From: Brucella rhizosphaerae
GTDB taxonomy: Bacteria > Pseudomonadota > Alphaproteobacteria > Rhizobiales > Rhizobiaceae
Direction of reading: 5' to 3'
Assembly: GCF_002252475.1 (NCBI RefSeq)
Contig: NZ_NNRK01000024.1
Span: 1-64,000, forward strand
DNA length: 64,000 nucleotides
Position 1 is the first letter of the stretch, and each line of letters begins with the position of its first letter. Positions 1-64,000 of the stretch are shown here, piece by piece. Made by a program: the position numbers and the translations under genes. Below the pieces are notes generated by a model. It was given only the letters and a program-made list of their open reading frames with translations, was not told where the DNA came from and made no database searches.

Positions 1-21
1 TTTATGAGTCTACGCTCTAGA

Positions 22-64
22 GCATAATCCGACCGGAGTGAAACGAGGCACGATAAGATTATGC
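22..64. repeat. Intergenic palindromic repeat
   Basis: Arms GCATAATC and GATTATGC (8 bp, perfect) enclose about 27 bases. A second imperfect hairpin-like stretch follows at about 84-121, with GATCTTATT and CAGATCG elements. It resembles the dispersed palindromic intergenic elements common in Brucellaceae. It lies just upstream of the BMP operon. No coding function is seen. Confidence 0.5.
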
Positions 65-176
65 TTGAAATAGAAGAAGTTAGAGCGCCGATCTTATTCT
101 ATCAGATCGAACCGCGCTTTAACGTGCTCTCCGTCGCGCAAAAATGCACGCCTATAATCACCCAAGAGGGGTTCCT

Positions 177-1166
177 ATGACCAGAACATCAAAATTCACT
201 CGCCGCGACATTCTTGCGATGTCTGCGGCTCTTGGTGCAACCGCCATCACAACGCGCGTTTTTGCTGCGGACGAAAAGCTCAAAGTTGCAGGCATTCATG
301 CTTCGCCGGTTGAAAACGCGTGGAATTCGCGCCTTCATGAAGCGCTGAAGCAGGCCAACGACGAAGGTGTAATCGAATATGTCTTCTCAGAAGGCGTTTC
401 GGCCAGCGATTATCCACGTGCGATGCGCGAATATGCCGAACAGGGCATCAAGCTGATTGTCGGTGAATCCTATGCAGTCGAGCGCGAAGCGCGACAGGTT
501 GCAGGCGATTATCCGCAGACCACGTTTATCATGGGGTCGTCCGGCAAGGCACAGGGTGAAAATTTCGGTGTGTTCGGCACGTGGAATTTTGAAGCAGCCT
601 ATCTCGCTGGCATGCTGGCAGGCAGCATGAGCAAATCAGGGACCTTCGGCTCGGTCGGTGCTGTGCCAATCCCGGAAGTCAACATGCTGATCAATGCGTT
701 TCAGGATGGTGTAAAGGAAACCCGCCCGGATGCGAAATTCAATGCATCCTATATCGGTACATTCTTCGATCCACCGAAGGCACGCGAAGCAGGTCTGGCG
801 CAGATCGATTCCGGTGCAGACATTCTGTTTGGCGAACGCATCGGCACCGCAGATGCCGCCAAGGAACGCGGCATCAAGGCGATCGGCTCGCTGATCGACT
901 ACACCCCACGTTATCCTGACACCGTCTTCGCCAATGCGATGTGGTATTTCCGCCCGATCCTCAATGCAGCCATTGCCGATGTTAAGGCTGGTCAGCCAAC
1001 CGGCAAGGATTACACCCCATTCAGCCTGATGAAGGAAGGCGGCAACGACATCGTCTACGTCAAGGGCGTTGCTCCTGCAGAAGCTGAAGCCAAGATGGAA
1101 GCGCGCCGCGCCGAGATCAAAGCCGGTACTTTCAAGATCGAGCCAAATCCGGCAGAGCCAAAATAA
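177..1166 (+). CDS. BMP-family ABC transporter substrate-binding protein (Tat-exported)
   Basis: This is a periplasmic solute-binding protein of the basic membrane protein (BMP/PnrA-like) family, whose characterised members bind nucleosides. I start it at 177 because AGAGGGG sits about 6 bases upstream; an earlier ATG at 144 lacks a ribosome site. The N-terminus carries twin arginines (TRRDIL, residues 8-13), a hydrophobic stretch and a VFA-A cleavage site, so Tat export is likely; I see no lipobox. The mature part has the family pattern of two alternating alpha/beta lobes. It is the first gene of a five-gene operon with an amidase, an ATPase and two permeases. The substrate is unknown; the amidase hints at an amide. 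Confidence 0.9.
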   Translation: MTRTSKFTRRDILAMSAALGATAITTRVFAADEKLKVAGIHASPVENAWNSRLHEALKQANDEGVIEYVFSEGVSASDYPRAMREYAEQGIKLIVGESYAVEREARQVAGDYPQTTFIMGSSGKAQGENFGVFGTWNFEAAYLAGMLAGSMSKSGTFGSVGAVPIPEVNMLINAFQDGVKETRPDAKFNASYIGTFFDPPKAREAGLAQIDSGADILFGERIGTADAAKERGIKAIGSLIDYTPRYPDTVFANAMWYFRPILNAAIADVKAGQPTGKDYTPFSLMKEGGNDIVYVKGVAPAEAEAKMEARRAEIKAGTFKIEPNPAEPK

Positions 1167-1187
1167 CAAACGATCAGGGCAGCAGAA

Positions 1188-2597
1188 GTGACACTCGACA
1201 TGAAGCAACAGGATGCAACGGCGCTCGCCAAAGCGATCGCAGACGGCGTTTTGACTGCGCGAGAGGCCATGGATGCTGCTATTGAAGCCGCAGAAAAATG
1301 GCGCCCTCTGGGCGCCATTGCATATCTCGATACAGAACTTGGGCGCAACAATGCGACCGCGTTCGATACCAGCCCTAACAAAGCAGCTTTTGCCGGAGTG
1401 CCATCGCTGTTCAAGGACCTGGGCGGGCCATGCGCTGGATTGCCAATCCGTCTCGGCTCACGCGCCTGTGCTGATGCGCCGTCAGAGCTTGATTCAGAAC
1501 TGGCTGCACGATTACGCAAGGCCGGTCTCAACTTCTTCGGAACAACAACTGTGCCGGAATTCGGCATGGCACTTGCCAGTGAACCTGTTGATGGCCCTGT
1601 CGCTCGCCACCCATTTGATGAGACGCTGTCTCCTGCAGGCTCGTCCGGTGGTGCAGCAGCAGCCGTTGCTGCGGGTATCGTTTCGATAGCCCATGCAACC
1701 GATGCAGGCGGCTCAATCCGTGTTCCGGCGGCCGCCTGCGGGCTTATCGGCCTGAAGCCAAGCCGCGGCGCCATGCCAGCCGGTCCACATTTCGGCAATT
1801 ATCTTGCAGGCATTGCGAGCGAATTCGCCCTTTGTCGTTCCATCCGTGATGCAAAGACACTGTACCCGCTTATGGTGGGAAACATCGAAAGCTTTCTGCC
1901 CGATGTGGTACTTGCTTCAGACACCAGGCCTGAGAAGCTGCGTATCGGCATTATTTCAGGCGATCTGACTGGATATCCGATCACGACCGAGCGTCAGCAA
2001 GTGGTTGCCGATGCTGCACGTTTTCTGGAAGCTCGGGGTCACACGATCCGTGAGATCAAAACAGCAACGCTCGCGCCTCTCATTGATGCCAGCGCGACTG
2101 CCTTTGATCGCATCATCTCGGCCAATCTCGCATCGGCCATCGATGCATTTTCGATTGATGAAGAAAAACTCGAACAGCTGACACGCGCTGTTGCTGCACG
2201 CGGTCGCAAGATGAACGCCGTTGAGCTTTACGATGCCATGAATGGCGGCGTTATGACCGCATACAAGCTCTGGCAGGTTTTCCACGATATCGACGTGCTG
2301 ATCACACCGATGCTGTCGCAAGCGTCGCAACCTGTCGGCTCCTATCCTATGGATCATGACGATGTGGACTCACATTGGCAGAAGATGAATGAATTTGCAC
2401 CTTATGCGGCACTGGCCAATATTTCAGGCTTCCCAGCGCTTTCCATGCCCTTTGGTGAGGATGCAAACGGTATGCCGCTTGCAATTCAGTTGATTGGACG
2501 AACAGGAGCGGACAATCTTCTCCTGAACCTGGGCGAGCTGATGGAGGAGGACCATCGCTGGCAGCATAAATTTCCCGTTGCGGGGTTGAACACATGA
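1188..2597 (+). CDS. Amidase (amidase-signature family)
   Basis: This is an amidase-signature hydrolase, expected to cleave a carboxamide to acid and ammonia in the cytoplasm. The Ser-cisSer-Lys triad is visible: Lys76 in SLFKDLGG, the GSSGG motif at about 151-155 and the nucleophile Ser176 in DAGGSIRVP. Its length of 469 residues is normal for the family. The start may be the GTG at 1188 or the ATG at 1200; neither has a strong ribosome site. It follows the binding protein by 21 bases and overlaps the ATPase start by 4 bases (ATGA), so it is translated as part of the transporter operon. The arrangement suggests it processes the imported compound. The exact substrate cannot be read from sequence. 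Confidence 0.88.
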   Translation: MTLDMKQQDATALAKAIADGVLTAREAMDAAIEAAEKWRPLGAIAYLDTELGRNNATAFDTSPNKAAFAGVPSLFKDLGGPCAGLPIRLGSRACADAPSELDSELAARLRKAGLNFFGTTTVPEFGMALASEPVDGPVARHPFDETLSPAGSSGGAAAAVAAGIVSIAHATDAGGSIRVPAAACGLIGLKPSRGAMPAGPHFGNYLAGIASEFALCRSIRDAKTLYPLMVGNIESFLPDVVLASDTRPEKLRIGIISGDLTGYPITTERQQVVADAARFLEARGHTIREIKTATLAPLIDASATAFDRIISANLASAIDAFSIDEEKLEQLTRAVAARGRKMNAVELYDAMNGGVMTAYKLWQVFHDIDVLITPMLSQASQPVGSYPMDHDDVDSHWQKMNEFAPYAALANISGFPALSMPFGEDANGMPLAIQLIGRTGADNLLLNLGELMEEDHRWQHKFPVAGLNT

Positions 2598-4123
2598 CCA
2601 TGACAGTTCTTGAACTGCAAAACATAACCAAGCGGTTTGGCGCGCTTACCGCCAATGATGATATTTCGCTGAAGCTTGAGCACGGCGAAATCCTTGCTTT
2701 TCTGGGTGAGAATGGTGCTGGCAAGACGACGTTGATGAATATCCTCTTCGGCCACTATGTGCCGGATGAGGGCCGTGTCTTTGTCAAAGGCGTGGAAATC
2801 CCGCAGGGTAAACCACGCGCGGCCATTGATGCTGGTGTTGGCATGGTGCATCAGCACTTCACGCTTGCGCCCAACCTCACCGTTCTTGAGAATATCATCA
2901 CCGGCACTGAAAGCCTGTGGAAGCTGAAATCATCGCATGGCGCTGCTCGCGCCAGGATTGCGGAGATTGCCAGGCGTTTTGGCTTGCAGGTCGATCCGAA
3001 TGCGCGACTTGGTGATCTTTCGGTCGGCGAACAACAGCGCGTGGAAATCCTGAAAGCACTTTATAACGATGCTGACATTCTGATCCTCGATGAGCCGACT
3101 GCCGTTCTGACCACACAGGAAGCCGAAGGTCTGTTTGCGACGCTCAAAGAGATGGCGCGTCAGGGCCTCTCGCTTATTTTCATTTCGCACAAACTGCATG
3201 AAGTCATGTCGGCAGCGGACCGCGTTGTGGTACTGCGCGGCGGCAAACTGGTGGCCGAGCGAAAAGCTTCCGAGACATCCAAGGAAGAGCTTGCTGAATT
3301 GATGGTCGGTCGCCGCGTTTCGCGCCCGTCACGTGCGCTCGCAACTCCCGGCGAAACCTTGCTGGAAGCAAAGAATGTGACCGTGGTTGAGGAAGGCATA
3401 ACGCGTCTGACTGACCTCGACTTCCACCTGCGCGCCGGTGAAACGCTTGGCATCATCGGTGTTTCGGGCAATGGTCAGGCCGCCCTTGGGCGTCTTGTTT
3501 CTGGCCTTAACCAGCCCGCCAATGGCGCGCTTGTCATGTTCGGACAGCAAGTCACAAAATTCGACCCACGCCAGTTTGTAGCCGAAGGTGTCGGTCGTAT
3601 TCCGGAAGATCGCAATGCGGAAGGCGCAATTGGCGATCTGACACTGTGGGAAAATGCTGTCCTTGAACGCGTACGCGATCCGCAATTTTCCAACGGTCTT
3701 TTGGTCAACCGCACAGCTGCGCGCGAATTTACTGATCGCATTATCAGGGATTTTGACGTGCGCGGCGGAACACCCGACAGCCGAATTCGACTGCTTTCGG
3801 GCGGCAATATGCAGAAACTCATTCTGGGTCGCAATCTTGAAACGGCACCGCGCATTCTGATCGCTGCACAGCCCACACGTGGCCTTGATGAAGGAGCCGT
3901 CGCAGCCATCCATGCCCGCATTCTGGAAGCCCGCGCCAAGGGTGCAGCCGTGCTGCTGATCTCAGAGGATCTGGACGAAATTATTGGTCTCGCCGATCGG
4001 GTGCAGGCAATCGTTAAAGGCAGGCTCTCGCTATCAATTGACGCGAGCGAGGCGAATGCGCAAAGGCTTGGCATGATGATGGCCGGCGAATGGCAGACAA
4101 AGACCACGAAGGGGCTCAACTGA
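2594..4123 (+). CDS. ABC transporter ATP-binding protein, duplicated (BMP/nucleoside type)
   Basis: This 509-residue protein has two fused ABC ATPase domains, as in the RbsA/NupA-like importers that serve BMP binding proteins. Domain 1 has Walker A GENGAGKTT (38-46), signature LSVGEQQR and Walker B ILILDEPTAVL. Domain 2 has a degenerate Walker A (VSGNGQAALG, lacking GKS/T) but keeps signature LSGGNMQK, which is usual for this family. It overlaps the amidase by ATGA and the next permease at TGATG. It energises the two downstream permeases at the inner membrane. Confidence 0.93.
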   Translation: MTMTVLELQNITKRFGALTANDDISLKLEHGEILAFLGENGAGKTTLMNILFGHYVPDEGRVFVKGVEIPQGKPRAAIDAGVGMVHQHFTLAPNLTVLENIITGTESLWKLKSSHGAARARIAEIARRFGLQVDPNARLGDLSVGEQQRVEILKALYNDADILILDEPTAVLTTQEAEGLFATLKEMARQGLSLIFISHKLHEVMSAADRVVVLRGGKLVAERKASETSKEELAELMVGRRVSRPSRALATPGETLLEAKNVTVVEEGITRLTDLDFHLRAGETLGIIGVSGNGQAALGRLVSGLNQPANGALVMFGQQVTKFDPRQFVAEGVGRIPEDRNAEGAIGDLTLWENAVLERVRDPQFSNGLLVNRTAAREFTDRIIRDFDVRGGTPDSRIRLLSGGNMQKLILGRNLETAPRILIAAQPTRGLDEGAVAAIHARILEARAKGAAVLLISEDLDEIIGLADRVQAIVKGRLSLSIDASEANAQRLGMMMAGEWQTKTTKGLN

Positions 4124-5166
4124 TGCGTATTGAAAGACGCGAGACAAGGCCAATGGCTCTGGTGGCAACTGCGCCGGTTGTTGCCGTTCTGGTTGCTTTC
4201 GTGCTTGCGGGCCTGCTGATTGCCAGCGCTGGCGCACCAGTGTTTGAATCCTTCCGCCAGATTGCAATTGGAGCATTCGGCAACAAACTCTCGATCACTG
4301 AAACCCTGACGCGCGCCACACCTTTGATGCTGACCGGCCTTGCTGCAGCTGTGGCCTTTCGTTCCAAACTCTGGAATATCGGCGCTGAAGGCCAATTCTA
4401 TATGGGTGCGCTTGCAGTCGTGGCCTTCGGCACACAATTGCAGCTGCCCGCCCCTTTGCTCATTCCGTTGCTGCTCATCGTCGGCGCAATTGCTGGCATG
4501 ATCTTTCTGCTGATCCCGCTTGGTCTGCGCCTGCGTTTTGGCGTCGATGAAGTCGTGACGACACTGCTGCTCAATTTCATCGCAGTATTATTCGTCTCGA
4601 TGATGATCGAAGGCCCGATGAAGGACCCGCTCGCTTTTGGCTGGCCCCAGTCGGAACCTGTGCCTGATGCCGCGGTCCTGCCCAAGATCATGGCCGGGAT
4701 GCGGCTCCACATCGGCATCTTAATCGCCATCGCACTTGCACTCATCATTGCCTATGTGCAGAAACGCACCGTTTTCGGCCTCGAAACCAAAGCAGCTGGC
4801 CTTAATCCACAAGCAGCCCGCTTCGCGGGTGTTCCACTTGGAAAAACACTGGTGAAGGTCGCCTGCATCTCGGGTGGTCTGGCCGGTCTTGCAGGCGCGA
4901 TACAGGTCATGGGCGTTAAAGGTTATGTGACGACCGACCTTTCGCCGGGCTTCGGCTATTCCGGTATTATCGTCGCCATGCTGGCCAATCTGAACCCAAT
5001 CGGCGCAATATTTTCGGCACTTTTCGCCGCTGCCATGTTTGTGGGTGCGGACGGAATGAGCCGCGCCATCGGCATTCCAAGCTTCATCGCCGACGTCACG
5101 GTAGCGCTTTCGCTGCTCACCATGCTGGTTGCGTTGTTCTTCACCCAATACAGGATAGCCCGATGA
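4123..5166 (+). CDS. ABC transporter permease (BMP/nucleoside type, subunit 1)
   Basis: This is an inner-membrane permease of the BPD_transp_2 family with about eight to nine hydrophobic segments. I prefer the ATG at 4123, which overlaps the ATPase stop and has AAGGGG about 7 bases upstream; an in-frame ATG at 4090 would add eleven polar residues. The region FRSKLWNIGAEGQFYMGAL is characteristic of the YufP/NupB-like permeases paired with BMP proteins. It ends in an ATGA overlap with its partner permease. Confidence 0.92.
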   Translation: MRIERRETRPMALVATAPVVAVLVAFVLAGLLIASAGAPVFESFRQIAIGAFGNKLSITETLTRATPLMLTGLAAAVAFRSKLWNIGAEGQFYMGALAVVAFGTQLQLPAPLLIPLLLIVGAIAGMIFLLIPLGLRLRFGVDEVVTTLLLNFIAVLFVSMMIEGPMKDPLAFGWPQSEPVPDAAVLPKIMAGMRLHIGILIAIALALIIAYVQKRTVFGLETKAAGLNPQAARFAGVPLGKTLVKVACISGGLAGLAGAIQVMGVKGYVTTDLSPGFGYSGIIVAMLANLNPIGAIFSALFAAAMFVGADGMSRAIGIPSFIADVTVALSLLTMLVALFFTQYRIAR

Positions 5167-6107
5167 ACGAGTTAATGGATATCCTGCTTTCCGCTGGCCT
5201 CTGGGTCTCGGTCCTGCGTATTGCAACGCCGCTGATTTTTGGCACACTCGGCGCGCTATATTGTGAACGCGCAGGCGTGCTCAATCTCGGCATCGAAGGC
5301 ATCATGACCTTTGGCGCGATGATCGGCTGGCTAGCTGTCTATAATGGTGCCGATCTTTGGGTAGGCGTACTTGTAGCCGCAGCATCCGGCGCATCGTTCG
5401 GTCTGCTTCATGCAGCCCTTACAGTGCCGCTTGGCCTGTCACAGCATGTGGTTGGCCTCGGCATCACGCTGTTTGCATCAAGCCTGAGCTATTTCTTGTT
5501 CCGCCTGCTGGTGCCGCTGTCATCAACGCCGCCAACGATTACGCCCTTTCAGCCAGTCAATCCGTCATGGCTTGCCGATATCCCATTCATCGGGCAGGTG
5601 CTTGGCACGCAGACAGCATTGACATGGATTGCCATTCCGCTGGCACTTCTGCTTGGCTATGTGCTTTTCCGCACGCCGCTCGGCCTTGCCATCCGCATGA
5701 CTGGTGAAAATCCACATGCCGCCGAAGCGCAAGGCATCAACCCGATCCGCGTTCGCATTTTCACAATCATGTTCGGAAGCGCCCTGATGGCGGTGGGTGG
5801 AGCATTCCTGACCCTCTCAGCATTCAACTCGTTTTTCCCAACCATGATGCAGGGGCGCGGCTGGGTATGCATTGCACTCGTCGTATTTGCCTCGTGGAAG
5901 CCAGCGCGCGCACTTCTCGGCGCATTGCTCTTCGCGCTCTTCGACGCGTTCCAGCTGCGCTTACAGACCGTTTACGGCAAGGTGGTTCCCTATCAGCTCT
6001 TCCTGATGATCCCATATATCATGTCGATTGTGGCTCTGATCGTCATGGCGCGCCGCGCGCGCGTACCGCAGGCGCTGATGCAACCCTATCGTCGCGGCGA
6101 GAGATAA
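5163..6107 (+). CDS. ABC transporter permease (BMP/nucleoside type, subunit 2)
   Basis: This is the second permease of the importer, 314 residues and strongly hydrophobic throughout. It carries the family pattern CERAGVLNLGIEGIMTFGA near residues 32-50, as in YufQ/NupC-like subunits. It starts in an ATGA overlap with the upstream permease and is the last gene of the operon; a hairpin that could terminate transcription follows within 40 bases. It should form the heteromeric channel with the preceding permease. Confidence 0.92.
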   Translation: MNELMDILLSAGLWVSVLRIATPLIFGTLGALYCERAGVLNLGIEGIMTFGAMIGWLAVYNGADLWVGVLVAAASGASFGLLHAALTVPLGLSQHVVGLGITLFASSLSYFLFRLLVPLSSTPPTITPFQPVNPSWLADIPFIGQVLGTQTALTWIAIPLALLLGYVLFRTPLGLAIRMTGENPHAAEAQGINPIRVRIFTIMFGSALMAVGGAFLTLSAFNSFFPTMMQGRGWVCIALVVFASWKPARALLGALLFALFDAFQLRLQTVYGKVVPYQLFLMIPYIMSIVALIVMARRARVPQALMQPYRRGER

Positions 6108-6111
6108 ACGA

Positions 6112-6146
6112 AAAAGAGCGGCTGCACAATTTGCGGCCGCCCTTTT
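6112..6146. terminator. Bidirectional intrinsic terminator
   Basis: A stem of about 13 pairs with one mismatch, built on GCGGC and GCCGC, is flanked by AAAA and TTTT. It lies between the ends of two convergent genes and can serve both strands. Confidence 0.75.
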
Positions 6147-6174
6147 GATTTATGACACAACCCGAAGAGTCCGA

Positions 6175-7932
6175 TCAGGCACTATACCGCTTCTGACCAT
6201 CCATCCAGGTTTCGCTGACCTTGATCTTGCTGATCTTCGTAGGGTCTACCTTTGTCGGATCTTCTTCGAGAATTGCGAAATCTGCGCATTTTCCTTCATC
6301 GAGACTTCCAACGATATCGTCCATCTTACAATGATAGGCCGCATCAATGGTCACACAGCGTAGCGCCTGCTCGACCGGGATACGTTCGTCAGGATAAAAG
6401 ACTTCACCGCCATCACTCATGACACGTGCAACAGCGTCCTCGACATAGCGCAGCGGCTCAATAGGCGTCACGTTCCAATCGGAATGGAAAGAAATGCGTA
6501 AGCCTTCAGCGAGCGCGCTTGCGCAGGGATCATAGAGCTTCGCACGCTCAGGCCCGAGAATTTCATCACGGAACGCCTTGCCCCACCAGCGCACATGCCC
6601 AATGAGGAAGGACGGCTGCAGCCCCAGCTCTTTTGCCTTTTGCATCTGATCCTGATGGAAAATGCTGCAATGCTCGATGCGATGACGATGATCGTCACGC
6701 GGCATCTCTTTCAACACAGTTTCATAGGCCGCAATTGTCGCATCGATGGCTGCATCGCCATTGGCATGAACGCCAACCTGCCAACCGCCCTGATGTGCCC
6801 GCCGGATAGCTGCAGTCAGCTGTTCAGGCGTATAGTTCATCGCGCCACGATCATTGGTCCCAAGATAGTTTTCGCGCTGATAGCCAGTGCGGGCCTGATT
6901 GGAACCATCCGCCCAGGCCTTGACGCCACCATAGCGATAAAGATCGGTGCCATGGCCCGGTTTGATGTTCATCTTCTCCCACTGATCCATAGCGGTCGAA
7001 ACCAGCATTCCCCGATAGCGTATTGGTGGGTTCTGCGACATCACCTGATCCAGCAATGCCATGTGTTCTGCAGGTGCCATCATGCCAACACCGCAATCAT
7101 GCAGCGACGTGCAACCGACCGAAGCGGCCTTGTCGAGCATACGTCGGATACTGGTCGAGACGTCAGCAGCCGTTGGCAAAGGCATTTTTTCAATAAATGT
7201 ATTGAATGCAGGCGGCTCTTCAAGACGGCCGCTCAATTTGCCATCGGGCGTTTTGCCGTAACGCGCTTCAGGCGGGTTCGGTGTCGTATCGGTGATGCCG
7301 ACCAGAGCGAAGGCCTTGCTATTGGCATAAGCGATATGACCGTTGCTCTCCATCATGAAAAACGGATTGTTTGGTGCCAGCGCATCCAACTCTGCCAATG
7401 TCGGAATATGAGCACCCTTAGTGATGCTCGGATCGAATTGTTTGGCGCGCACCCATTCGCCATCGCTGGCCTTGCTGACGCCGTTGCGCAGCGCGCTCCA
7501 GACCTGGTCGAATGTTGGCGTAGTAATAGGTCCTACGTCGATCCAGTCGTCCATGACAACAAAGACAGAATGCATATGTGGATCAATCAAACCTGGCATC
7601 AGCGTTCTGCCGTCCAGTTCGACAATGCGTGTGGCGCGGCCGCGAAACTTATCGACATGTTCCGACGTGCCCACTGCGACGATGCGGTTTCCACGTACGG
7701 CGATCGCCTCGGCTTGAGGTGTTTCAGTATTGAGCGTGAGAATGGTTCCACGGCGGAAGATCACATCGGCCGACGAATTGGCGCTCGACCTGTTGCCCAT
7801 AGCCAACGCTGGCTCCACCGCGGTTGCAGCAAACGTCGAAACAGCGGCACCCCCCATATATTTCAGGAAGTCGCGTCGTGAAGTGGTGTGCTTGAATACA
7901 GCCATCAGTCCGGGGTTACAGGCTAAACACAT
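6175..7932 (-). CDS. Exported amidohydrolase (YtcJ-like, amidohydrolase 3 family)
   Basis: This is a 585-residue metal-dependent amidohydrolase. The TIM-barrel metal site begins with GLIDPHMHS, and a second histidine motif is VGVHANGDAAID. The N-terminus has a Tat motif SRRDFLK followed by a hydrophobic, alanine-rich stretch ending PALA, so it is probably exported to the periplasm. The start at 7932 is supported by AGGA about 9 bases upstream; an internal ATG at 7905 lacks one. YtcJ-type enzymes act on varied amides and N-acyl compounds, and the substrate here is unknown. It is a single gene, convergent with the BMP operon, with an AT-rich region upstream. Confidence 0.88.
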   Translation of the reverse strand: MCLACNPGLMAVFKHTTSRRDFLKYMGGAAVSTFAATAVEPALAMGNRSSANSSADVIFRRGTILTLNTETPQAEAIAVRGNRIVAVGTSEHVDKFRGRATRIVELDGRTLMPGLIDPHMHSVFVVMDDWIDVGPITTPTFDQVWSALRNGVSKASDGEWVRAKQFDPSITKGAHIPTLAELDALAPNNPFFMMESNGHIAYANSKAFALVGITDTTPNPPEARYGKTPDGKLSGRLEEPPAFNTFIEKMPLPTAADVSTSIRRMLDKAASVGCTSLHDCGVGMMAPAEHMALLDQVMSQNPPIRYRGMLVSTAMDQWEKMNIKPGHGTDLYRYGGVKAWADGSNQARTGYQRENYLGTNDRGAMNYTPEQLTAAIRRAHQGGWQVGVHANGDAAIDATIAAYETVLKEMPRDDHRHRIEHCSIFHQDQMQKAKELGLQPSFLIGHVRWWGKAFRDEILGPERAKLYDPCASALAEGLRISFHSDWNVTPIEPLRYVEDAVARVMSDGGEVFYPDERIPVEQALRCVTIDAAYHCKMDDIVGSLDEGKCADFAILEEDPTKVDPTKISKIKVSETWMDGQKRYSA

Positions 7933-7989
7933 TGTTGCAATTCCTATAAAATGGGGAATACTTTGCCGTAATCACCGAAAGGAACAATA

Positions 7990-8098
7990 AAAAAATCGAA
8001 CAATCAATTAAAATCAATTATCAATATTTATATTAATCATAACTAATCTATAGGATACTCATATTAAATGCAATTTTACTTAAAAATCGAAACAAAAA
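7990..8098. other. AT-rich intergenic tract upstream of the amidohydrolase
   Basis: About 110 bases are strongly A+T-rich compared with the surrounding GC-rich DNA, with many ATTAAT, AATCAAT and TATTAAT stretches. It lies between the amidohydrolase start and the typA terminator. I see no ORF. Such tracts attract xenogeneic-silencer-type proteins (MucR in this order), which is an inference. Confidence 0.5.
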
Positions 8099-8099
8099 A

Positions 8100-8119
8100 A
8101 CGGCGCCAGAAGGCGCCGT
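8100..8119 (-). terminator. typA intrinsic terminator
   Basis: A perfect 8-bp stem ACGGCGCC/GGCGCCGT with a 4-base loop is followed, read on the minus strand, by a run of seven T. It lies 23 bases past the typA stop. Confidence 0.85.
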
Positions 8120-8142
8120 TCTTTCATAATTTTTATAGCAAA

Positions 8143-9969
8143 TCAGGCAACGCCTGACTTGCCGCTCTTTTCAAAGCGCTTGCGCTCATTTGGATCGAGG
8201 TAAAGCTTGCGAAGACGGATCGACTTCGGTGTCACTTCGACCAGTTCGTCGTCCTGAATCCACGACAGAGCACGTTCCAGCGTCATGCGGATCGGCGGGG
8301 TCAGCTTCACGGCTTCGTCCTTGCCCGAGGCGCGAACGTTGGTGAGCTTCTTGCCCTTCAACACGTTGACTTCAAGATCATTATCGCGGCTGTGAATGCC
8401 GATCAGCATGCCCTGATAAACCTTGACGCCAGCGTCAATGATCATCGGACCACGATCTTCAAGGTTGAAGAGCGCGTAAGCAACAGCTTCACCCTGATCG
8501 TTGGAAATCAGCACGCCATTGTTACGGCCCGAGATTTCGCCCTTGTATGGCTGATAATCGTGGAACAGGCGGTTCATGATCGCCGTACCGCGCGTATCGG
8601 TCAGAAGTTCCGACTGGTAGCCGATAAGACCACGGGTCGGTGCGTAGAAAACCATGCGAACGCGGTTGCCGCCCGAAGGACGCAGCTCGACCATTTCGGC
8701 CTTGCGCTCGGACATCTTCTGAACAACGGTGCCGGAATATTCTTCATCAACGTCGATGACGACTTCTTCAACCGGCTCAAGCATTTCGCCGTTTTCGCCT
8801 TCTTTCATGACGACGCGCGGGCGCGAAACGCCAAGCTCGAAGCCTTCACGGCGCATGTTTTCGATCAGCACAGCAAGCTGCAATTCGCCACGACCCGAAA
8901 CAAAGAAGGAATCCTTCTCGCTCGATTCTTCGATCTTCAGCGCAACATTGCCTTCAGCTTCTTTCAGCAGACGATCGCGGATAACGCGGCTCGTTACCTT
9001 GTCGCCCTCAGTGCCAGCATAAGGGCTGTCATTGACGATGAAAGACATGGTTACGGTTGGTGGATCGATTGGCTGCGCTTCAAGCGGAACGCTTACCGAT
9101 GTATCGCAGAACGTGTCAGCAACCGTACCCTTGGAAAGACCGGCAATGGCAACGATATCGCCTGCATGTGCTTCATCAATCGCCTGACGCTCGATACCGC
9201 GGAACGCGAGGATCTTGGAAATACGACCAGTTTCAAGAAGCGTACCGTCCTGACCCAGAACCTTGACAGGCTGGTTGGATTTGACGGAACCCGAATGAAT
9301 ACGACCGGTGATGATGCGTCCGAGGAACGGGTCGGCTTCAAGAATCGTACCGATCATGTTGAACGGACCTGCTGCAACCTTTGGCGCAGGCACGTGCTTC
9401 AACACCAGATCGAACAGTGGTGCCAGACCCTGATCCTGAGGACCTTCCGGGTTCAGCGCCATCCAGCCGTTACGACCCGAACCATAAAGGATCGGGAAGT
9501 CGAGTTGTTCGTCAGTCGCATCGAGATTAGCGAAAAGGTCGAACACTTCGTTGATGACTTCTGCATGACGACCATCCGGACGGTCGATCTTGTTGATCGC
9601 AACGATCGGACGCAGGCCAACCTTGAGCGCCTTGCCAACAACGAACTTCGTCTGTGGCATCGGGCCTTCAGCGGCGTCAACGAGAACGATAGCGCCGTCA
9701 ACCATCGAAAGGATACGCTCAACTTCACCGCCGAAATCGGCGTGGCCTGGCGTGTCGACGATGTTGATACGGGTGTTCTTCCAGACAACCGAGGTTGCCT
9801 TTGCAAGAATGGTGATCCCGCGCTCGCGCTCGATATCGTTGGAGTCCATCATGCGTTCTGCAACGCGCTGATTGTCACGGAAAGAGCCGGACTGCTTCAG
9901 CAGTTCGTCGACCAGTGTGGTTTTGCCATGATCGACGTGTGCGATAATAGCGATATTACGCAATTCCAT
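8143..9969 (-). CDS. typA: Translational GTPase TypA/BipA
   Basis: This 608-residue ribosome-associated GTPase belongs to the TypA/BipA family and is involved in 50S assembly and stress adaptation. The P-loop AHVDHGKTT (10-18) starts the protein, followed by the switch motif [14 protein letters not shown] and the NKIDRPD specificity motif. EF-G-like beta-barrel and domain III/V regions follow, then the TypA-specific C-terminal domain. Length and order are normal for the family. It is transcribed alone, with a strong terminator behind it and an intergenic gap of 190 bases to mgtE upstream. Confidence 0.97.
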
Positions 9970-10064
9970 ATGGAGATCACTTCTATATGAGTTGGGAGCC
10001 GCGCCAAGATGGATGCACGGAAAATCAATGGGGCGCTCTTACAGGTTTTTTTACGTTTTAGAAA

Positions 10065-10085
10065 GGGGCAGCGCGAAACTGCCCC
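10065..10085 (-). terminator. mgtE terminator hairpin
   Basis: Stem GGGGCAG/CTGCCCC (7 bp) with a 7-base loop is followed by TTTC on the minus strand. It lies about 75 bases past the mgtE stop and upstream of typA. The T tract is short. Confidence 0.55.
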
Positions 10086-10158
10086 TCAATTAACCCGAAA
10101 AGCCCGGATTTAATTGCATTTTTACACTGTCATTCTGACAGTTTTTTGTCGGTAGGGC

Positions 10159-11544
10159 CTATAAAAGCGTTCCAGACAAAATAACCAGCGCAACACTGAA
10201 ATAGATCACAAGGCCCGTTACGTCGACCAAAGTCGCAACAAAAGGCGCCGATGCACTGGCTGGATCAAAGCCCAGTCGTTTGAGGATGAATGGCAGCATT
10301 GAGCCCGTTACCGAACCGAATGTCACAATACAAACCAGCGCCATGCCGACAGTTGCACCCACCAGAATCCAGTGCTCACCGTAATCGTAAATGCCAAGCT
10401 TCTGCCATAGCGCGATACGCACCATACCAATCAAGCCGAGGAAGCTGCCCAATGCCAGACCGGTCGGCACTTCGCGGATCGCGACCCGCCACCAGTCTTT
10501 CAGCCTGACTTCCTGAAGTGCAAGCGCGCGGATGATCAGCGAGGTTGCCTGTGAACCTGAATTGCCGCCCGAAGACATGATGAGCGGAATAAACAGCGTC
10601 AGCACGAGCGCCTTTTCCAGCTCAAGTTCAAAATGCTGCATAGCGCTTGCCGTCAGCATTTCGCCCAGGAAGAGGATGCCCAGCCAGCCAGCACGCTTTT
10701 TCAGCATCTCACCAAAGCCGATGCGCATATAAGGCTTGTCGAGCGCCTCCATACCGCCGAAACGGTAAGCGTCTTCACTCGCTTCTTCTGTCATGGCATC
10801 CAGCACATCATCGACAGTTACAATGCCGATGATATGGCGGCTGTCATCAACGACAGGCACAGCAAGCAGATCGTGCTTTCGGAACAGACGTGCGACATCC
10901 TCACGATCCGCATGTGGCGAGATGGTGATCGGATCATCATCGCGAGCAAGCGACAGGATAGGTTCGTCCAGCTCACGAATGATCAGACGACGCAAACTGA
11001 CGACGCCCAGCAAAACGCGGGTTTCCGGATCAACCACATAGATTGCGTAAACCGTCTCACGTGTGCGCTCGACCTGGCGGATATGATCGAGCGTCTGCCC
11101 GACATTCCAATTTGACGGCACGGTGATGAACTCGATGGTCATCAAACTACCGGCCGTGTTCGGCGGGTAGCCCATAAGTTTCTTCAGTGCAGCCTTTGTT
11201 TCAGGCGCAAGGATGGGAAACAGGCGCGCGCGGTCGCTATCTTCCAGCTCCTGAAAGACGTCAGTCGCGCGGTCCGCGGACATGCCATCAAGCAACAGGC
11301 TTGCTGTGTTTGGAGGAAGGATGGCCAGAATTTCGGTTGCACGTTCCATCTCCGGCTGATCGAGCAGGCGGATGGCATCTTCGTGCGAAAGCTGGGCGAT
11401 AACGGCTACTGCGTCATCGGCATCCAGTTCATTGACGATCTCGACCGCGTCGCCCGTACGAATATCGGCGATGCGGCTGGCAATTGCTGCAGCAGGGAGG
11501 TCGGCAACATTGAGCACTTCAGAAAAGAAGTTGTTGTCGGTCAT
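10159..11544 (-). CDS. mgtE: Magnesium transporter MgtE
   Basis: This is a Mg2+ channel/transporter of 461 residues. It has the MgtE N domain (helical repeats, about 1-125), a pair of CBS domains (about 130-255) and about five C-terminal membrane segments. The pore region contains the MSSGGNSGSQA motif typical of MgtE. The cytosolic N and CBS domains act as Mg2+ sensors in characterised homologues. ATG at 11544 begins MTDNNFFSE with AAAGG upstream. The 240-base leader upstream holds no convincing riboswitch. Confidence 0.96.
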   Translation of the reverse strand: MTDNNFFSEVLNVADLPAAAIASRIADIRTGDAVEIVNELDADDAVAVIAQLSHEDAIRLLDQPEMERATEILAILPPNTASLLLDGMSADRATDVFQELEDSDRARLFPILAPETKAALKKLMGYPPNTAGSLMTIEFITVPSNWNVGQTLDHIRQVERTRETVYAIYVVDPETRVLLGVVSLRRLIIRELDEPILSLARDDDPITISPHADREDVARLFRKHDLLAVPVVDDSRHIIGIVTVDDVLDAMTEEASEDAYRFGGMEALDKPYMRIGFGEMLKKRAGWLGILFLGEMLTASAMQHFELELEKALVLTLFIPLIMSSGGNSGSQATSLIIRALALQEVRLKDWWRVAIREVPTGLALGSFLGLIGMVRIALWQKLGIYDYGEHWILVGATVGMALVCIVTFGSVTGSMLPFILKRLGFDPASASAPFVATLVDVTGLVIYFSVALVILSGTLL

Positions 11545-11785
11545 AAGGGCTTGCCTTTCTGTCGATCCGCCGTCGAAGACAGACCGTGCAAGCCGACCTC
11601 AAGCGATCAGATCACGAACTGCCTTGACGGCTGAAACAATCGACTGTGACTGTCGCTTGGCATAAGAGAATAAAGCTCCGGTTGAAATGCGGCCAGATAG
11701 AATGCGGCTGCGAGCGTGATGTGCCCCCGACTGCCCTTAAAGTCAAGCCCCGGGGAGCAATCATGAAAGCTTTTTCATGCTGGTT

Positions 11786-13009
11786 TCAGCTTGCCTGTTG
11801 CAAACGCAACCACAACAGAAATGCAATTGCAGCAATGAAGCCGAGTGCCGGGATAAGTGTTGCAAATGCAATGACCGGATCGCCCATTAAAGCGGCAATT
11901 GTACCACCAGCGAGCCCGCCTCCCATTTGAAAGAACCCCATCATTGCGGACGCAGCGCCTGCCATTTTGGGATATGGCGCCATACCTGCCGATGTCATCA
12001 CCGGCATCACCAGCGCCACCCCAAACGCAAACAGCGCCATCGGCAACATGACAAGCAGATAGGACGGCTCAAAAATCCGCAGCAGCGTTGCGATAAGAAT
12101 ACTGGCAATGACCATAGCGACATATCCGGCACCGGCCAGCTGACGGGGACGATAGACCTGCATCAACCGGCGAAACAGCAGGCTGCCCGCAAAATAGCAG
12201 CTCGTCTGCAAAAGCAGTCCCATGCCAAATTGTGTGGCAGTCATGCCCACACGCCCCATCAGAATGAAGGGCAGAATGGTCGCCGCCGTGTAAAGCCCGC
12301 CGGTTGTGCCACCGACCCCGAGACTTGCATAAATGAACTGGCGACTGGTCAGCAATGTGCGGTAGGAGCGCAGCAATTCCGTCGGTCTGATCCGGCTAAG
12401 ATCACGACTGACCGTTTCCTTGATGATGAAGATTGCCATCAGGACGACCAGAATGCCCAGGCAGACCATTACGATGAAAATCGCCTGCCAACCAAAAAGC
12501 TCCATGGTGAAACCACCCAGTGTCGGTGCGACAGCAGGCCCCACTGCAATGACAATGCCGATGAGGTTCATCACACGGGCCGATGCGTCATGGGTAAAAA
12601 GATCGCGCACGATTGCCCGCGAGATCGTAACGCCGACAGCCGCTCCCACGCCTTGCAGGAACCGTGCCACCAACAGCATATCGATGGTGGTCGAGAACAA
12701 GGCCATAATGCTTGCGGCCAGATAAATCATCATAAATGCAATGGTGATCGGCCTGCGCCCGAAACCGTCAGATAAAGGCCCACAGACAAGCTGCGAAAAA
12801 CAGAAGCCCGCGAGATAGACAGAGATGGTGAGCTTGACGAGCGCCTCGGTCGTGCCGAATGCATGAACGATCTCTGTCATGGCGGGCGTATAAAGCGCCA
12901 TCGACATGAGACCCAATGCAGCCAGAAGACCTCCGATAACGCCAACCCGCAATTCGCTCATCACGGGCTGCGCGTCTTGGGCATTACGATGATCAGGCGC
13001 GACATTCAT
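11786..13009 (-). CDS. Multidrug-type MFS transporter, Bcr/CflA family
   Basis: This drug:H+ antiporter-type MFS protein has about twelve membrane segments. The CGPLSDGFGRRP motif between TM2 and TM3 and a later QGVGAAVGVTISRAI motif are typical of Bcr/CflA. I use the ATG at 13009 (407 residues), which places TM1 near residue 20 as in the family. An in-frame ATG at 13126 would add 39 residues but has no well-spaced ribosome site, and neither start is certain. It is monocistronic. Substrates are unknown; members export bicyclomycin, chloramphenicol or small metabolites. Confidence 0.88.
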   Translation of the reverse strand: MNVAPDHRNAQDAQPVMSELRVGVIGGLLAALGLMSMALYTPAMTEIVHAFGTTEALVKLTISVYLAGFCFSQLVCGPLSDGFGRRPITIAFMMIYLAASIMALFSTTIDMLLVARFLQGVGAAVGVTISRAIVRDLFTHDASARVMNLIGIVIAVGPAVAPTLGGFTMELFGWQAIFIVMVCLGILVVLMAIFIIKETVSRDLSRIRPTELLRSYRTLLTSRQFIYASLGVGGTTGGLYTAATILPFILMGRVGMTATQFGMGLLLQTSCYFAGSLLFRRLMQVYRPRQLAGAGYVAMVIASILIATLLRIFEPSYLLVMLPMALFAFGVALVMPVMTSAGMAPYPKMAGAASAMMGFFQMGGGLAGGTIAALMGDPVIAFATLIPALGFIAAIAFLLWLRLQQAS

Positions 13010-13259
13010 GGATGACAACAATCGCTCTCGGCTCGACGGCGGTTGAGAAAATCCGCAACCAGCAAGCCACATCTTGAGAAAATTATTAAGTGCCCGCATT
13101 TTCATGGGAGCAAGACCGCCATTCATCCCTATGGTCTGTATGGGACAGGGTCAAGCAAAGGCTCCCCGGCAATTGAAAGCTTGGCAATTACCCTTGCCCC
13201 GCCAGCATTGAACTCCTAAGTCTGATGCATATCGAATTCATTTGATCCGGAGTTTTCTG

Positions 13260-15308
13260 ATGTCCGACAAGCCCACCTACAATCACGCACTGACCGAATG
13301 GAACGGACCTCTGGGGCTGCCGGATTTTGCCGCGTTCAAGGATGCTGATTTCGCACCTGCTTTCGATACAGCACTGGCGCAAGACCTTGCCGAAGTGGAA
13401 GCCATTACCAACGCCACTGCTGATGCAACGATTGAGAACACACTGAAAGCCTTGCAGCTCTCAGGCAAATCTCTCGACCGTGTCTCCTCGATTTTCTGGA
13501 TGCGGGCTGGAGCACACAGCAATGACGATATCCAGGCGCTGGAACGCGAAATGGCACCGAAAATGTCGCGTCATTACTCCCGTATCATGATGGATCCGGC
13601 GCTTTTTGCGCGTATCGACGCACTTTATGAAAATCGCGACCATCTTGATCTTGATGTCGAAACCAAGCGCGTGCTGGAAAAGACCTGGAAGGGCTTTGTC
13701 CGTTCTGGTGCCAGGCTGGATGAAGCCGGCAAAAAGGAACTGGCAGGCATCAACGAAAAGCTTGCCGGGCTTGGTGCGCGCTTCGGCCAGAATGTGCTGA
13801 AGGATGAATCAAGCTGGGCGCTTTTCATCACGGATGAAGCGGACCTCGCGGGCCTTCCGGATTTTCTGAAGAATGCGATGCAGAGTGCTGCTGCCGAACG
13901 TGGTCAGCCCGACGCATGGGCGGTCACGCTGTCACGCTCGATTGTGGAGCCCTTCCTTTCCTTCTCGGAAAATCGTGAACTCCGCGAACAGGCCTTTAAC
14001 GCGTGGGGCAAGCGCGGCGAAAATGGCGGCGAGACCGACAATCGCGAGATCGTGCGCGAGATGGTGGAACTGCGAGAACGCAAGGCGCATTTGCTCGGCT
14101 ACGCCAATTTCGCGGCTTACAAACTCGACGACACCATGGCCAAAACGCCGAAGGCCGTCATGGACCTGCTGGAACCTGTCTGGGACAAGGCCCGCGCCAA
14201 GGCGCACGAAGAAGAAATCGAACTGGAGCGGCTGATTGTGGCCGATGGCGGCAACCACAAGGTTGCACCATGGGACTGGCGGTTCTATGCCGAAAAACTT
14301 CGCGCTGAACGTTTCGCTTTTGATGAAGCAGAGCTGAAGCCCTATCTGCAGCTCGAAAAAATCATTGACGCAAGTTTCGATGTGGCGACCCGCCTTTTCG
14401 GCATCCGCTTTGAAGAGAAGAAAGGCATCACCACCTGGCACCCGGATGTACGGGTATTTCAGGTCCTGAACGCGGATGGCAGTGAACGCGGCCTGTTCCT
14501 TGGCGATTATTTTGCCCGTACATCCAAACGTTCTGGCGCTTGGATGAGCGCGTTGCAATCGAGCCATAAGCTCGATGCCGGGCAGAAGCCATTCATCTAC
14601 AATGTGATGAACTTCGCAAAGCCAAAAGCTGGCGAGCCTGCCCTGCTTTCGCTCGATGACGCGCGCACGCTGTTCCATGAATTCGGCCATGCACTGCATG
14701 GGCTTCTGTCAGATGTGACGTGGCCTGCAGTATCGGGCACCTCCGTTTCGCGCGACTTCGTTGAACTGCCATCGCAGCTTTACGAACATTGGCTGACGGT
14801 TCCGGCTGTGCTGGAAAAATATGCCGTGCATTATCGCACGGGCGAAGCGATGCCAAAGGCATTGCTCGATAAGGTGCTCGCCGCCCGCTCATTCAATGCC
14901 GGGTTCAACACGGTCGAGTTCACCTCATCCGCTCTTGTCGATATGGCTTTCCATACAGGCAAGGAAAAGATCACCGATCCGTTGGCTTTTGAGGCGGCAA
15001 CGCTGAAAAAGCTGTCGATGCCTGATGCTATCATCATGCGCCATCGCACGCCGCACTTCACTCACGTCTTCTCAGGCGATGGCTACTCAGCCGGTTATTA
15101 TTCCTACATGTGGTCGGAAGTACTGGATGCCGATGCATTCTCTGCATTTGAGGAAACCGGAGACGCTTTCAATCCGGAACTGGCGGCAAAACTCAAGCAA
15201 TATATCTATTCAGCCGGTGGCAGCCGCGATCCGGAGGAGCTTTACAAGGCATTCCGCGGCAAGATGCCTACGCCGGACGCGATGATTGAAAAACGCGGGC
15301 TCAACTAA
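13260..15308 (+). CDS. M3 family oligopeptidase (Dcp/OpdA-like)
   Basis: This cytoplasmic zinc metallopeptidase of the M3 thimet oligopeptidase family, 682 residues, degrades short peptides. The zinc site HEFGH lies near residue 473 (FHEFGHALHGLL), and a downstream SRDFVELPSQ segment supplies the third ligand Glu. The start at 13260 is set by GGAG 7 bases upstream; a TTG at 13242 would overlap that site. Length and motifs fit peptidyl-dipeptidase Dcp slightly better than oligopeptidase A, which I cannot settle here. A strong terminator follows directly. Confidence 0.94.
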   Translation: MSDKPTYNHALTEWNGPLGLPDFAAFKDADFAPAFDTALAQDLAEVEAITNATADATIENTLKALQLSGKSLDRVSSIFWMRAGAHSNDDIQALEREMAPKMSRHYSRIMMDPALFARIDALYENRDHLDLDVETKRVLEKTWKGFVRSGARLDEAGKKELAGINEKLAGLGARFGQNVLKDESSWALFITDEADLAGLPDFLKNAMQSAAAERGQPDAWAVTLSRSIVEPFLSFSENRELREQAFNAWGKRGENGGETDNREIVREMVELRERKAHLLGYANFAAYKLDDTMAKTPKAVMDLLEPVWDKARAKAHEEEIELERLIVADGGNHKVAPWDWRFYAEKLRAERFAFDEAELKPYLQLEKIIDASFDVATRLFGIRFEEKKGITTWHPDVRVFQVLNADGSERGLFLGDYFARTSKRSGAWMSALQSSHKLDAGQKPFIYNVMNFAKPKAGEPALLSLDDARTLFHEFGHALHGLLSDVTWPAVSGTSVSRDFVELPSQLYEHWLTVPAVLEKYAVHYRTGEAMPKALLDKVLAARSFNAGFNTVEFTSSALVDMAFHTGKEKITDPLAFEAATLKKLSMPDAIIMRHRTPHFTHVFSGDGYSAGYYSYMWSEVLDADAFSAFEETGDAFNPELAAKLKQYIYSAGGSRDPEELYKAFRGKMPTPDAMIEKRGLN

Positions 15309-15311
15309 ACC

Positions 15312-15337
15312 AAAAAGGCCGGGAAACCGGCCTTTTT
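15312..15337. terminator. Bidirectional intrinsic terminator
   Basis: AAAAAGGCCGG and CCGGCCTTTTT pair perfectly around a GAAA tetraloop. It lies between two convergent genes and ends on the last base of the VOC gene stop. Confidence 0.9.
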
Positions 15338-15690
15338 CAGTTCTTGTGGCTGAGAATGTTCACAAGCCGTCCGTAAGGATCGTGCACAAAGAAGCGGCGC
15401 ACGCCCCATTCCTCATCCTGCGGTCCATATGCGACGGCAAAGCCAGCAGCAATCATTCGCTTGAGCACTGCATCAACATCATCGACCTCGATGGAAAGAT
15501 CGGGCACTGATGTGCCCGATCCGCCTTCAGTGGCAAAGCTGATCTGCACCCTTGCTTCCGCGTCTGCGGCATAGGTCACTATCCAGCCATGGTCCATCAC
15601 CACATCGAGTTCCAAAACGTCTCCGTAGAAGCGCTTTGCTGCCGTGAGATCATCAGCGGCTATATTGGAAACGATGCGGCGGACGACCAT
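15337..15690 (-). CDS. VOC/glyoxalase-fold family protein
   Basis: A 117-residue vicinal-oxygen-chelate (glyoxalase/bleomycin-resistance fold) protein, with the pattern of one beta-alpha-beta-beta-beta repeat pair: NIAADDLTAAKRFYGDVLEL near the start and DPYGRLVNIL near the end. I start at the ATG at 15690, which overlaps the upstream stop as TGATG; longer versions run into the neighbouring gene. It is translationally coupled to the DUF1737 protein. The reaction is unknown; members include dioxygenases, isomerases and antibiotic-binding proteins. Confidence 0.85.
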   Translation of the reverse strand: MVVRRIVSNIAADDLTAAKRFYGDVLELDVVMDHGWIVTYAADAEARVQISFATEGGSGTSVPDLSIEVDDVDAVLKRMIAAGFAVAYGPQDEEWGVRRFFVHDPYGRLVNILSHKN

Positions 15691-15896
15691 CAGTATTCGC
15701 CGAGCTTGACGTCTGGTGTGTAATCGACGCCTTCGACTTCCTTCACCACCGGCTGGCCGCAATGCAGAACACCCGTTGCCGCATTGAATGCATAGGTCGG
15801 CGAGCCGTAAAGCTGCCAGCCCTTGTTCAGTGCAGCAGTGACGCGGTGACAGAACGCGGAATCGTCCGGGCCAGTGATGAAACGGTAGAGCTTCAT
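15690..15896 (-). CDS. DUF1737-like small protein
   Basis: A 68-residue protein with the pattern MKLYRFITGPDDSAFCHRV followed by LNKGWQLYGSPT, which I recognise as the DUF1737 family of unknown function. The ribosome site GGAAG is 8 bases before the ATG. It is coupled to the VOC protein by a TGATG overlap, so the two probably form one transcript. No catalytic residues can be assigned. Confidence 0.8.
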   Translation of the reverse strand: MKLYRFITGPDDSAFCHRVTAALNKGWQLYGSPTYAFNAATGVLHCGQPVVKEVEGVDYTPDVKLGEY

Positions 15897-15934
15897 AGTC
15901 TTTCTTCCTTTGTCATTATTCAGAATTAGAGCAA

Positions 15935-15971
15935 GTCTCCCAAAAGTGGGAACCGGTTTTGGGATAAAGAC
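15935..15971. repeat. Dispersed palindromic repeat (CCCAAAA type)
   Basis: CCCAAAA and TTTTGGG arms surround GTGGGAACCGG. The first 19 bases recur at 30847-30865, and related elements occur at 51463-51508 and 61629-61657. It belongs to a Rhizobiales intergenic repeat class with a CCGAAAAGTGGGAACCGG-like core. Confidence 0.65.
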
Positions 15972-16001
15972 ATGCGTAAAGGCAAATAGTAGAGCATCAT
16001 C

Positions 16002-16880
16002 CTAGACAGGAAATGCTCTGGATTTCACGAGCAGGCGCTCAGCCATTTCGAGATGCAGGCGTTCAACCATCTGTCCATCCAGCGACACGACGCCCTTATC
16101 CGCGTTTTCTGGTTGCGCAAATACGGCAATCACCGCGCGAGCATGAGCAACATCTTCGTCTGATGGCGAAAAGGCGCGATTGGCAGCCTCGATCTGTGAA
16201 GGATGAATGAGCGTCTTGCCGTCGAACCCCATTGAAGCCGCCTGCATGCACTCGGCTTCATAGCCAACGCTCTCGCGAAAGTCGTTGTAGACACCGTCCA
16301 ACACATCGATACTGCCAGCGCGTGCTGCGAGAATGATCTGCATGAGCCATGGGATCAGATAAGGGCGCCCTGCTTGCTGGCGGACACCAGTCGCCCGCGC
16401 AATATCGTTTGGTCCAACCACAAAGCAACCAAGCCTGGCCGCAGAACGATGTCCGAGAACAGCAATTTCGTCTGCATTGAGAATGCCACGCGGCGTTTCG
16501 ATCATCGCCCAGACCCGTACGTCGAGATCGGCGTCGTTCCGATCAAGCCGGTTCGCCGCATCTATAACATCCTGCGGCCGTTCAACCTTCGGCAAAAGCA
16601 CGGCATCAGCCCCGATCTTCGCGGCGGCAGTAACATCAGCCTTGGCCCATTCCGTATCGGCTGCATTCACCCGCACAATTCGCTCAAAGCCAACCTGCGG
16701 ATGGGCAGAAAAATGCGCAGCAAGCGCGTCGCGCGCGGTCGCTTTAGCTTCAGGCGCGACAGAGTCTTCCAGATCATAGATCACGCAATCGGCTGCAAGT
16801 GACAGTGATTTTTCGAGTGCACGGCTATTGGAAGCAGGCACGAACAACACAGATCGACGCGGACGGGCAATTGTTTTCAT
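16002..16880 (-). CDS. HpcH/HpaI aldolase / citrate-lyase-beta-like CoA ester lyase
   Basis: A TIM-barrel lyase of the CitE/malyl-CoA lyase-like group, 292 residues. The start RRSVLFVPASN and the block DCVIYDLEDSVAP are characteristic, as are AMIETPRGI and FDGKTLIHPSQ further on. I take the ATG at 16880 because the family begins within a few residues of RSVLFVPA; the upstream extension is not family-like, and no clear ribosome site is seen. Substrates in this group include citramalyl-, malyl- and methylmalyl-type CoA esters, and I cannot choose. It is monocistronic. Confidence 0.88.
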   Translation of the reverse strand: MKTIARPRRSVLFVPASNSRALEKSLSLAADCVIYDLEDSVAPEAKATARDALAAHFSAHPQVGFERIVRVNAADTEWAKADVTAAAKIGADAVLLPKVERPQDVIDAANRLDRNDADLDVRVWAMIETPRGILNADEIAVLGHRSAARLGCFVVGPNDIARATGVRQQAGRPYLIPWLMQIILAARAGSIDVLDGVYNDFRESVGYEAECMQAASMGFDGKTLIHPSQIEAANRAFSPSDEDVAHARAVIAVFAQPENADKGVVSLDGQMVERLHLEMAERLLVKSRAFPV

Positions 16881-17117
16881 GCGCAATTTGTGCACTGAAC
16901 AGCGCCGGGGCGCAAGCGTCCCCCGCATACATTCATGGGGCTTGAAATCTGCCACATGTCTGCCTATTTTCCAGCCTTCGGTTGGAATGCACCTGCCGTC
17001 CGCAGCCTCTGGCCATGGTAAAGCATTCCGGTTTCTCGTTTTTGTTCCGGTGACGGCAGAAACGGCAATGCGGGCACCCGTTCATGAAAACGCCGCTCAC
17101 AATCAGGAGCGAAAACA

Positions 17118-17591
17118 ATGACCACAGCAACTGCTGGGCAAATGACAACTGAATTCAAGCATCAGGCCCGTAGATTACGTCAGGCCCTGGGCGAAGAAGG
17201 TATCACCATCAGCCACGGAAAGGCGCTCGACCTTGTCGCCCGCCAATCGGGTACGCGTGACTGGAATACGCTTGCCGCCACCAGTGGCGAAAGCCAAGAC
17301 GTGGCGACCGCACAGCCAGGCATTCAGGAAGACACAGCGCCTTATCGTGTTGGACAACATGTCTCTGGCATGTTCCATACCACACCTTTCGATGCCCGTA
17401 TGGTTGGTGTCGAAGAAACGATCAAGCGCGACCTGTGGCGCATCACGCTGCAGTTTGAACCTGCGATCAATGTCGCAGTTTCACCAAACCTGTCGATGCT
17501 GCGCCGACGCTTTACCGTTGTCGTGGGGGCCGATGGCAAGTCGCGCCGTCTCACCGGCGTTGAGGCCGGCGGCATTGCGCTGAAGCTGTAA
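17118..17591 (+). CDS. Glyoxalase-superfamily-related protein (Glyoxalase_8-like)
   Basis: A 157-residue protein beginning with a helical region in which ARRLRQALGEEG, SHGKALDLVARQ and TRDWNTLAA appear; this pattern matches proteins annotated as glyoxalase superfamily (Glyoxalase_8). The C-terminal half is beta-rich without recognisable catalytic residues. AGGAG 8 bases before the ATG supports the start. A hairpin (GTGGCCTG/CAGGCCAC) follows at about 17611-17635 without a T run. The function is unknown. Confidence 0.7.
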   Translation: MTTATAGQMTTEFKHQARRLRQALGEEGITISHGKALDLVARQSGTRDWNTLAATSGESQDVATAQPGIQEDTAPYRVGQHVSGMFHTTPFDARMVGVEETIKRDLWRITLQFEPAINVAVSPNLSMLRRRFTVVVGADGKSRRLTGVEAGGIALKL

Positions 17592-17754
17592 ACGTACCCA
17601 AACATACCGGTGGCCTGTTCCGCGAGCAGGCCACAAACGGTCTGCCTCTGGGTTGCGACCTATTGGGCACTTGCGGCCAGATACATTGACTCTGTGTCAT
17701 GCTGATGTAAACCAGTCTTCAAATTTACAAATACCAAACTGACAGGCTCCAGAC

Positions 17755-18360
17755 ATGGATAAGTTCACCAAGCTCACGGGCGTTGCAGCCCCCCTGCCGA
17801 TCGTCAATATCGATACGGACATGATTATCCCTAAGGATTATCTGAAGACGATCAAGCGCACGGGTCTGAGCAAGGGTCTGTTTGCTGAAATGCGCTTCAA
17901 CGAAGACGGAACAGAAAATCCCGATTTCGTGCTGAACAAGCCCGGCTACCGCAATGCACAGATTCTGGTTGCCGGCGACAATTTTGGCTGTGGTTCATCG
18001 CGTGAACATGCGCCGTGGGCTCTGCTCGATTTCGGCATTCGTTGTGTGATCTCGACTTCATTCGCCGATATCTTCTACAACAACTGCTTCAAGAACGGCA
18101 TTCTGCCGATCAAAGTCAGTCAGGAAGATCTCGACAAACTGATGGATGATGCTTCACGCGGTGCCAATGCAACGCTCACGATCGACCTTGACGCCAAGGA
18201 AATTCATGGCCCCGATGGCGGCACGATTTCCTTCGACGTGGACGATTTCAAGCGTCATTGCCTGCTCAATGGCCTCGATGACATTGGCCTGACCATGGAA
18301 AAGGCGACAAGCATCGATACGTTCGAAGCAAAGAACGCCCAACAGCGTCCCTGGGCATAA
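17755..18360 (+). CDS. leuD: 3-isopropylmalate dehydratase small subunit
   Basis: The 201-residue small subunit of isopropylmalate isomerase, which converts 2- to 3-isopropylmalate in leucine biosynthesis together with LeuC. The swivel-domain signature is visible: [13 protein letters not shown] near the N-terminus and [16 protein letters not shown] near residues 75-90. The large subunit gene leuC is not adjacent and must be elsewhere, as is common in this order. leuB lies 11 kb away on the other strand. Confidence 0.97.
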
Positions 18361-18435
18361 TGGCTTTTTGTATCCTAAGCTCATTGCCAGAAAGCCCGGC
18401 GGCCTGAACCATTGAATAGGACCCGGTTGGCTGAA

Positions 18436-18858
18436 ATGGCCCGAGAAGATCAAAGCGGCGACTGGGCGACACGTCTCTCGCCCTCGCTTGATGAAGTCGA
18501 ATCTATTGCGATCGAAGCGTTAGCGCATCTTCCGCAGGATTTTCGCACGCTCTGTGGCGATATCATTATCCAGATCTCCGATTTCCCCGAAGAACAGATC
18601 GTCGAAGACCTTGGGCTGGAAACGCCTTTCGATCTTCTGGGCCTGTTTGAAGGTGTGGGTATTGGCGAACGCTTCAGCCTGCAAACGGGCGATGCCCCCA
18701 ACCGCATCACACTTTTCCGGCGCGCCATTCTCGACTACTGGTCTGAGCACGAAGAAACGCTTGGCGATATCATCACCCACGTTCTTATCCATGAAATCGG
18801 CCACCATTTCGGCCTTTCGGATGATGATATGGAAGCTCTCGAAACGCAGGCCGAATAA
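18436..18858 (+). CDS. Zincin-like metallopeptidase family protein
   Basis: A small (140-residue) protein of the Zincin_1 (DUF1025) family. The HExxH zinc motif is present near the C-terminus as LIHEIGHHFGLSDDD, with the downstream Asp-rich tail typical of the family. The start is uncertain: ATG at 18436 is used, while a TTG at 18412 would add eight residues. It lies 75 bases behind leuD and may be read through from it. Peptidase activity is inferred from the motif only. Confidence 0.85.
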   Translation: MAREDQSGDWATRLSPSLDEVESIAIEALAHLPQDFRTLCGDIIIQISDFPEEQIVEDLGLETPFDLLGLFEGVGIGERFSLQTGDAPNRITLFRRAILDYWSEHEETLGDIITHVLIHEIGHHFGLSDDDMEALETQAE

Positions 18859-19002
18859 GACCGCACCAAAATGCATGTGTTTTATTCGCTTTGATAAAAC
18901 CATGATCTCTTCGGCATTTTCCGCCGATTTTAACATAATACTATACAGATATTGATGAGCGGGAATGATTTTAACTTCCCCACAGCAGCAAGAGTAGCGA
19001 TC

Positions 19003-19644
19003 ATGAGTATGTCCCCGGCTGTCTACCAGCTTCTCCTCGTTTACACGACCTATGTAATTGCCGCCGGCAGCCCCGGCCCAAGCACTATGCGCATCATGGG
19101 CGTCGCCATGAATCAGGGTCGAAAGGCGGGGCTTATATTCGCTTCTGGTGTTGTAACCGGCTCGATCTTCTGGGGTTTGATGGCTGTAACCGGCGTCTCA
19201 GCCATCCTCACACGCTTTGCGGAAGCGCTGGTTATCCTTAAAATCTTTGGCGGTCTTTATCTGCTATATCTGGCCTTCAAGGCTGTACGTGCCGCCATGA
19301 CATCGGATGCTAAAATCGCGGCCCGCGCGACCAATGGCGATGCATTTCTCTCAGGCGGCGAGCTTTATCGGCGTGGATTGCTGATGCATCTCTCCAACCC
19401 CAAATCCATATTGTCGTGGATTGCTTTGGTCACACTCGGCCTTGGTACCAACTCGTCCTGGCCTCATCTGGCTGCGTTTCTGGGTGGCTGTATTGTACTC
19501 AGCGTTACTATTTTCTGCGGCTATGCGATTGTGTTCTCAACTGCACCGATGGTGCGCTTGTATCGCGGTGCCCGTCGCTGGATTGAAGGTGTGCTGGCCG
19601 TAGTCTTTGCTCTTGCGGGTATCCGTCTGCTTCTGTCACGCTGA
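19003..19644 (+). CDS. LysE/RhtB family amino-acid exporter
   Basis: A 213-residue inner-membrane protein with about six hydrophobic segments. The segment SPGPSTMRIMGVAMNQGRKAG is the LysE/RhtB N-terminal signature, and SNPKSILSWIA is the second family block. The ATG at 19003 puts this signature at the usual position; an ATG at 18955 would add 16 polar residues. It is followed 25 bases later by a DapA-like aldolase, so export and metabolism of an amino-acid-like compound may be linked. Confidence 0.88.
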   Translation: MSMSPAVYQLLLVYTTYVIAAGSPGPSTMRIMGVAMNQGRKAGLIFASGVVTGSIFWGLMAVTGVSAILTRFAEALVILKIFGGLYLLYLAFKAVRAAMTSDAKIAARATNGDAFLSGGELYRRGLLMHLSNPKSILSWIALVTLGLGTNSSWPHLAAFLGGCIVLSVTIFCGYAIVFSTAPMVRLYRGARRWIEGVLAVVFALAGIRLLLSR

Positions 19645-19669
19645 AACTGTTTAAGAAACGAGTGTCGCA

Positions 19670-20569
19670 ATGAATATTTTCAAAGGCCTGTCCGCGTTCC
19701 CGCTCACGCCAATCGATGCAGCTGGCAATCTCATCGAGGATGCTCTCAACACGTTTCTCACACGCATTCAAGCAGCCGGTGCGGATTCGATCGGCCTGTT
19801 GGGAAGCACCGGCGGTTATGCCTTTCTCACGCGTGAACAGCGTCGGCATGCCGTGGAGAGTGCCGTGCAATGCATAGGTGGGAAAATACCGCTGATCGTT
19901 GGCGTCGGCGCGTTACGCACTGATGAGGCACAAGCCCTTGCCCGCGATGCCGCAGACGCCGGTGCGGATGCGCTGTTGCTTGCACCCGTTTCCTATACGC
20001 CACTAACTCAGGAAGAAGGCTTTCAGCACTTCAAGGCAGTTGCTGACGCGACTGATCTGCCGCTGTGCGTCTATAATAATCCCGGTACCACCAAATTTGT
20101 TTTCAGCCATGAACTGATCGCGCGATTGGCACATGTCGAGAATATCAAGGCGATCAAAATGCCATTGCCCGTCGATGGCGATTATGCGGACGAGCTTTCA
20201 AAACTTCGTTCTGAAACACCTGAAAACTTCTCAATTGGCTATAGCGGTGACTGGGGTGCAAAAGATGCGCTTCTGGCTGGCTGTGATGCCTTTTATAGCG
20301 TCATTGCAGGCCTCCTTCCTGTCGAGGCACTGGCTCTGACGCGCGCAGCACAAGCAGGCAACAAGGTTGAAGCAGGGCGCATCAACACAGCTTTTGAGCC
20401 GCTGTGGGACCTGTTCAGAACCTATGGCAGTTTTCGCGTGATGTATGTAATTGCTGACCTTCTTGGCCTTGCAAAGATCGAGCCTCCGCGCCCCATTCTG
20501 CCATTGGCAGCAGAGGCACGCAGCCAGGTTGAAGCTGCTCTGAACCAATTGGGCAGCCTCTCTCGCTAA
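19670..20569 (+). CDS. Dihydrodipicolinate synthase/N-acetylneuraminate lyase family aldolase
   Basis: A class I (Schiff-base) aldolase of the DapA/NanA superfamily, 299 residues. The N-terminal block SAFPLTPID and GLLGSTGGYAFLT correspond to the substrate-binding GTTGE-like loop, here GSTGG. VYNNPGTT carries the catalytic tyrosine, and IKAIKMP holds the Schiff-base lysine. The altered loop and divergence suggest it is not the housekeeping DapA but a keto-acid aldolase of unknown substrate. It probably shares a transcript with the LysE exporter. A strong terminator follows. Confidence 0.85.
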   Translation: MNIFKGLSAFPLTPIDAAGNLIEDALNTFLTRIQAAGADSIGLLGSTGGYAFLTREQRRHAVESAVQCIGGKIPLIVGVGALRTDEAQALARDAADAGADALLLAPVSYTPLTQEEGFQHFKAVADATDLPLCVYNNPGTTKFVFSHELIARLAHVENIKAIKMPLPVDGDYADELSKLRSETPENFSIGYSGDWGAKDALLAGCDAFYSVIAGLLPVEALALTRAAQAGNKVEAGRINTAFEPLWDLFRTYGSFRVMYVIADLLGLAKIEPPRPILPLAAEARSQVEAALNQLGSLSR

Positions 20570-20579
20570 CAGATCAGAC

Positions 20580-20606
20580 AAAAGGCGCCCTTATCGGGCG
20601 CCTTTT
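20580..20606. terminator. Bidirectional intrinsic terminator
   Basis: AAAAGGCGCCC and GGGCGCCTTTT pair perfectly around TTATC. It separates the convergent aldolase and ohr genes. Confidence 0.9.
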
Positions 20607-20618
20607 ATATTCTTCAGA

Positions 20619-21041
20619 TCAGGCTACACTCAGCCGAACATCGATATTGCCGCGTGTTGCGTGCGAATAAGGGCAGACGATGTGCGCGGCGTTGACCAGC
20701 TCTTCAGCCTTGGCCTTGTCGACACCCGGCAGGGCAACCTCAAGAGCAACATCAAGGCCGAAGCCTGTGCCATCGTCACGTGGACCAATACCAACAGTTG
20801 CGGTCACAGTGGTGTCAGCTGAAATCGAAACCTTCTCTTTGGATGCCACGAATTTCAGAGCGCCAAGAAAGCAAGCCGCATAACCAGAGGCAAAAAGCTG
20901 TTCAGGATTGGTGCCATCACCGCCCGAACCGCCCAGTTCCTTTGGCGTATCAAGAACGACGCTGAGGCGTCCGTCAGCGGTCTTGGCGCTACCGGTACGT
21001 CCGCCCGTTGCGGTAGACTGTGTGGTATAGAGAATGGACAT
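20619..21041 (-). CDS. ohr: Organic hydroperoxide resistance protein Ohr
   Basis: A thiol peroxidase of the Ohr/OsmC family, 140 residues, that reduces organic hydroperoxides. The two redox cysteines are Cys57 (YAACFLGA) and Cys123 (HIVCPYSHATR), both in the expected contexts. GGAG lies 7 bases before the ATG. It is divergent from ohrR across 150 bases, the classical arrangement in which OhrR represses ohr until oxidised. Confidence 0.96.
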   Translation of the reverse strand: MSILYTTQSTATGGRTGSAKTADGRLSVVLDTPKELGGSGGDGTNPEQLFASGYAACFLGALKFVASKEKVSISADTTVTATVGIGPRDDGTGFGLDVALEVALPGVDKAKAEELVNAAHIVCPYSHATRGNIDVRLSVA

Positions 21042-21080
21042 ATGACGTCTCCTGTTTGTGAACTTATCTCCGCATCTAAA

Positions 21081-21160
21081 ATTGCAAATATTTAAATTGT
21101 TCGCAATCTAATTTTGCAAAATATATTTTCACGATTATGTGACGCGCAATTCAATTGTGC
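21081..21160. promoter_or_regulatory. Candidate OhrR operators in the ohr-ohrR intergenic region
   Basis: Two dyads are visible. One is ATTGC...GCAAT at 21081-21107, with TTGCAAA repeated at 21082 and 21114. The other is a 17-bp near-perfect palindrome at 21144-21160, GCGCAATT-C-AATTGTGC. Known OhrR boxes are AT-rich CAATT/AATTG palindromes, so the second site is the better candidate; assignment is by inference. Confidence 0.6.
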
Positions 21161-21192
21161 ATATCGTATAGTCGGGATAAGGAAGGTGGATC

Positions 21193-21648
21193 ATGAACAA
21201 CGACCGCAAAGACTCCCACTTGCACCTGTCAGATATGGTCTGCTTCGCGATCTATTCGACCGCGAATGCTCTTACCCGTGCCTATCAGCCCATCCTGAGC
21301 AAGCTCGACCTCACCTATCCCCAATTTCTGGTGATGCTGGTTCTATGGGAAAAGGACGACCAGACGGTCTCGGAAATTGGCGGAAAGCTTAATCTTGATT
21401 CCGGCACCTTGACCCCGCTCCTCAAGCGCCTTGAAACTGCTGGCCGCATCAGACGCCGCCGTGACCCACAGGATGAGCGGCAGGTGCGTATCACATTGAC
21501 CGATGAGGGGCGAGCTTTGCGCGAAGCTGCGGAAAGTATCCCTGAGCAGATTTTCTGCGCACTCGGCCAGCCATTGGACGACCTGCAAGATATGCGTGCC
21601 CGATTGCTCGAAATTCGCGGCAATCTTACCGATAGTATCTCGCGTTAA
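21193..21648 (+). CDS. ohrR: MarR-family peroxide-sensing regulator OhrR
   Basis: A 151-residue winged-helix repressor of the MarR family. Cys17 in SDMVCFAIYS is at the position of the OhrR peroxide-sensing cysteine. The HTH/wing region reads through LDSGTLTPLLKRLE and RRRDPQDERQVRITLT. GGAAGGTGG is just upstream of the ATG. Its divergence from ohr supports the assignment. It is expected to repress ohr and itself, with release on oxidation of the cysteine by organic peroxides. Confidence 0.95.
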   Translation: MNNDRKDSHLHLSDMVCFAIYSTANALTRAYQPILSKLDLTYPQFLVMLVLWEKDDQTVSEIGGKLNLDSGTLTPLLKRLETAGRIRRRRDPQDERQVRITLTDEGRALREAAESIPEQIFCALGQPLDDLQDMRARLLEIRGNLTDSISR

Positions 21649-21650
21649 CA

Positions 21651-21676
21651 AAAAAGCGCCGGTTTCCCGGCGCTTT
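21651..21676. terminator. Bidirectional intrinsic terminator
   Basis: Stem AGCGCCGG/CCGGCGCT lies between convergent ohrR and asd. Read on the minus strand it is followed by six T, so it is a strong asd terminator. Confidence 0.88.
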
Positions 21677-21700
21677 CGTTTTCAGATTATAGATCAGAAT

Positions 21701-22735
21701 TTAAGCAGCCAGCGCCTTTGGCGTGATCAAGCCGCGAGCAACCAGAAGTTCTGCGATCTGGATCGTATTGAGAGCAGCGCCCTTGCGCAGATTGTCAGAA
21801 ACAATCCACATGGCGAGACCGTTTTCGACGGTGATATCTTCGCGGATACGGCTGATGTAAGTCGCATCTTCACCAGCCGATTCATAAGGCGTGATGTAAC
21901 CACCGTCTTCGTGCTTGTCGATGACCTGACAACCCGGCGCTTCGCGCAGGATTTCGCGGGCTTCTTCAGCACTGATCGGGTTTTCAAACTCGATATTGAC
22001 CGCCTCGGAATGTCCGATAAAGACCGGAACGCGTACAGCCGTCGCAGTAAGCTTGATCTTCGGATCAAGCATCTTCTTGGTTTCGGCCATCATCTTCCAC
22101 TCTTCTTTGGTGTAGCCGTCTTCCATAAACTCGTCGATATGCGGGATCACATTGAACGCAATGCGCTTTGTGAACTTCTGCGTCGTAATTGGATCGGCCA
22201 CGAAAACCGCACGCGACTGCTGGAACAATTCGTCCATGCCTTCCTTGCCAGCGCCCGAAACGGACTGGTAGGTCGAGACAACCACGCGCTTGATTTTGGC
22301 GGCATCATGCAAAGGCTTGAGCGCGACAACAAGCTGCGCTGTCGAGCAGTTCGGATTGGCAATGATGTTCTTCTTGCGGAAACCTTCAATCGCGTCAGGG
22401 TTCACTTCCGGAACGATAAGCGGCACATGGGAGTCATAACGCCATGCAGACGAATTATCGATGACAACGCAGCCCTGCGCACCAATCTTGGGTGACCATT
22501 CCTTGGAAATGTTGCCGCCCGCTGACATGAGGCAGATGTCGGTATCGGAGAAATCATACTGGTCGAGCGGCTTAACCTTCAGCGTCTTGTCGCCGTAAGA
22601 TACTTCCGTACCCTGGCTACGACGCGAAGCGAGAGCCACGACTTCATCAGCCGGAAAACCGCGTTCTTCGAGGATATTGAGCATTTCGCGACCGACATTT
22701 CCGGTGGCGCCGACGACTGCAATCTTAAAACCCAT
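21701..22735 (-). CDS. asd: Aspartate-semialdehyde dehydrogenase
   Basis: This enzyme makes L-aspartate semialdehyde from aspartyl phosphate with NADPH, the branch point to lysine/diaminopimelate, threonine, isoleucine and methionine. The 344-residue protein begins MGFKIAVVGATGNVGREML (nucleotide-binding GxTGxVG), and the catalytic Cys130 sits in ANPNCSTAQ. AGAAGG and GGAG precede the ATG. Upstream on the same strand, and with no gene between, lies a threonine-rich leader ORF and an intrinsic terminator, so expression is probably controlled by attenuation. It is separated from serA by serA's own terminator. Confidence 0.98.
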   Translation of the reverse strand: MGFKIAVVGATGNVGREMLNILEERGFPADEVVALASRRSQGTEVSYGDKTLKVKPLDQYDFSDTDICLMSAGGNISKEWSPKIGAQGCVVIDNSSAWRYDSHVPLIVPEVNPDAIEGFRKKNIIANPNCSTAQLVVALKPLHDAAKIKRVVVSTYQSVSGAGKEGMDELFQQSRAVFVADPITTQKFTKRIAFNVIPHIDEFMEDGYTKEEWKMMAETKKMLDPKIKLTATAVRVPVFIGHSEAVNIEFENPISAEEAREILREAPGCQVIDKHEDGGYITPYESAGEDATYISRIREDITVENGLAMWIVSDNLRKGAALNTIQIAELLVARGLITPKALAA

Positions 22736-22764
22736 TTACCTTCTCCTGTCCTCTCCGCTTCCAT

Positions 22765-22784
22765 AAAAACCCGCGACCAGCGGG
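22765..22784 (-). terminator. Putative attenuator terminator in the asd leader
   Basis: Read on the minus strand: CCCGC-TGGTC-GCGGG followed by TTTTT, located 30 bases upstream of the asd start codon and 50 bases past the leader-peptide stop. The upstream arm of the stem (CCCGC) can alternatively pair: CGGGTC at 22806-22801 is complementary (one G-U) to GGCCCG at 22786-22781, a candidate antiterminator. The stem is short (5 GC pairs), so strength needs calculation. Confidence 0.7.
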
Positions 22785-22833
22785 CCTTTTCCCTGGGCCG
22801 GACCCGGGGAGAGAGGGCGAGCAGGCCAAGGGG

Positions 22834-22962
22834 TCAGACCGTTTTGGTGGTCGTTTTAATGCAAGTGGCCGTGGTAGTTTTGGAAACGGACGCCATAGGG
22901 CTGCCAATGGCGATGAGGCCATTCAGTCCACACAGGCTATGTGATGCGCGAGAAGCGTTCAC
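22834..22962 (-). CDS. Threonine-rich leader peptide of asd
   Basis: A 42-codon ORF starting with GTG, preceded by GGAGA with a 7-base spacer. Its last 14 residues are TTTATCIKTTTKTV: eight threonines, with isoleucine, lysine and cysteine among them. The ORF ends 98 bases before asd and is followed by an intrinsic terminator. This is the layout of the thrL-type leaders that control threonine operons by ribosome stalling. Here the controlled gene would be asd, whose product feeds threonine and isoleucine synthesis. The N-terminal two-thirds (NASRASHSLCGLNG...) is not related to anything I know. A longer in-frame ORF from 23085 has no ribosome site and would cross the promoter-like sequence. 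Confidence 0.72.
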   Translation of the reverse strand: MNASRASHSLCGLNGLIAIGSPMASVSKTTTATCIKTTTKTV

Positions 22963-22987
22963 GGGATTGTCTCCTTTTCCGACTGCG

Positions 22988-23015
22988 CTTTTAAGCCTTC
23001 TGAAAAAAGAGTCAA
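22988..23015 (-). promoter_or_regulatory. Candidate promoter of the asd leader transcript
   Basis: On the minus strand TTGACT (23015-23010) is followed after 16 bases by TAAAAG (22993-22988). Transcription would begin about 20 bases before the leader-peptide GTG. It lies between the serA terminator and the leader ORF, which fits an independent asd transcript. Confidence 0.5.
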
Positions 23016-23093
23016 TGATTTCTCGATGTGAAGCGCAACAAAACTGCTCAGAAATACAGGAACAATGCCGCATATTACGCAGCATCCAGACAA

Positions 23094-23128
23094 GAAAAAG
23101 TCCCGCGCGGCAAATGCTGCGCGGGACT
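23094..23128 (-). terminator. serA intrinsic terminator
   Basis: Perfect 10-bp stem AGTCCCGCGC/GCGCGGGACT with a 10-base loop, followed on the minus strand by TTTTTC. It lies 20 bases past the serA stop. Confidence 0.9.
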
Positions 23129-23147
23129 TAGGATCAGATGGTCAAAA

Positions 23148-24386
23148 TCAGTAAAGCAGACGGGTGCGAACTGTGCCCGGAATTTCACGCATCGCCTGCA
23201 GAACCTCTTCCGCATGATCTTCCATCGCATCACCTTCGATCACAACGTAGCCGACTTCACCATCGGTCTGCAGAAACTGGCTGACGATGTTGATGTTGTG
23301 CGAGGAGAAAATATTGACGAGGCTGTTGAGGATGCCCGGACGGTTTTCATGCACATGCATGAAACGCGTACCGCTTGGGCGTGCAGGCAGCTGCACCTGG
23401 GGGAAATTAACCGCACCGAGCGTCGAGCCAACATCGGAATACTCGACCAGCTTGCGGGTGACTTCCAGACCAATGCGTTCCTGCGCTTCTTCAGTCGAAC
23501 CACCGATATGCGGAGTGAGAATGACATTCTCCAGCCCCTGCAAAGGTGAAACGAACGGATCCTTGTTCGAAGCAGGCTCTACTGGAAACACATCGATTGC
23601 AGCACCGGCAAGATGGCCTTCTTTCAGAACCTTTGCCAACGCTTCCAGATCGACCACGGAACCGCGCGCGTTGTTGATGAGGAAGGCACCCTTCTTCATC
23701 TTGCGCAGCTTCGCCTCGGTGATCATCTTGGCAGTCGATTTCGTCGACGGTACGTGGAGGCTGACCACGTCGGAAATCTCAAGCAATTCGTCCAGCGTTT
23801 CAGTCGGAATCACGTTGCCGTATTGCAGCTTGTCGGTCATGTCGAAATAGCGAACCGACATGCCGAGGCTTTCGGCGAGATTACCGACCTGCGAGCCAAT
23901 ATTACCATAGCCCACGATGCCCAGCGTTTTGCCGCGCACTTCACGGCTGCCAGCAGCACTTTTATCCCAGCCGCCAATATGAGCTGAATTGGAGCGCGGG
24001 AAAATCCGGCGCATCAGCATGATGATTTCACCAATCACCAGCTCAGCCACAGAGCGCGTGTTGGAGAAAGGCGCATTGAAGACCGGAATACCGCGCTTGC
24101 GGGCAGCCTTGAGATCAACCTGATTGGTGCCAACAGAATAACAACCGACCGCGATCAGGCGCTGCGCTGCTTCAAACACTTCATCGGTGAGCTGCGTGCG
24201 CGAGCGAATGCCGACAATATGCGCCGACGAAATCGCTTCGATCAAATCCGCCTTGTCCAGCGCCTTCGGCATGTGAACGACGTTGGTGTAGCCGGACGAT
24301 TTGAAGTAATCGACAGCTGACTGGTTGATGCCTTCAAGAAGAAGAACGTTGATACGCTCACGCGCGAATGAAAGACGTGCAGTCAT
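23148..24386 (-). CDS. serA: D-3-phosphoglycerate dehydrogenase
   Basis: This NAD-dependent enzyme oxidises 3-phosphoglycerate, the first step of serine biosynthesis. At 412 residues it matches the E. coli-type SerA, with a nucleotide-binding motif GIVGYGNIGSQV near residues 157-168, catalytic His in TPHIGGSTEEAQ and a C-terminal ACT domain from about residue 338 (HVHENRPGILN). The ACT domain implies feedback control by serine. serC is not adjacent. It is monocistronic between a palindromic repeat upstream and its own terminator. Confidence 0.97.
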   Translation of the reverse strand: MTARLSFARERINVLLLEGINQSAVDYFKSSGYTNVVHMPKALDKADLIEAISSAHIVGIRSRTQLTDEVFEAAQRLIAVGCYSVGTNQVDLKAARKRGIPVFNAPFSNTRSVAELVIGEIIMLMRRIFPRSNSAHIGGWDKSAAGSREVRGKTLGIVGYGNIGSQVGNLAESLGMSVRYFDMTDKLQYGNVIPTETLDELLEISDVVSLHVPSTKSTAKMITEAKLRKMKKGAFLINNARGSVVDLEALAKVLKEGHLAGAAIDVFPVEPASNKDPFVSPLQGLENVILTPHIGGSTEEAQERIGLEVTRKLVEYSDVGSTLGAVNFPQVQLPARPSGTRFMHVHENRPGILNSLVNIFSSHNINIVSQFLQTDGEVGYVVIEGDAMEDHAEEVLQAMREIPGTVRTRLLY

Positions 24387-24405
24387 AGTTGGGGCTTTCA
24401 GGCCT

Positions 24406-24445
24406 AGAGCGTCGCGTGTCCTGCCAGGTGCACAAAGGACGCTCT
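24406..24445. repeat. Intergenic palindromic repeat (AGAGCGTC type)
   Basis: Arms AGAGCGTC and GACGCTCT, 8 bp, perfect, separated by 24 bases, directly upstream of serA. It belongs to a dispersed Brucellaceae-type intergenic palindrome class by appearance. Confidence 0.55.
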
Positions 24446-24765
24446 AATAATTTAAATTTGCCGCATCATTTCGCCTTAAACCGATCCAGATCTAAGGAAT
24501 GATGTAGCAGGGCACAGTGCTCGCTCAGCGACATTGATCAATCCACAAATGTCGTCACCGCGATTTTTTGGGGCATGCTGATGATATCAGCCATATGAGT
24601 TTGTCGGCATTTATCGCGAGAGCGACTTAGCACCCAAAGCCCGGGGAAAAAAGTCAATTCGACGAAAACAGGCTGATTTGCGTCGTATTTGGATAATCAT
24701 TCCAGTTCGCCGCCAGAAGAGCAGCGCCGAACGTCAAAAATACGTGCCAATGCCTGCTGCGCGAC
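24446..24765. other. Non-coding gap upstream of serA
   Basis: No supported gene. It holds a 15-bp palindrome GCTGAT-GAT-ATCAGC at 24577-24591, which may be an operator, and otherwise nothing I recognise. Confidence 0.4.
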
Positions 24766-25158
24766 CTAATCTTCAGAGCGACTCATTGTCGTGCGGCCCC
24801 ATTCATAGTGATTGTTTAAAGGAAACGGCGGCAGCCAGGACTCGCGTCGAATGGTCCAGAGCTCATAGGTTGGCGTCAACTGATCGATAGCATCCAGAGA
24901 GCCAAGATTGATCTCAACCTCATCGCCCGAACGGGAAAGAACGGACGACCCACAACGCGGGCAGAAGAAACGCCCTTCGTAATCGCCTGGATTGCCATCG
25001 ATTGTAACGGAGGCCTCGGGGAAAATTGCTGAGGCATGAAACAGCGCTCCATGCTGCTTGCGGCAATCGAGGCAGTGACAGATGCCAACCCGATATGGGC
25101 ATCCGGACGCGACAAATCGAATATCCCCGCACAAACAACCACCTGTAAAACGGTCCAT
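24766..25158 (-). CDS. GFA-family protein (glutathione-dependent formaldehyde-activating fold)
   Basis: A 130-residue zinc-binding protein of the GFA/CENP-V family. The cysteine pattern is complete: GGCLCGDIRF (Cys8, Cys10), CHCLDCRK (Cys27, 29, 32) and CPRCGS. AGGA is about 10 bases upstream of the ATG. Family members include glutathione-adduct-related enzymes, but most, like this one, have no known reaction. It stands alone, with 240 bases of non-coding DNA before the next gene. Confidence 0.9.
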   Translation of the reverse strand: MDRFTGGCLCGDIRFVASGCPYRVGICHCLDCRKQHGALFHASAIFPEASVTIDGNPGDYEGRFFCPRCGSSVLSRSGDEVEINLGSLDAIDQLTPTYELWTIRRESWLPPFPLNNHYEWGRTTMSRSED

Positions 25159-25399
25159 CTACTAGCTTCCTCGAATAACGCCCCAGTGAAATGCTACCCC
25201 CAAATACCCATCCGGTCCAATTTGACTTTGGGTCAGGGCACATGACCTTTCTTCTCTGAGTTAAAGCCGCTGCTTTCTCATACTAAAAGATAATAAACGG
25301 ATTAAACGATTCAGTTCATCATGCCCTCGTGGAAAAAGTGCGCGGAAGTTGGAGGAGAACGTCCGCACACGTCAGCAAAAATGCTGTTGGGAGGAACCA

Positions 25400-27289
25400 A
25401 TGTCAGTTCAATCGAGCGCCAAGGCCGGCGCACCTAAAATGACGCGCGAAGAAAAGAAGGTGATTTTCGCTTCTTCGCTCGGCACTGTATTTGAATGGTA
25501 TGATTTTTATCTCTATGGAACGCTGGCTGCTTTTATCGGCGCCGCGTTCTTCAATGAATATCCGGAAACAACCCGTAACATCTTCGTCTTGCTCGCCTTC
25601 GCAGCAGGCTTTCTTGTGCGTCCGTTCGGCGCACTCGTCTTCGGACGCATCGGCGATCTCGTCGGTCGTAAATACACCTTTCTCATCACCATCGTCATCA
25701 TGGGCGCTTCGACCTTTCTCGTCGGTATTCTGCCCGGATCGGCAACACTTGGTATCGTCGCCCCGGCAATCCTGATCATTCTGCGCATGTTGCAGGGTCT
25801 GGCGCTGGGTGGCGAGTATGGCGGTGCGGCAACATATGTGGCCGAACACGCACCGAATGGCCGACGCGGCTTCTATACTTCATGGATTCAGACAACAGCA
25901 ACATTGGGCCTTTTCCTATCGCTGATGGTCATCCTAAGCATTCAGAACGTGATGACGACAGAGTCCTTTGCTGCCTGGGGCTGGCGTATTCCATTCCTGG
26001 TTTCAATCGTGCTGCTGGGTATCTCGGTCTGGATCCGCTTGCAGATGAGCGAATCCCCCGCCTTCAAGAAAATGAAGGAAGAAGGCAAGACATCCAAGGC
26101 ACCACTTACAGAAGCATTCGGTCAGTGGAAGAATGCAAAAATTGCCCTCATCGCTCTGTTCGGCCTGACAATGGGTCAAGCTGTTGTCTGGTATACCGGC
26201 CAGTTCTACGCGCTGTTTTTCCTTCAGAACGTCCTTAAGGTTGAAAATCAGTCGGCAAACATCATGGTCGCGTCCGCGCTTATTCTCGGCACCGGCTTCT
26301 TCGTCGTTTTCGGCTGGCTCTCGGACAAGATTGGCCGCAAGCCGATTATCATGGCAGGCTTGCTTCTCGCTGCAGTCACCTACTTCCCGCTCTTCAAAGC
26401 GCTGACGCAGGCGGCTAACCCTGCACTTGCTCAGGCTGAACAGACAATCCGTGCCACCGTTTCTGCGGCACCTGGCGACTGTAACTTCCAGTTCAATGCA
26501 ACCGGCACGTCGAAATTCACCAGCTCCTGCGATATTGCAACAAGCTTCCTGTCGCGCAGCGCTGTACCTTATGACGTTGTAACCGGACCTGCCGGACAGC
26601 CTGCAACCGTCAAAATCGGCGATTCAACTGTTACGTCCTTCGATGCGAACCAGGCTGGTGCGGAAACAACTGCCAAGCAGGCTGGTTTGACACACGACAT
26701 CAATCTGGCTTTGCAGAAGGCAGGTTGGCCGCTGGTTCGCAGCCCGGCAAAAGTTGCAGATTCAAAGCTCGATGCATTCATCGCGGCCAATCCGGAACTG
26801 CAGCTCAATGCTGAAGCTGTTCGCGCAGGCGACAAGGCAAGCATGTCGAGTGCAGATCTCGTCAAGAACAAGATCGTCACCCAGGCAGAAGCCGATGCTG
26901 CAGCCCAGCCTGAGCAGGCCGTCTACACCATCCCCAATGCCGGTGCGTTCAAAATGGTTGCCGACCCGGCCCAGATCAATTGGGTCATGACGATCGCCAT
27001 TCTTACCGTCCTCGTGCTCTACGTCACGATGGTCTATGGTCCGATCGCAGCTATCCTGGTTGAAATGTTCCCGACCCGCATCCGTTATACCGGCATGTCG
27101 CTGCCATATCATATCGGCAACGGCTGGTTCGGTGGCCTTCTGCCGGCAACCGTATTCGCGATGAGTGCGGCTAAGGGCGATATCTATTACGGCCTGTGGT
27201 ATCCGATCATCCTTGCAACGATCACGCTGATTATTGGCATCATGTTCGTCAAGGAAACCAAGGATGTCGACCTCAACAAGATCGAGTAA
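25400..27289 (+). CDS. MHS-family MFS transporter with a large periplasmic-type insertion
   Basis: An inner-membrane symporter of the metabolite:H+ symporter group (ProP/KgtP/ShiA type). TM1 region VFEWYDFYLYG, the motif FGRIGDLVGRKYTF and LGGEYGGAATYVAEH are diagnostic. I start at 25400 because GGAGG lies 6 bases upstream; the reading frame is open further up. The protein is 629 residues, about 190 longer than usual: between roughly residues 340 and 522 there is a soluble Thr/Ala/Gln-rich segment (AEQTIRATVSAAPGD... to VADPAQINW) placed between membrane segments. The substrate is unknown; the family moves dicarboxylates, betaine, shikimate and the like. Confidence 0.9.
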   Translation: MSVQSSAKAGAPKMTREEKKVIFASSLGTVFEWYDFYLYGTLAAFIGAAFFNEYPETTRNIFVLLAFAAGFLVRPFGALVFGRIGDLVGRKYTFLITIVIMGASTFLVGILPGSATLGIVAPAILIILRMLQGLALGGEYGGAATYVAEHAPNGRRGFYTSWIQTTATLGLFLSLMVILSIQNVMTTESFAAWGWRIPFLVSIVLLGISVWIRLQMSESPAFKKMKEEGKTSKAPLTEAFGQWKNAKIALIALFGLTMGQAVVWYTGQFYALFFLQNVLKVENQSANIMVASALILGTGFFVVFGWLSDKIGRKPIIMAGLLLAAVTYFPLFKALTQAANPALAQAEQTIRATVSAAPGDCNFQFNATGTSKFTSSCDIATSFLSRSAVPYDVVTGPAGQPATVKIGDSTVTSFDANQAGAETTAKQAGLTHDINLALQKAGWPLVRSPAKVADSKLDAFIAANPELQLNAEAVRAGDKASMSSADLVKNKIVTQAEADAAAQPEQAVYTIPNAGAFKMVADPAQINWVMTIAILTVLVLYVTMVYGPIAAILVEMFPTRIRYTGMSLPYHIGNGWFGGLLPATVFAMSAAKGDIYYGLWYPIILATITLIIGIMFVKETKDVDLNKIE

Positions 27290-27310
27290 TCCGCGAGATT
27301 TTTGAAGCAG

Positions 27311-27340
27311 AAACGCCGCCCATTTGGGCGGCGTTTTTTT
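27311..27340. terminator. Bidirectional intrinsic terminator
   Basis: AACGCCGCCC-ATTT-GGGCGGCGTT followed by seven T. It separates the MFS gene from the convergent ada. Confidence 0.9.
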
Positions 27341-27351
27341 GTGAAGGACTA

Positions 27352-28410
27352 TCAACGATATTGCGCTTCGATTTCGATCAGCTTCTGCTTGCGCCAAAGA
27401 CCACCGCCATAACCCGTCAACGATCCATCGGCACCAATCACCCGATGGCACGGAATGATGATCGCAATCTGATTGGCACCATTCGCGCGGGCTACCGCGC
27501 GCACCGCAAGTGGCTTATCGACCGCTCTTGCAATCTCGCTATAGCTTCGTGTCTCTCCCGCCCCGATATTCTGCAATTCTCGCCATACATCACGCGTGAA
27601 TTCGCTACCGTGATAAATAAGCGGAATATCGAAATTTGCGGATTGACCTGCAAAGAATGCCTCAAGCTGCTTCTCAAGCACATTATGGGCTGGATAACGT
27701 CCAATACCGATCGCGCCATGACAGGCCTTGTGCAGCTTCTTGAGCTCCTGCGGCAGAGCCTTGCGGTCCGCAAACTCCAGAAGATGTACCGCCGACTGAT
27801 CACACACCGCGATCATCGTACCGAGTGGCGTCTTGATCCAGTCGGCACGCAGCAATCCGTCTTTCTGCAATTGTGCTGGCTGTAGTCCCAAAATTCGGGC
27901 GAACGCATTGCGGAACGCATCGGGTGATTCAAAACCGGCATCCACCTGAGCATCAATGACGCGATCCCCTTGCGCCAAAGCCTGAAAACCTTGTCGCAAC
28001 CGTTCCTGCCGCGCCATTTCCAGAAACGTAATCCCGAAATGCCGTCGGAAACTGCGGCGCACGGTCGAGGGGTCCAACCCCATGCCAGCCACATCATCTT
28101 CACTCCAGCGTCGTTGGGGCTGCGCCTCTAGCGCTTTCAGCAAACGCTCCACAGAGGCATCCGCTTCCGCTGCAGGCTGTAATGGATGACATCTCTTGCA
28201 CGGTCTGAAACCGCCTGCGATGCATTCGGGAACAGAGGCAAAGAACCTGCAGTTTTCTTTCAGAGGCTTTCTTGCCGGGCAGGTCAACCGACAGAAAATG
28301 CCGGTCGAGAGGACACCAACATAGGCTTTGCCCTCGTAAGCGGCGTCACGGGCAAGCAATGCGTCATACAAAACGTTGATATCTGGGAGTGTGTTCAACA
28401 TACCTATCAT
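27352..28410 (-). CDS. ada: Bifunctional Ada: methylphosphotriester/O6-methylguanine-DNA methyltransferase and activator
   Basis: A 352-residue adaptive-response protein. The N-terminal zinc domain has Cys40 and Cys44 (GIFCRLTCP) and Cys71, Cys74 (FRPCKRC), the methyl-acceptor cluster. An AraC-type HTH follows (about 85-180). The C-terminal O6-methylguanine methyltransferase has IIPCHRVIG with acceptor Cys321. It repairs alkylated DNA and, once methylated, activates transcription of its regulon in characterised homologues. The start could be ATG 28410 or 28401. No alkB-like partner is adjacent. Confidence 0.95.
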   Translation of the reverse strand: MIGMLNTLPDINVLYDALLARDAAYEGKAYVGVLSTGIFCRLTCPARKPLKENCRFFASVPECIAGGFRPCKRCHPLQPAAEADASVERLLKALEAQPQRRWSEDDVAGMGLDPSTVRRSFRRHFGITFLEMARQERLRQGFQALAQGDRVIDAQVDAGFESPDAFRNAFARILGLQPAQLQKDGLLRADWIKTPLGTMIAVCDQSAVHLLEFADRKALPQELKKLHKACHGAIGIGRYPAHNVLEKQLEAFFAGQSANFDIPLIYHGSEFTRDVWRELQNIGAGETRSYSEIARAVDKPLAVRAVARANGANQIAIIIPCHRVIGADGSLTGYGGGLWRKQKLIEIEAQYR

Positions 28411-28672
28411 TCTTAACGTCTCTGCCGGGAATTGCAGCCGGAAATCGGGCGTTTATTTTCCGCTACACTATCAACTGCCCAGTGCTAACTTGTGCTCTCA
28501 TGTACTGACAACCGCTTTACCAAAACAGAACAATTCGTTTCATTTTCAGTAAGCAACGCGCTATTCATCAGGAAACAGCAGTTCTTGCTCATCGTTGAGA
28601 AACTATAGATACAGGTGGAAATTGCCTTCTGGAGTTGAGACCACCATCAGCGCCGCTGATGCTTTTTCTCAT

Positions 28673-29218
28673 ATGAGAATTATCAATGGCATGGGCATCA
28701 GTCTGTGCCTGTCGCGACTTCTTATCTTCGCATCCAAATTCGTCCAGCATCCCAATAAGCATAAAGTTTCTTATATGCACATTGGCTGGATCGTGGTCGT
28801 TTTCCTCTGGATCATCCAGTTCTGGTGGGAATATTTATTTCAAAGCGGGACCAAGAGCTACAATATCTACACCTATGTTCTTGACCTGCTCTATGTCTTC
28901 AGCCTCTTCTTTGTATGCGTGACGTTGACGCCCGATGATATCAAGGAATATGGCGACTACGAAACCTATTTCCTATCGAGGAAGATTTGGCTTTTCTCGC
29001 TCTTCATCTTTCTCAACTTGGTACAGTTCCTGAATGGCACAGGTCCGCAATTCTCAGTAGACAACAAAGAGTCCTATCTGGGCGAGTTTATCCTGTTTGC
29101 AGCTGAAACCGCAGCCATACTCTTTGCCATGCGCTTAAAGCGCAAAGGATTTCAGTATTTCTTTATCGCGCTGCTGATCGCTGGCGTGTTTGCAGATTTT
29201 ACATTGCAGTTTGATTAA
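28673..29218 (+). CDS. Hypothetical membrane protein
   Basis: I do not recognise this protein. From ATG 28673 it is 181 residues with about five hydrophobic segments (for example GWIVVVFLWIIQFWW, VLDLLYVFSLFFVCV, IWLFSLFIFLNLVQFL) and a lysine/arginine-rich linker near the end. The start is uncertain: the frame is open back to 28595 (TTG), and ATG 28691 is possible. It has more A+T than its neighbours by eye. A terminator shared with convergent leuB follows directly. Confidence 0.65.
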   Translation: MRIINGMGISLCLSRLLIFASKFVQHPNKHKVSYMHIGWIVVVFLWIIQFWWEYLFQSGTKSYNIYTYVLDLLYVFSLFFVCVTLTPDDIKEYGDYETYFLSRKIWLFSLFIFLNLVQFLNGTGPQFSVDNKESYLGEFILFAAETAAILFAMRLKRKGFQYFFIALLIAGVFADFTLQFD

Positions 29219-29230
29219 ACATTAAAACAA

Positions 29231-29265
29231 AAAAGCCGCCGTGCGGTGTTCACACGGCGGCTTTT
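29231..29265. terminator. Bidirectional intrinsic terminator
   Basis: AAAAGCCGCCGTG and CACGGCGGCTTTT pair across a 9-base loop between the membrane-protein gene and convergent leuB. Confidence 0.9.
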
Positions 29266-29285
29266 CATAGTTACTCAATCAGTGA

Positions 29286-30398
29286 TTAAGCCGAAAGTGC
29301 CTTGAACTTTTCAAGGATCGCATCGCCCATTTCGACTGTACCAATCTTGGTATTGCCTTCCGACCAGATGTCAGCAGTGCGCAAGCCATCATCAAGAACA
29401 CCAGCAATTGCAGCTTCGAGACGATCAGCTTCATCAATCAGATTGAACGAATAGCGCAGACACATGGCCAGCGAGGCAATCATTGCAATCGGATTGGCAA
29501 TGCCCTGGCCCGCGATGTCAGGTGCGGAACCATGTACCGGCTCATAAAGCGCCTTACGCTTGCCAGTCTTGGCATCGGCAGCACCGAGCGAAGCGGATGG
29601 CAGCATGCCGAGCGAACCGGTCAGCATTGCAGCAACATCAGAGAGCATGTCGCCGAACAGGTTGTCGGTGACAATCACGTCGAACTGCTTAGGCCAGCGG
29701 ACGAGCTGCATACCACCAGCATCGGCCAGCATATGCTCAAGTTCCACATCGGAATGCTTTTCCTTGTGGCGCGCCGTAACGACCTGATTCCACAAAACGC
29801 CCGACTTCATCACATTGCGCTTTTCCATCGATGTGACTTTGTTGCGGCGGGTGCGCGCAAGCTCAAACGCCACATCAGCAATGCGCTCGATTTCGTAGGT
29901 ATCATAAATCTGCGTATCGATACCGCGCTTCTGGCCGTTGCCCAGATCGATGATTTCCTTCGGCTCACCGAAATAAACACCACCGGTCAATTCGCGCAGG
30001 ATCAGAATGTCGAGACCTTCGATCACTTCCGGCTTCAGCGACGACGAATGTGCGAGCGCAGGATAGCAGATTGCAGGACGCAGATTGGCATAGAGTGCCA
30101 GATCCTTGCGCAGGCGAAGAAGACCTGCTTCCGGGCGCATTTCATAAGGCACGCTGTCCCACTTCGGACCGCCAACAGCACCGAAAAGTACGGCATCGAC
30201 AGCAAGCGCCTTTTCCATATCAGCGTCAGAAATGGCTTGTCCGTGCGCATCATATGCCGATCCGCCAACCAGACCTTCCTCGGTTTCAAAACCGAGATTA
30301 AGACCGGAGTTGAGGAAAGAGATAATTTTGCGGACCTCAGCCATTGCTTCAGGACCGATGCCATCACCGGGCAGGAGAAGGAGTTTTCTGGATGCCAT
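29286..30398 (-). CDS. leuB: 3-isopropylmalate dehydrogenase
   Basis: An NAD-dependent oxidative decarboxylase of leucine biosynthesis, 370 residues. The N-terminus [14 protein letters not shown] and the late block [20 protein letters not shown] are diagnostic of the isocitrate/isopropylmalate dehydrogenase family. The ATG at 30398 gives the normal family length; AGAGG is about 10 bases upstream. A reading frame to 30467 is not family-like. A GC-rich hairpin lies in its 5' leader (30473-30498). Confidence 0.97.
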
Positions 30399-30472
30399 AA
30401 TGCCAAGCCTCTGTTTTTTCTCGCACAATAACGGCAGGGAAATGAGATTCCGAAATCGTGCTTTCAAGTTCC

Positions 30473-30498
30473 GCGAGGGTTATAGAGCCCCCTCGCGT
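30473..30498 (-). promoter_or_regulatory. Hairpin in the leuB leader
   Basis: GCGAGGG and CCCTCGC can pair around a short AT-rich loop, about 75 bases upstream of leuB and downstream of a TATAAAAT-like sequence at about 30555-30562 (minus strand). There is no T run, so it is not an obvious terminator. Its role is unknown. Confidence 0.35.
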
Positions 30499-30600
30499 GG
30501 CAAGCAACAACCAGCGGCGTGAAATTTATGAAAAAGAACAGAGGATATGTAGAAATTTTATAACAGCAATTGCCAGCTCGGATAGGAGGTCGCGCGCACC

Positions 30601-30828
30601 CTATTCCAGAGCGCGCGCTTCCGATGGAAGCATGATCGGAATACCGCCCCGTACCGGATATGCAAGCTTGGCTTTCTCTGAGATCAGCTCGCTGTTCTCA
30701 GCATCATATTTCAATGATCCCTTGGTCAGCGGACATACAAGCAACTCAAGCAGCTTTACGTCCAGATTGCCGGTATCTTCATTCTCAGTTCCGGGCTCAG
30801 TCCCGGGCTCAGTCATTGGCTCAGTCAT
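30601..30828 (-). CDS. Trm112/UPF0434-family small protein with a TEP-repeat N-terminus
   Basis: A 75-residue protein of the Trm112-like (UPF0434, YcaR) family. The core [18 protein letters not shown] and the end [15 protein letters not shown] are typical; this version has one Cys in LVCP, not a full zinc set. Before the core lie residues [14 protein letters not shown], encoded by a 12-bp tandem repeat. AGGA 8 bases before ATG 30828 supports inclusion of the repeat. In other organisms Trm112 proteins activate methyltransferases; the bacterial role is not settled. It is probably co-transcribed from the Lon-N gene upstream. Confidence 0.88.
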
Positions 30829-30829
30829 T
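30794..30829. repeat. 12-bp tandem repeat in coding sequence
   Basis: Three units of GGCTCAGTC + ATT/CCG in tandem, with a decayed fourth at 30784-30793. The unit is a multiple of three and encodes repeated TEPM/TEPG in the Trm112-like protein, so copy number can change without frameshift. Confidence 0.85.
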
Positions 30830-30846
30830 GGCTTTTCCTAAAGCTT

Positions 30847-30865
30847 GTCTCCCAAAAGTGGGAAC
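30847..30865. repeat. Partial copy of dispersed repeat
   Basis: GTCTCCCAAAAGTGGGAAC is identical to 15935-15953. The other palindrome arm is missing or decayed here. Confidence 0.6.
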
Positions 30866-30943
30866 TGCCTTCGCAGGGAACTCAGTCACCGGACTGAATT
30901 CTTGTCCTATCACGATGAGATAAAATACGACCCACTTTGGCAC

Positions 30944-31654
30944 TCATTGCAGGCGCGAGCCATAATCATCCTTGACCTTGGCGAGAACCATTTCAGTGAT
31001 AGCGATTAGTGTGGCTGCGCGTGTTTTCAAATCGGGCGCTTCCAGCAACGCTTGCTTCTCTGCAGGCCCGAAAGGCGACATCATCGACAAGGCATTGACC
31101 AAAGTGTCGTTGCCAGCACGCGAAATGCTGTCCCAATCCGCTTCCAGATTGTGCACTTCAAGATAATCCCTGAACGCGCGGAGAAGGGCTTCACGGTCAA
31201 TCTCGCCCAGATCCGGCGCATTTTCCAGATCAGTCAAAAACGGTGCAATCCGGCATTGCCGATAAGGCTTGCGGCAGTTGATTTCATCCAGCACCCGGAA
31301 CCGGCATATGCCCTGAAGCGTAATAAGGACACGTCCATCGCCGGTTTCCGCATATGTGGTGATGCGTCCAAGACAACCGACCTGGCTTAATTGCGGTCGT
31401 GCAGTCTCGTCAAACCGGTCGCTGTCATCCTCGTCCTCATCCTCGCCACCGGAGCTTTCTTCGATGCGCGGCTGGATCATCGCGATAATCCGCTTTCCGG
31501 CCAGCGCATCTTCCACCATCTCCAGATACCGAGGCTCAAAAATATTCAGCGGCAGCTGTCCACCGGGCAAAAGCAACGCACCTCTCAATGGAAAGATCGA
31601 CACCAGATCCGGTATATCGGCGCCCGTCCGGTAACGGGCATTGCCCACTTGCAT
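30944..31654 (-). CDS. Lon N-terminal-domain (LON substrate-binding) protein
   Basis: A 236-residue stand-alone LON substrate-binding domain protein without ATPase or protease domains. The pattern IFPLRGALLLPGGQLPLNIFEPRYLEMVEDAL near the N-terminus is diagnostic. GGGAGAG 5 bases before ATG 31654 fixes the start. An acidic stretch (GGEDEDEDDSDRFDE, about 85-100) interrupts the domain. Such proteins are thought to bind substrates or cofactors for proteolysis, but their role is not established. It sits between a CnoX-like thioredoxin and Trm112-like gene. Confidence 0.92.
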   Translation of the reverse strand: MQVGNARYRTGADIPDLVSIFPLRGALLLPGGQLPLNIFEPRYLEMVEDALAGKRIIAMIQPRIEESSGGEDEDEDDSDRFDETARPQLSQVGCLGRITTYAETGDGRVLITLQGICRFRVLDEINCRKPYRQCRIAPFLTDLENAPDLGEIDREALLRAFRDYLEVHNLEADWDSISRAGNDTLVNALSMMSPFGPAEKQALLEAPDLKTRAATLIAITEMVLAKVKDDYGSRLQ

Positions 31655-31727
31655 TACACTCTCCCTTAGAACGCCCCCCTTCAACCTTGTCGGGGCGCGT
31701 GTCAAAATCAGCTACATCGCGTCCTGT

Positions 31728-32690
31728 TCAGGAAAACAGGAGCGACGAAAGCTTGCGACGGGCACCCAGAGTTGCCGGGTCCGTATTGCCCCACGCCTCG
31801 AAGAACTGCAAAAGCTGCATACGCGCGCCATCGTCATTCCAGCTGCGATCAGCTTTCATGATCGCCAGCAATTCATCAGCCGCATCTTCACGTCGTCCTT
31901 GAGCATTACGCACCTGCGCGAGATCAAACCGCGCCTGATAATCCTTCGGGTCAGTCTGCACACGACGTTCCAGCTCTATTGGATCGCCAATTAGCTTCAC
32001 CTGATCTGCAAGCGCAAGACGAGCTTCAAGCGCACGTACTAATGCCGCATCCTGCTTGTCTTCGGGCAAGCTTGCCAGAATTTCACGCGCTTTGTCTGCG
32101 TCGCCGGATTCAAGCAAACAGGTCGCAAGACCAACAACTGCATCAACATTGTCGGGTGCTACTTGCAGGATCGATGAGAATATCTGCGAGGCCTGTACAA
32201 AATCGCCCGCCTCAACCAGTTCCCTCGCCGCATTCACTGCATCAGCGATTTCAGCTTCCTGATCGCTCGGGCCGCCAATCTTGGCTATGAATTCCTTGAC
32301 CTTGGATTCTGGCAACGCGCCCATAAAGCCATCCGCTGGCTGGCCATTGACGAAAGCAATAACCGCCGGAATGGACTGAATACCCAGCTGACCTGCGATT
32401 GTCGGATGATCGTCAATATTCATCTTCACCAGTTTGACCGCGCCGCCCGCTTCACGCACGGCATTCTCGATAATTGGCGTCAACTGCTTACAGGGACCGC
32501 ACCATGGCGCCCAAAAATCAACAAGCACAGGCTGATTGCGCGATTCTGCCAGAACATCCGCCTGAAAACCCGCAGTCGTTGTGTCCTTGATGAGATCGCC
32601 ACCGCCAACGGCTGGCGTTGTGGTGCCAAACGACACATTGCCGGTCATTTGTCCGCTTGCGCTCGAATAAGGATTGTTCTGGCTCGTCAT
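31728..32690 (-). CDS. CnoX/YbbN-like thioredoxin-TPR co-chaperone
   Basis: A 320-residue protein with a thioredoxin domain (about 35-145) and C-terminal TPR-like helices (about 150-310). The active site is WCGPCK at residues 63-68, so both cysteines are kept, unlike E. coli YbbN, whose site is SxxC. Members protect folding proteins from oxidation and hand them to chaperones. AAGGG 8 bases upstream supports ATG 32690. It is followed by the Lon-N gene, both on the minus strand, with 73 bases between. Confidence 0.92.
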   Translation of the reverse strand: MTSQNNPYSSASGQMTGNVSFGTTTPAVGGGDLIKDTTTAGFQADVLAESRNQPVLVDFWAPWCGPCKQLTPIIENAVREAGGAVKLVKMNIDDHPTIAGQLGIQSIPAVIAFVNGQPADGFMGALPESKVKEFIAKIGGPSDQEAEIADAVNAARELVEAGDFVQASQIFSSILQVAPDNVDAVVGLATCLLESGDADKAREILASLPEDKQDAALVRALEARLALADQVKLIGDPIELERRVQTDPKDYQARFDLAQVRNAQGRREDAADELLAIMKADRSWNDDGARMQLLQFFEAWGNTDPATLGARRKLSSLLFS

Positions 32691-32811
32691 CTGATATCCC
32701 TTATGTCTTCCAGCCTGCATATAGGGCAGCACCAAGCTGGCTTCGATATTTCAGTTCGTGTTTACAGCGGTCAATTTCAAGCCGCTTTCGCAATAGAACC
32801 GTAAGCGCAGT

Positions 32812-33333
32812 CTATACCGATGCCGCCGCCTTCGCATCCTCTGAAACAGCCAGTATGCGTGGTTCGTGCCCAGTTGCAGCAAGAAAGCGGATCAGATCGT
32901 CACGCCTGATTGATGTTGTCGCTTCATTGGTCAAAGGATGACCATTGATGATGTCATTTTCCATCAGACCGGCATCGAGGATAATCTGCACATTGTGGTC
33001 GGAATCATTCACCGCGCCGAACACCGTCACGCCGCCTGGAACCACACCGAGATATTCCATCAGTTTTTCAGGCTTGCCGAACGAAACGCGGCTGCTGGCG
33101 CCAATTATCTGGTGAATCGACTTGAGATCGACGACAGCTTCCTCATCCACCGTGACCAGAAAAAAATTGTCCTTCTTGTCTTTCAGGAACAGGTTTTTGG
33201 TATGACCGCCGGCTATTTCCCCACGCAGGTGCTGTGAATCTGCGACCGTGAATAAAGGCGGATGCTCGACCGTTTTAACCTCGATATCGAGGTTTCTCAG
33301 ATAGTCGTGAAGTTCATGCGATGTCAGAGGCAT
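32812..33333 (-). CDS. YbaK/ProX-type aminoacyl-tRNA deacylase (prolyl-tRNA editing family)
   Basis: A 173-residue stand-alone editing-domain protein related to the prolyl-tRNA synthetase insertion domain. The blocks HTKNLFLKDKK and GVTVFGAVND, with the conserved lysine in TKNLFLKD, are typical of ProX-type enzymes, which hydrolyse mischarged Ala-tRNA(Pro). It is on the same strand as the thioredoxin gene but separated by 120 bases. Upstream lie about 390 bases without a gene before tRNA-Gly. Confidence 0.92.
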   Translation of the reverse strand: MPLTSHELHDYLRNLDIEVKTVEHPPLFTVADSQHLRGEIAGGHTKNLFLKDKKDNFFLVTVDEEAVVDLKSIHQIIGASSRVSFGKPEKLMEYLGVVPGGVTVFGAVNDSDHNVQIILDAGLMENDIINGHPLTNEATTSIRRDDLIRFLAATGHEPRILAVSEDAKAAASV

Positions 33334-33724
33334 GCTTAACCCTACTCCCCAGCTAGCCAGACTGTCTCACTCTGTTTCGTGGTTTTATATACTCTTAATG
33401 TAATCAGCTGAACACGCAATATTGTGGACTTTCTCAAAGACCGGTCTGGAGGATTCCCCTTCGTACAGGTGAATCACTCAAGGCAGAAATTTGTTGCGAT
33501 TCAGAGTGGATAGACGTCAATGTAAAGCGCATAAGTTGCGCTGCGTTTGTCGATCAGCAGTTGATCAACAGCTCCTTAAACGAAAATAAATATAATAATT
33601 TCAATTGATTATAGCGAAACCAACCTTTTCTTCGCAAGAAACGGCATTTTCCGCTAAATTCTCTGTTGCAATCTCAAAGTCGTTAGTCCATATAGCGCCT
33701 GCCTGACGGAAATGACTGGCGCGA
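33334..33724. other. Non-coding gap before tRNA-Gly
   Basis: No supported gene. It includes an A+T-rich part at about 33575-33640 and presumably the tRNA promoter; TTGCAA at 33667 and TATAGC at 33692 are the only promoter-like pair I see. Confidence 0.4.
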
Positions 33725-33799
33725 GCGGGTGTAGCTCAGGGGTAGAGCACAACCTTGCCAAGGTTGGGGTCGAGGGTTCGAATCCCTTCGCCCGCTCCA
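33725..33799 (+). tRNA. tRNA-Gly (anticodon GCC)
   Basis: A full cloverleaf can be drawn. The acceptor stem GCGGGTG pairs with CGCCCGC and is followed by T and an encoded CCA. The D arm is AGCTCAGGGGTAGAGC. The anticodon stem CAACC/GGTTG carries TTGCCAA with GCC at 33757-33759. The T arm has GGTTCGAATCC. Confidence 0.97.
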
Positions 33800-33926
33800 G
33801 TTTTCCGATCAGATCCTCCAAAAAATAATAAAGCCAGGCACAAACGAGCAGATAAACCTGCGCGTGAGATGCATTTATCTGTATTGAACTTCGATAAGCC
33901 AGCCTGTCAGATCGCGGAATAGATTC

Positions 33927-34967
33927 TCACGAAATCCGTCGACTACGCGCGAGCACCCAGAGCAGATACACACCGCCCAACAAACCTGTTGTCAGGCCAA
34001 TAGGCATTTTCACACTGAACGGAAAGTGCTGGCTGGCGAGATCGGCTCCCACAAGCAGAACCGCCCCCATCAAAGCACTGGCGAGCAGCGGCACGCCTGA
34101 AACGCGAGTTAATCGTCGCACGAGTTGCGGTGCGGCGAGCGCGATAAAGGCAATTGGGCCCGCAGCAGCCGTCGCGACCGATGTCAGCCCAACGGCAGCC
34201 AGGACCATGACCAGACGGGTCGCTTCGACAGAAACACCAAGCTGGCTCGCTGCGTCATCCCCCATCTCAAGCAGATTGACGCGCTGTGCGTGGTAAATCG
34301 CAATTGGAACCACGACGACAAAGCCCAGAATGGCAGGGATCGCATGTGACCATGTTCTGGTATTCAGCGACCCCGCCAGCCAGAGTTGTGCGGACGCTGC
34401 CTGATCCAGATCACCCACAACCAACAGGACTGTATTGACGCCAGACAGTACCGCCCCGATCCCAATGCCAACCAGAATGAGCCTGTAGCCGCCAGTGGTG
34501 CGTCCTTTCATCGACAGCAGGAACACAAGAAGCGCCGTCCCTATGCCTGACAAAACCGCAGCCAAAGCTGTTTCGAACGGACCTGCGTTGAACAGGATGA
34601 TCTGGACGATTGCGCCTGTTGCAGCCCCGGTTGTAAAGCCAATAATGTCCGGCGACCCGAGTGCATTGCGCGATATCGACTGAAAAATCGATCCGGCCAT
34701 TCCCAGCGAAGCACCAACAAAGAGTGCCGTCACAAGACGCGGAAGACGCACACGCATAATGATACGGTCAGCTGTCGGATTGGCTCCTTCACCCATCAGA
34801 CTCCTGATGATCTCGCCCGGCGTGAAAGACATTGTGCCCGTACCAATATGCAGGATGCCGAATATCAGGGCGACAAGCAGCAACAGACCACAGATGACTA
34901 GGCTTCTCATTCGCCACTGAATCGAGAAGCTGCCAATGCGACAAACGGAGCGGTTCACGTCACTCAT
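33927..34967 (-). CDS. fepG: Ferric-siderophore ABC transporter permease (FepG-like)
   Basis: A FecCD-type permease, 346 residues with about nine to ten membrane segments; LVTALFVGASLGMAGSIFQ near residue 75 and GPIAFIALAAPQLVRRL near 270 are family blocks. It starts in an ATGA overlap with the upstream permease and ends the fepB-fepD-fepG unit. The substrate is a ferric siderophore, probably catecholate-type because the partner binding protein reads like FepB. The order matches E. coli fepD-fepG. Confidence 0.9.
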   Translation of the reverse strand: MSDVNRSVCRIGSFSIQWRMRSLVICGLLLLVALIFGILHIGTGTMSFTPGEIIRSLMGEGANPTADRIIMRVRLPRLVTALFVGASLGMAGSIFQSISRNALGSPDIIGFTTGAATGAIVQIILFNAGPFETALAAVLSGIGTALLVFLLSMKGRTTGGYRLILVGIGIGAVLSGVNTVLLVVGDLDQAASAQLWLAGSLNTRTWSHAIPAILGFVVVVPIAIYHAQRVNLLEMGDDAASQLGVSVEATRLVMVLAAVGLTSVATAAAGPIAFIALAAPQLVRRLTRVSGVPLLASALMGAVLLVGADLASQHFPFSVKMPIGLTTGLLGGVYLLWVLARSRRIS

Positions 34968-36019
34968 AGCTTGGACAACCGGAATCTACGTACAACGAAA
35001 ATAAAGAACGGACCGCCGATCAGCATTGAGACGATACCTGCCGCCACTTCCGAAGGGGCCGCAATCATCCGACCGATGATATCTGCACCCAGCAGCAGAA
35101 TGGCTGCGAACAATGCAGAATAAGGCAAAATCCAGCGGTAATTTGGCCCAACGACTGCACGTGCGAGATGCGGCGCTACGAGGCCGACAAAGCCTATCGG
35201 CCCAGCCCCGGCGGTGGCAGCGCCTGCCAAAAGCATCACAGTCAGGCAGGACAACAACCATGTTGCATAGACATTGACCCCGAGTGCTGCTCCCAGCTCC
35301 TTGCCCAAAGCAATAGCATTCAGTTTGCCTGATATGGAAAAGGCAATGATCAATCCAGCAACAACGGAAACAGCCAATACGGCAATAACATCATACCCCC
35401 TGCCTTCGACCGAACCGGCAGACCAGTGGCGAAACTGATCGAAGACCGCCAAAGGCGCATTGATAATGATGATCCCGGTGACAGATGCAAGCACCACGGA
35501 CACGCCCGCACCCGCAAGAACAAGCCGCACCGGATTTGTCCCAACACCGCTGCTTCGCCCGAGAATAAACACAGCAACGCCTGCAAGCCCGGCCCCCAGA
35601 AACGCAAACCAAACATATTGCGCCATTGTTGTGAGATTGAATGCAACGATGCCAAGAATGACGGCGACCGCCGCACCAGCATTGATGCCGAGCAGTCCCG
35701 GCTCTGCCAATGGGTTGCGCGTAACCGCCTGCATTACGGCACCCGCTACGCCCAGAGCAAGGCCCGCGAGGATTGCAACGATTGTGCGTGGAATCCGAAG
35801 CTCGCGAATGATCAGATGCTGATCGTTTTGAAGATCGGGCGACCACAAAGCTTGCAATGTATCGCCAAGAGGTATGGATCGGGAGCCAAGTGCAAGACTG
35901 GCAAGAACCGCAATTCCAAGCACAAATATACCTGCACCAAGACCCCACATCCGCCGCTGGCGCAGAGAGACGCGCGAAGCCCGGCTTCTATCCGAAAGCG
36001 ATGTCAGAACAGGTGTCAT
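34964..36019 (-). CDS. fepD: Ferric-siderophore ABC transporter permease (FepD-like)
   Basis: The partner FecCD permease, 351 residues, with blocks RTIVAILAGLALGVAGAVMQ and GPIGFVGLVAPHLARAVVG. It overlaps fepB by ATGA upstream and the next permease by ATGA downstream, so the three are translationally coupled. It should form the transmembrane channel as a heterodimer with the FepG-like subunit, energised by the divergently encoded ATPase. Confidence 0.92.
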   Translation of the reverse strand: MTPVLTSLSDRSRASRVSLRQRRMWGLGAGIFVLGIAVLASLALGSRSIPLGDTLQALWSPDLQNDQHLIIRELRIPRTIVAILAGLALGVAGAVMQAVTRNPLAEPGLLGINAGAAVAVILGIVAFNLTTMAQYVWFAFLGAGLAGVAVFILGRSSGVGTNPVRLVLAGAGVSVVLASVTGIIIINAPLAVFDQFRHWSAGSVEGRGYDVIAVLAVSVVAGLIIAFSISGKLNAIALGKELGAALGVNVYATWLLSCLTVMLLAGAATAGAGPIGFVGLVAPHLARAVVGPNYRWILPYSALFAAILLLGADIIGRMIAAPSEVAAGIVSMLIGGPFFIFVVRRFRLSKL

Positions 36020-36978
36020 TTACGAAAATGTGCGGCGACGATATCAATCAGCTGAATTCCGGAATAATAGTCGATCCGAAAAGACGTGGCACCCAATGGG
36101 TAGACCTGCTTATCTTTAACGGCAGGCAGATTGGCCAGAACCGGATCGTTCAGAAAAGCCGTTACGTCAGCATCCATCCCGCGCATTAAAAACACGCTTC
36201 TGCCAGTGATCGCAGCAGACAGATTCTCATGTGAGATAAAATCGAAGTCAGAACTGCGTGTCACCTGTTTGGCCAGCGCTTCAGGCAAGCCTTCGACCTT
36301 AAAACCAAGCGCCTCAAGCAGCTGCCCCTGAGCACTTGTTGCTTTGCCAATCGAATAACTGCTACCGATATTGTAACCGACAATGCTCACGGGTGCCTCA
36401 GAGCGCGTGATGGTGGCGGCAGCTTTGGCTGCATAATCGTCAAAGCGCGCAACCGCTGCCACAACCTCATCTTCAAGGCCGGTTGCCTTCCCAAATTCGG
36501 CTGCAATATCCTGCCAGCTCTGGTTGGAATAATTGACGACCATCGTTGGAATGCCCTGTGCTTCCAGTTCGGGATAATGCTGGAGAACACTGTCGGCACC
36601 CGTTGCAGATGCCACAACAAGATCGGGTTCAAGTGCAATGATCGCTTCAATATCGAAATCGAGATTGGAATAGAGGATTTCGACACCGCGCTCATCCGCG
36701 ACCTTTGCCCATTGCGAGAAAAAGCCCTTATCGTCAGTCAGAATGCTGGGCGTGGTCGCCGTGCTTGCAATAACCGGCGCATTGATTGCAAGCAGAATTC
36801 CTGTGAGACTCGGAGCGGTTGAAACAATGCGCAAAGGCTTTGACTTTAACGTCAGCTCGCCGGAATAGTGCCTGATCGTGCGCGGCCATAGACCATCCTG
36901 TGCCAGCGCAGCTTTAAAAGGCAGCGCAAAGGCCGCAAGCATAATCAGGAGTGAAACGATGATTTTCCAGGATTTCAC
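36016..36978 (-). CDS. fepB: Ferric-siderophore (enterobactin-type) periplasmic binding protein
   Basis: A 320-residue class III binding protein. From memory it follows E. coli FepB closely: LRIVSTAPSLTGILLAINAP, ASATGADS and the tail LPAVKDKQVYPLG then DYYSGIQL all have FepB counterparts. A signal peptide (hydrophobic ALPFKAALA) is cleaved before QDGLWP. GTG start with AAGGG 6 bases upstream. It heads the minus-strand fep unit, divergent from fepC across about 200 bases that contain a motif shared with the receptor promoter. Confidence 0.9.
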   Translation of the reverse strand: MKSWKIIVSLLIMLAAFALPFKAALAQDGLWPRTIRHYSGELTLKSKPLRIVSTAPSLTGILLAINAPVIASTATTPSILTDDKGFFSQWAKVADERGVEILYSNLDFDIEAIIALEPDLVVASATGADSVLQHYPELEAQGIPTMVVNYSNQSWQDIAAEFGKATGLEDEVVAAVARFDDYAAKAAATITRSEAPVSIVGYNIGSSYSIGKATSAQGQLLEALGFKVEGLPEALAKQVTRSSDFDFISHENLSAAITGRSVFLMRGMDADVTAFLNDPVLANLPAVKDKQVYPLGATSFRIDYYSGIQLIDIVAAHFRK

Positions 36979-37059
36979 GGCCGACCCTTACATGAGATCG
37001 ATGTTATGCGGTTCTGACAAGATAAAACCGCTCTGCTAAAACATGAATGTTCCGCTCCA

Positions 37060-37076
37060 TATTGCAGAACGCATTC
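37060..37076. promoter_or_regulatory. Candidate iron-locus operator, fepB/fepC intergenic copy
   Basis: TATTGCAGAACGCATTC matches 14 of 17 bases of 39025-39041 in front of the TonB-dependent receptor. It sits within a wider dyad TATTGCA...TGCAATA (37060-37088), followed by a GCAATACG direct repeat. The regulator is unknown; iron regulators of this order (Irr, RirA) are candidates, but the motif is not their textbook consensus. Confidence 0.5.
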
Positions 37077-37177
37077 TACAATGCAATACGAGGAGCAATA
37101 CGCGACACCACGCGACTACACAGACTATTGCCGACAGAAACCGGCTCGTCGACTCATTTTCCACTGAGGCCAAAGCA

Positions 37178-37984
37178 ATGATGCATCGCCTTCACGCTGA
37201 TACCGTGACGCTGAAATATGATGAAAGAACAGTCGCAACGGATTTGTCCGTGGCTATTCCGGATGCATCCTTCACGGTCATTGTCGGGCCGAATGCGTGT
37301 GGAAAATCGACACTCCTCCGGGCTTTGTCGCGTCTGTTGAAACCAACGTCCGGAAAGATCATTCTCGATGGTGGCGATATCGCAAGCCTGCCCGCGAAGG
37401 AAACAGCGCGCCGGCTCGGCTTATTGCCGCAAAGCTCGATCGCACCCGAAGGGATCACGGTAGCCGATCTGGTTGCGCGCGGTCGTTATCCGCATCAATC
37501 CTTTTTGCGGCAATGGTCGGAAGCGGATGAGATCGCCGTGGCACGGGCCATGGAAGCAACCCGGATCACCGAACTTGCTGACCGGCCCGTGGATGAACTC
37601 TCGGGCGGCCAGCGCCAGCGCGTCTGGATCGCTTTGGTTCTGGCACAAGATACGCCGATACTGCTCCTTGATGAGCCGACAACCTATCTCGATATCGCGC
37701 ATCAGATCGAGTTGCTTGATCTTCTGGCACAGCTTAACAAGCAGGGGCGTACTGTCGTCGCCGTTCTGCATGAACTCAATCATGCCTGCCGCTATGCCTC
37801 ACATCTGATCGCAATGCGCGAAGGCGCTTTGATCGCGCAAGGCAAGCCGTCCGATATTGTCACGGAAAAGCTGGTCGAAGAGGTATTTGGTCTTACCTCG
37901 ATCATCATCCCCGACCCGGTTTCCGGTACGCCACTCATTGTTCCGAAGAGCAGCGCTGCGCAGCAGATTGCCGAAGGCGTCTAG
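37178..37984 (+). CDS. fepC: Ferric-siderophore ABC transporter ATPase (FepC-like)
   Basis: A 268-residue ABC ATPase: Walker A GPNACGKST near 36-44, signature LSGGQRQRVWIA, Walker B ILLLDEPTTYLDI, and a FepC/FecE-like end. GAGG 8 bases before ATG 37178 supports the start; the frame is open to 37043, but that part covers the shared promoter region. It is divergent from fepBDG instead of co-directional as in many fep clusters, and it ends 6 bases before the stop of a convergent IclR gene. Confidence 0.93.
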   Translation: MMHRLHADTVTLKYDERTVATDLSVAIPDASFTVIVGPNACGKSTLLRALSRLLKPTSGKIILDGGDIASLPAKETARRLGLLPQSSIAPEGITVADLVARGRYPHQSFLRQWSEADEIAVARAMEATRITELADRPVDELSGGQRQRVWIALVLAQDTPILLLDEPTTYLDIAHQIELLDLLAQLNKQGRTVVAVLHELNHACRYASHLIAMREGALIAQGKPSDIVTEKLVEEVFGLTSIIIPDPVSGTPLIVPKSSAAQQIAEGV

Positions 37985-37990
37985 AACAAC

Positions 37991-38809
37991 TTAGCTTTCA
38001 GGCATTTCGAGCTTTGTATCGACAATCAGCCCACCCGTGGATTGATTGACAATGCAAGCTTCATGAAAAAGCGCCCTGCGCTCCTCATCGGTGCGCAGCT
38101 GGCCAAGATCGGCAACTGTCGTCATGACGCAAACGATTTCGCCCTGCGCATCCAGCACAGGTGAAGCCTGCCCGGTAACGTTCGACAAAAGATGGCTGGT
38201 CATCTCCGACCAGCGATCGCCGCGCACTTTATCCAGAACAGCTTTTGTGGGTGGTGTGCCGCGAAAATTTGCTGGCTGCACCTTGCGGACCGCATCAATA
38301 CTGCTCTTGGGCAGGAAAGACTGAAAGACCAGACCGCAAGCCGTGTTGTCCACCGGCAACGTATCGCCAAGCGCCAACGGGTTAACCGAAAAATAGGCAC
38401 TGCGATACCAGCGCACCAGCGTCGGTCCCCGATCCGTCCAGATCGCCACACCACCGCTCATTGCATGGCGCTGCGCCAATGCTTTCATATGCTGCGCTGC
38501 AATTTCCACCGCATCGACCCGCTTGAGCGCTCCGATTCCGATGCTGAGCGCAGTTGGTCCGAGATCGTAAAATCCGCTGACCGGATCCTGCTTTGCGAGC
38601 CCTTCCTTTACGAGACTTTGCATATAGCGATGCGCTGTCGATCCGCCTGTACCTGCACGCTTTGCGACTTCTCCCAAAGCGAGTTCATTCTCGGCATTGG
38701 CCAGAATTTTCAGAAACCGCGCCGCAATCGATACCGACTGGATCGTGCCGGAGCGTTTATCTCCCGCAGTCTCTGCCTCATCAGCCGGAAATTCATCCTG
38801 TTCTTTCAA
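37991..38809 (-). CDS. IclR-family transcriptional regulator
   Basis: A 272-residue regulator. The N-terminal winged HTH has LGEVAKRAGTGGSTAHRYMQSLVKEGLA, and the C-terminal IclR effector domain has DNTACGLVFQSFLP and ASPVLDAQGEIVCVMTT. It begins with TTG, with GGAGG about 8 bases upstream; no better start is seen. It lies between fepC and the receptor gene and is divergent from the latter, so it may control the receptor-monooxygenase pair. IclR members usually sense small metabolites rather than iron. Confidence 0.9.
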   Translation of the reverse strand: MKEQDEFPADEAETAGDKRSGTIQSVSIAARFLKILANAENELALGEVAKRAGTGGSTAHRYMQSLVKEGLAKQDPVSGFYDLGPTALSIGIGALKRVDAVEIAAQHMKALAQRHAMSGGVAIWTDRGPTLVRWYRSAYFSVNPLALGDTLPVDNTACGLVFQSFLPKSSIDAVRKVQPANFRGTPPTKAVLDKVRGDRWSEMTSHLLSNVTGQASPVLDAQGEIVCVMTTVADLGQLRTDEERRALFHEACIVNQSTGGLIVDTKLEMPES

Positions 38810-39024
38810 ATGCTCCGCCTCCCACCCGAACAGTCCCAGATCATCAATACCATTCGGTCATTTTTTTGCGCTTTGAGCGATGTGTAGCGTCAAGATCACA
38901 TAAAGTCATGCCTGACATGAAACCTATTTCCATGATCTCGCTTCAAAAGTCTGTGCTTCACCCGCGCCGATGGGGCAATGCGTTGCCAATGTGCAACATC
39001 ACCAGTCAGCTTGCACTCATACTG

Positions 39025-39041
39025 TATTGCGGTATGCATTC
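39025..39041. promoter_or_regulatory. Candidate iron-locus operator, TonB-receptor copy
   Basis: TATTGCGGTATGCATTC, followed 3 bases later by a second TATTGCGG and then GGAAT-cataatcata-GGAAT direct repeats. The 17-mer matches the site at 37060-37076 in 14 positions. It lies about 70 bases upstream of the receptor start. Confidence 0.5.
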
Positions 39042-39108
39042 CTTATTGCGGAATCATAATCATAGGAATAACAGAACATGACTTACACACTCATGTTTGG
39101 GGCGTCCT

Positions 39109-41244
39109 ATGAATATCCGTTCTACCCGTGGCTTTTTCTATAGTGTCAGCGCGTTGACGCTTGTCGCACTTGCTGGATCGCCTGCTCGTGCGCAAGATGC
39201 TCAGACGTCAACCGAATCCAAAACCCTGGTGCTCGATACACTGGTCATTACCGGCGAGAAAGTCGCTCGTGACATCAAGAATACCGCCTCATCGGTTACT
39301 GTGATTACCGCCAAGGAAATCGACAGGGAAAAGACCGGCGATTCTTCGGTGGCAGAAGTGGTTCGCGGTACGCCCAATGTCGTCTATTCCGACACAGTTG
39401 GCGCACCGGTCATTCGCGGCCAGGACAGCCAGGGACCAAACAGCGGTGCGACAGCCTTCTTCTCCGGAACAGTTCCGCGCGCCACGATCAGCCTCGACGG
39501 TCATTACCTGAACTATAACGAGTTCGTTTTTGGTTCCGCGCCAATCTGGGATGTCGACAGCATCGAAGTTTTCCGTGGCCCTCAAACCACGTCGCAGGGC
39601 GCGAATGCTATTGCCGGTGCAATTGTGGTCAACACCAAAGACCCAAAATTCGAACAGGAAGGCGCATATCAGGTCGAGATTGGCAATTACAATGCCAAGC
39701 GCACTTCGATCATGCTCAATACTCCGCTCTACAAGGATGAGGTCGCGGGACGCCTTGCTATCGACTATTCGGGTCGCGATACTTTCATCGACTATATCAA
39801 TCCTGGCTTCTACTCATCGGGTACCGATCACGACTTCCAGTCACTGAACATTCGGTCGAAACTTTTGTGGCAGCCTGCCGAACTCCCTGGCCTTGAGGCC
39901 AAGCTGACCTACTCTTTCAACAAGAGCAATCGCCCGACATATGAGGCAGCAACACCTCTTTACTACGAGTTGGACTACAACGGTCAGAGTATGCCGACAT
40001 GGGATCAACGAACCAATACGGGCGTTCTGGACGTCAGCTATGATTTCGATAATGGATTCAAGCTCTTCAACCAGACGCAGTTCTCCGATTCCAGTGTCGA
40101 ACGCACGACGGGGATGGTGAACGGTGGCGATGCCAATATCGATCAAACCAATATTTCAAATGAAGCACGTGTCACCTATGGCGATCAGGAAGATGTTATC
40201 AGTGGCGTAGCAGGCATCTATTACGCGCATACAAAAACGGACGAAGAACTGTATTTGCTGAACGCCAGCAACAAAACCGCGAACAATTATCTCTCAACGT
40301 TTGACGACAAGAAGACAAATCTCGGTTTGTTTGGTGAGTTGAGCTGGCGCATGAACGATCAGTGGACACTCACCGGTGGTATGCGTTATCAGCAGGATAA
40401 TATTCAGCGTGATGGTGTTTCCGTCTATTCGTATGAGCCCGTCAACTTTGACGAGACTTTCTCTGCATTCTTGCCGAAAGTTTCGCTGGCATATGCTATC
40501 ACGCCTGACCTGACCGTCGGGGGTCTTGTAAGCCGCGGATATAATCCGGGCGGCGTCTCACTCTACCTGAACACGACCAATCCTGCATCGAGCAAGTGGA
40601 ATAAGTTTGATGAGGAAACTCTGTGGAATTATGAGCTGTTCACGCGCGCTGAAGTGCTGGATAACAAGCTGGTTCTGAACGCCAACCTGTTCTACATGGA
40701 CATGAAAAATGCGCAGTATAACATTCCCGTTGTCCTGCCGAATAACATCGTCCAGTCCTACACCATCAATGCCGAGAAGGCCCACGCTTACGGTCTCGAA
40801 ATCGGTGCTGACTATCGTATTCTTGACAATCTGACGCTCAAATCGAGTGCGGGTATTCTGCGCACCAAGATTGATGAGATTTCAAGCAACGCTTCATATG
40901 AAGACAACGAATTCGCGAAATCTCCTGGTTATATGCTGGGCTTCGGCGCAAGCTGGGACGTAACCGAAAAATTCAACGTCTCGGGTAATGTTCGCCACAC
41001 AGACGGCTACTATTCAGACGTTGCGAACACGAAGGCATATTGGGTCGGCGCCTATACAATTGCCGATGCCCGGATGAGCTACGATTTCACTGAAAAATTC
41101 CAGCTCTATGGCTTTGTGAAGAATATCTTCAATGAACGTGCACCAACCTCTTTGCAGGCAACTCGCGGTATCAGTGGGGCAACCACCCAGGCCAGCATGA
41201 CCATGCCACGCACATTCGGCATTGGCATCAAGGGTAGCGTCTGA
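39109..41244 (+). CDS. TonB-dependent outer-membrane receptor
   Basis: A 711-residue outer-membrane gated porin. The signal peptide ends SPARAQD. A plug domain follows: TonB-box-like LDTLVITGEK near residue 42, SSVTVITAKEID, and DVDSIEVFRGPQTTSQGANAIAGAI. The rest is aromatic-rich beta-barrel. It reads like siderophore receptors, though not FepA specifically. The ATG at 39109 is used; a TTG at 39097 is possible. The shared motif upstream links it to the fep transporter. A terminator follows, and then an NtaA-type monooxygenase. Confidence 0.92.
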   Translation: MNIRSTRGFFYSVSALTLVALAGSPARAQDAQTSTESKTLVLDTLVITGEKVARDIKNTASSVTVITAKEIDREKTGDSSVAEVVRGTPNVVYSDTVGAPVIRGQDSQGPNSGATAFFSGTVPRATISLDGHYLNYNEFVFGSAPIWDVDSIEVFRGPQTTSQGANAIAGAIVVNTKDPKFEQEGAYQVEIGNYNAKRTSIMLNTPLYKDEVAGRLAIDYSGRDTFIDYINPGFYSSGTDHDFQSLNIRSKLLWQPAELPGLEAKLTYSFNKSNRPTYEAATPLYYELDYNGQSMPTWDQRTNTGVLDVSYDFDNGFKLFNQTQFSDSSVERTTGMVNGGDANIDQTNISNEARVTYGDQEDVISGVAGIYYAHTKTDEELYLLNASNKTANNYLSTFDDKKTNLGLFGELSWRMNDQWTLTGGMRYQQDNIQRDGVSVYSYEPVNFDETFSAFLPKVSLAYAITPDLTVGGLVSRGYNPGGVSLYLNTTNPASSKWNKFDEETLWNYELFTRAEVLDNKLVLNANLFYMDMKNAQYNIPVVLPNNIVQSYTINAEKAHAYGLEIGADYRILDNLTLKSSAGILRTKIDEISSNASYEDNEFAKSPGYMLGFGASWDVTEKFNVSGNVRHTDGYYSDVANTKAYWVGAYTIADARMSYDFTEKFQLYGFVKNIFNERAPTSLQATRGISGATTQASMTMPRTFGIGIKGSV

Positions 41245-41315
41245 TCGCTTACTCTCTATGCACACCCCGGAAATCGTTTCTCATTTTTCGGGACGTGCTC
41301 AAAATCGAACAAAAC

Positions 41316-41345
41316 AACCGCGGGCTTTCGGCTCGCGGTTTTTGG
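41316..41345 (+). terminator. Intrinsic terminator after the receptor gene
   Basis: AACCGCGGGC and GCTCGCGGTT pair (one G-T) around TTTCG, followed by TTT. It lies about 70 bases past the receptor stop and only 25 before the next gene, so read-through may supply the monooxygenase. Confidence 0.7.
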
Positions 41346-41370
41346 CTTAAAACCTGAACCGGAAGTGATC

Positions 41371-42675
41371 ATGGCTCCTCGCAAAACGCTCCATATCGGT
41401 ATGTCTCTCGCTCCCACCTGGCTTAGCGGTGATGGCTGGCGCCACGCAAACAGCGACATCGAAGGCGCATTCGGATCAGACTTTTATCTCGATATCGCCA
41501 GACGTGCGGAAGCAGCCAAACTCGATTTCGTATTCCGCCCCGACAGCCTGTTTCTCAACAGCCCCATCATGGAGACAACACCGGGCTTTGCCAGTCTCGA
41601 TGCAACTTTGCTGATGGCGACGCTGGCTCGTGAAACATCAAAAATTGGTTTGCTCACCACCATTTCGACGACTTTCATGCCGCCTTATACCGTCGCACGA
41701 CAAGTCCTGTCACTGCACCATCTGAGCAATGGCCGGGCTGGCTGGAACATCGTGACAGCGCTTGATGGCAATGTGAATTTCGGCCTCGATGAAATGCCGA
41801 CATCAGATGAACGCTATGCGAAAGCAGCCGAGTTTACTGAAGTCGTGCGCGCATTATGGGAAAGCTTTCCCGGCTCCGCCCTCAAGCGCGATCGGGACAG
41901 CGGACGCTATGCCGACACAGCGGGCATTCAGCCGATCAATCATGAAGGTAGTTTTTTCAAGGTCAAAGGACCACTCAACATTCCTTCGCTTGAGAATGTG
42001 CCAATCCCGCTTGTGCAGGCTGGCGCCTCGCCAGCCGGTCGCAGTTTTGCGGCCTCTGTTGCGGATGCAATCTTTTCTGCGACACCCGATATCGATGTGG
42101 CCATTAATCTGCGCAATGATCTGCGAACGCTCGCACAATCCCATGGCCGCGACGCGGATGATGTTCGCCTGCTTCCGGGCTTGAGTCTTTATCTTGCGCC
42201 AACACGCAAGGAAGCTGAAGAGCTGTTTTCCTATACCCATGCGCGCGGCGACCACTCCCGCAAGATCGCCTATATTCGCGATATGACCGGCCTTGATCTG
42301 ACAGACTGGCCCGAGGACCGATTGATCCGCCCATCCGATCTTCCGCCGCCGCCGGAAAAAGTGCGCAGCAAAACCCATGCCGGATTGTTGCAGCGCCTTC
42401 TGCAAAGAGAGACGCTCCGTCTTGAAGATTTGTTGCGTCGCCCAGAGGTTATCAGCGCGGCCCATTGGCAGATTATAGGCACAGTCGATGATGCCGTTGC
42501 TGAAATTCGCCAATGGTCGGAAGCTGGAGCCATTGACGGCTTCATCACTGCGCCCGGCGGTTCGACATCATCGATGCATATGGCGCTTGACGAACTGATG
42601 CCAAGGCTGAGCGAAGCAGGGTTGCTTCGATCGGATTATACTGGCGATACCTTTGCCCATCACCTTAGTGAATAG
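41371..42675 (+). CDS. NtaA/SnaA/DszA-type flavin-dependent monooxygenase
   Basis: A luciferase-like (LLM class) FMNH2-dependent monooxygenase, 434 residues, of the NtaA/EmoA/DszA subgroup. The blocks GWRHANSD near 28, FVFRPDSLF near 51, GRAGWNIVTA near 121 and GSFFKVKGPLN near 193 are characteristic. GGAAG 6 bases before ATG 41371 supports the start. Relatives open nitrilotriacetate, EDTA or sulfur heterocycles and need a separate flavin reductase, none of which is adjacent. Next to a siderophore-type receptor it may attack the imported chelator; that is inference. Confidence 0.88.
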   Translation: MAPRKTLHIGMSLAPTWLSGDGWRHANSDIEGAFGSDFYLDIARRAEAAKLDFVFRPDSLFLNSPIMETTPGFASLDATLLMATLARETSKIGLLTTISTTFMPPYTVARQVLSLHHLSNGRAGWNIVTALDGNVNFGLDEMPTSDERYAKAAEFTEVVRALWESFPGSALKRDRDSGRYADTAGIQPINHEGSFFKVKGPLNIPSLENVPIPLVQAGASPAGRSFAASVADAIFSATPDIDVAINLRNDLRTLAQSHGRDADDVRLLPGLSLYLAPTRKEAEELFSYTHARGDHSRKIAYIRDMTGLDLTDWPEDRLIRPSDLPPPPEKVRSKTHAGLLQRLLQRETLRLEDLLRRPEVISAAHWQIIGTVDDAVAEIRQWSEAGAIDGFITAPGGSTSSMHMALDELMPRLSEAGLLRSDYTGDTFAHHLSE

Positions 42676-42686
42676 GCTTGAGCCTA

Positions 42687-43544
42687 TCAGGCAAAACTGA
42701 AGTCCAGACCAATATCGAGGTTGGGGGCGCTGTGTGTCGTCCAGCCAACGGAGATAAGGTCGACACCGCTTTCGGCGACAGCAGCCACCTTTTCTGGGGT
42801 AATGCCGCCGGAGGCTTCGGCGATTGCACGACCGTCGATTATTTTCACGGCTTCATGCAGTTGCGCAGGCGACATATTATCAAGCAACACCGCATCAACA
42901 CCAATCGCCATTGCTTCATGCAATTGTTTGAGCGTATCGACCTCAACTTCTATCTTCACCATATGTCCGGCATTCGCCTTGGCACGCTGGATAGCCTCAC
43001 CAACACCGCCTGCAACCGCGATATGATTGTCTTTGATGAGCACGGCATCATAAAGCGCAAACCGATGGTTCATGCCCCCACCTGCCCGCACCGCATATTT
43101 TTGCAGGGCTCGCAGTCCCGGTATGGTTTTTCGCGTACAAACAATAGCGGCCTTCGTGCCTTGAACGGCCCTGACCAGATTAGCCGTTGCGGTAGCAACA
43201 CCAGACATATGGCCGAGAAAATTAAGCGCGGTACGTTCGGCAGCAAGGATGCTGCGTGACAGGCCGGATACCCGAGCAATCGTTGTGCCCTCCTGCAAAA
43301 CGTCTCCGTCACTGACCATTCGCTCAAAGACCACCGAAGGATCGACAAGCCGAAATGCCATTTCAGCGACGTCCAGTCCTGCAATAGCACCCGGCTGACG
43401 AAGACAAAAAGCCATCGTTGAACGATGGTCCGAAGGTACAACAGCATTGCTGGTGATATCACCTGCAAGACCCAGATCCTCAAGGAGTGTAGCACGCACC
43501 AGCGGTTCAATGAGCAAAGGCGAAAGACGAGGCAGATCCATCAT
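42687..43544 (-). CDS. nadC: Quinolinate phosphoribosyltransferase (nicotinate-nucleotide pyrophosphorylase)
   Basis: Converts quinolinate and PRPP to nicotinate mononucleotide, the third step of de novo NAD synthesis. The 285-residue protein shows RTALNFLGHMSGVAT and CTRKTIPGLRALQKYAVRAGGGMNHR (catalytic Arg/Lys), then IEVEVDTL. It starts in an ATGA overlap with nadB, completing nadA-nadB-nadC. Confidence 0.97.
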   Translation of the reverse strand: MMDLPRLSPLLIEPLVRATLLEDLGLAGDITSNAVVPSDHRSTMAFCLRQPGAIAGLDVAEMAFRLVDPSVVFERMVSDGDVLQEGTTIARVSGLSRSILAAERTALNFLGHMSGVATATANLVRAVQGTKAAIVCTRKTIPGLRALQKYAVRAGGGMNHRFALYDAVLIKDNHIAVAGGVGEAIQRAKANAGHMVKIEVEVDTLKQLHEAMAIGVDAVLLDNMSPAQLHEAVKIIDGRAIAEASGGITPEKVAAVAESGVDLISVGWTTHSAPNLDIGLDFSFA

Positions 43545-45046
43545 GCAGTCCTCGATAAAGGTTCAGGAAGAGCAATTTCGCGCGCCAATGCGAATGCATT
43601 TTCAAAAGTGTAAAAACTGCGCTCGGCCGCAGCAGATTTCCCCGGATAATCTGTTCGGGCATGACTGCCGCGAGACTCGTGCCGCTCAAATGCTGCAACA
43701 CTCATGACAAGTGCCACTACAGCTGCATCATCCGTCTGAGCGAGCGGCAGAAGCGCTGCTATCGCCGCACGTAAGCCATCCTCGTCGCGCAAAAGACCCA
43801 GATGCCGGGAAGCAATCGATCTCACATAAGGCAGACTGGACGATGAAGATGCGGCAACGGGTGCAACTGGCAGAGCGACGGCGTGCGGTGCACATGCAAT
43901 CGCGTGCCCGGCACGAAGTCCCATGACCGCCGCTTCCAGAAGTGAGTTGCTCGCCAGGCGGTTCGCACCATGTAACCCCGTGCAGGCCGCTTCTCCAACT
44001 GCCCAAAGCCCCGGTAAGCTGGTGCGCCCGGCACCATCGGTTGCCACCCCACCCATATGATAGTGGGTGGCAGGGCGCACAGGCATCAGATCACAAGCCG
44101 GATTAATACCATATTGCTTGCAAAGGGCATCGATGCCGGGAAACCGCGTTGCAAAACCAGCGCCAAGAGACGAGCGTGCATCAAGAAAAACTTTGCGGCC
44201 TTGCGCAAGTTCCCGACCAATCGCCCGTGCAACAACATCGCGTGCAGCCAATTCCTGCCCCGGAATATCGCGCATAAAGCGCTCGCTGCGATCATTGACA
44301 AGTATCGCACCTTCACCCCGCACAGCCTCGCTGATCAAAGGCAAGCGCGATGCCGACACCGCCAGAGCCGTCGGATGAAACTGCACAAATTCCATATCCG
44401 CAAGCACAGCTCCGGCGCGCCCGGCAAGTGCTGCCCCCTGACCGAGATTACCAAGCGGGGTGGTGGTTGCTTCATAGAGGCCGCCCACACCACCTGTTGC
44501 GAGCACCACAGCAAAAGCCGCAACTGGTCCAACACCTTCCAGATCAACGCCCGCAACGCGACCGTCTTGTTTGATAAGACGCAGCGCACGGGTGTTTTCT
44601 TTAACGGTTATAGATGGGGTCGTCCGTACTTTGGCAGCGAGAACGCGCATGATGCCCGCTCCCGTCGCATCACCATCGACATGGGCAATGCGGTGGCGGC
44701 TGTGCGCTGCCTCAAGACCGAGCGCATATGACCCGTCCGGCCTTTTGTCGAAATAAACACCGTAATTTTCGAGAACCGCAATCGTTTCTGCAGCGGCTTC
44801 AATTATGTCTGCTGCAACACTTGCCTCGCAAAGACCGTCGCCGGCGGCCAATGTATCCGCCAGATGGAATGCGGGGCGATCGTCCTCACCAAGGCTTGCC
44901 GCGATACCGCCCTGCGCAAGAGTGCTTGAGCCATCGCACCCAAAGGTCCCCGCTGTCACCAGCATTACCGGCTGCGGCGCAATGGTCAGTGCTGTCATCA
45001 GCCCGGCAAGGCCACTGCCGATAACGATGACTGGAGCGGCGCTCAT
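43541..45046 (-). CDS. nadB: L-aspartate oxidase
   Basis: An FAD enzyme that oxidises aspartate to iminoaspartate for quinolinate synthesis. The 501-residue protein has the N-terminal dinucleotide fold [27 protein letters not shown], the [15 protein letters not shown] block and [18 protein letters not shown] near the FAD tail. ATGA overlaps occur at both ends, with nadA upstream and nadC downstream. It is slightly shorter than E. coli NadB, as usual in Rhizobiales. Confidence 0.97.
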
Positions 45047-46014
45047 ACCGCAAGCATCCGTTCGACGGCACGCCGCGCAGGCCCGGCAATCGCCGGGTCA
45101 ACCGTTACTTCATGCCGGTTATTTTCCAGTGCATCGCGAATATTGGCAAGCGTGATACGCTTCATATGCGGACACAGATTGCAGGGCCGGATGAACTCGA
45201 CCTCAGGATGATCAACGGCAACATTATCGCTCATCGAACATTCAGTTAGCAGAACCACCCGTTGTGGCTTCTTCTCGCCGACAAAGTCCGACATGACAGC
45301 CGTTGATCCGGCAAAATCTGCTGCTTCCACCACTTCCGGCGGGCATTCCGGATGCGCCAGCACCATCACACCGGGATGGCTTTCACGCAATTCGCGAATA
45401 TCGTCAGGTGTGAAACGCTCATGCACTTCGCAATGGCCGTGCCAGGCGAGGATTTCCACATGGGTCTCACGCGCGATGTTCTGCGCGAGATATTCGTCTG
45501 GGATCATCAGCACGCGCGGCACGCCGAGCGACTCGACCACCTTCTTCGCGTTGCCGGATGTGCAGCAGATATCGGATGCAGCCTTAACCGCAGCGGAAGT
45601 ATTCACATAGGTAATGATCGGCACACCCGGATGCGCCTCACGCAGAAGCGCCACATCTCGCGGCGTGATTGAATCCGCAAGCGAGCATCCAGCGCCCAGA
45701 TCAGGGATCAACACAGTCTTTTTCGGGTTCAGCAGCTTGGCCGTTTCGGCCATGAAATGGACGCCCGCGAGTACGATCACATCGGCCTCAACATCGATCG
45801 CCTTGCGGGCAAGTGCGAGACTGTCGCCGACGATATCCGCTACACAGTGAAAGATTTCCGGGGTCTGATAATTATGCGCAAGAATGACTGCATTGCGCTT
45901 GCGTTTGAGCTCGAGGATCGCCGCGACATCGTCTTCAAAACCCATCCATTCGGCTTTGGGCAGCACCGACGCTACACGATCATAAAGCTTTGATACGGAA
46001 ACGAATTCATTCAT
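45043..46014 (-). CDS. nadA: Quinolinate synthase A
   Basis: A [4Fe-4S] enzyme that condenses iminoaspartate with dihydroxyacetone phosphate to quinolinate. The 323-residue protein contains [21 protein letters not shown], the DICCTSGNA cluster region and [16 protein letters not shown] with the cluster cysteines. GGAGG 6 bases before the ATG is strong. It is the first gene of nadABC, preceded by two NadQ-type palindromes and a hairpin ATTCCAC/GTGGAAT at 46040-46057. Confidence 0.98.
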
Positions 46015-46066
46015 GGCGGCCTCCCGAGCAGCGCATAAAATTCCACCTCAGTGGAATAGCCTATTT

Positions 46067-46118
46067 ATACTCAAAATGAGTATTTGATAGATGTGCAGTT
46101 ATACTCGATTCGAGTATA
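46067..46118. promoter_or_regulatory. Two tandem NadQ-type operators upstream of nadA
   Basis: ATACTCA-AAA-TGAGTAT at 46067-46083 and TATACTCG-ATT-CGAGTATA at 46100-46118: perfect arms with the same half-site ATACTC, centres 34 bp apart, about three helical turns. They lie between nadQ and nadA. NadQ regulators control nadABC in alphaproteobacteria. The assignment of these palindromes to NadQ follows from position and symmetry. Confidence 0.8.
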
Positions 46119-46121
46119 TTG

Positions 46122-47129
46122 TCAATCACGGGAAATTGGGAGCTTTGTTCCAGCCAGATGGCGTTCAGAAAGGGCGCGTTCTTCAACGATCGAATAGCGG
46201 AACCGGAAGAGCTTTGCCGGGCGACCGCCCGTTTCACTATCGCTATCACCCGTTTCCTCAACGAGGTCCTGTTGTTCGATAAGGCGGCGGAAATTCTGTT
46301 TGTGCAATCGCAGACCAGCCAGGGCCTCGACCGTGCGCTGTAACTGCAACAGCGTGAAACTGTCAGGCATTAGTTCAAAAACGACCGGGCGATATTTGAT
46401 CTTCGCACGCAACCGCGCGATGGCTGTTGCAAGAATTCGGCGATGATCGGCAAACATATGGCGACCGTTTTCTTCATCGCCTTTCCCGGCCTCACTCACC
46501 AGACCCGCTTCATAGAGCAACTCATAGCGCTGAAGCACAAGATCTTCATTCCAGCGCTCCCCGTTCAGCCCGAACGAAAATGCAATACGCCGCAAGCGCT
46601 GCGCGGTCAGCTCTGCGGATGCAGCCTGATGTGACCAGACACGCAGGCCATTGCTCAAATGACCCACAACCTCCGGCACACCCTGACGGTGATCTTCCCA
46701 CGGCAGATAATCATACCAGCCGCGCCAGCTCGCCTGTTGACCCGCCGCATCGTCCTCGCGCACAAGGCCAAGATAGCTGATCGAAATGGTACGTTCGCCC
46801 TGCCTGTGGCGGTCACGATCAGCAAATGTATAAAGCTGCTCAAGATAACCAACAGGATGTGCGGTTTCGGCCTGCACCCATGCCCGCAACCCCGCTTGCA
46901 ACGAACGATGCTCCGTCTCGAACGGACCGGATGGCAAAGCCTGCCCCTGACGCACGGTCATGACGCGTGGCTGCTCCCCAGTAACGGCAGTCAAAACAGC
47001 GATCAGCTCGGTATGGGCGATATCGTCAGTCAATAAGGGCGTATCTTTCTTCAACTGCCTCTGGTCATTGAGCGATCTGCCATGAGCGCGCCAGTAAACA
47101 GGTTTCATGTCATGCCAGTAATAAGACAT
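46122..47129 (-). CDS. nadQ: NAD biosynthesis transcriptional regulator NadQ (Nudix-related domain plus winged HTH)
   Basis: A 335-residue protein that I recognise as the COG4111/NadQ type: an N-terminal Nudix-like part (TELIAVLTAVTGEQPRV, RTISISYLGLVRED), without a full Nudix catalytic box, and a C-terminal DNA-binding part (RTVEALAGLRLHKQNFRRLIEQQ, TGGRPAKLFRFR) like NrtR. It lies directly upstream of nadABC with palindromic operators between. It should sense a NAD-related metabolite and repress nadABC. The start is uncertain: ATG 47129 is used; TTG 47156 and ATG 47108 are possible. Confidence 0.88.
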   Translation of the reverse strand: MSYYWHDMKPVYWRAHGRSLNDQRQLKKDTPLLTDDIAHTELIAVLTAVTGEQPRVMTVRQGQALPSGPFETEHRSLQAGLRAWVQAETAHPVGYLEQLYTFADRDRHRQGERTISISYLGLVREDDAAGQQASWRGWYDYLPWEDHRQGVPEVVGHLSNGLRVWSHQAASAELTAQRLRRIAFSFGLNGERWNEDLVLQRYELLYEAGLVSEAGKGDEENGRHMFADHRRILATAIARLRAKIKYRPVVFELMPDSFTLLQLQRTVEALAGLRLHKQNFRRLIEQQDLVEETGDSDSETGGRPAKLFRFRYSIVEERALSERHLAGTKLPISRD

Positions 47130-47202
47130 GACATCATATCGCGCTACCGTATCCAATGAGATGGGAACAAGATTCTGGACCTCGCACAGCCAAAACGGCC
47201 TG

Positions 47203-48048
47203 TCACGGTGTCACATCAAAACCAAACCATTTCATGGACAATCTTGTAATGGTGCCATCGGTTTTTGCGGCGGCGATAGCATCATCGAATTTCTCCCGCA
47301 GTTTCGGATCGTTCTTTCGGATACCGACACCCACTCCCCGCCCAAGAATGCCGCCTTTGAAATAGGGGCCGGTCATGACGAGACTTTTGTATTCCGGCAT
47401 ATTCTCAGAAGCATTCAGAAAAGCCCGGGAATGCACGATCAAATCTATCCGGCCCGCTTTCAGGTCCATGACCGCTTCTTCAGCGGTCTTATAGGACACG
47501 ACCTGCACGCCGCTTTTAAAGTATTGATCGACAAGTGCCGCATTAATGGCGCCGATGACAACGCCAACTTTCGCGCCTTTAATTGCCTGTGCTATATCGC
47601 GGATCGTTCCATTCGCGTTTGATGTATCCTGGGGCAGGTAGAAGCTTTGCCCCGTATGCGGCAAAGGATCGTAACGGCTGCCCTTCATAGTCGCAAACAC
47701 CTGCGGCGTGAGACTGTATGAAGTCGAAAAATCGATGACTTTTTCACGTGCAGGCGTGGCCGATAGCCCCGCCATGATCGCATCGTATTTACCCACATTC
47801 AGACCGGCTATCATCCCATCGAAGGGTTGCGCGACAAAGGTACATGTCACCTTCATGTGTGCACAGAGATAATTTCCGAGTTCAATCTCGTAGCCATCCA
47901 GCGTGCCGTCTGGCCGCGTCAAATTATAGGGCCGCAAATAGCCTTCTGTCGCAATAGCAAGCCGCGGAAGTTCCGAGGCGATTGCGGCAGTAGCGATAGA
48001 AAACACACTGGCAAAAGCCAGAAGAAAGGAAGAGCAAATTTTTTGCAT
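47203..48048 (-). CDS. Polar amino-acid ABC transporter binding protein (paralogue A)
   Basis: A class II periplasmic binding protein of the HisJ/ArgT/lysine-arginine-ornithine group, 281 residues, with a signal peptide ending AAIAS. Its mature part closely follows the next gene upstream (shared VAQPFDG, DAIMAGLSATP, PHTG, MTGPYFKGGILGRG, MKWFGFDVTP), so it is a tandem duplicate that has diverged. It comes after a strong terminator that separates it from paralogue B, so it may have its own promoter. It lacks its own permeases and probably uses the HisPMQ-like set encoded upstream. Confidence 0.9.
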   Translation of the reverse strand: MQKICSSFLLAFASVFSIATAAIASELPRLAIATEGYLRPYNLTRPDGTLDGYEIELGNYLCAHMKVTCTFVAQPFDGMIAGLNVGKYDAIMAGLSATPAREKVIDFSTSYSLTPQVFATMKGSRYDPLPHTGQSFYLPQDTSNANGTIRDIAQAIKGAKVGVVIGAINAALVDQYFKSGVQVVSYKTAEEAVMDLKAGRIDLIVHSRAFLNASENMPEYKSLVMTGPYFKGGILGRGVGVGIRKNDPKLREKFDDAIAAAKTDGTITRLSMKWFGFDVTP

Positions 48049-48154
48049 CAAAATACCTGAAGGAAACACCTGAGTGAAATACCAGTTATTTTCAGGCCAA
48101 CGAAGAAAACATACAAAACCAATTTCTTGGGTGCATTTTATTCTTCAAAAAGAA

Positions 48155-48177
48155 AACGCCGCCCAATGGGCGGCGTT
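48155..48177 (-). terminator. Intrinsic terminator between the two binding-protein genes
   Basis: AACGCCGCCC-AAT-GGGCGGCGTT, followed on the minus strand by TTCTTTTTG. It lies 24 bases past the stop of paralogue B. Confidence 0.88.
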
Positions 48178-48200
48178 CAATCTGGAATAATCTATCCGGG

Positions 48201-49052
48201 TTACGGCGTTACGTCAAAGCCGAACCACTTTTCGGAAAGCTTCTTGATCGTACCGTCAGCCTTGGCAGCTTCGATCGCTTCATTGAACATCTTCTGCAGT
48301 TCAGGCTCGTTCTTACGGATACCAACTGCAACACCGCGACCGAGAATGCCGCCCTTGAAGTAAGGACCGGTCATGATGAGGTCTTCATTGCCTGGCTTCT
48401 TGGCAGCATCGCTAAGATAAGCCAGCGAAGCAACGACCAGATCGACGCGGCCCGACTTGAGGTCGAGGTCATGCTGATCCGTGGTCTTGTATTCGCGGAT
48501 TTCTGTAGAATCCTTGAAGTACTTGTCAAGAAGGGAAAGACCAAGCGAAGCGGTCTGAACGCCAACTGTACGACCCTTGATTTCGGCAGCGATTTCGTCG
48601 ATTGCCTTCTGGCTGGCTTCTTCATCCTTTGCAAGATAAAGCGTTTCGCCAGTGTGTGGCAGCTTGGCGAACGGGCTATCCTTCAGCGTTGCGAAGGTCT
48701 GTGGCGTCAAGCCGTAGGAAACCGTGAAGTCGATGGTTTCTTCGCGCTTTGGGGTCGCAGTCAGACCGGCCATGATCGCATCGAATTTACCCGCGTTGAG
48801 TGCCGGGATAATGCCGTCGAATGGCTGTGCAACCATGGTGCACTCGACCTTCATGCGTGCGCAGAGATCCTTGTAGAGATCAACTTCATAACCATCCAGC
48901 GTGCCATCTGGCTTGGTGAAGTTATACGGACGGAAAGCGCCTTCCGTTGCGATAGTGATCTTGGTCCACTTCTTTTCTTCTGCGTGAGCAGAAGCAGTCG
49001 TGAGAACCAGCGCAGAAACAAACAGGGCTTTGAACAATCCCATGGTCTTCAT
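48201..49052 (-). CDS. Polar amino-acid ABC transporter binding protein (paralogue B)
   Basis: A 283-residue class II binding protein with a signal peptide ending ASAHAEEK and the cationic-amino-acid pattern YNFTKPDGTLDGYEVDLYKDLC and DAIMAGLTATPKREETIDF. It lies directly behind the ATPase gene and is the probable main receptor of the transporter. The motif MTGPYFKGGILGRGVAVGIRK is shared with paralogue A. The ligand could be a basic amino acid or derivative. Confidence 0.93.
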   Translation of the reverse strand: MKTMGLFKALFVSALVLTTASAHAEEKKWTKITIATEGAFRPYNFTKPDGTLDGYEVDLYKDLCARMKVECTMVAQPFDGIIPALNAGKFDAIMAGLTATPKREETIDFTVSYGLTPQTFATLKDSPFAKLPHTGETLYLAKDEEASQKAIDEIAAEIKGRTVGVQTASLGLSLLDKYFKDSTEIREYKTTDQHDLDLKSGRVDLVVASLAYLSDAAKKPGNEDLIMTGPYFKGGILGRGVAVGIRKNEPELQKMFNEAIEAAKADGTIKKLSEKWFGFDVTP

Positions 49053-49118
49053 TTGAATTACCTTACGCAGTTATTTGCTGACGCGCCTTGTGGCATAGAT
49101 CAGCGTTGTTTGAAATGA

Positions 49119-49925
49119 TCAGGCTGCATTTTCGTGGCTGATAAACTTGCGGAAACGCTCGGATTTTGAATTTCCGAACACGTCTTCAGGGGCGCCATCT
49201 TCTTCGACCAATCCCTGATGAACAAAGACCACACGATTGGACACATCGCGGGCAAAGCCCATTTCGTGAGTGACGACCAGCATGGTTCGGCCTTCTTCAG
49301 CCAGACCACGCATAACGCGCAACACTTCGCCAACCAGTTCCGGATCGAGCGCCGATGTCGGCTCATCAAAGAGCATGACTTTCGGCTTCATGGCGAGCGC
49401 ACGCGCGATGGCTGCACGCTGCTGCTGACCACCGGAGAGATGGGCGGGATAGAAGTCGCGCTTGTCTGCGATGCCAACCTTGGCCAGAAGCGCTTCCGCT
49501 TCTTCAACACATTCAGCGCGCGAACGGCCCTGAACGTAAATTGGCGCTTCAATGATATTTTCGAGAATGGTCTTGTGTGACCAGAGATTGAAGCTCTGGA
49601 ACACCATGCCAAGCTCGGATCGAATGCGCGAGACTTGCTTCTTGTCAGTCGGATAGGCTTCGCCCTTTGAGTTCTTCGCCATGCGAATAGTCTCGCCAGA
49701 AACAGTTACCGTGCCCGATGTCGGGATTTCCAGCAGATTGATGCAACGCAGGAAGGTCGATTTGCCGGAACCTGACGAACCCAGGATCGAGATTACCTCG
49801 CCTTCGCGTGCTTCAAGCGAGATGCCTTTGAGCACCTCATTGGCGCCGAAGCTCTTGCGCAGGTTTTCTACTTTCAGCGCCACGTTCGTCTTCATCGGGG
49901 CATTGGGAGAGGCGACTTTACTCAC
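49119..49925 (-). CDS. Polar amino-acid ABC transporter ATPase (HisP/GlnQ type)
   Basis: A 268-residue ABC ATPase: Walker [19 protein letters not shown], signature [15 protein letters not shown], Walker [17 protein letters not shown] and H-loop [10 protein letters not shown]. All are typical of the polar amino-acid class. It is coupled to the upstream permease by a 4-base overlap and precedes the binding protein by 66 bases. Confidence 0.95.
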
Positions 49926-50641
49926 GATGTTTTTCCTTCGGTGGTGATCTTGACGACAGGCTGGCGCAGATATGGCGTCAGCTTGTATTCCGCGAACATC
50001 AGTGCGCGCGTCAGAACGAAGTTGATGGCGAGATAGATGGCGCCCGCAATGACGAACACCTCAATCGCACGATAGCTTTCCGCAATCAGCTTGGCGGCAA
50101 TGCCTGTCACTTCCATCAGCGTAATGATGGAGGCCAGCGACGTTGCCTTGACCATGGAGATCATTTCATTGCCATACCCGGGAAGTGCCTGACGAATTGC
50201 CAGTGGCATGACGATGCGGCGGAAGCTGGTGAAGCGCGACATGCCGCAGGCTTTTGCTGCTTCAATCTGGCCGCTTGGCACCGACAAAAGCCCACCACGG
50301 ATGATTTCGCTGGCGTAAGCCGCGTTATTCAGGGTCAGCGCAATGATCGCACACCAATATGGCTCCCGCAGGATCGGCCACAGGAACGAGTAGCGGATGA
50401 CCGGAAACTGGCTCAGGCCATAATAGATGATGAAAATCTGTACCAGAAGCGGCGTGCCGCGAAACACGAACACATAGAGCCGTGCAATCCAGTCAAGAAC
50501 AGCGATACCCGACAAACGCATCATGGCAAAAAGCAGTGCCAGAATAGCGCCAAACACAATCGAGCTTGCGGCAAGCTTCAGGGTGAGCGGCACGCCACTC
50601 AACATCTGCATGAATGCTTCGGAGTAAAATTCGAGGTTCAT
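49922..50641 (-). CDS. Polar amino-acid ABC transporter permease (HisM-like)
   Basis: A 239-residue inner-membrane permease with the HisM/ArtM pattern: [19 protein letters not shown] near residues 58-76 and the EAA loop [33 protein letters not shown]. It overlaps the preceding permease and following ATPase genes by 4 bases each, so the three are translationally coupled. Confidence 0.95.
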
Positions 50642-51354
50642 TTTGCCCTCCTGACGCCGCGCGAGAAGTGGCGTTCAGCTCTTTGCAGGATAGTGCCTGA
50701 GACCGATGAAATCAGCAGGTACAATGCACCGGCAATGAGATAGAAGTTGAACGGCAAACCCGTCGAGCCGGCACCAATCTGTGACTGGCGCAAAATATCA
50801 ACCACGCCGACGACAGAGATCAGTGCAGATTCCTTAAGCGCTACCTGCCAGACATTGCCCAGACCCGGCAGCGCGTGACGCAGCGACAAGGGAGCAATGA
50901 TGCGGCGGAACTTAAGCGCCTGCCCCATGCCGCAAGCTGAAGCTGCTTCAAGCTCGCCCTTGGAAACGGCACGGAATGCACCGCGAAACACTTCCGTATG
51001 ATGCGCGCCGCAGGAAATGCCAATTGCCAGCACACCTGCAAGAAATGCCGGAAAGCCAACAAAGCCTTGCGCTCCGAACATGCGGCCTATCGCTGTCACG
51101 GCGGCACTGCCACCGAAATAAAACAGATAGATCACCAGCAGATCAGGAATGCCGCGGATGATTGTCGTGTAACCATCGGCAATGCCGCGCAGCGCAAGAC
51201 CGCCCGAAATCTTCGCCCAGGCTGCAAACACGCCGATGATTGCGCCAAGCAGAAAGCCGAGAACGGCAAGCGACACGCTTACCAGGGCGGCCATCATCAG
51301 CACATGGCCCCAGCCGTCCGGCCCGAAACTCAGGATATCTAGAAAGGCCTTCAT
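50638..51354 (-). CDS. Polar amino-acid ABC transporter permease (HisQ-like)
   Basis: A 238-residue partner permease: TTIIRGIPDLLVIYLFYFGG and EAA loop ELEAASACGMGQALKFRRIIAPLSLRHALPG. It is the first gene of the transporter unit. Upstream, 130 bases separate it from the end of the M20 gene on the same strand, including a palindromic repeat that runs into that gene. Confidence 0.94.
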   Translation of the reverse strand: MKAFLDILSFGPDGWGHVLMMAALVSVSLAVLGFLLGAIIGVFAAWAKISGGLALRGIADGYTTIIRGIPDLLVIYLFYFGGSAAVTAIGRMFGAQGFVGFPAFLAGVLAIGISCGAHHTEVFRGAFRAVSKGELEAASACGMGQALKFRRIIAPLSLRHALPGLGNVWQVALKESALISVVGVVDILRQSQIGAGSTGLPFNFYLIAGALYLLISSVSGTILQRAERHFSRGVRRAK

Positions 51355-51462
51355 GATGCATCAGGCCTTTTGGGGCATAAGGAAATGAACGTCATATTGT
51401 TTTCCGGAAATCTCTTTTAGGCTGGTACTGAATTTAGCGCGTGTCTTGATATTTTAATCCAA

Positions 51463-51508
51463 CGCACATCTTATCCGAAAACCGCTTTCACTTTTCGGGA
51501 TGCGCTTT
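51463..51508. repeat. Dispersed palindromic repeat overlapping the end of the M20 gene
   Basis: CGCACATCTTATCCGAAAA and TTTTCGGGATGCGC form the two arms of the common Rhizobiales intergenic element with core CCGAAAAGTG. The right half provides the last codons and the stop of the M20 amidohydrolase (stop at 51488-51490). Confidence 0.7.
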
Positions 51509-52936
51509 AGCAGAAACAGGCAAGGCAGGTTGAACACTATCGGGGATAGGATTCACAAAAACGGCACCGCCGAGCTTTTTCTCATGATCTTTTTTGGCCT
51601 CGACAATCTGCTCCGGATTCCGGAACAGCTCGATAGCCGTACTTCCCATAATCTTTGCCGCATGCGCCATGCCCTTATGGGCCGCGGGCAGTTTACCCTG
51701 CGCCACCATCTGCCATGAATGAAGCGGCGTTCCGATTGCACAAGTTGCGCCTCGCATCTGCACAGTCGGAACAACCCAGCTTACACTTCCCACATCCGTC
51801 GAGCCGACGAGCGAGTTATCGCCCTTATAAAGCTCATAGACGCCTTCGCAAAGCGCAAGTTCTGCCTTGGGTTCAACCCCGAACCTTCGGAACGCATCGG
51901 AAATATCTTCTTTTGACAGTGTCGCCTGAAAGCGTTGTGCTGTTTCGCGGTCCTGCTCATCAAAAACTGGCGGGCCAAGACGATCAAGCTCACGTTGCAT
52001 CAGCTGTTCCAGCGGTGCATTGCCAACGAGATTAGCATCACCGCTGACGATCTCGCTCCTGACCGAAGTTTCGGTCATCAAGGCAGCGCCCTCGGCAATC
52101 TTTTTAACCCGCTCAAGCAGCACCTGCATTTCCGGCAGGTTTCGCGCGCGGATCAGATAGCGGACACTGGCTTTTGCCTGCACGACATTGGGTGCAAATC
52201 CACCCGTATCCGTGACGGCATAATGAATGCGTGCCGAAGACGGCATATGCTCACGCATATAATTGACGCCGACATTCATCAGTTCGACCGCATCAAGCGC
52301 ACTGCGCCCCAGATGCGGTGCAGAAGCTGCGTGGGCGGCGCGACCCGTGAAGTGAAAATTGATTTCGTTGCAGGCCAGTGAAACCGGATCGTTCACACCA
52401 GCAAAAGGTGCCGGATGCCAGCAGAAAGCGATATCGACGTCGTCGAACAGGCCTTCGCGCACCATGAACCCCTTGGCCGACCCGCCTTCTTCGGCAGGAC
52501 AGCCATAATAACGTACACGACCCTTGATGCCGTGAGCAGCGAGGTAATCCTTGACCGCACTTGCTGCCAGCAACGAGCCTGAACCCAACAGATTATGGCC
52601 GCAGCCGTGGCCATTGCCGCCTTCATCAATTGGTCGTTCTTCGGCAACGCCTGCAAACTGGCTCAACCCTGGAAGCGCGTCGAACTCACCTAGAATAGCG
52701 ATGACCGGACCCTCATCGCCCGCCTCGCCCATTACAGCGGTCGGCAGACCAGCAATACCGCGCTCGACGCGAAAGCCTTCGGCCTGCAACATCGCTGCAT
52801 GAGCGTCGCTGGACTTATATTCTTCGAAATTCGTTTCCGGGGTATCCCAAACCGCATCGCTCAGTTCAAAATAGGCGGCGCTTTTCGCGTCGACAATATC
52901 CCAGATGTCGTGGTGGTTCTTCAACTTGAGGTTCAC
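51488..52936 (-). CDS. M20-family amidohydrolase (AbgB/p-aminobenzoyl-glutamate hydrolase-like)
   Basis: A 482-residue zinc peptidase/amidohydrolase of the M20D group. Metal-binding blocks are GGNGHGCGHNLLG near 108 and YYGCPAEEGGSAKG near 145, and a dimerisation domain begins near FTGRAAHAASAPHLG. It resembles AbgB, which cleaves p-aminobenzoyl-glutamate, but related enzymes cleave other N-acyl amino acids. GTG start with weak ribosome site. The last seven residues (KAHPEK and before) are encoded by a dispersed repeat. Being upstream of the amino-acid importer, it probably acts on an imported amide. Confidence 0.9.
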   Translation of the reverse strand: MNLKLKNHHDIWDIVDAKSAAYFELSDAVWDTPETNFEEYKSSDAHAAMLQAEGFRVERGIAGLPTAVMGEAGDEGPVIAILGEFDALPGLSQFAGVAEERPIDEGGNGHGCGHNLLGSGSLLAASAVKDYLAAHGIKGRVRYYGCPAEEGGSAKGFMVREGLFDDVDIAFCWHPAPFAGVNDPVSLACNEINFHFTGRAAHAASAPHLGRSALDAVELMNVGVNYMREHMPSSARIHYAVTDTGGFAPNVVQAKASVRYLIRARNLPEMQVLLERVKKIAEGAALMTETSVRSEIVSGDANLVGNAPLEQLMQRELDRLGPPVFDEQDRETAQRFQATLSKEDISDAFRRFGVEPKAELALCEGVYELYKGDNSLVGSTDVGSVSWVVPTVQMRGATCAIGTPLHSWQMVAQGKLPAAHKGMAHAAKIMGSTAIELFRNPEQIVEAKKDHEKKLGGAVFVNPIPDSVQPALPVSAKAHPEK

Positions 52937-53089
52937 GCTCTCGGCTCAGGTTTTAACATTTTGGACGGAAGAAGCAGATCATGGACAATAGAGAAGTCCC
53001 ACATTCCGGCTTCTGCTTTATCGGCTTTTATGGCTGAAACAATCCGATATGACTGCCGCCACAGAAGAGAGCGCTCCTCCCGAGCTGTA

Positions 53090-53161
53090 CTAGTTGTCTG
53101 ATTTCGACATTTGCATCGCGCTGTTACAAGTGCCGGACAAATGTCGGAATCAGACCACTAG
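53090..53161. repeat. Long inverted repeat (24-bp arms)
   Basis: Left arm 53090-53113 and right arm 53138-53161 are reverse complements with two mismatches (CTAGT-GTCTGATT-CGACATTTG type). A second inverted pair follows at 53189-53204 and 53227-53242 (GAATTTGACGTTTGAA / TTCAAACGCCAAATTC, one mismatch), with CCACTAG at the borders. This looks like a composite intergenic repeat or miniature element. Confidence 0.7.
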
Positions 53162-53259
53162 CAAGTTCATGAATCCAGTGGGTTTTTCGAATTTGACGTT
53201 TGAAACAGCGTGTATGTCAGCCGGCATTCAAACGCCAAATTCAATCCACTAGAGGTACT

Positions 53260-53460
53260 CTAAACTTGTGGCAACAGATATAAGTGAAATTGCTCAAAAG
53301 CCCCTTCAAAATCGACATTATGGCCAGCAAGAGTTGCCGGATTGATAAGCACTTGTGCGAACATGAACGCGAAATCTCTTGCAAGAGAAGATCAAGTAAG
53401 ACCCCGACCGAAGGCCGTCCCGGTGAGAACCGACACAGCCTCCGATGGGTAGGTGAGCGC
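53260..53460 (-). pseudogene. Possible decayed coding remnant
   Basis: On the minus strand, one frame reads ALTYPSEAVSVLTGTAFGRGLT, stop (TGA at 53394-53392), then SSLARDFAFMFAQVLINPATLAGH and on to TAG at 53262-53260. Composition looks protein-like, but there is no start codon or ribosome site and the frame is broken. I do not recognise the family. It could also be chance reading within repeat-derived DNA. Confidence 0.3.
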
Positions 53461-53499
53461 TTTCGAGCTCAACTTCATCCATGTCTCGCGCGCAAAAAT

Positions 53500-54249
53500 T
53501 CAAACATTGAACTGGAAGCCATCAACCGTGAATGCTTGTCCCGTGATGAAACAAGGCTCGGAGGTCGCCAGAAAAGTTACCAGACGGGCAACATCGTCGG
53601 CACAGCCAAGCCGTCCCAGCGCGATACCCCTGATAACTTCATCCGCACGTTCGGTCACATTCGTATCGATCTCGGTACGAATAACACCGGGGCAAATGGC
53701 ATTAACAGCAATGTTTGGTCCCAGTTCCTTGGCAAGTGAACGAGTCATGCCAAGGATACCGGCCTTTGCTGCCGCATAAGCGAACTTGCTGACCGCAGCC
53801 GTCACGCCGCCTGAATAGGCATTGAGCGACGACATCGAAACAATCCGGCCACCGCCCTGCTTCAGCATATGTGGTGCAGTATGCTGAATGTAGTTGAAGC
53901 AGCTTTTCAGATTGATCGCGATGGCGCGGTCGAATTCGTCTTCCGAAATATCAAGAATGCCGACAGGTGCGGAACGCCCGGCATTGTTGAGAAGGAAATC
54001 GACACGACCGAACGCATCAACGGTTTCGGCGACAACTTCGCCTGCCCGCTTATGGCTCGAAACATCCGCAACACATTGCAGCGCACGCACACCAAGGCTT
54101 TCGATTTCGGCAGCCGTATCCGCCAGTTCCGCTTCCAGCAAATCGACCAGTGTGACGTGATAACCGGCACGCGCCAGATCAAGAGCACAAGCCTTTCCGA
54201 TGCCCCGCGCGCCTCCGGTGACGATGGCAACCTTGTTTTCAGTGTTCAT
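53500..54249 (-). CDS. Short-chain dehydrogenase/reductase
   Basis: A 249-residue classical SDR: cofactor motif TGGARGIGKA near 12-21, NNAG, catalytic YxxxK in YAAAKAGILGMTRSLAKEL, and a tail GQAFTVDGFQFNV. ATG 54249 is used, with GGAG about 11 bases upstream. It is divergent from the IclR gene; their shared 80-base region contains the palindromic operator. The substrate is unknown. It may act on the same compound as the downstream SDR of the IclR operon. Confidence 0.92.
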   Translation of the reverse strand: MNTENKVAIVTGGARGIGKACALDLARAGYHVTLVDLLEAELADTAAEIESLGVRALQCVADVSSHKRAGEVVAETVDAFGRVDFLLNNAGRSAPVGILDISEDEFDRAIAINLKSCFNYIQHTAPHMLKQGGGRIVSMSSLNAYSGGVTAAVSKFAYAAAKAGILGMTRSLAKELGPNIAVNAICPGVIRTEIDTNVTERADEVIRGIALGRLGCADDVARLVTFLATSEPCFITGQAFTVDGFQFNV

Positions 54250-54319
54250 TTCAAAACGTGCTCCTTTTGTGTTGCCATGTGATGGTATGTCTGTCACATT
54301 ATTCCACAACAGGAATTTG

Positions 54320-54335
54320 GTTCACATATATGAAC
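54320..54335. promoter_or_regulatory. Candidate IclR operator, copy 1
   Basis: GTTCACATATATGAAC, with half-sites GTTCA/TGAAC, lies between the divergent SDR and IclR genes and covers the IclR start codon (ATG at 54330). The same palindrome occurs at 56894-56909. Confidence 0.65.
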
Positions 54336-55121
54336 ATTGAAAATAACGGCGAAGTGAAATCCGCGGTTCGGGTTCTCGAAATCCTTGAGTTCCTTGCGCG
54401 CGCCCACAAACCAGTAACGCTGAAAGCAATCGTTGCGGAGCTGGGCTATCCCAAGAGCAGCACCTTCAATCTGCTCGCCACATTGGTGGCCCGCGCCTAT
54501 GTCGTTCGCGACGACACTGAATCCTATAAAATTCATGATACATTCCGGAACGGTCCCGGCTGGTGCAGCGGCAGCGACGCTTATCTGATTGCCACAGCAC
54601 AGCCGATCATGGATGCCATGCGCGACACTGAAGGGGAGACCGTGTTTCTCGGCACGCGCCGCAAAGATGGCCGGGTTAAGCTTCTCGCCAAGAGTGCCAG
54701 CCATCAGGTCGTGCGCTTTGATTCCGATCTCACTGGCTCAGACCCCGCATATTGCACGGCAATGGGACGCGTCCTTCTCGCACACTGGCAGCCGGAAAAG
54801 ACTGCGAGCTATCTCGCAAAAGAGCGCATCATTCCCCTGACCGACAAGACCGTGATCGACCGCGTGCAAATCCGCCGTATCATCGATGCGACCCGCGAGA
54901 ACGGTTACGCGATTTGCGATGAAGAGGCCGTTATTGGCGGCTCGGGCGTTGCTGCGCCGGTGTTTGACGCCAGCGGCGAGGTTATCGCAACACTCAATAT
55001 GGCTACGATTTCATCACGCTTCACCGCTTGCCGACAGCGCATGATCGACGCTGTGGTCAAGCATGCGAGCGAACTGAGCGCGCGCCTCGGACACAAACCA
55101 TCCACAACAGACAAGCAGTAA
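54330..55121 (+). CDS. IclR-family transcriptional regulator
   Basis: A 263-residue regulator with an N-terminal winged HTH (EILEFLARAHKPVTLKAIVAELGYPKSSTFNLLATL, about 14-49) and a C-terminal effector-binding IclR domain (AYCTAMGRVLLAH, GGSGVAAPVFDASGEVIATLNM). The ATG at 54330 lies within a palindrome that I take to be its own operator, so the start may instead be further on or the gene weakly translated. It is followed by the SDR one base after its stop, the head of an operon with a deacetylase. Confidence 0.92.
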   Translation: MNIENNGEVKSAVRVLEILEFLARAHKPVTLKAIVAELGYPKSSTFNLLATLVARAYVVRDDTESYKIHDTFRNGPGWCSGSDAYLIATAQPIMDAMRDTEGETVFLGTRRKDGRVKLLAKSASHQVVRFDSDLTGSDPAYCTAMGRVLLAHWQPEKTASYLAKERIIPLTDKTVIDRVQIRRIIDATRENGYAICDEEAVIGGSGVAAPVFDASGEVIATLNMATISSRFTACRQRMIDAVVKHASELSARLGHKPSTTDKQ

Positions 55122-55122
55122 A

Positions 55123-55896
55123 ATGGACATTCATTTCGAAGAAAAAAGAGTCCTGGTGACCGGTGCCGCAAGGGGAATTGGTCGTGCAATATGCGAGGCA
55201 TTTGCCGCCGATGGCGCCCATGTGACCGCCACCGATGTTCTTGACGACGAACTCGCAACCCTTGTCAGCCAAGCGCGTCCTGCACGCGGTGGATCAATTC
55301 GCGCAGTTCATCTCGATGTAACCGATGAGGCCGCGATCGCGAAACTGGCATCTGAGGCCGAGGCCGAAGGCGGCTTCGATGTTTTCGTACATGTGGCCGG
55401 TGGTGTTCTGGGTCAGAAAAAGCGCCCGCTGGAAGATGTGCCCGCCGCAGACTGGGATCGCATCTATGATATCAATGTGCGCGGCGCTTTTCTCGTTGCG
55501 CGCGCCATCGTCCCGGCGATGAAAAGCCGTGGCTCAGGCAAAATGGTCTTCATTTCGAGCGGTGCCGGTCTCGGTGTCAGCCTGACCGGGATTCAAGCTT
55601 ACGCCAGCGCCAAGGCGGCTCTCATCAGTCTTGCGCGCCAGCTTGGTCATGAACTTGGGCCATTCGGCATCAATGTGAATGCCGTCGCACCCGGTTTCCT
55701 GCGCACAAGCCCCGATTACGAACGTCAGTGGGCCTCATATGGAGACGACGGCCAGGCCGCGATGCTCAATGAAATTCCGCTGCGCCGGATCGGGTTGCCG
55801 GAAGATATCTCAAACGCCGTTCTGTTCCTGGCTTCCCCCTATGCGAGCTGGATCACCGGGCAGACCTTGTCGGTTAGTGGAGGGCCAACAACATGA
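55123..55896 (+). CDS. Short-chain dehydrogenase/reductase
   Basis: A 257-residue classical SDR: TGAARGIGRA near 15-24, catalytic YASAKAALISLARQLGHELG, and GQTLSVSGGPTT at the end. It starts one base after the IclR stop and overlaps the next gene by ATGA, so IclR, SDR and deacetylase-fold hydrolase are tightly coupled. Substrate unknown. Confidence 0.93.
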   Translation: MDIHFEEKRVLVTGAARGIGRAICEAFAADGAHVTATDVLDDELATLVSQARPARGGSIRAVHLDVTDEAAIAKLASEAEAEGGFDVFVHVAGGVLGQKKRPLEDVPAADWDRIYDINVRGAFLVARAIVPAMKSRGSGKMVFISSGAGLGVSLTGIQAYASAKAALISLARQLGHELGPFGINVNAVAPGFLRTSPDYERQWASYGDDGQAAMLNEIPLRRIGLPEDISNAVLFLASPYASWITGQTLSVSGGPTT

Positions 55897-56789
55897 CCAC
55901 AGAAACACCTGTTCCAACATGGACGTGGCCGGAAGAACGGCTGCAGACCATCATGAACCGCGCGCGCGCTGGACGCAGTCTGAAACCGTCTGTTTGGCCT
56001 GAAGGTGCCAGATGCGCGGTTGGCCTGTCGTTTGATTCCGACCATGATACGTTTGAATTGCGTGACGGCGGCCGCTCTATTTCGGCCCTTTCGCAAGGCC
56101 AGTTCGGACCAAGACAGGGTATTCCACGCATTCGCGAGCTTTTGCGCCGCGACAATATTCCTGCAACGTTCTTTGTGCCTGCGGTTTCAGCAATACATTA
56201 TCCTGAAGAACAGCGTGCCCTGATCGACGAAGGCCATGAGATTGCCCTGCATGGCTGGATTCATGAGCGCAACACCCTGCTCGACGGCGATACCGAACGT
56301 GATCTTCAGCATCGATCCGCTGATGCTCTGGAAAAGATTACCGGAGTTCGTCCTGTCGGCATCCGGACACCATCATGGGACTTCAGCGACAACACGCTGC
56401 AAATCACAGCCGAGATGGGCCTGATTTATGACTCATCCCTCATGGCCGATGTCGACTGCTATGAGCTGCTGCTCAACGGTGAACCCTCTGGTGTAACCGA
56501 ACTGCCTGTCGAATGGATTCGCGACGATGCGGCCTATCTTGTGATGGATCGTTGGGGCGGCCTGCGCCCGCAAATCGCGCCGCATGATATTCTCCAGATA
56601 TTCATACGCGAGTTTGATGCGGCCTATGAAGAAGGCGGGATTTTCCAGCTGACCATGCACCCCGACATAATCGGCCATCGGTCGCGGATTTGGATACTCA
56701 AAGAGCTGATTGGCCACATTCGTCAACACAAGGATATCTGGTTCGCAACACATGCGGACATTGCGCGGTATGCGACGCTAAACGGCTGA
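55893..56789 (+). CDS. Polysaccharide-deacetylase-fold amidohydrolase (PuuE/PgdA-like)
   Basis: A 298-residue metal-dependent deacetylase of the NodB-homology fold. The metal site reads GLSFDSDHDTFE (Asp-His region) and EIALHGWIHERNTL (HxxxH); RTPSWDFSDNTL is the third block. No signal peptide, so it is cytoplasmic. In the relatives named PuuE (cyclic amide hydrolysis) or helicobacter-type PgdA, small amides are substrates; with an SDR and an amino-acid-type binding protein, an amide of a small molecule is more likely than a polysaccharide. Confidence 0.88.
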   Translation: MTTETPVPTWTWPEERLQTIMNRARAGRSLKPSVWPEGARCAVGLSFDSDHDTFELRDGGRSISALSQGQFGPRQGIPRIRELLRRDNIPATFFVPAVSAIHYPEEQRALIDEGHEIALHGWIHERNTLLDGDTERDLQHRSADALEKITGVRPVGIRTPSWDFSDNTLQITAEMGLIYDSSLMADVDCYELLLNGEPSGVTELPVEWIRDDAAYLVMDRWGGLRPQIAPHDILQIFIREFDAAYEEGGIFQLTMHPDIIGHRSRIWILKELIGHIRQHKDIWFATHADIARYATLNG

Positions 56790-56893
56790 TACGACTGGTT
56801 TTTCTGATCAAGATATTGCACCTGGTCCGGGATTCGGGCCGGGTGATACCGCTTTGTCCTGCGCCATCGCCTCGTTCACAAAATCGGAATTAA

Positions 56894-56909
56894 ATTCATA
56901 TATGTGAAC
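56894..56909. promoter_or_regulatory. Candidate IclR operator, copy 2
   Basis: ATTCATATATGTGAAC is, apart from one end base, the reverse complement of the palindrome at 54320-54335. It sits about 115 bases upstream of the third binding-protein gene, behind a 230-base gap after the deacetylase gene. Confidence 0.65.
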
Positions 56910-57022
56910 AATATTCTGCTTTTCATCACCCGATAGCAGGTCCACACTCATTGATGAGACGGGTGCGAAAAATGGTTCTCAGCAGAAGACCGCATCCCGA
57001 TATCGATAAGAACGAGGGAACT

Positions 57023-57859
57023 ATGTTCAAAAAAATCGCAGCTATCAGCCTTTGCACTTTGTCCGTTTTTTACAGCGGCAGCGTTCTTGCCAAAGAATGG
57101 AAAACGGTAACCGTTGGCGTTGAAGGTGCTTTTCCGCCCTTCAATCTGACCACGCCCAGCGGCGAGCTTCAGGGACTTGATCTTGATGTCATTAAGGAAG
57201 TCTGCAAGCGGGCTGAGCTTGAATGCAATATCGTGGCGCAGGACTGGGATGGCCAGATTCCATCGCTTCTCGCTGGCAAATTTGACGTCGTCCTGACAAT
57301 GGGCCCCAATCCAGAGCGCCGTAAGGTTATCGATTTCTCCGACCCTTATGTGATCACGCCAAATACCTTCCTCGTCCCTGCCGAAGGTCCGCTTGCCAAT
57401 CTTCCGCACACGGGAGAAAGCCTCAACACCGATACCGAAGAAGGCAAGAAGGCCATCGCCGATATCAAGGAAGCAGTGAAAGGCATGACGCTGGGCGCTT
57501 CGCTTTCAACGAGCCAGCTGCAATTTGTTGAGCAGAATTTTGGCGATGCCGCTCAGGTTCGCTCTTACAAGGGTTCCGAACAGGTCAAGCTCGATCTGCA
57601 ATCCGGCCGCCTCGACGGTCAGTATGACAATGTCGTGTTTGCGCGCGACCGTGCTGAAAAAAGCAATGGTGCGCTCAAGATCACCGGCCCGCTTCTTGTG
57701 GGCGGCATTCAGGCAACGAATGTTTGTATTGGTCTGCGCAAGGATGAACCGGAGCTCAAAGCAAAGCTCAACAAAGCACTTGGCGAAATGCAGTCCGATG
57801 GGACGCTCTCGAAAATGTCTGAGAAATGGTTCTCTATGGATCTGAGCCCAAAGGGCTGA
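57023..57859 (+). CDS. Amino-acid-type ABC transporter binding protein (paralogue C, orphan)
   Basis: A 278-residue class II binding protein with a signal peptide ending GSVLAKEW. It follows the same pattern as paralogues A and B (PHTGESLN, DLQSGRLDG, SEKWFSMDLSP) but is more distant (GELQGLDLDVIKEVC). AGGG is about 5 bases before ATG 57023. No permease or ATPase is adjacent on this strand; it probably works with the HisPMQ-like set. The IclR-type palindrome upstream ties its expression to the catabolic genes. Confidence 0.92.
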   Translation: MFKKIAAISLCTLSVFYSGSVLAKEWKTVTVGVEGAFPPFNLTTPSGELQGLDLDVIKEVCKRAELECNIVAQDWDGQIPSLLAGKFDVVLTMGPNPERRKVIDFSDPYVITPNTFLVPAEGPLANLPHTGESLNTDTEEGKKAIADIKEAVKGMTLGASLSTSQLQFVEQNFGDAAQVRSYKGSEQVKLDLQSGRLDGQYDNVVFARDRAEKSNGALKITGPLLVGGIQATNVCIGLRKDEPELKAKLNKALGEMQSDGTLSKMSEKWFSMDLSPKG

Positions 57860-57880
57860 TCTCTTTTTAGGATCGAAACT

Positions 57881-57914
57881 AAAAAAGCGCGCTGTTTTCA
57901 CAGCGCGCTTTTTT
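57881..57914. terminator. Bidirectional intrinsic terminator
   Basis: AAAAAAGCGCGCTG and CAGCGCGCTTTTTT, perfect 14-bp arms around TTTTCA. It separates the binding-protein gene and convergent nrdF, whose stop follows at 57920. Confidence 0.92.
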
Positions 57915-57919
57915 ATACA

Positions 57920-61118
<3,199 letters not shown>

Positions 61119-61143
<25 letters not shown>

Positions 61144-61538
61144 AATCGTTCCATCCCGTCTTTAACATTGCCAAGGTCTTCGTCAGTTCCCAAAAGCTCG
61201 AAGCGATAGAGATAGGGAACCTTACACTTGGCAGAAATGATCTTACCGGCGAGACCAAAGGCCTCACCGAAATTGCTGTTACCTGCGGCGATGACGCCGC
61301 GAATGAGGGATCGGTTATCCGCATCATTAAGAAAGCGAATGACCGGCTTGGGAACAGCGCCTTTCGCGCCACCGCCGCCATAGGTCGGTGTTACAAGTAC
61401 AAAGGGCTCATTGACCCGCAGGAGGCCAGTATTATCTTCATAGCTCTCCAGCGGAATGCGCTGTGAGCGCATGCCAAGCCGCATCACGAAGCGATGCGTG
61501 TTCTCTGAACGGCTGGAGAAATAGATAATGTTGCCCAT
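61119..61538 (-). CDS. nrdI: Flavodoxin-like NrdI
   Basis: A 139-residue flavoprotein that activates the dimanganese cofactor of Nrd[15 protein letters not shown] near the N-terminus is the phosphate-binding loop, and [15 protein letters not shown] and [13 protein letters not shown] follow. It overlaps the start of nrdE by 25 bases. It is separated from nrdH by about 128 bases holding two palindromic elements. Confidence 0.96.
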
Positions 61539-61561
61539 TGCGAAATCCCGACGGCGATTGG

Positions 61562-61657
61562 CTAAAGTGCATCTCGTTTACCAGAACCACAGATGATGCA
61601 CTTTAGTTCCTTTTCAAGGCACGTCTTAACTCCAAAACGGGTGCCCGATTTTGGAGT
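61562..61657. repeat. Two palindromic elements between nrdH and nrdI
   Basis: CTAAAGTGCATC and GATGCACTTTAG at 61562-61605 (perfect 12-bp arms), then ACTCCAAAAC and GATTTTGGAGT at 61629-61657. The second resembles the CCCAAAA-type dispersed repeat. They lie inside the nrdHIEF operon and might influence mRNA processing or relative expression. Confidence 0.65.
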
Positions 61658-61666
61658 CATACTTCA

Positions 61667-61888
61667 TCAAGCAAGTGCGTTGATCATATCCGGGCGGAAG
61701 CCAGCCCAATGGGTTTCACCCACAACAACAACCGGCACCTGACGGTAGCCGAGACCCTGAACGAGATCGAACGCATCAGCATCGGCAGAAATGTCGATGA
61801 CATCATATTCAATGCCCTGACGGTCGAGCGCGCGAGTGGTGGCGGTGCACTGGACGCAGGCGGGCTTGCTATAGACGGTGACGTTCAT
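61667..61888 (-). CDS. nrdH: Glutaredoxin-like NrdH redoxin
   Basis: A 73-residue thiol electron donor for class Ib reductase. The active site is CVQC (residues 10-13, KPACVQCTAT), and the C-terminal WAGFRPDMI motif is the NrdH hallmark. GAGGA is 6 bases before ATG 61888; the longer frame is not family-like. It is the first gene of nrdHIEF, and a long 5' leader with a cobalamin riboswitch precedes it. Confidence 0.96.
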   Translation of the reverse strand: MNVTVYSKPACVQCTATTRALDRQGIEYDVIDISADADAFDLVQGLGYRQVPVVVVGETHWAGFRPDMINALA

Positions 61889-62195
61889 TTTTTCCTCACT
61901 GGGGATAGATTGTATCGGTTGCGTCTTACAAAGATGAAGACGCGAAAAAACGTTCACGCATTGCAAAATGCGCGCAATAAAGACTCGGAAGTTTGACAAA
62001 CACGGCTTACCTAAACGGCAAACCAGACACGTTAGCCCGTAAAGGGTGGACCGGAAATGTTAGGCCTCAAATCACTCGACATGTGTGTCACCCCGAAACT
62101 TTGGAGAGATATTCGGGGGCAGCAACAGACATGACAAACTCTGCCACACCCTATTGCGCGCCAACCGGACATCTCGCCCGTGGACGTTCATGTTC
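61889..62195 (-). other. nrdH leader between riboswitch and start codon
   Basis: About 300 bases without a supported ORF. A hairpin CCCCGAA/TTCGGGG (62118-62091) is the clearest structure; no T run follows. This stretch should contain the expression platform of the riboswitch, which I cannot identify by eye. Confidence 0.45.
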
Positions 62196-62340
62196 AAGGC
62201 ACGTCTCCTGGCTCGCGACTCATCGCTCTCTGTCCCTCTTACCGGAATTTACCAGTGACATATGGACTTAAAGCTTGCCGCTTACAGATGCGGGACAACT
62301 ACGATATTGCTCACATTCATCATGAATGAAACGCACCGTA
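62196..62340 (-). ncRNA. Cobalamin (B12) riboswitch upstream of nrdHIEF
   Basis: Read on the minus strand: GGTGC near the 5' end, CCCGCATCTGTAAGCGG (62295-62279, close to the CCGCAACTGTAA core), then TGTCACTGG, then the B12 box AGCCAGGAGACGTGCC at 62213-62198, one base off the AGCCAGGAGACCTGCC consensus. Order and spacing fit the aptamer. The only gene downstream on this strand is nrdH. In other bacteria, B12 riboswitches repress B12-independent isozymes such as MetE and NrdAB when cobalamin is available; the same logic fits class Ib NrdEF. Confidence 0.87.
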
Positions 62341-62499
62341 TTGCCATTTTCGCTTTTCGACCCTTACGAATCGCAAGGGCCTTGAACACAAGATATAGTA
62401 CTCGAAGTTAAAAAGTCGTCAATGGATAGACGGTTCAAAAAAATTAAATATGGGCGTTATTGAGGCTCGCCTGTGAATAGCAGGGATATCTCCGAACCT

Positions 62500-63330
62500 T
62501 TATTCATTTGACCCGATAGGCTTAGGCCGGAACTCCGGCTTTATAGCCTTCAAAGCCATCCGATCCACCAGATATGGTGCAATCAGTTTCAGCCAGCGCC
62601 CGAATCGCATCTGCCGGGTCATCAATACCTCGCGCTTGCGTCGACTGATTCCCTCCAGCATCAACCTTACTGCCTGTTGGACAGACATCATATCGCCTTC
62701 CCGCACGCCGCTCATACCCAAAGCGCCGCCACTCGCGCCATACCCGACTTTACGTATGTCCGTTTTGACCACACCGGGATAAACAATCGTCACCGATATG
62801 CCGCTTGGCTCCAACTCCGAACGCAAAGCCTCACAAAAGCCGGACAATGCAAACTTTGTACCGCTATAGGCTGTCCGCCCCGGCACACCGATCAGCCCCG
62901 CGACCGATGAGACGGCAACAATACGGCCTTTGGTTTTGGCAAGATGTGGCAGAGCTGCATGAATCGGCCAGACGCTGCCCCAATAATTAAGCTCCATCAG
63001 ATCATGCATCCATTGCAGGTCTTCCGGTCTGATTTCGGCAAAATTGGCATGGGCAGACATGCCTGCATTGACGATCAGCGTGTCGATCTGCCCAAAAGCA
63101 GCAACCGTCTTCTCTATAAGCGCAATGCAGGCGTTACGATCCGTCACGTCAGTGGGCACGATCAGAACTTTGCTACCCGACTGCTCCAGTTCAGAAGCCA
63201 GGTCTTGCAGTTTCTCGACATTGCGTGCGGCAAGAACGAGCCCCGCCCGATTTCCATCGCGTAAAGCAATCTGCCGGGCTGTCTCAGCACCAATACCGTC
63301 CGATGCTCCCGTTATAATCGTCACGTCCAT
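62500..63330 (-). CDS. Short-chain dehydrogenase/reductase
   Basis: A 276-residue classical SDR: TGASDGIGAET near 8-18, NAGMSAHANF, catalytic YSGTKFALSGFCEAL, and the C-terminal extension SRRKREVLMTRQ...LIAPYLVDRMALK that recalls DHRS7-like SDRs. GGAGGG about 9 bases before ATG 63330 supports the start. It is monocistronic, ending upstream of the nrd riboswitch region. The substrate is unknown. Confidence 0.9.
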   Translation of the reverse strand: MDVTIITGASDGIGAETARQIALRDGNRAGLVLAARNVEKLQDLASELEQSGSKVLIVPTDVTDRNACIALIEKTVAAFGQIDTLIVNAGMSAHANFAEIRPEDLQWMHDLMELNYWGSVWPIHAALPHLAKTKGRIVAVSSVAGLIGVPGRTAYSGTKFALSGFCEALRSELEPSGISVTIVYPGVVKTDIRKVGYGASGGALGMSGVREGDMMSVQQAVRLMLEGISRRKREVLMTRQMRFGRWLKLIAPYLVDRMALKAIKPEFRPKPIGSNE

Positions 63331-63689
63331 GTAAAGCCCTCCCAAGCCGATCCGCATAATGTCATCGCTAGCTTACTAGCCACAGCCCAAAACCGTCCAC
63401 CACGCATTTCGGGAATGTGACAACACATGTTGATCGAAGGGATAAATTGACAGTCCTGTTCCATTTCCTGTATCGATCTAATAATCCTGAACATTGTTCA
63501 ATAGGTTGAACAATTAAGAAGAGGTCCTCCCAAGCATCTCTTCAAACCGACCGGTGCATCGGCTGCATCGGGAAACTGTCGGACCGGCTTTTCCTCGTGC
63601 GAAAGCCGGCCCGCTCACAAACCCAGCGCCTGCGTGCCGACGAGGAATGAGAGACCTCGGCTCTGGGGAATTTGGATAAGGGTGGAAAT
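63331..63689. promoter_or_regulatory. Intergenic region with palindrome and 5' leader hairpin before the alcohol dehydrogenase
   Basis: TGAACA-T-TGTTCA at 63488-63500 is a perfect palindrome followed by TTGAACAATTAA, a likely operator. A hairpin CCGGCTTT/AAAGCCGG at 63584-63609 lies in the leader, about 80 bases upstream of the gene start. No gene is seen here. Confidence 0.5.
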
Positions 63690-64000
63690 ATGACTGAAGG
63701 GATCAAGCCATTTTCGTTCGACACGGTCGGCTCGATGTTCGTTGAGTGGGGGGCTGCAAAGCGTCTCGGCGAGATTCTGGGCGAACGGTTCTCCGAACGC
63801 AAAATCCTCATTGTGACCGACAAGGGCCTGCATAAGGCTGGCGTCCTGAACGAAGCTCTCGCTTCGCTTGAAAAAGCGGGCTTCGGCATCAGCATTTTTG
63901 ACGATGTCGTCGCTGATCCGCCAGAATCGGTGCTTCTCGCATGTGTTGATCAGGCAAAAGCCGCCAATTGCGATATCGTTCTGGGCCTCGGTGGCGGCTC
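63690..64000 (+). CDS. Iron-containing alcohol dehydrogenase (partial, runs off the window)
   Basis: Only the first 103 codons are present. The sequence begins MTEGIKPFSFDTVGSMFVEWG, with the Rossmann-type region ERKILIVTDKGLHKAG and the NAD-binding GLGGG motif just before the window end. This is the family-III (iron-containing) alcohol dehydrogenase pattern. GGTGG 5 bases before the ATG supports the start. The substrate is unknown. Confidence 0.85.
   Translation, partial: MTEGIKPFSFDTVGSMFVEWGAAKRLGEILGERFSERKILIVTDKGLHKAGVLNEALASLEKAGFGISIFDDVVADPPESVLLACVDQAKAANCDIVLGLGGG

What the first reader, a model, noticed from the sequence alone, without database searches (positions are those of the whole stretch)
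22763..23015. Threonine-rich leader peptide and intrinsic terminator in front of asd
Directly seen: a promoter-like TTGACT/TAAAAG, a Shine-Dalgarno GGAGA 7 bases before a GTG, a 42-codon ORF with 8 Thr in its last 14 residues (TTTATCIKTTTKTV), and a CCCGC-TGGTC-GCGGG-TTTTT terminator before asd. The terminator's first arm can also pair with CGGGTC at 22806-22801. This is the layout of amino-acid attenuation, known for gammaproteobacterial thr operons; I do not recall it described for asd in this order. It would tie the branch point for Thr, Ile, Met, Lys and diaminopimelate to Thr-tRNA charging. The full antiterminator scheme is not resolved.
Basis: partly seen in the sequence, partly recalled or inferred. 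Interest (0 to 1): 0.82.

Follow-up and report, generated by a model that had tools for sequence, protein, structure and literature searches.

The report
Threonine/lysine leader peptide controlling asd
A short threonine- and lysine-rich peptide gene in front of asd, kept in many relatives of Brucella and Rhizobium, is followed by RNA segments that can fold in two opposing ways, and so probably lets the cell sense threonine and lysine supply and tune the enzyme that feeds both pathways.

Summary
On the minus strand, TTGACT/TAAAAG, GGAG, a GTG and a 42-codon ORF ending SKTTTATCIKTTTKTV precede asd; the first four occur together in 18 of 18 genus sequences checked. A Thr/Lys-rich ORF precedes asd in 32/32 distinct genus loci, 79/80 named loci, 66/82 loci from other genera of the family, 29/59 from other families of the order and 4/29 from other orders; simulated sequences reach 0-0.5%. 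Lysine codons are conserved with threonine codons, also when ORFs are chosen by threonine alone. The intrinsic terminator is not general: 6 of 75 clusters, 16 of 34 genus loci. What covaries is two crossing pairings: X:B, with X after the leader stop, and A:C, with C at the asd ribosome-binding site (p 1.5e-8 and 8e-6, controls not significant). I infer control mainly of asd translation, with termination possible in this genome too; equilibrium folding does not settle it. S. meliloti SEP5 (PMC10117765) was already suggested as such a leader, conserved only in Sinorhizobium; this extends it widely.

The parts
22988..23015 (-). Promoter-like hexamers TTGACT (23015..23010) and TAAAAG (22993..22988), spacing 16
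   Evidence: Read; conserved 18 of 18 in the genus with unconserved DNA upstream; not scored by the strict scan
22971..22974 (-). Shine-Dalgarno GGAG of the leader ORF
   Evidence: GGAG before the GTG in 18 of 18 genus sequences, though not in one alignment column
22834..22962 (-). Leader ORF, 42 codons, GTG start, ends SKTTTATCIKTTTKTV then TGA
   Evidence: GTG conserved 18 of 18; Thr/Lys tail conserved before asd
22837..22852 (-). P0: GACC..GGUC hairpin inside the control codons
   Evidence: Third bases of two Thr codons covary: C-G 58, G-C 47, mismatched 6, in the 111 of 179 sequences with the GACn..nGTC frame
22824..22870 (-). P1: GGCCA in the leader (22870..22866) pairing with UGGCC after the stop (22828..22824); alternative partner of X when the leader is not translated
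   Evidence: GGCCA in 120 of the 139 sequences that carry GGYY after the stop; its first G stays while the codon it ends varies (ACG, AAG, ATG, CCG). Pairing inferred.
22824..22833 (-). Segment X (CCCCUUGGCC), directly after the leader stop
   Evidence: X:B swap test p 1.5e-8, controls not significant
22810..22816 (-). Segment A (CCUCUCU), core of the sequestering strand
   Evidence: A:C swap test p 8.2e-6; pairs with C in the fold
22791..22799 (-). Segment B (GGCCCAGGG), partner of X (8 pairs, one mismatch) or of the 3' part of A (hairpin P2)
   Evidence: X:B is part of the minimum-energy fold when the RNA ends after P3 and starts 13 nt before the leader stop (L001)
22765..22786 (-).
   Evidence: GCGGGTTT in 16 of 34 genus loci; terminator-like site in 6 of 75 clusters
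22743..22756 (-). Segment C (GGAGAGG 22756..22750) and asd Shine-Dalgarno AGGAG (22747..22743)
   Evidence: A:C swap test
21701..22735 (-). asd, aspartate-semialdehyde dehydrogenase, 344 aa
   Evidence: NCBIfam TIGR01296 and NF011456 over cut-off

Best explanation
A ribosome-mediated attenuator of asd that reads the charging of threonine and lysine tRNA and acts mainly on translation initiation of asd. Shown: the leader ORF, its conservation, and covariation of X:B and A:C. Inferred: a ribosome finishing the leader covers X, so A pairs with C next to or over the asd Shine-Dalgarno site and asd is held down. A ribosome stalled on Thr or Lys codons leaves X free; X pairs with B while the RNA is being made, which takes B from hairpin P2 and traps A in the loop, so C stays open and asd is translated. 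When the leader is not translated, P0/P1 tie up X and asd stays down. In this genome and about half of the genus, hairpin P3 has a U-run and may add termination.
For: Leader conserved beyond chance; TTGACT, TAAAAG, GGAG and GTG conserved. Among ORFs chosen by Thr alone, 2 or more Lys in 77 of 77 named, 62 of 66 family and 29 of 34 other-family tails, against 6-12% of simulated Thr-rich ORFs. X:B beats half its swapped partners in 60 of 75 clusters, p 1.5e-8; A:C in 55 of 75, p 8.2e-6; both hold at 49 and 35 clusters; an upstream leader segment does not (p 0.19 and 0.6) (X:B also p 6e-9). The best X:B helix begins within 6 nt of the leader stop in 43 of 75, where a ribosome at the stop would cover it. 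Covariation inside the Thr codons and constraint on GGCCA. Sequence model R1: at most one hit per genome among the candidates scored, 35 of 37 hits in front of asd (read). S. meliloti SEP5 is translated by Ribo-seq and Western blot (PMC10117765, passages).
Against: Equilibrium folding does not favour the open state: enforcing X:B costs a median 7.0 kcal/mol, under 3 in only 17 of 75; the unpaired probability of -20..-6 is 0.43 with X masked and 0.51 with X:B, higher in 49 of 75. So folding during transcription must be assumed. RNAalifold on the MAFFT alignment found only 10 pairs, -3.36 kcal/mol. A first, coarser A:C test was null, 38 of 75; X:B had p 0.003 and two leader-segment controls also reached p 0.009 and 0.03. 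The whole leader folds no better than shuffles (z -0.19). In 31 of 75 the best X:B helix starts 8 nt or more after the stop, and C ends 14-20 nt before ATG in 45 of 75, farther in 25, so SD overlap is not general. 30 of 59 loci from other families lack the leader. No expression data.
Confidence: 0.62

Rival explanations
1. Classical transcription attenuation: P3 is the terminator and asd is regulated by readthrough.
For: In this window P3 has a U5 tail and is scored as terminator-like. Outside the order, 2 of the 4 loci with a Thr/Lys leader carry a scored terminator after it (L287, L293).
Against: Terminator-like sites in only 6 of 75 clusters and 31 of 180 sequences; GCGGGTTT in 16 of 34 genus loci; the covarying segment C is near the asd SD, which a terminator does not need.
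Confidence: 0.2
2. The nascent chain or the finished peptide acts (arrest peptide, or a functional leader peptide such as peTrpL), rather than tRNA charging.
For: In much of the family the end KTTTKTV is kept residue by residue, including the final Val. PMC10117765 recalls a functional leader peptide, peTrpL, in S. meliloti (passages).
Against: Across families composition (Thr and Lys) rather than order is kept, which fits codon sensing; the final GTC also fits the P0 pairing.
Confidence: 0.1
3. Constitutive translational coupling: the leader ORF only keeps the 5' UTR open or delivers ribosomes to asd, without sensing amino acids.
For: Predicted folds bring the leader end near the asd SD.
Against: Does not explain Thr/Lys enrichment.
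Confidence: 0.06

Closest known systems
S. meliloti SEP5 (PMC10117765; passages read)
   Same: sORF in the 5' UTR of a gene the paper calls aspartate dehydrogenase, six Thr and three Lys codons near its 3' end, translation shown by Ribo-seq and Western blot, suggested as a leader peptide. Probably the same element (inference; 34 of 180 tails here have exactly 6 Thr and 3 Lys).
   Different: The paper states conservation only in Sinorhizobium and, in the passages read, gives no RNA structure. Here it is found through most of the family sample, in other families of the order and in 4 of 29 loci outside it.
Gammaproteobacterial thr operon attenuator (recalled; Vitreschak 2004 is cited in papers read but was not read)
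   Same: Leader peptide rich in the end-product amino acid, mutually exclusive RNA folds.
   Different: Recalled as Thr/Ile codons, an intrinsic terminator, and thrABC as target; here Thr/Lys, asd, and probably mainly the ribosome-binding site.
LEU element of actinobacterial leuA (PMC1262725; passages read)
   Same: Leader ORF with a run of control codons and pairing that involves the Shine-Dalgarno site of the biosynthetic gene.
   Different: There the leucine codons themselves pair with the SD; here separate segments X, A, B, C do.
Caulobacter ilv leader (PMC4117421, passages read)
   Same: Leader ORF attenuation in the same class.
   Different: Described there with Ile and Val codons and a Rho-independent terminator.

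Membership tests
Ribosome-mediated amino-acid leader-peptide attenuator (general kind) | Short ORF before a biosynthetic gene, enriched in codons for its end products | tested here: met
   translation itself only from PMC10117765 for S. meliloti
Ribosome-mediated amino-acid leader-peptide attenuator (general kind) | Two mutually exclusive RNA pairings, both under selection | tested here: met
   Crossing pairings X:B and A:C both covary, controls do not
Ribosome-mediated amino-acid leader-peptide attenuator (general kind) | Ribosome position switches the fold | tested here: inconclusive
   X starts within 6 nt of the stop in 43 of 75, but equilibrium energies do not show the switch
Ribosome-mediated amino-acid leader-peptide attenuator (general kind) | Expression responds to charging of the cognate tRNA | not testable with these tools
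   No expression data
Classical transcription attenuator (thr/trp type) | Intrinsic terminator between leader and gene, conserved | tested here: not met
   6 of 75 clusters, 31 of 180 sequences; 16 of 34 genus loci. Present in this window
Translational (SD-sequestering) attenuator | Conserved pairing that covers the ribosome-binding site of the regulated gene | tested here: inconclusive
   A:C covaries and in this window the SD is partly paired (L001), but C often ends upstream of the SD and predicted accessibility changes little
Rfam families | Match at gathering score | tested here: not met
   Window and 10 relatives: none at this locus; sub-threshold matches were not looked at

The most novel reading that the evidence does not exclude
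An old two-amino-acid (Thr plus Lys) tRNA-charging sensor sits in front of asd in Alphaproteobacteria and changed its output during evolution: transcription termination outside the order Hyphomicrobiales, translation initiation within it, with part of the genus of this window carrying both.
Probability: 0.4. Interest if true: 0.75.

Novelty: new variant of a known kind. Interest (0 to 1): 0.62.

Why it matters
asd makes the last common intermediate of lysine, diaminopimelate, threonine, methionine and isoleucine (established pathway knowledge). One leader that reads both Thr and Lys supply would put the shared step under both branches at once; no such leader was found at hom, lysC or thrC in this genome. 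It also offers a natural series for studying how an attenuator moves between termination and translation control.

Tried and rejected
Terminator as the general output: rejected after counting. Thr-only sensing: rejected because Lys stays enriched when ORFs are chosen by Thr alone; the earlier count of 67 of 75 tails with 2 or more Lys came from a set partly chosen by Lys. RNAalifold on the full MAFFT alignment: little signal, the alignment slips in the hairpins. Equilibrium folding of stalled and terminated states: equivocal; the regions bleed into each other, so its p-value is not used. The counts by group left out one- and two-digit locus numbers by a naming slip and were redone. The script stopped with an error after its swap tests; its codon count was redone. 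Second pattern hit in the genome (three mismatches, L303): no Thr/Lys-rich short ORF there.

Not examined or dropped: of the 34 genus genomes, 33 loci were scored (G012 not fetched); of 98 family genomes with a match, 82 loci were scored besides G000 and G029; G044 and G049 of the order were not fetched; L257 was dropped by an orientation check. The structural set of 180 sequences took only loci with a tail score of 4.5 or more and a stop within 175 nt of asd, duplicates removed, other orders left out. Three of the 62 sequences chosen (L047, L128, L163) were left out of alignment A1; 41 went into A2.

Literature: ten searches, listings seen, found no description of asd attenuation other than the SEP5 remark; most subscription papers, among them Vitreschak 2004, are not in the library and were not read.

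Full report
What is there. asd lies on the minus strand at 22735..21701 (TIGR01296 and NF011456 over cut-off). The window belongs to a Brucella/Ochrobactrum-type genome of 4.9 Mb; the nearest named asd loci are from Brucella pseudogrignonensis and B. pituitosa, 97% identical in protein.

Is it real. In 18 genus sequences chosen for an alignment, the two hexamers and the GTG are conserved column by column, DNA upstream of TTGACT is not, and TTGACT, TAAAAG, GGAG and GTG occur in that order in 18 of 18. I scored each upstream region for its best short ORF (Thr plus half a point per Lys in the last 14 residues). A score of 5 or more is reached in 32 of 32 distinct genus loci, 79 of 80 named loci, 66 of 82 loci from other genera of the family, 29 of 59 distinct loci from other families of the order, and 4 of 29 from other orders; first-order simulations of the same sequences reach it in 0-0.5%. 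The 29 are those given loci among 44 genomes with a match, own genome included, in a sample of 48. The groups overlap in species. Several misses in the family still end in short Thr/Lys peptides (for example L205, L197, L204); others have nothing similar. Within the window, 1 of 56 ATG-started ORFs of 200 aa or more, asd itself, has such an upstream ORF.

What it senses. In 75 clusters (representatives of 180 distinct leader-to-asd spacers at 0.72 identity) the last 14 residues are 42% Thr and 19.5% Lys. Because that set was chosen by a score that counts Lys, I repeated the choice by Thr alone: among tails with 4 or more Thr, 77 of 77 named, 62 of 66 family and 29 of 34 other-family tails have 2 or more Lys, against 12%, 7% and 6% of simulated ORFs with 4 or more Thr. 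Both amino acids derive from the Asd product. In other families the peptide keeps this composition but not its order, which points to codons rather than to a particular peptide. Third bases vary (ACG 197, ACC 192, ACA 35, ACT 17).

How the RNA is built. After the leader stop come, in order, X, A, B, a variable hairpin P3, and C near the asd ribosome-binding site. X can pair with B; the 3' part of A with B (P2); A with C. X:B and A:C cross, and X:B and P2 share B, so they exclude each other in nested folds; a pseudoknot of X:B with A:C is not excluded. To test pairing without an alignment, I compared each sequence's own partner with partners swapped from other clusters. X:B: own better than half the swaps in 60 of 75, mean 2.3 kcal/mol, p 1.5e-8. 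A:C (best ungapped helix): 55 of 75, p 8.2e-6. Both stay significant at 49 and 35 clusters. Controls pairing an upstream leader segment with B or C give p 0.19 and 0.6. Earlier versions were less clear: A:C was null with the whole XA segment (38 of 75), and with ungapped helices X:B had p 0.003 while two leader-segment controls reached p 0.009 and 0.03, perhaps because that segment holds GGCCA. The tests account for relatedness only through clustering.

Inside the leader, the third bases of two Thr codons covary so that GACC..GGUC or GACG..CGUC forms: C-G 58, G-C 47, G-G 5, T-C 1 in the 111 of 179 sequences in that frame; this may be few evolutionary events. Of 139 sequences with GGYY after the stop, 120 have GGCCA in the leader, in 119 sites so placed that its first G ends codons for different amino acids (ACG 65, AAG 21, ATG 19, CCG 8 and others). 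That is what pairing of GGCCA with UGGCC after the stop would require.

Termination or translation. A terminator-like site between leader and asd is found in 6 of 75 clusters and 31 of 180 sequences; GCGGGTTT in 16 of 34 genus loci, T5 in 11 of 34. So P3 as a terminator is mainly a feature of part of this genus, this window included. Outside the order, L287 and L293 carry a scored terminator after a Thr/Lys leader; L275 and L290 do not by the scan, though GC-rich hairpins before T-containing tails are visible. The more general element is C, whose helix with A ends 14-20 nt before ATG in 45 of 75 clusters. In this window's own fold C and part of the SD AGGAG are paired (L001).

Against the model. 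At equilibrium X:B is not the preferred fold of the full leader: enforcing it costs a median of 7.0 kcal/mol, under 3 in 17 of 75, and 15.5 in this window (L001). Predicted unpaired probability of -20..-6 is 0.43 with X masked, 0.51 with X:B enforced, 0.38 stalled without constraint. In RNAs that end just after B or P3, X:B appears in the minimum-energy fold of many species, this one included, but not of all. The model therefore leans on folding during transcription. RNAalifold gave a weak consensus, and the leader is no more stable than shuffles. In 31 of 75 the best X:B helix starts 8 nt or more after the stop, partly because the window tested overlaps A.

Specificity. A sequence-only model of the leader end to B finds one hit in the own genome at E 10 (150 of 1236 candidates scored), and at most one per genome in 61 family genomes, 37 with a hit at E 0.001 (76 candidates scored per genome). 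Read against, 35 of the 37 lie just upstream of asd; G100 has no located asd and the weak G109 hit (5.7e-4) lies elsewhere. Many of these genomes supplied the model, so the point is the lack of second sites. Loci of hom, lysC and thrC in the own genome show no Thr/Lys-rich short ORF at a score of 5.5. Rfam has no match here at gathering score.

Prior work. PMC10117765 (passages read) reports S. [quoted passage not shown] I take this to be the same element; the S. meliloti sequence itself was not fetched. The breadth of conservation, the covariation and the proposed translational output go beyond those passages. Ten literature searches found nothing further on asd (listed in Tried and rejected).

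Verdict. A new variant of a known kind: a Thr/Lys leader-peptide attenuator of asd, probably acting mostly on translation in this order. Interest 0.62.

Noticed in passing
window 62181-62399 (-): Cobalamin riboswitch, Rfam RF00174, 76.5 bits.
   Followed up: no
window 33725-33796 (+): tRNA gene by Rfam RF00005.
   Followed up: no
window 19670-20569 (+): DapA-like lyase near asd; below the dapA equivalog cut-off (131 of 206 bits), so perhaps not dapA itself.
   Followed up: partly
window 20619-21648: Divergent Ohr peroxiredoxin (TIGR03561 over cut-off) and OhrR-like regulator (169.8 bits, cut-off 200) downstream of asd.
   Followed up: partly
L221 and L261 (genome G191): One genome of the order has two asd copies (83% and 72% identical to this one); the first has a Thr/Lys leader, the second only a weak candidate.
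   Followed up: partly
L158, L198, L203, L207, L208, L209, L221, L238: A compact form of the element with the leader stop only about 70-85 nt before asd, most with a CCGCCCC-like/GGGGCGG-like pair after the stop.
   Followed up: partly
G109:C22:437369-437434: Weak model hit (E 5.7e-4) not in front of asd; may be chance or a second site.
   Followed up: no
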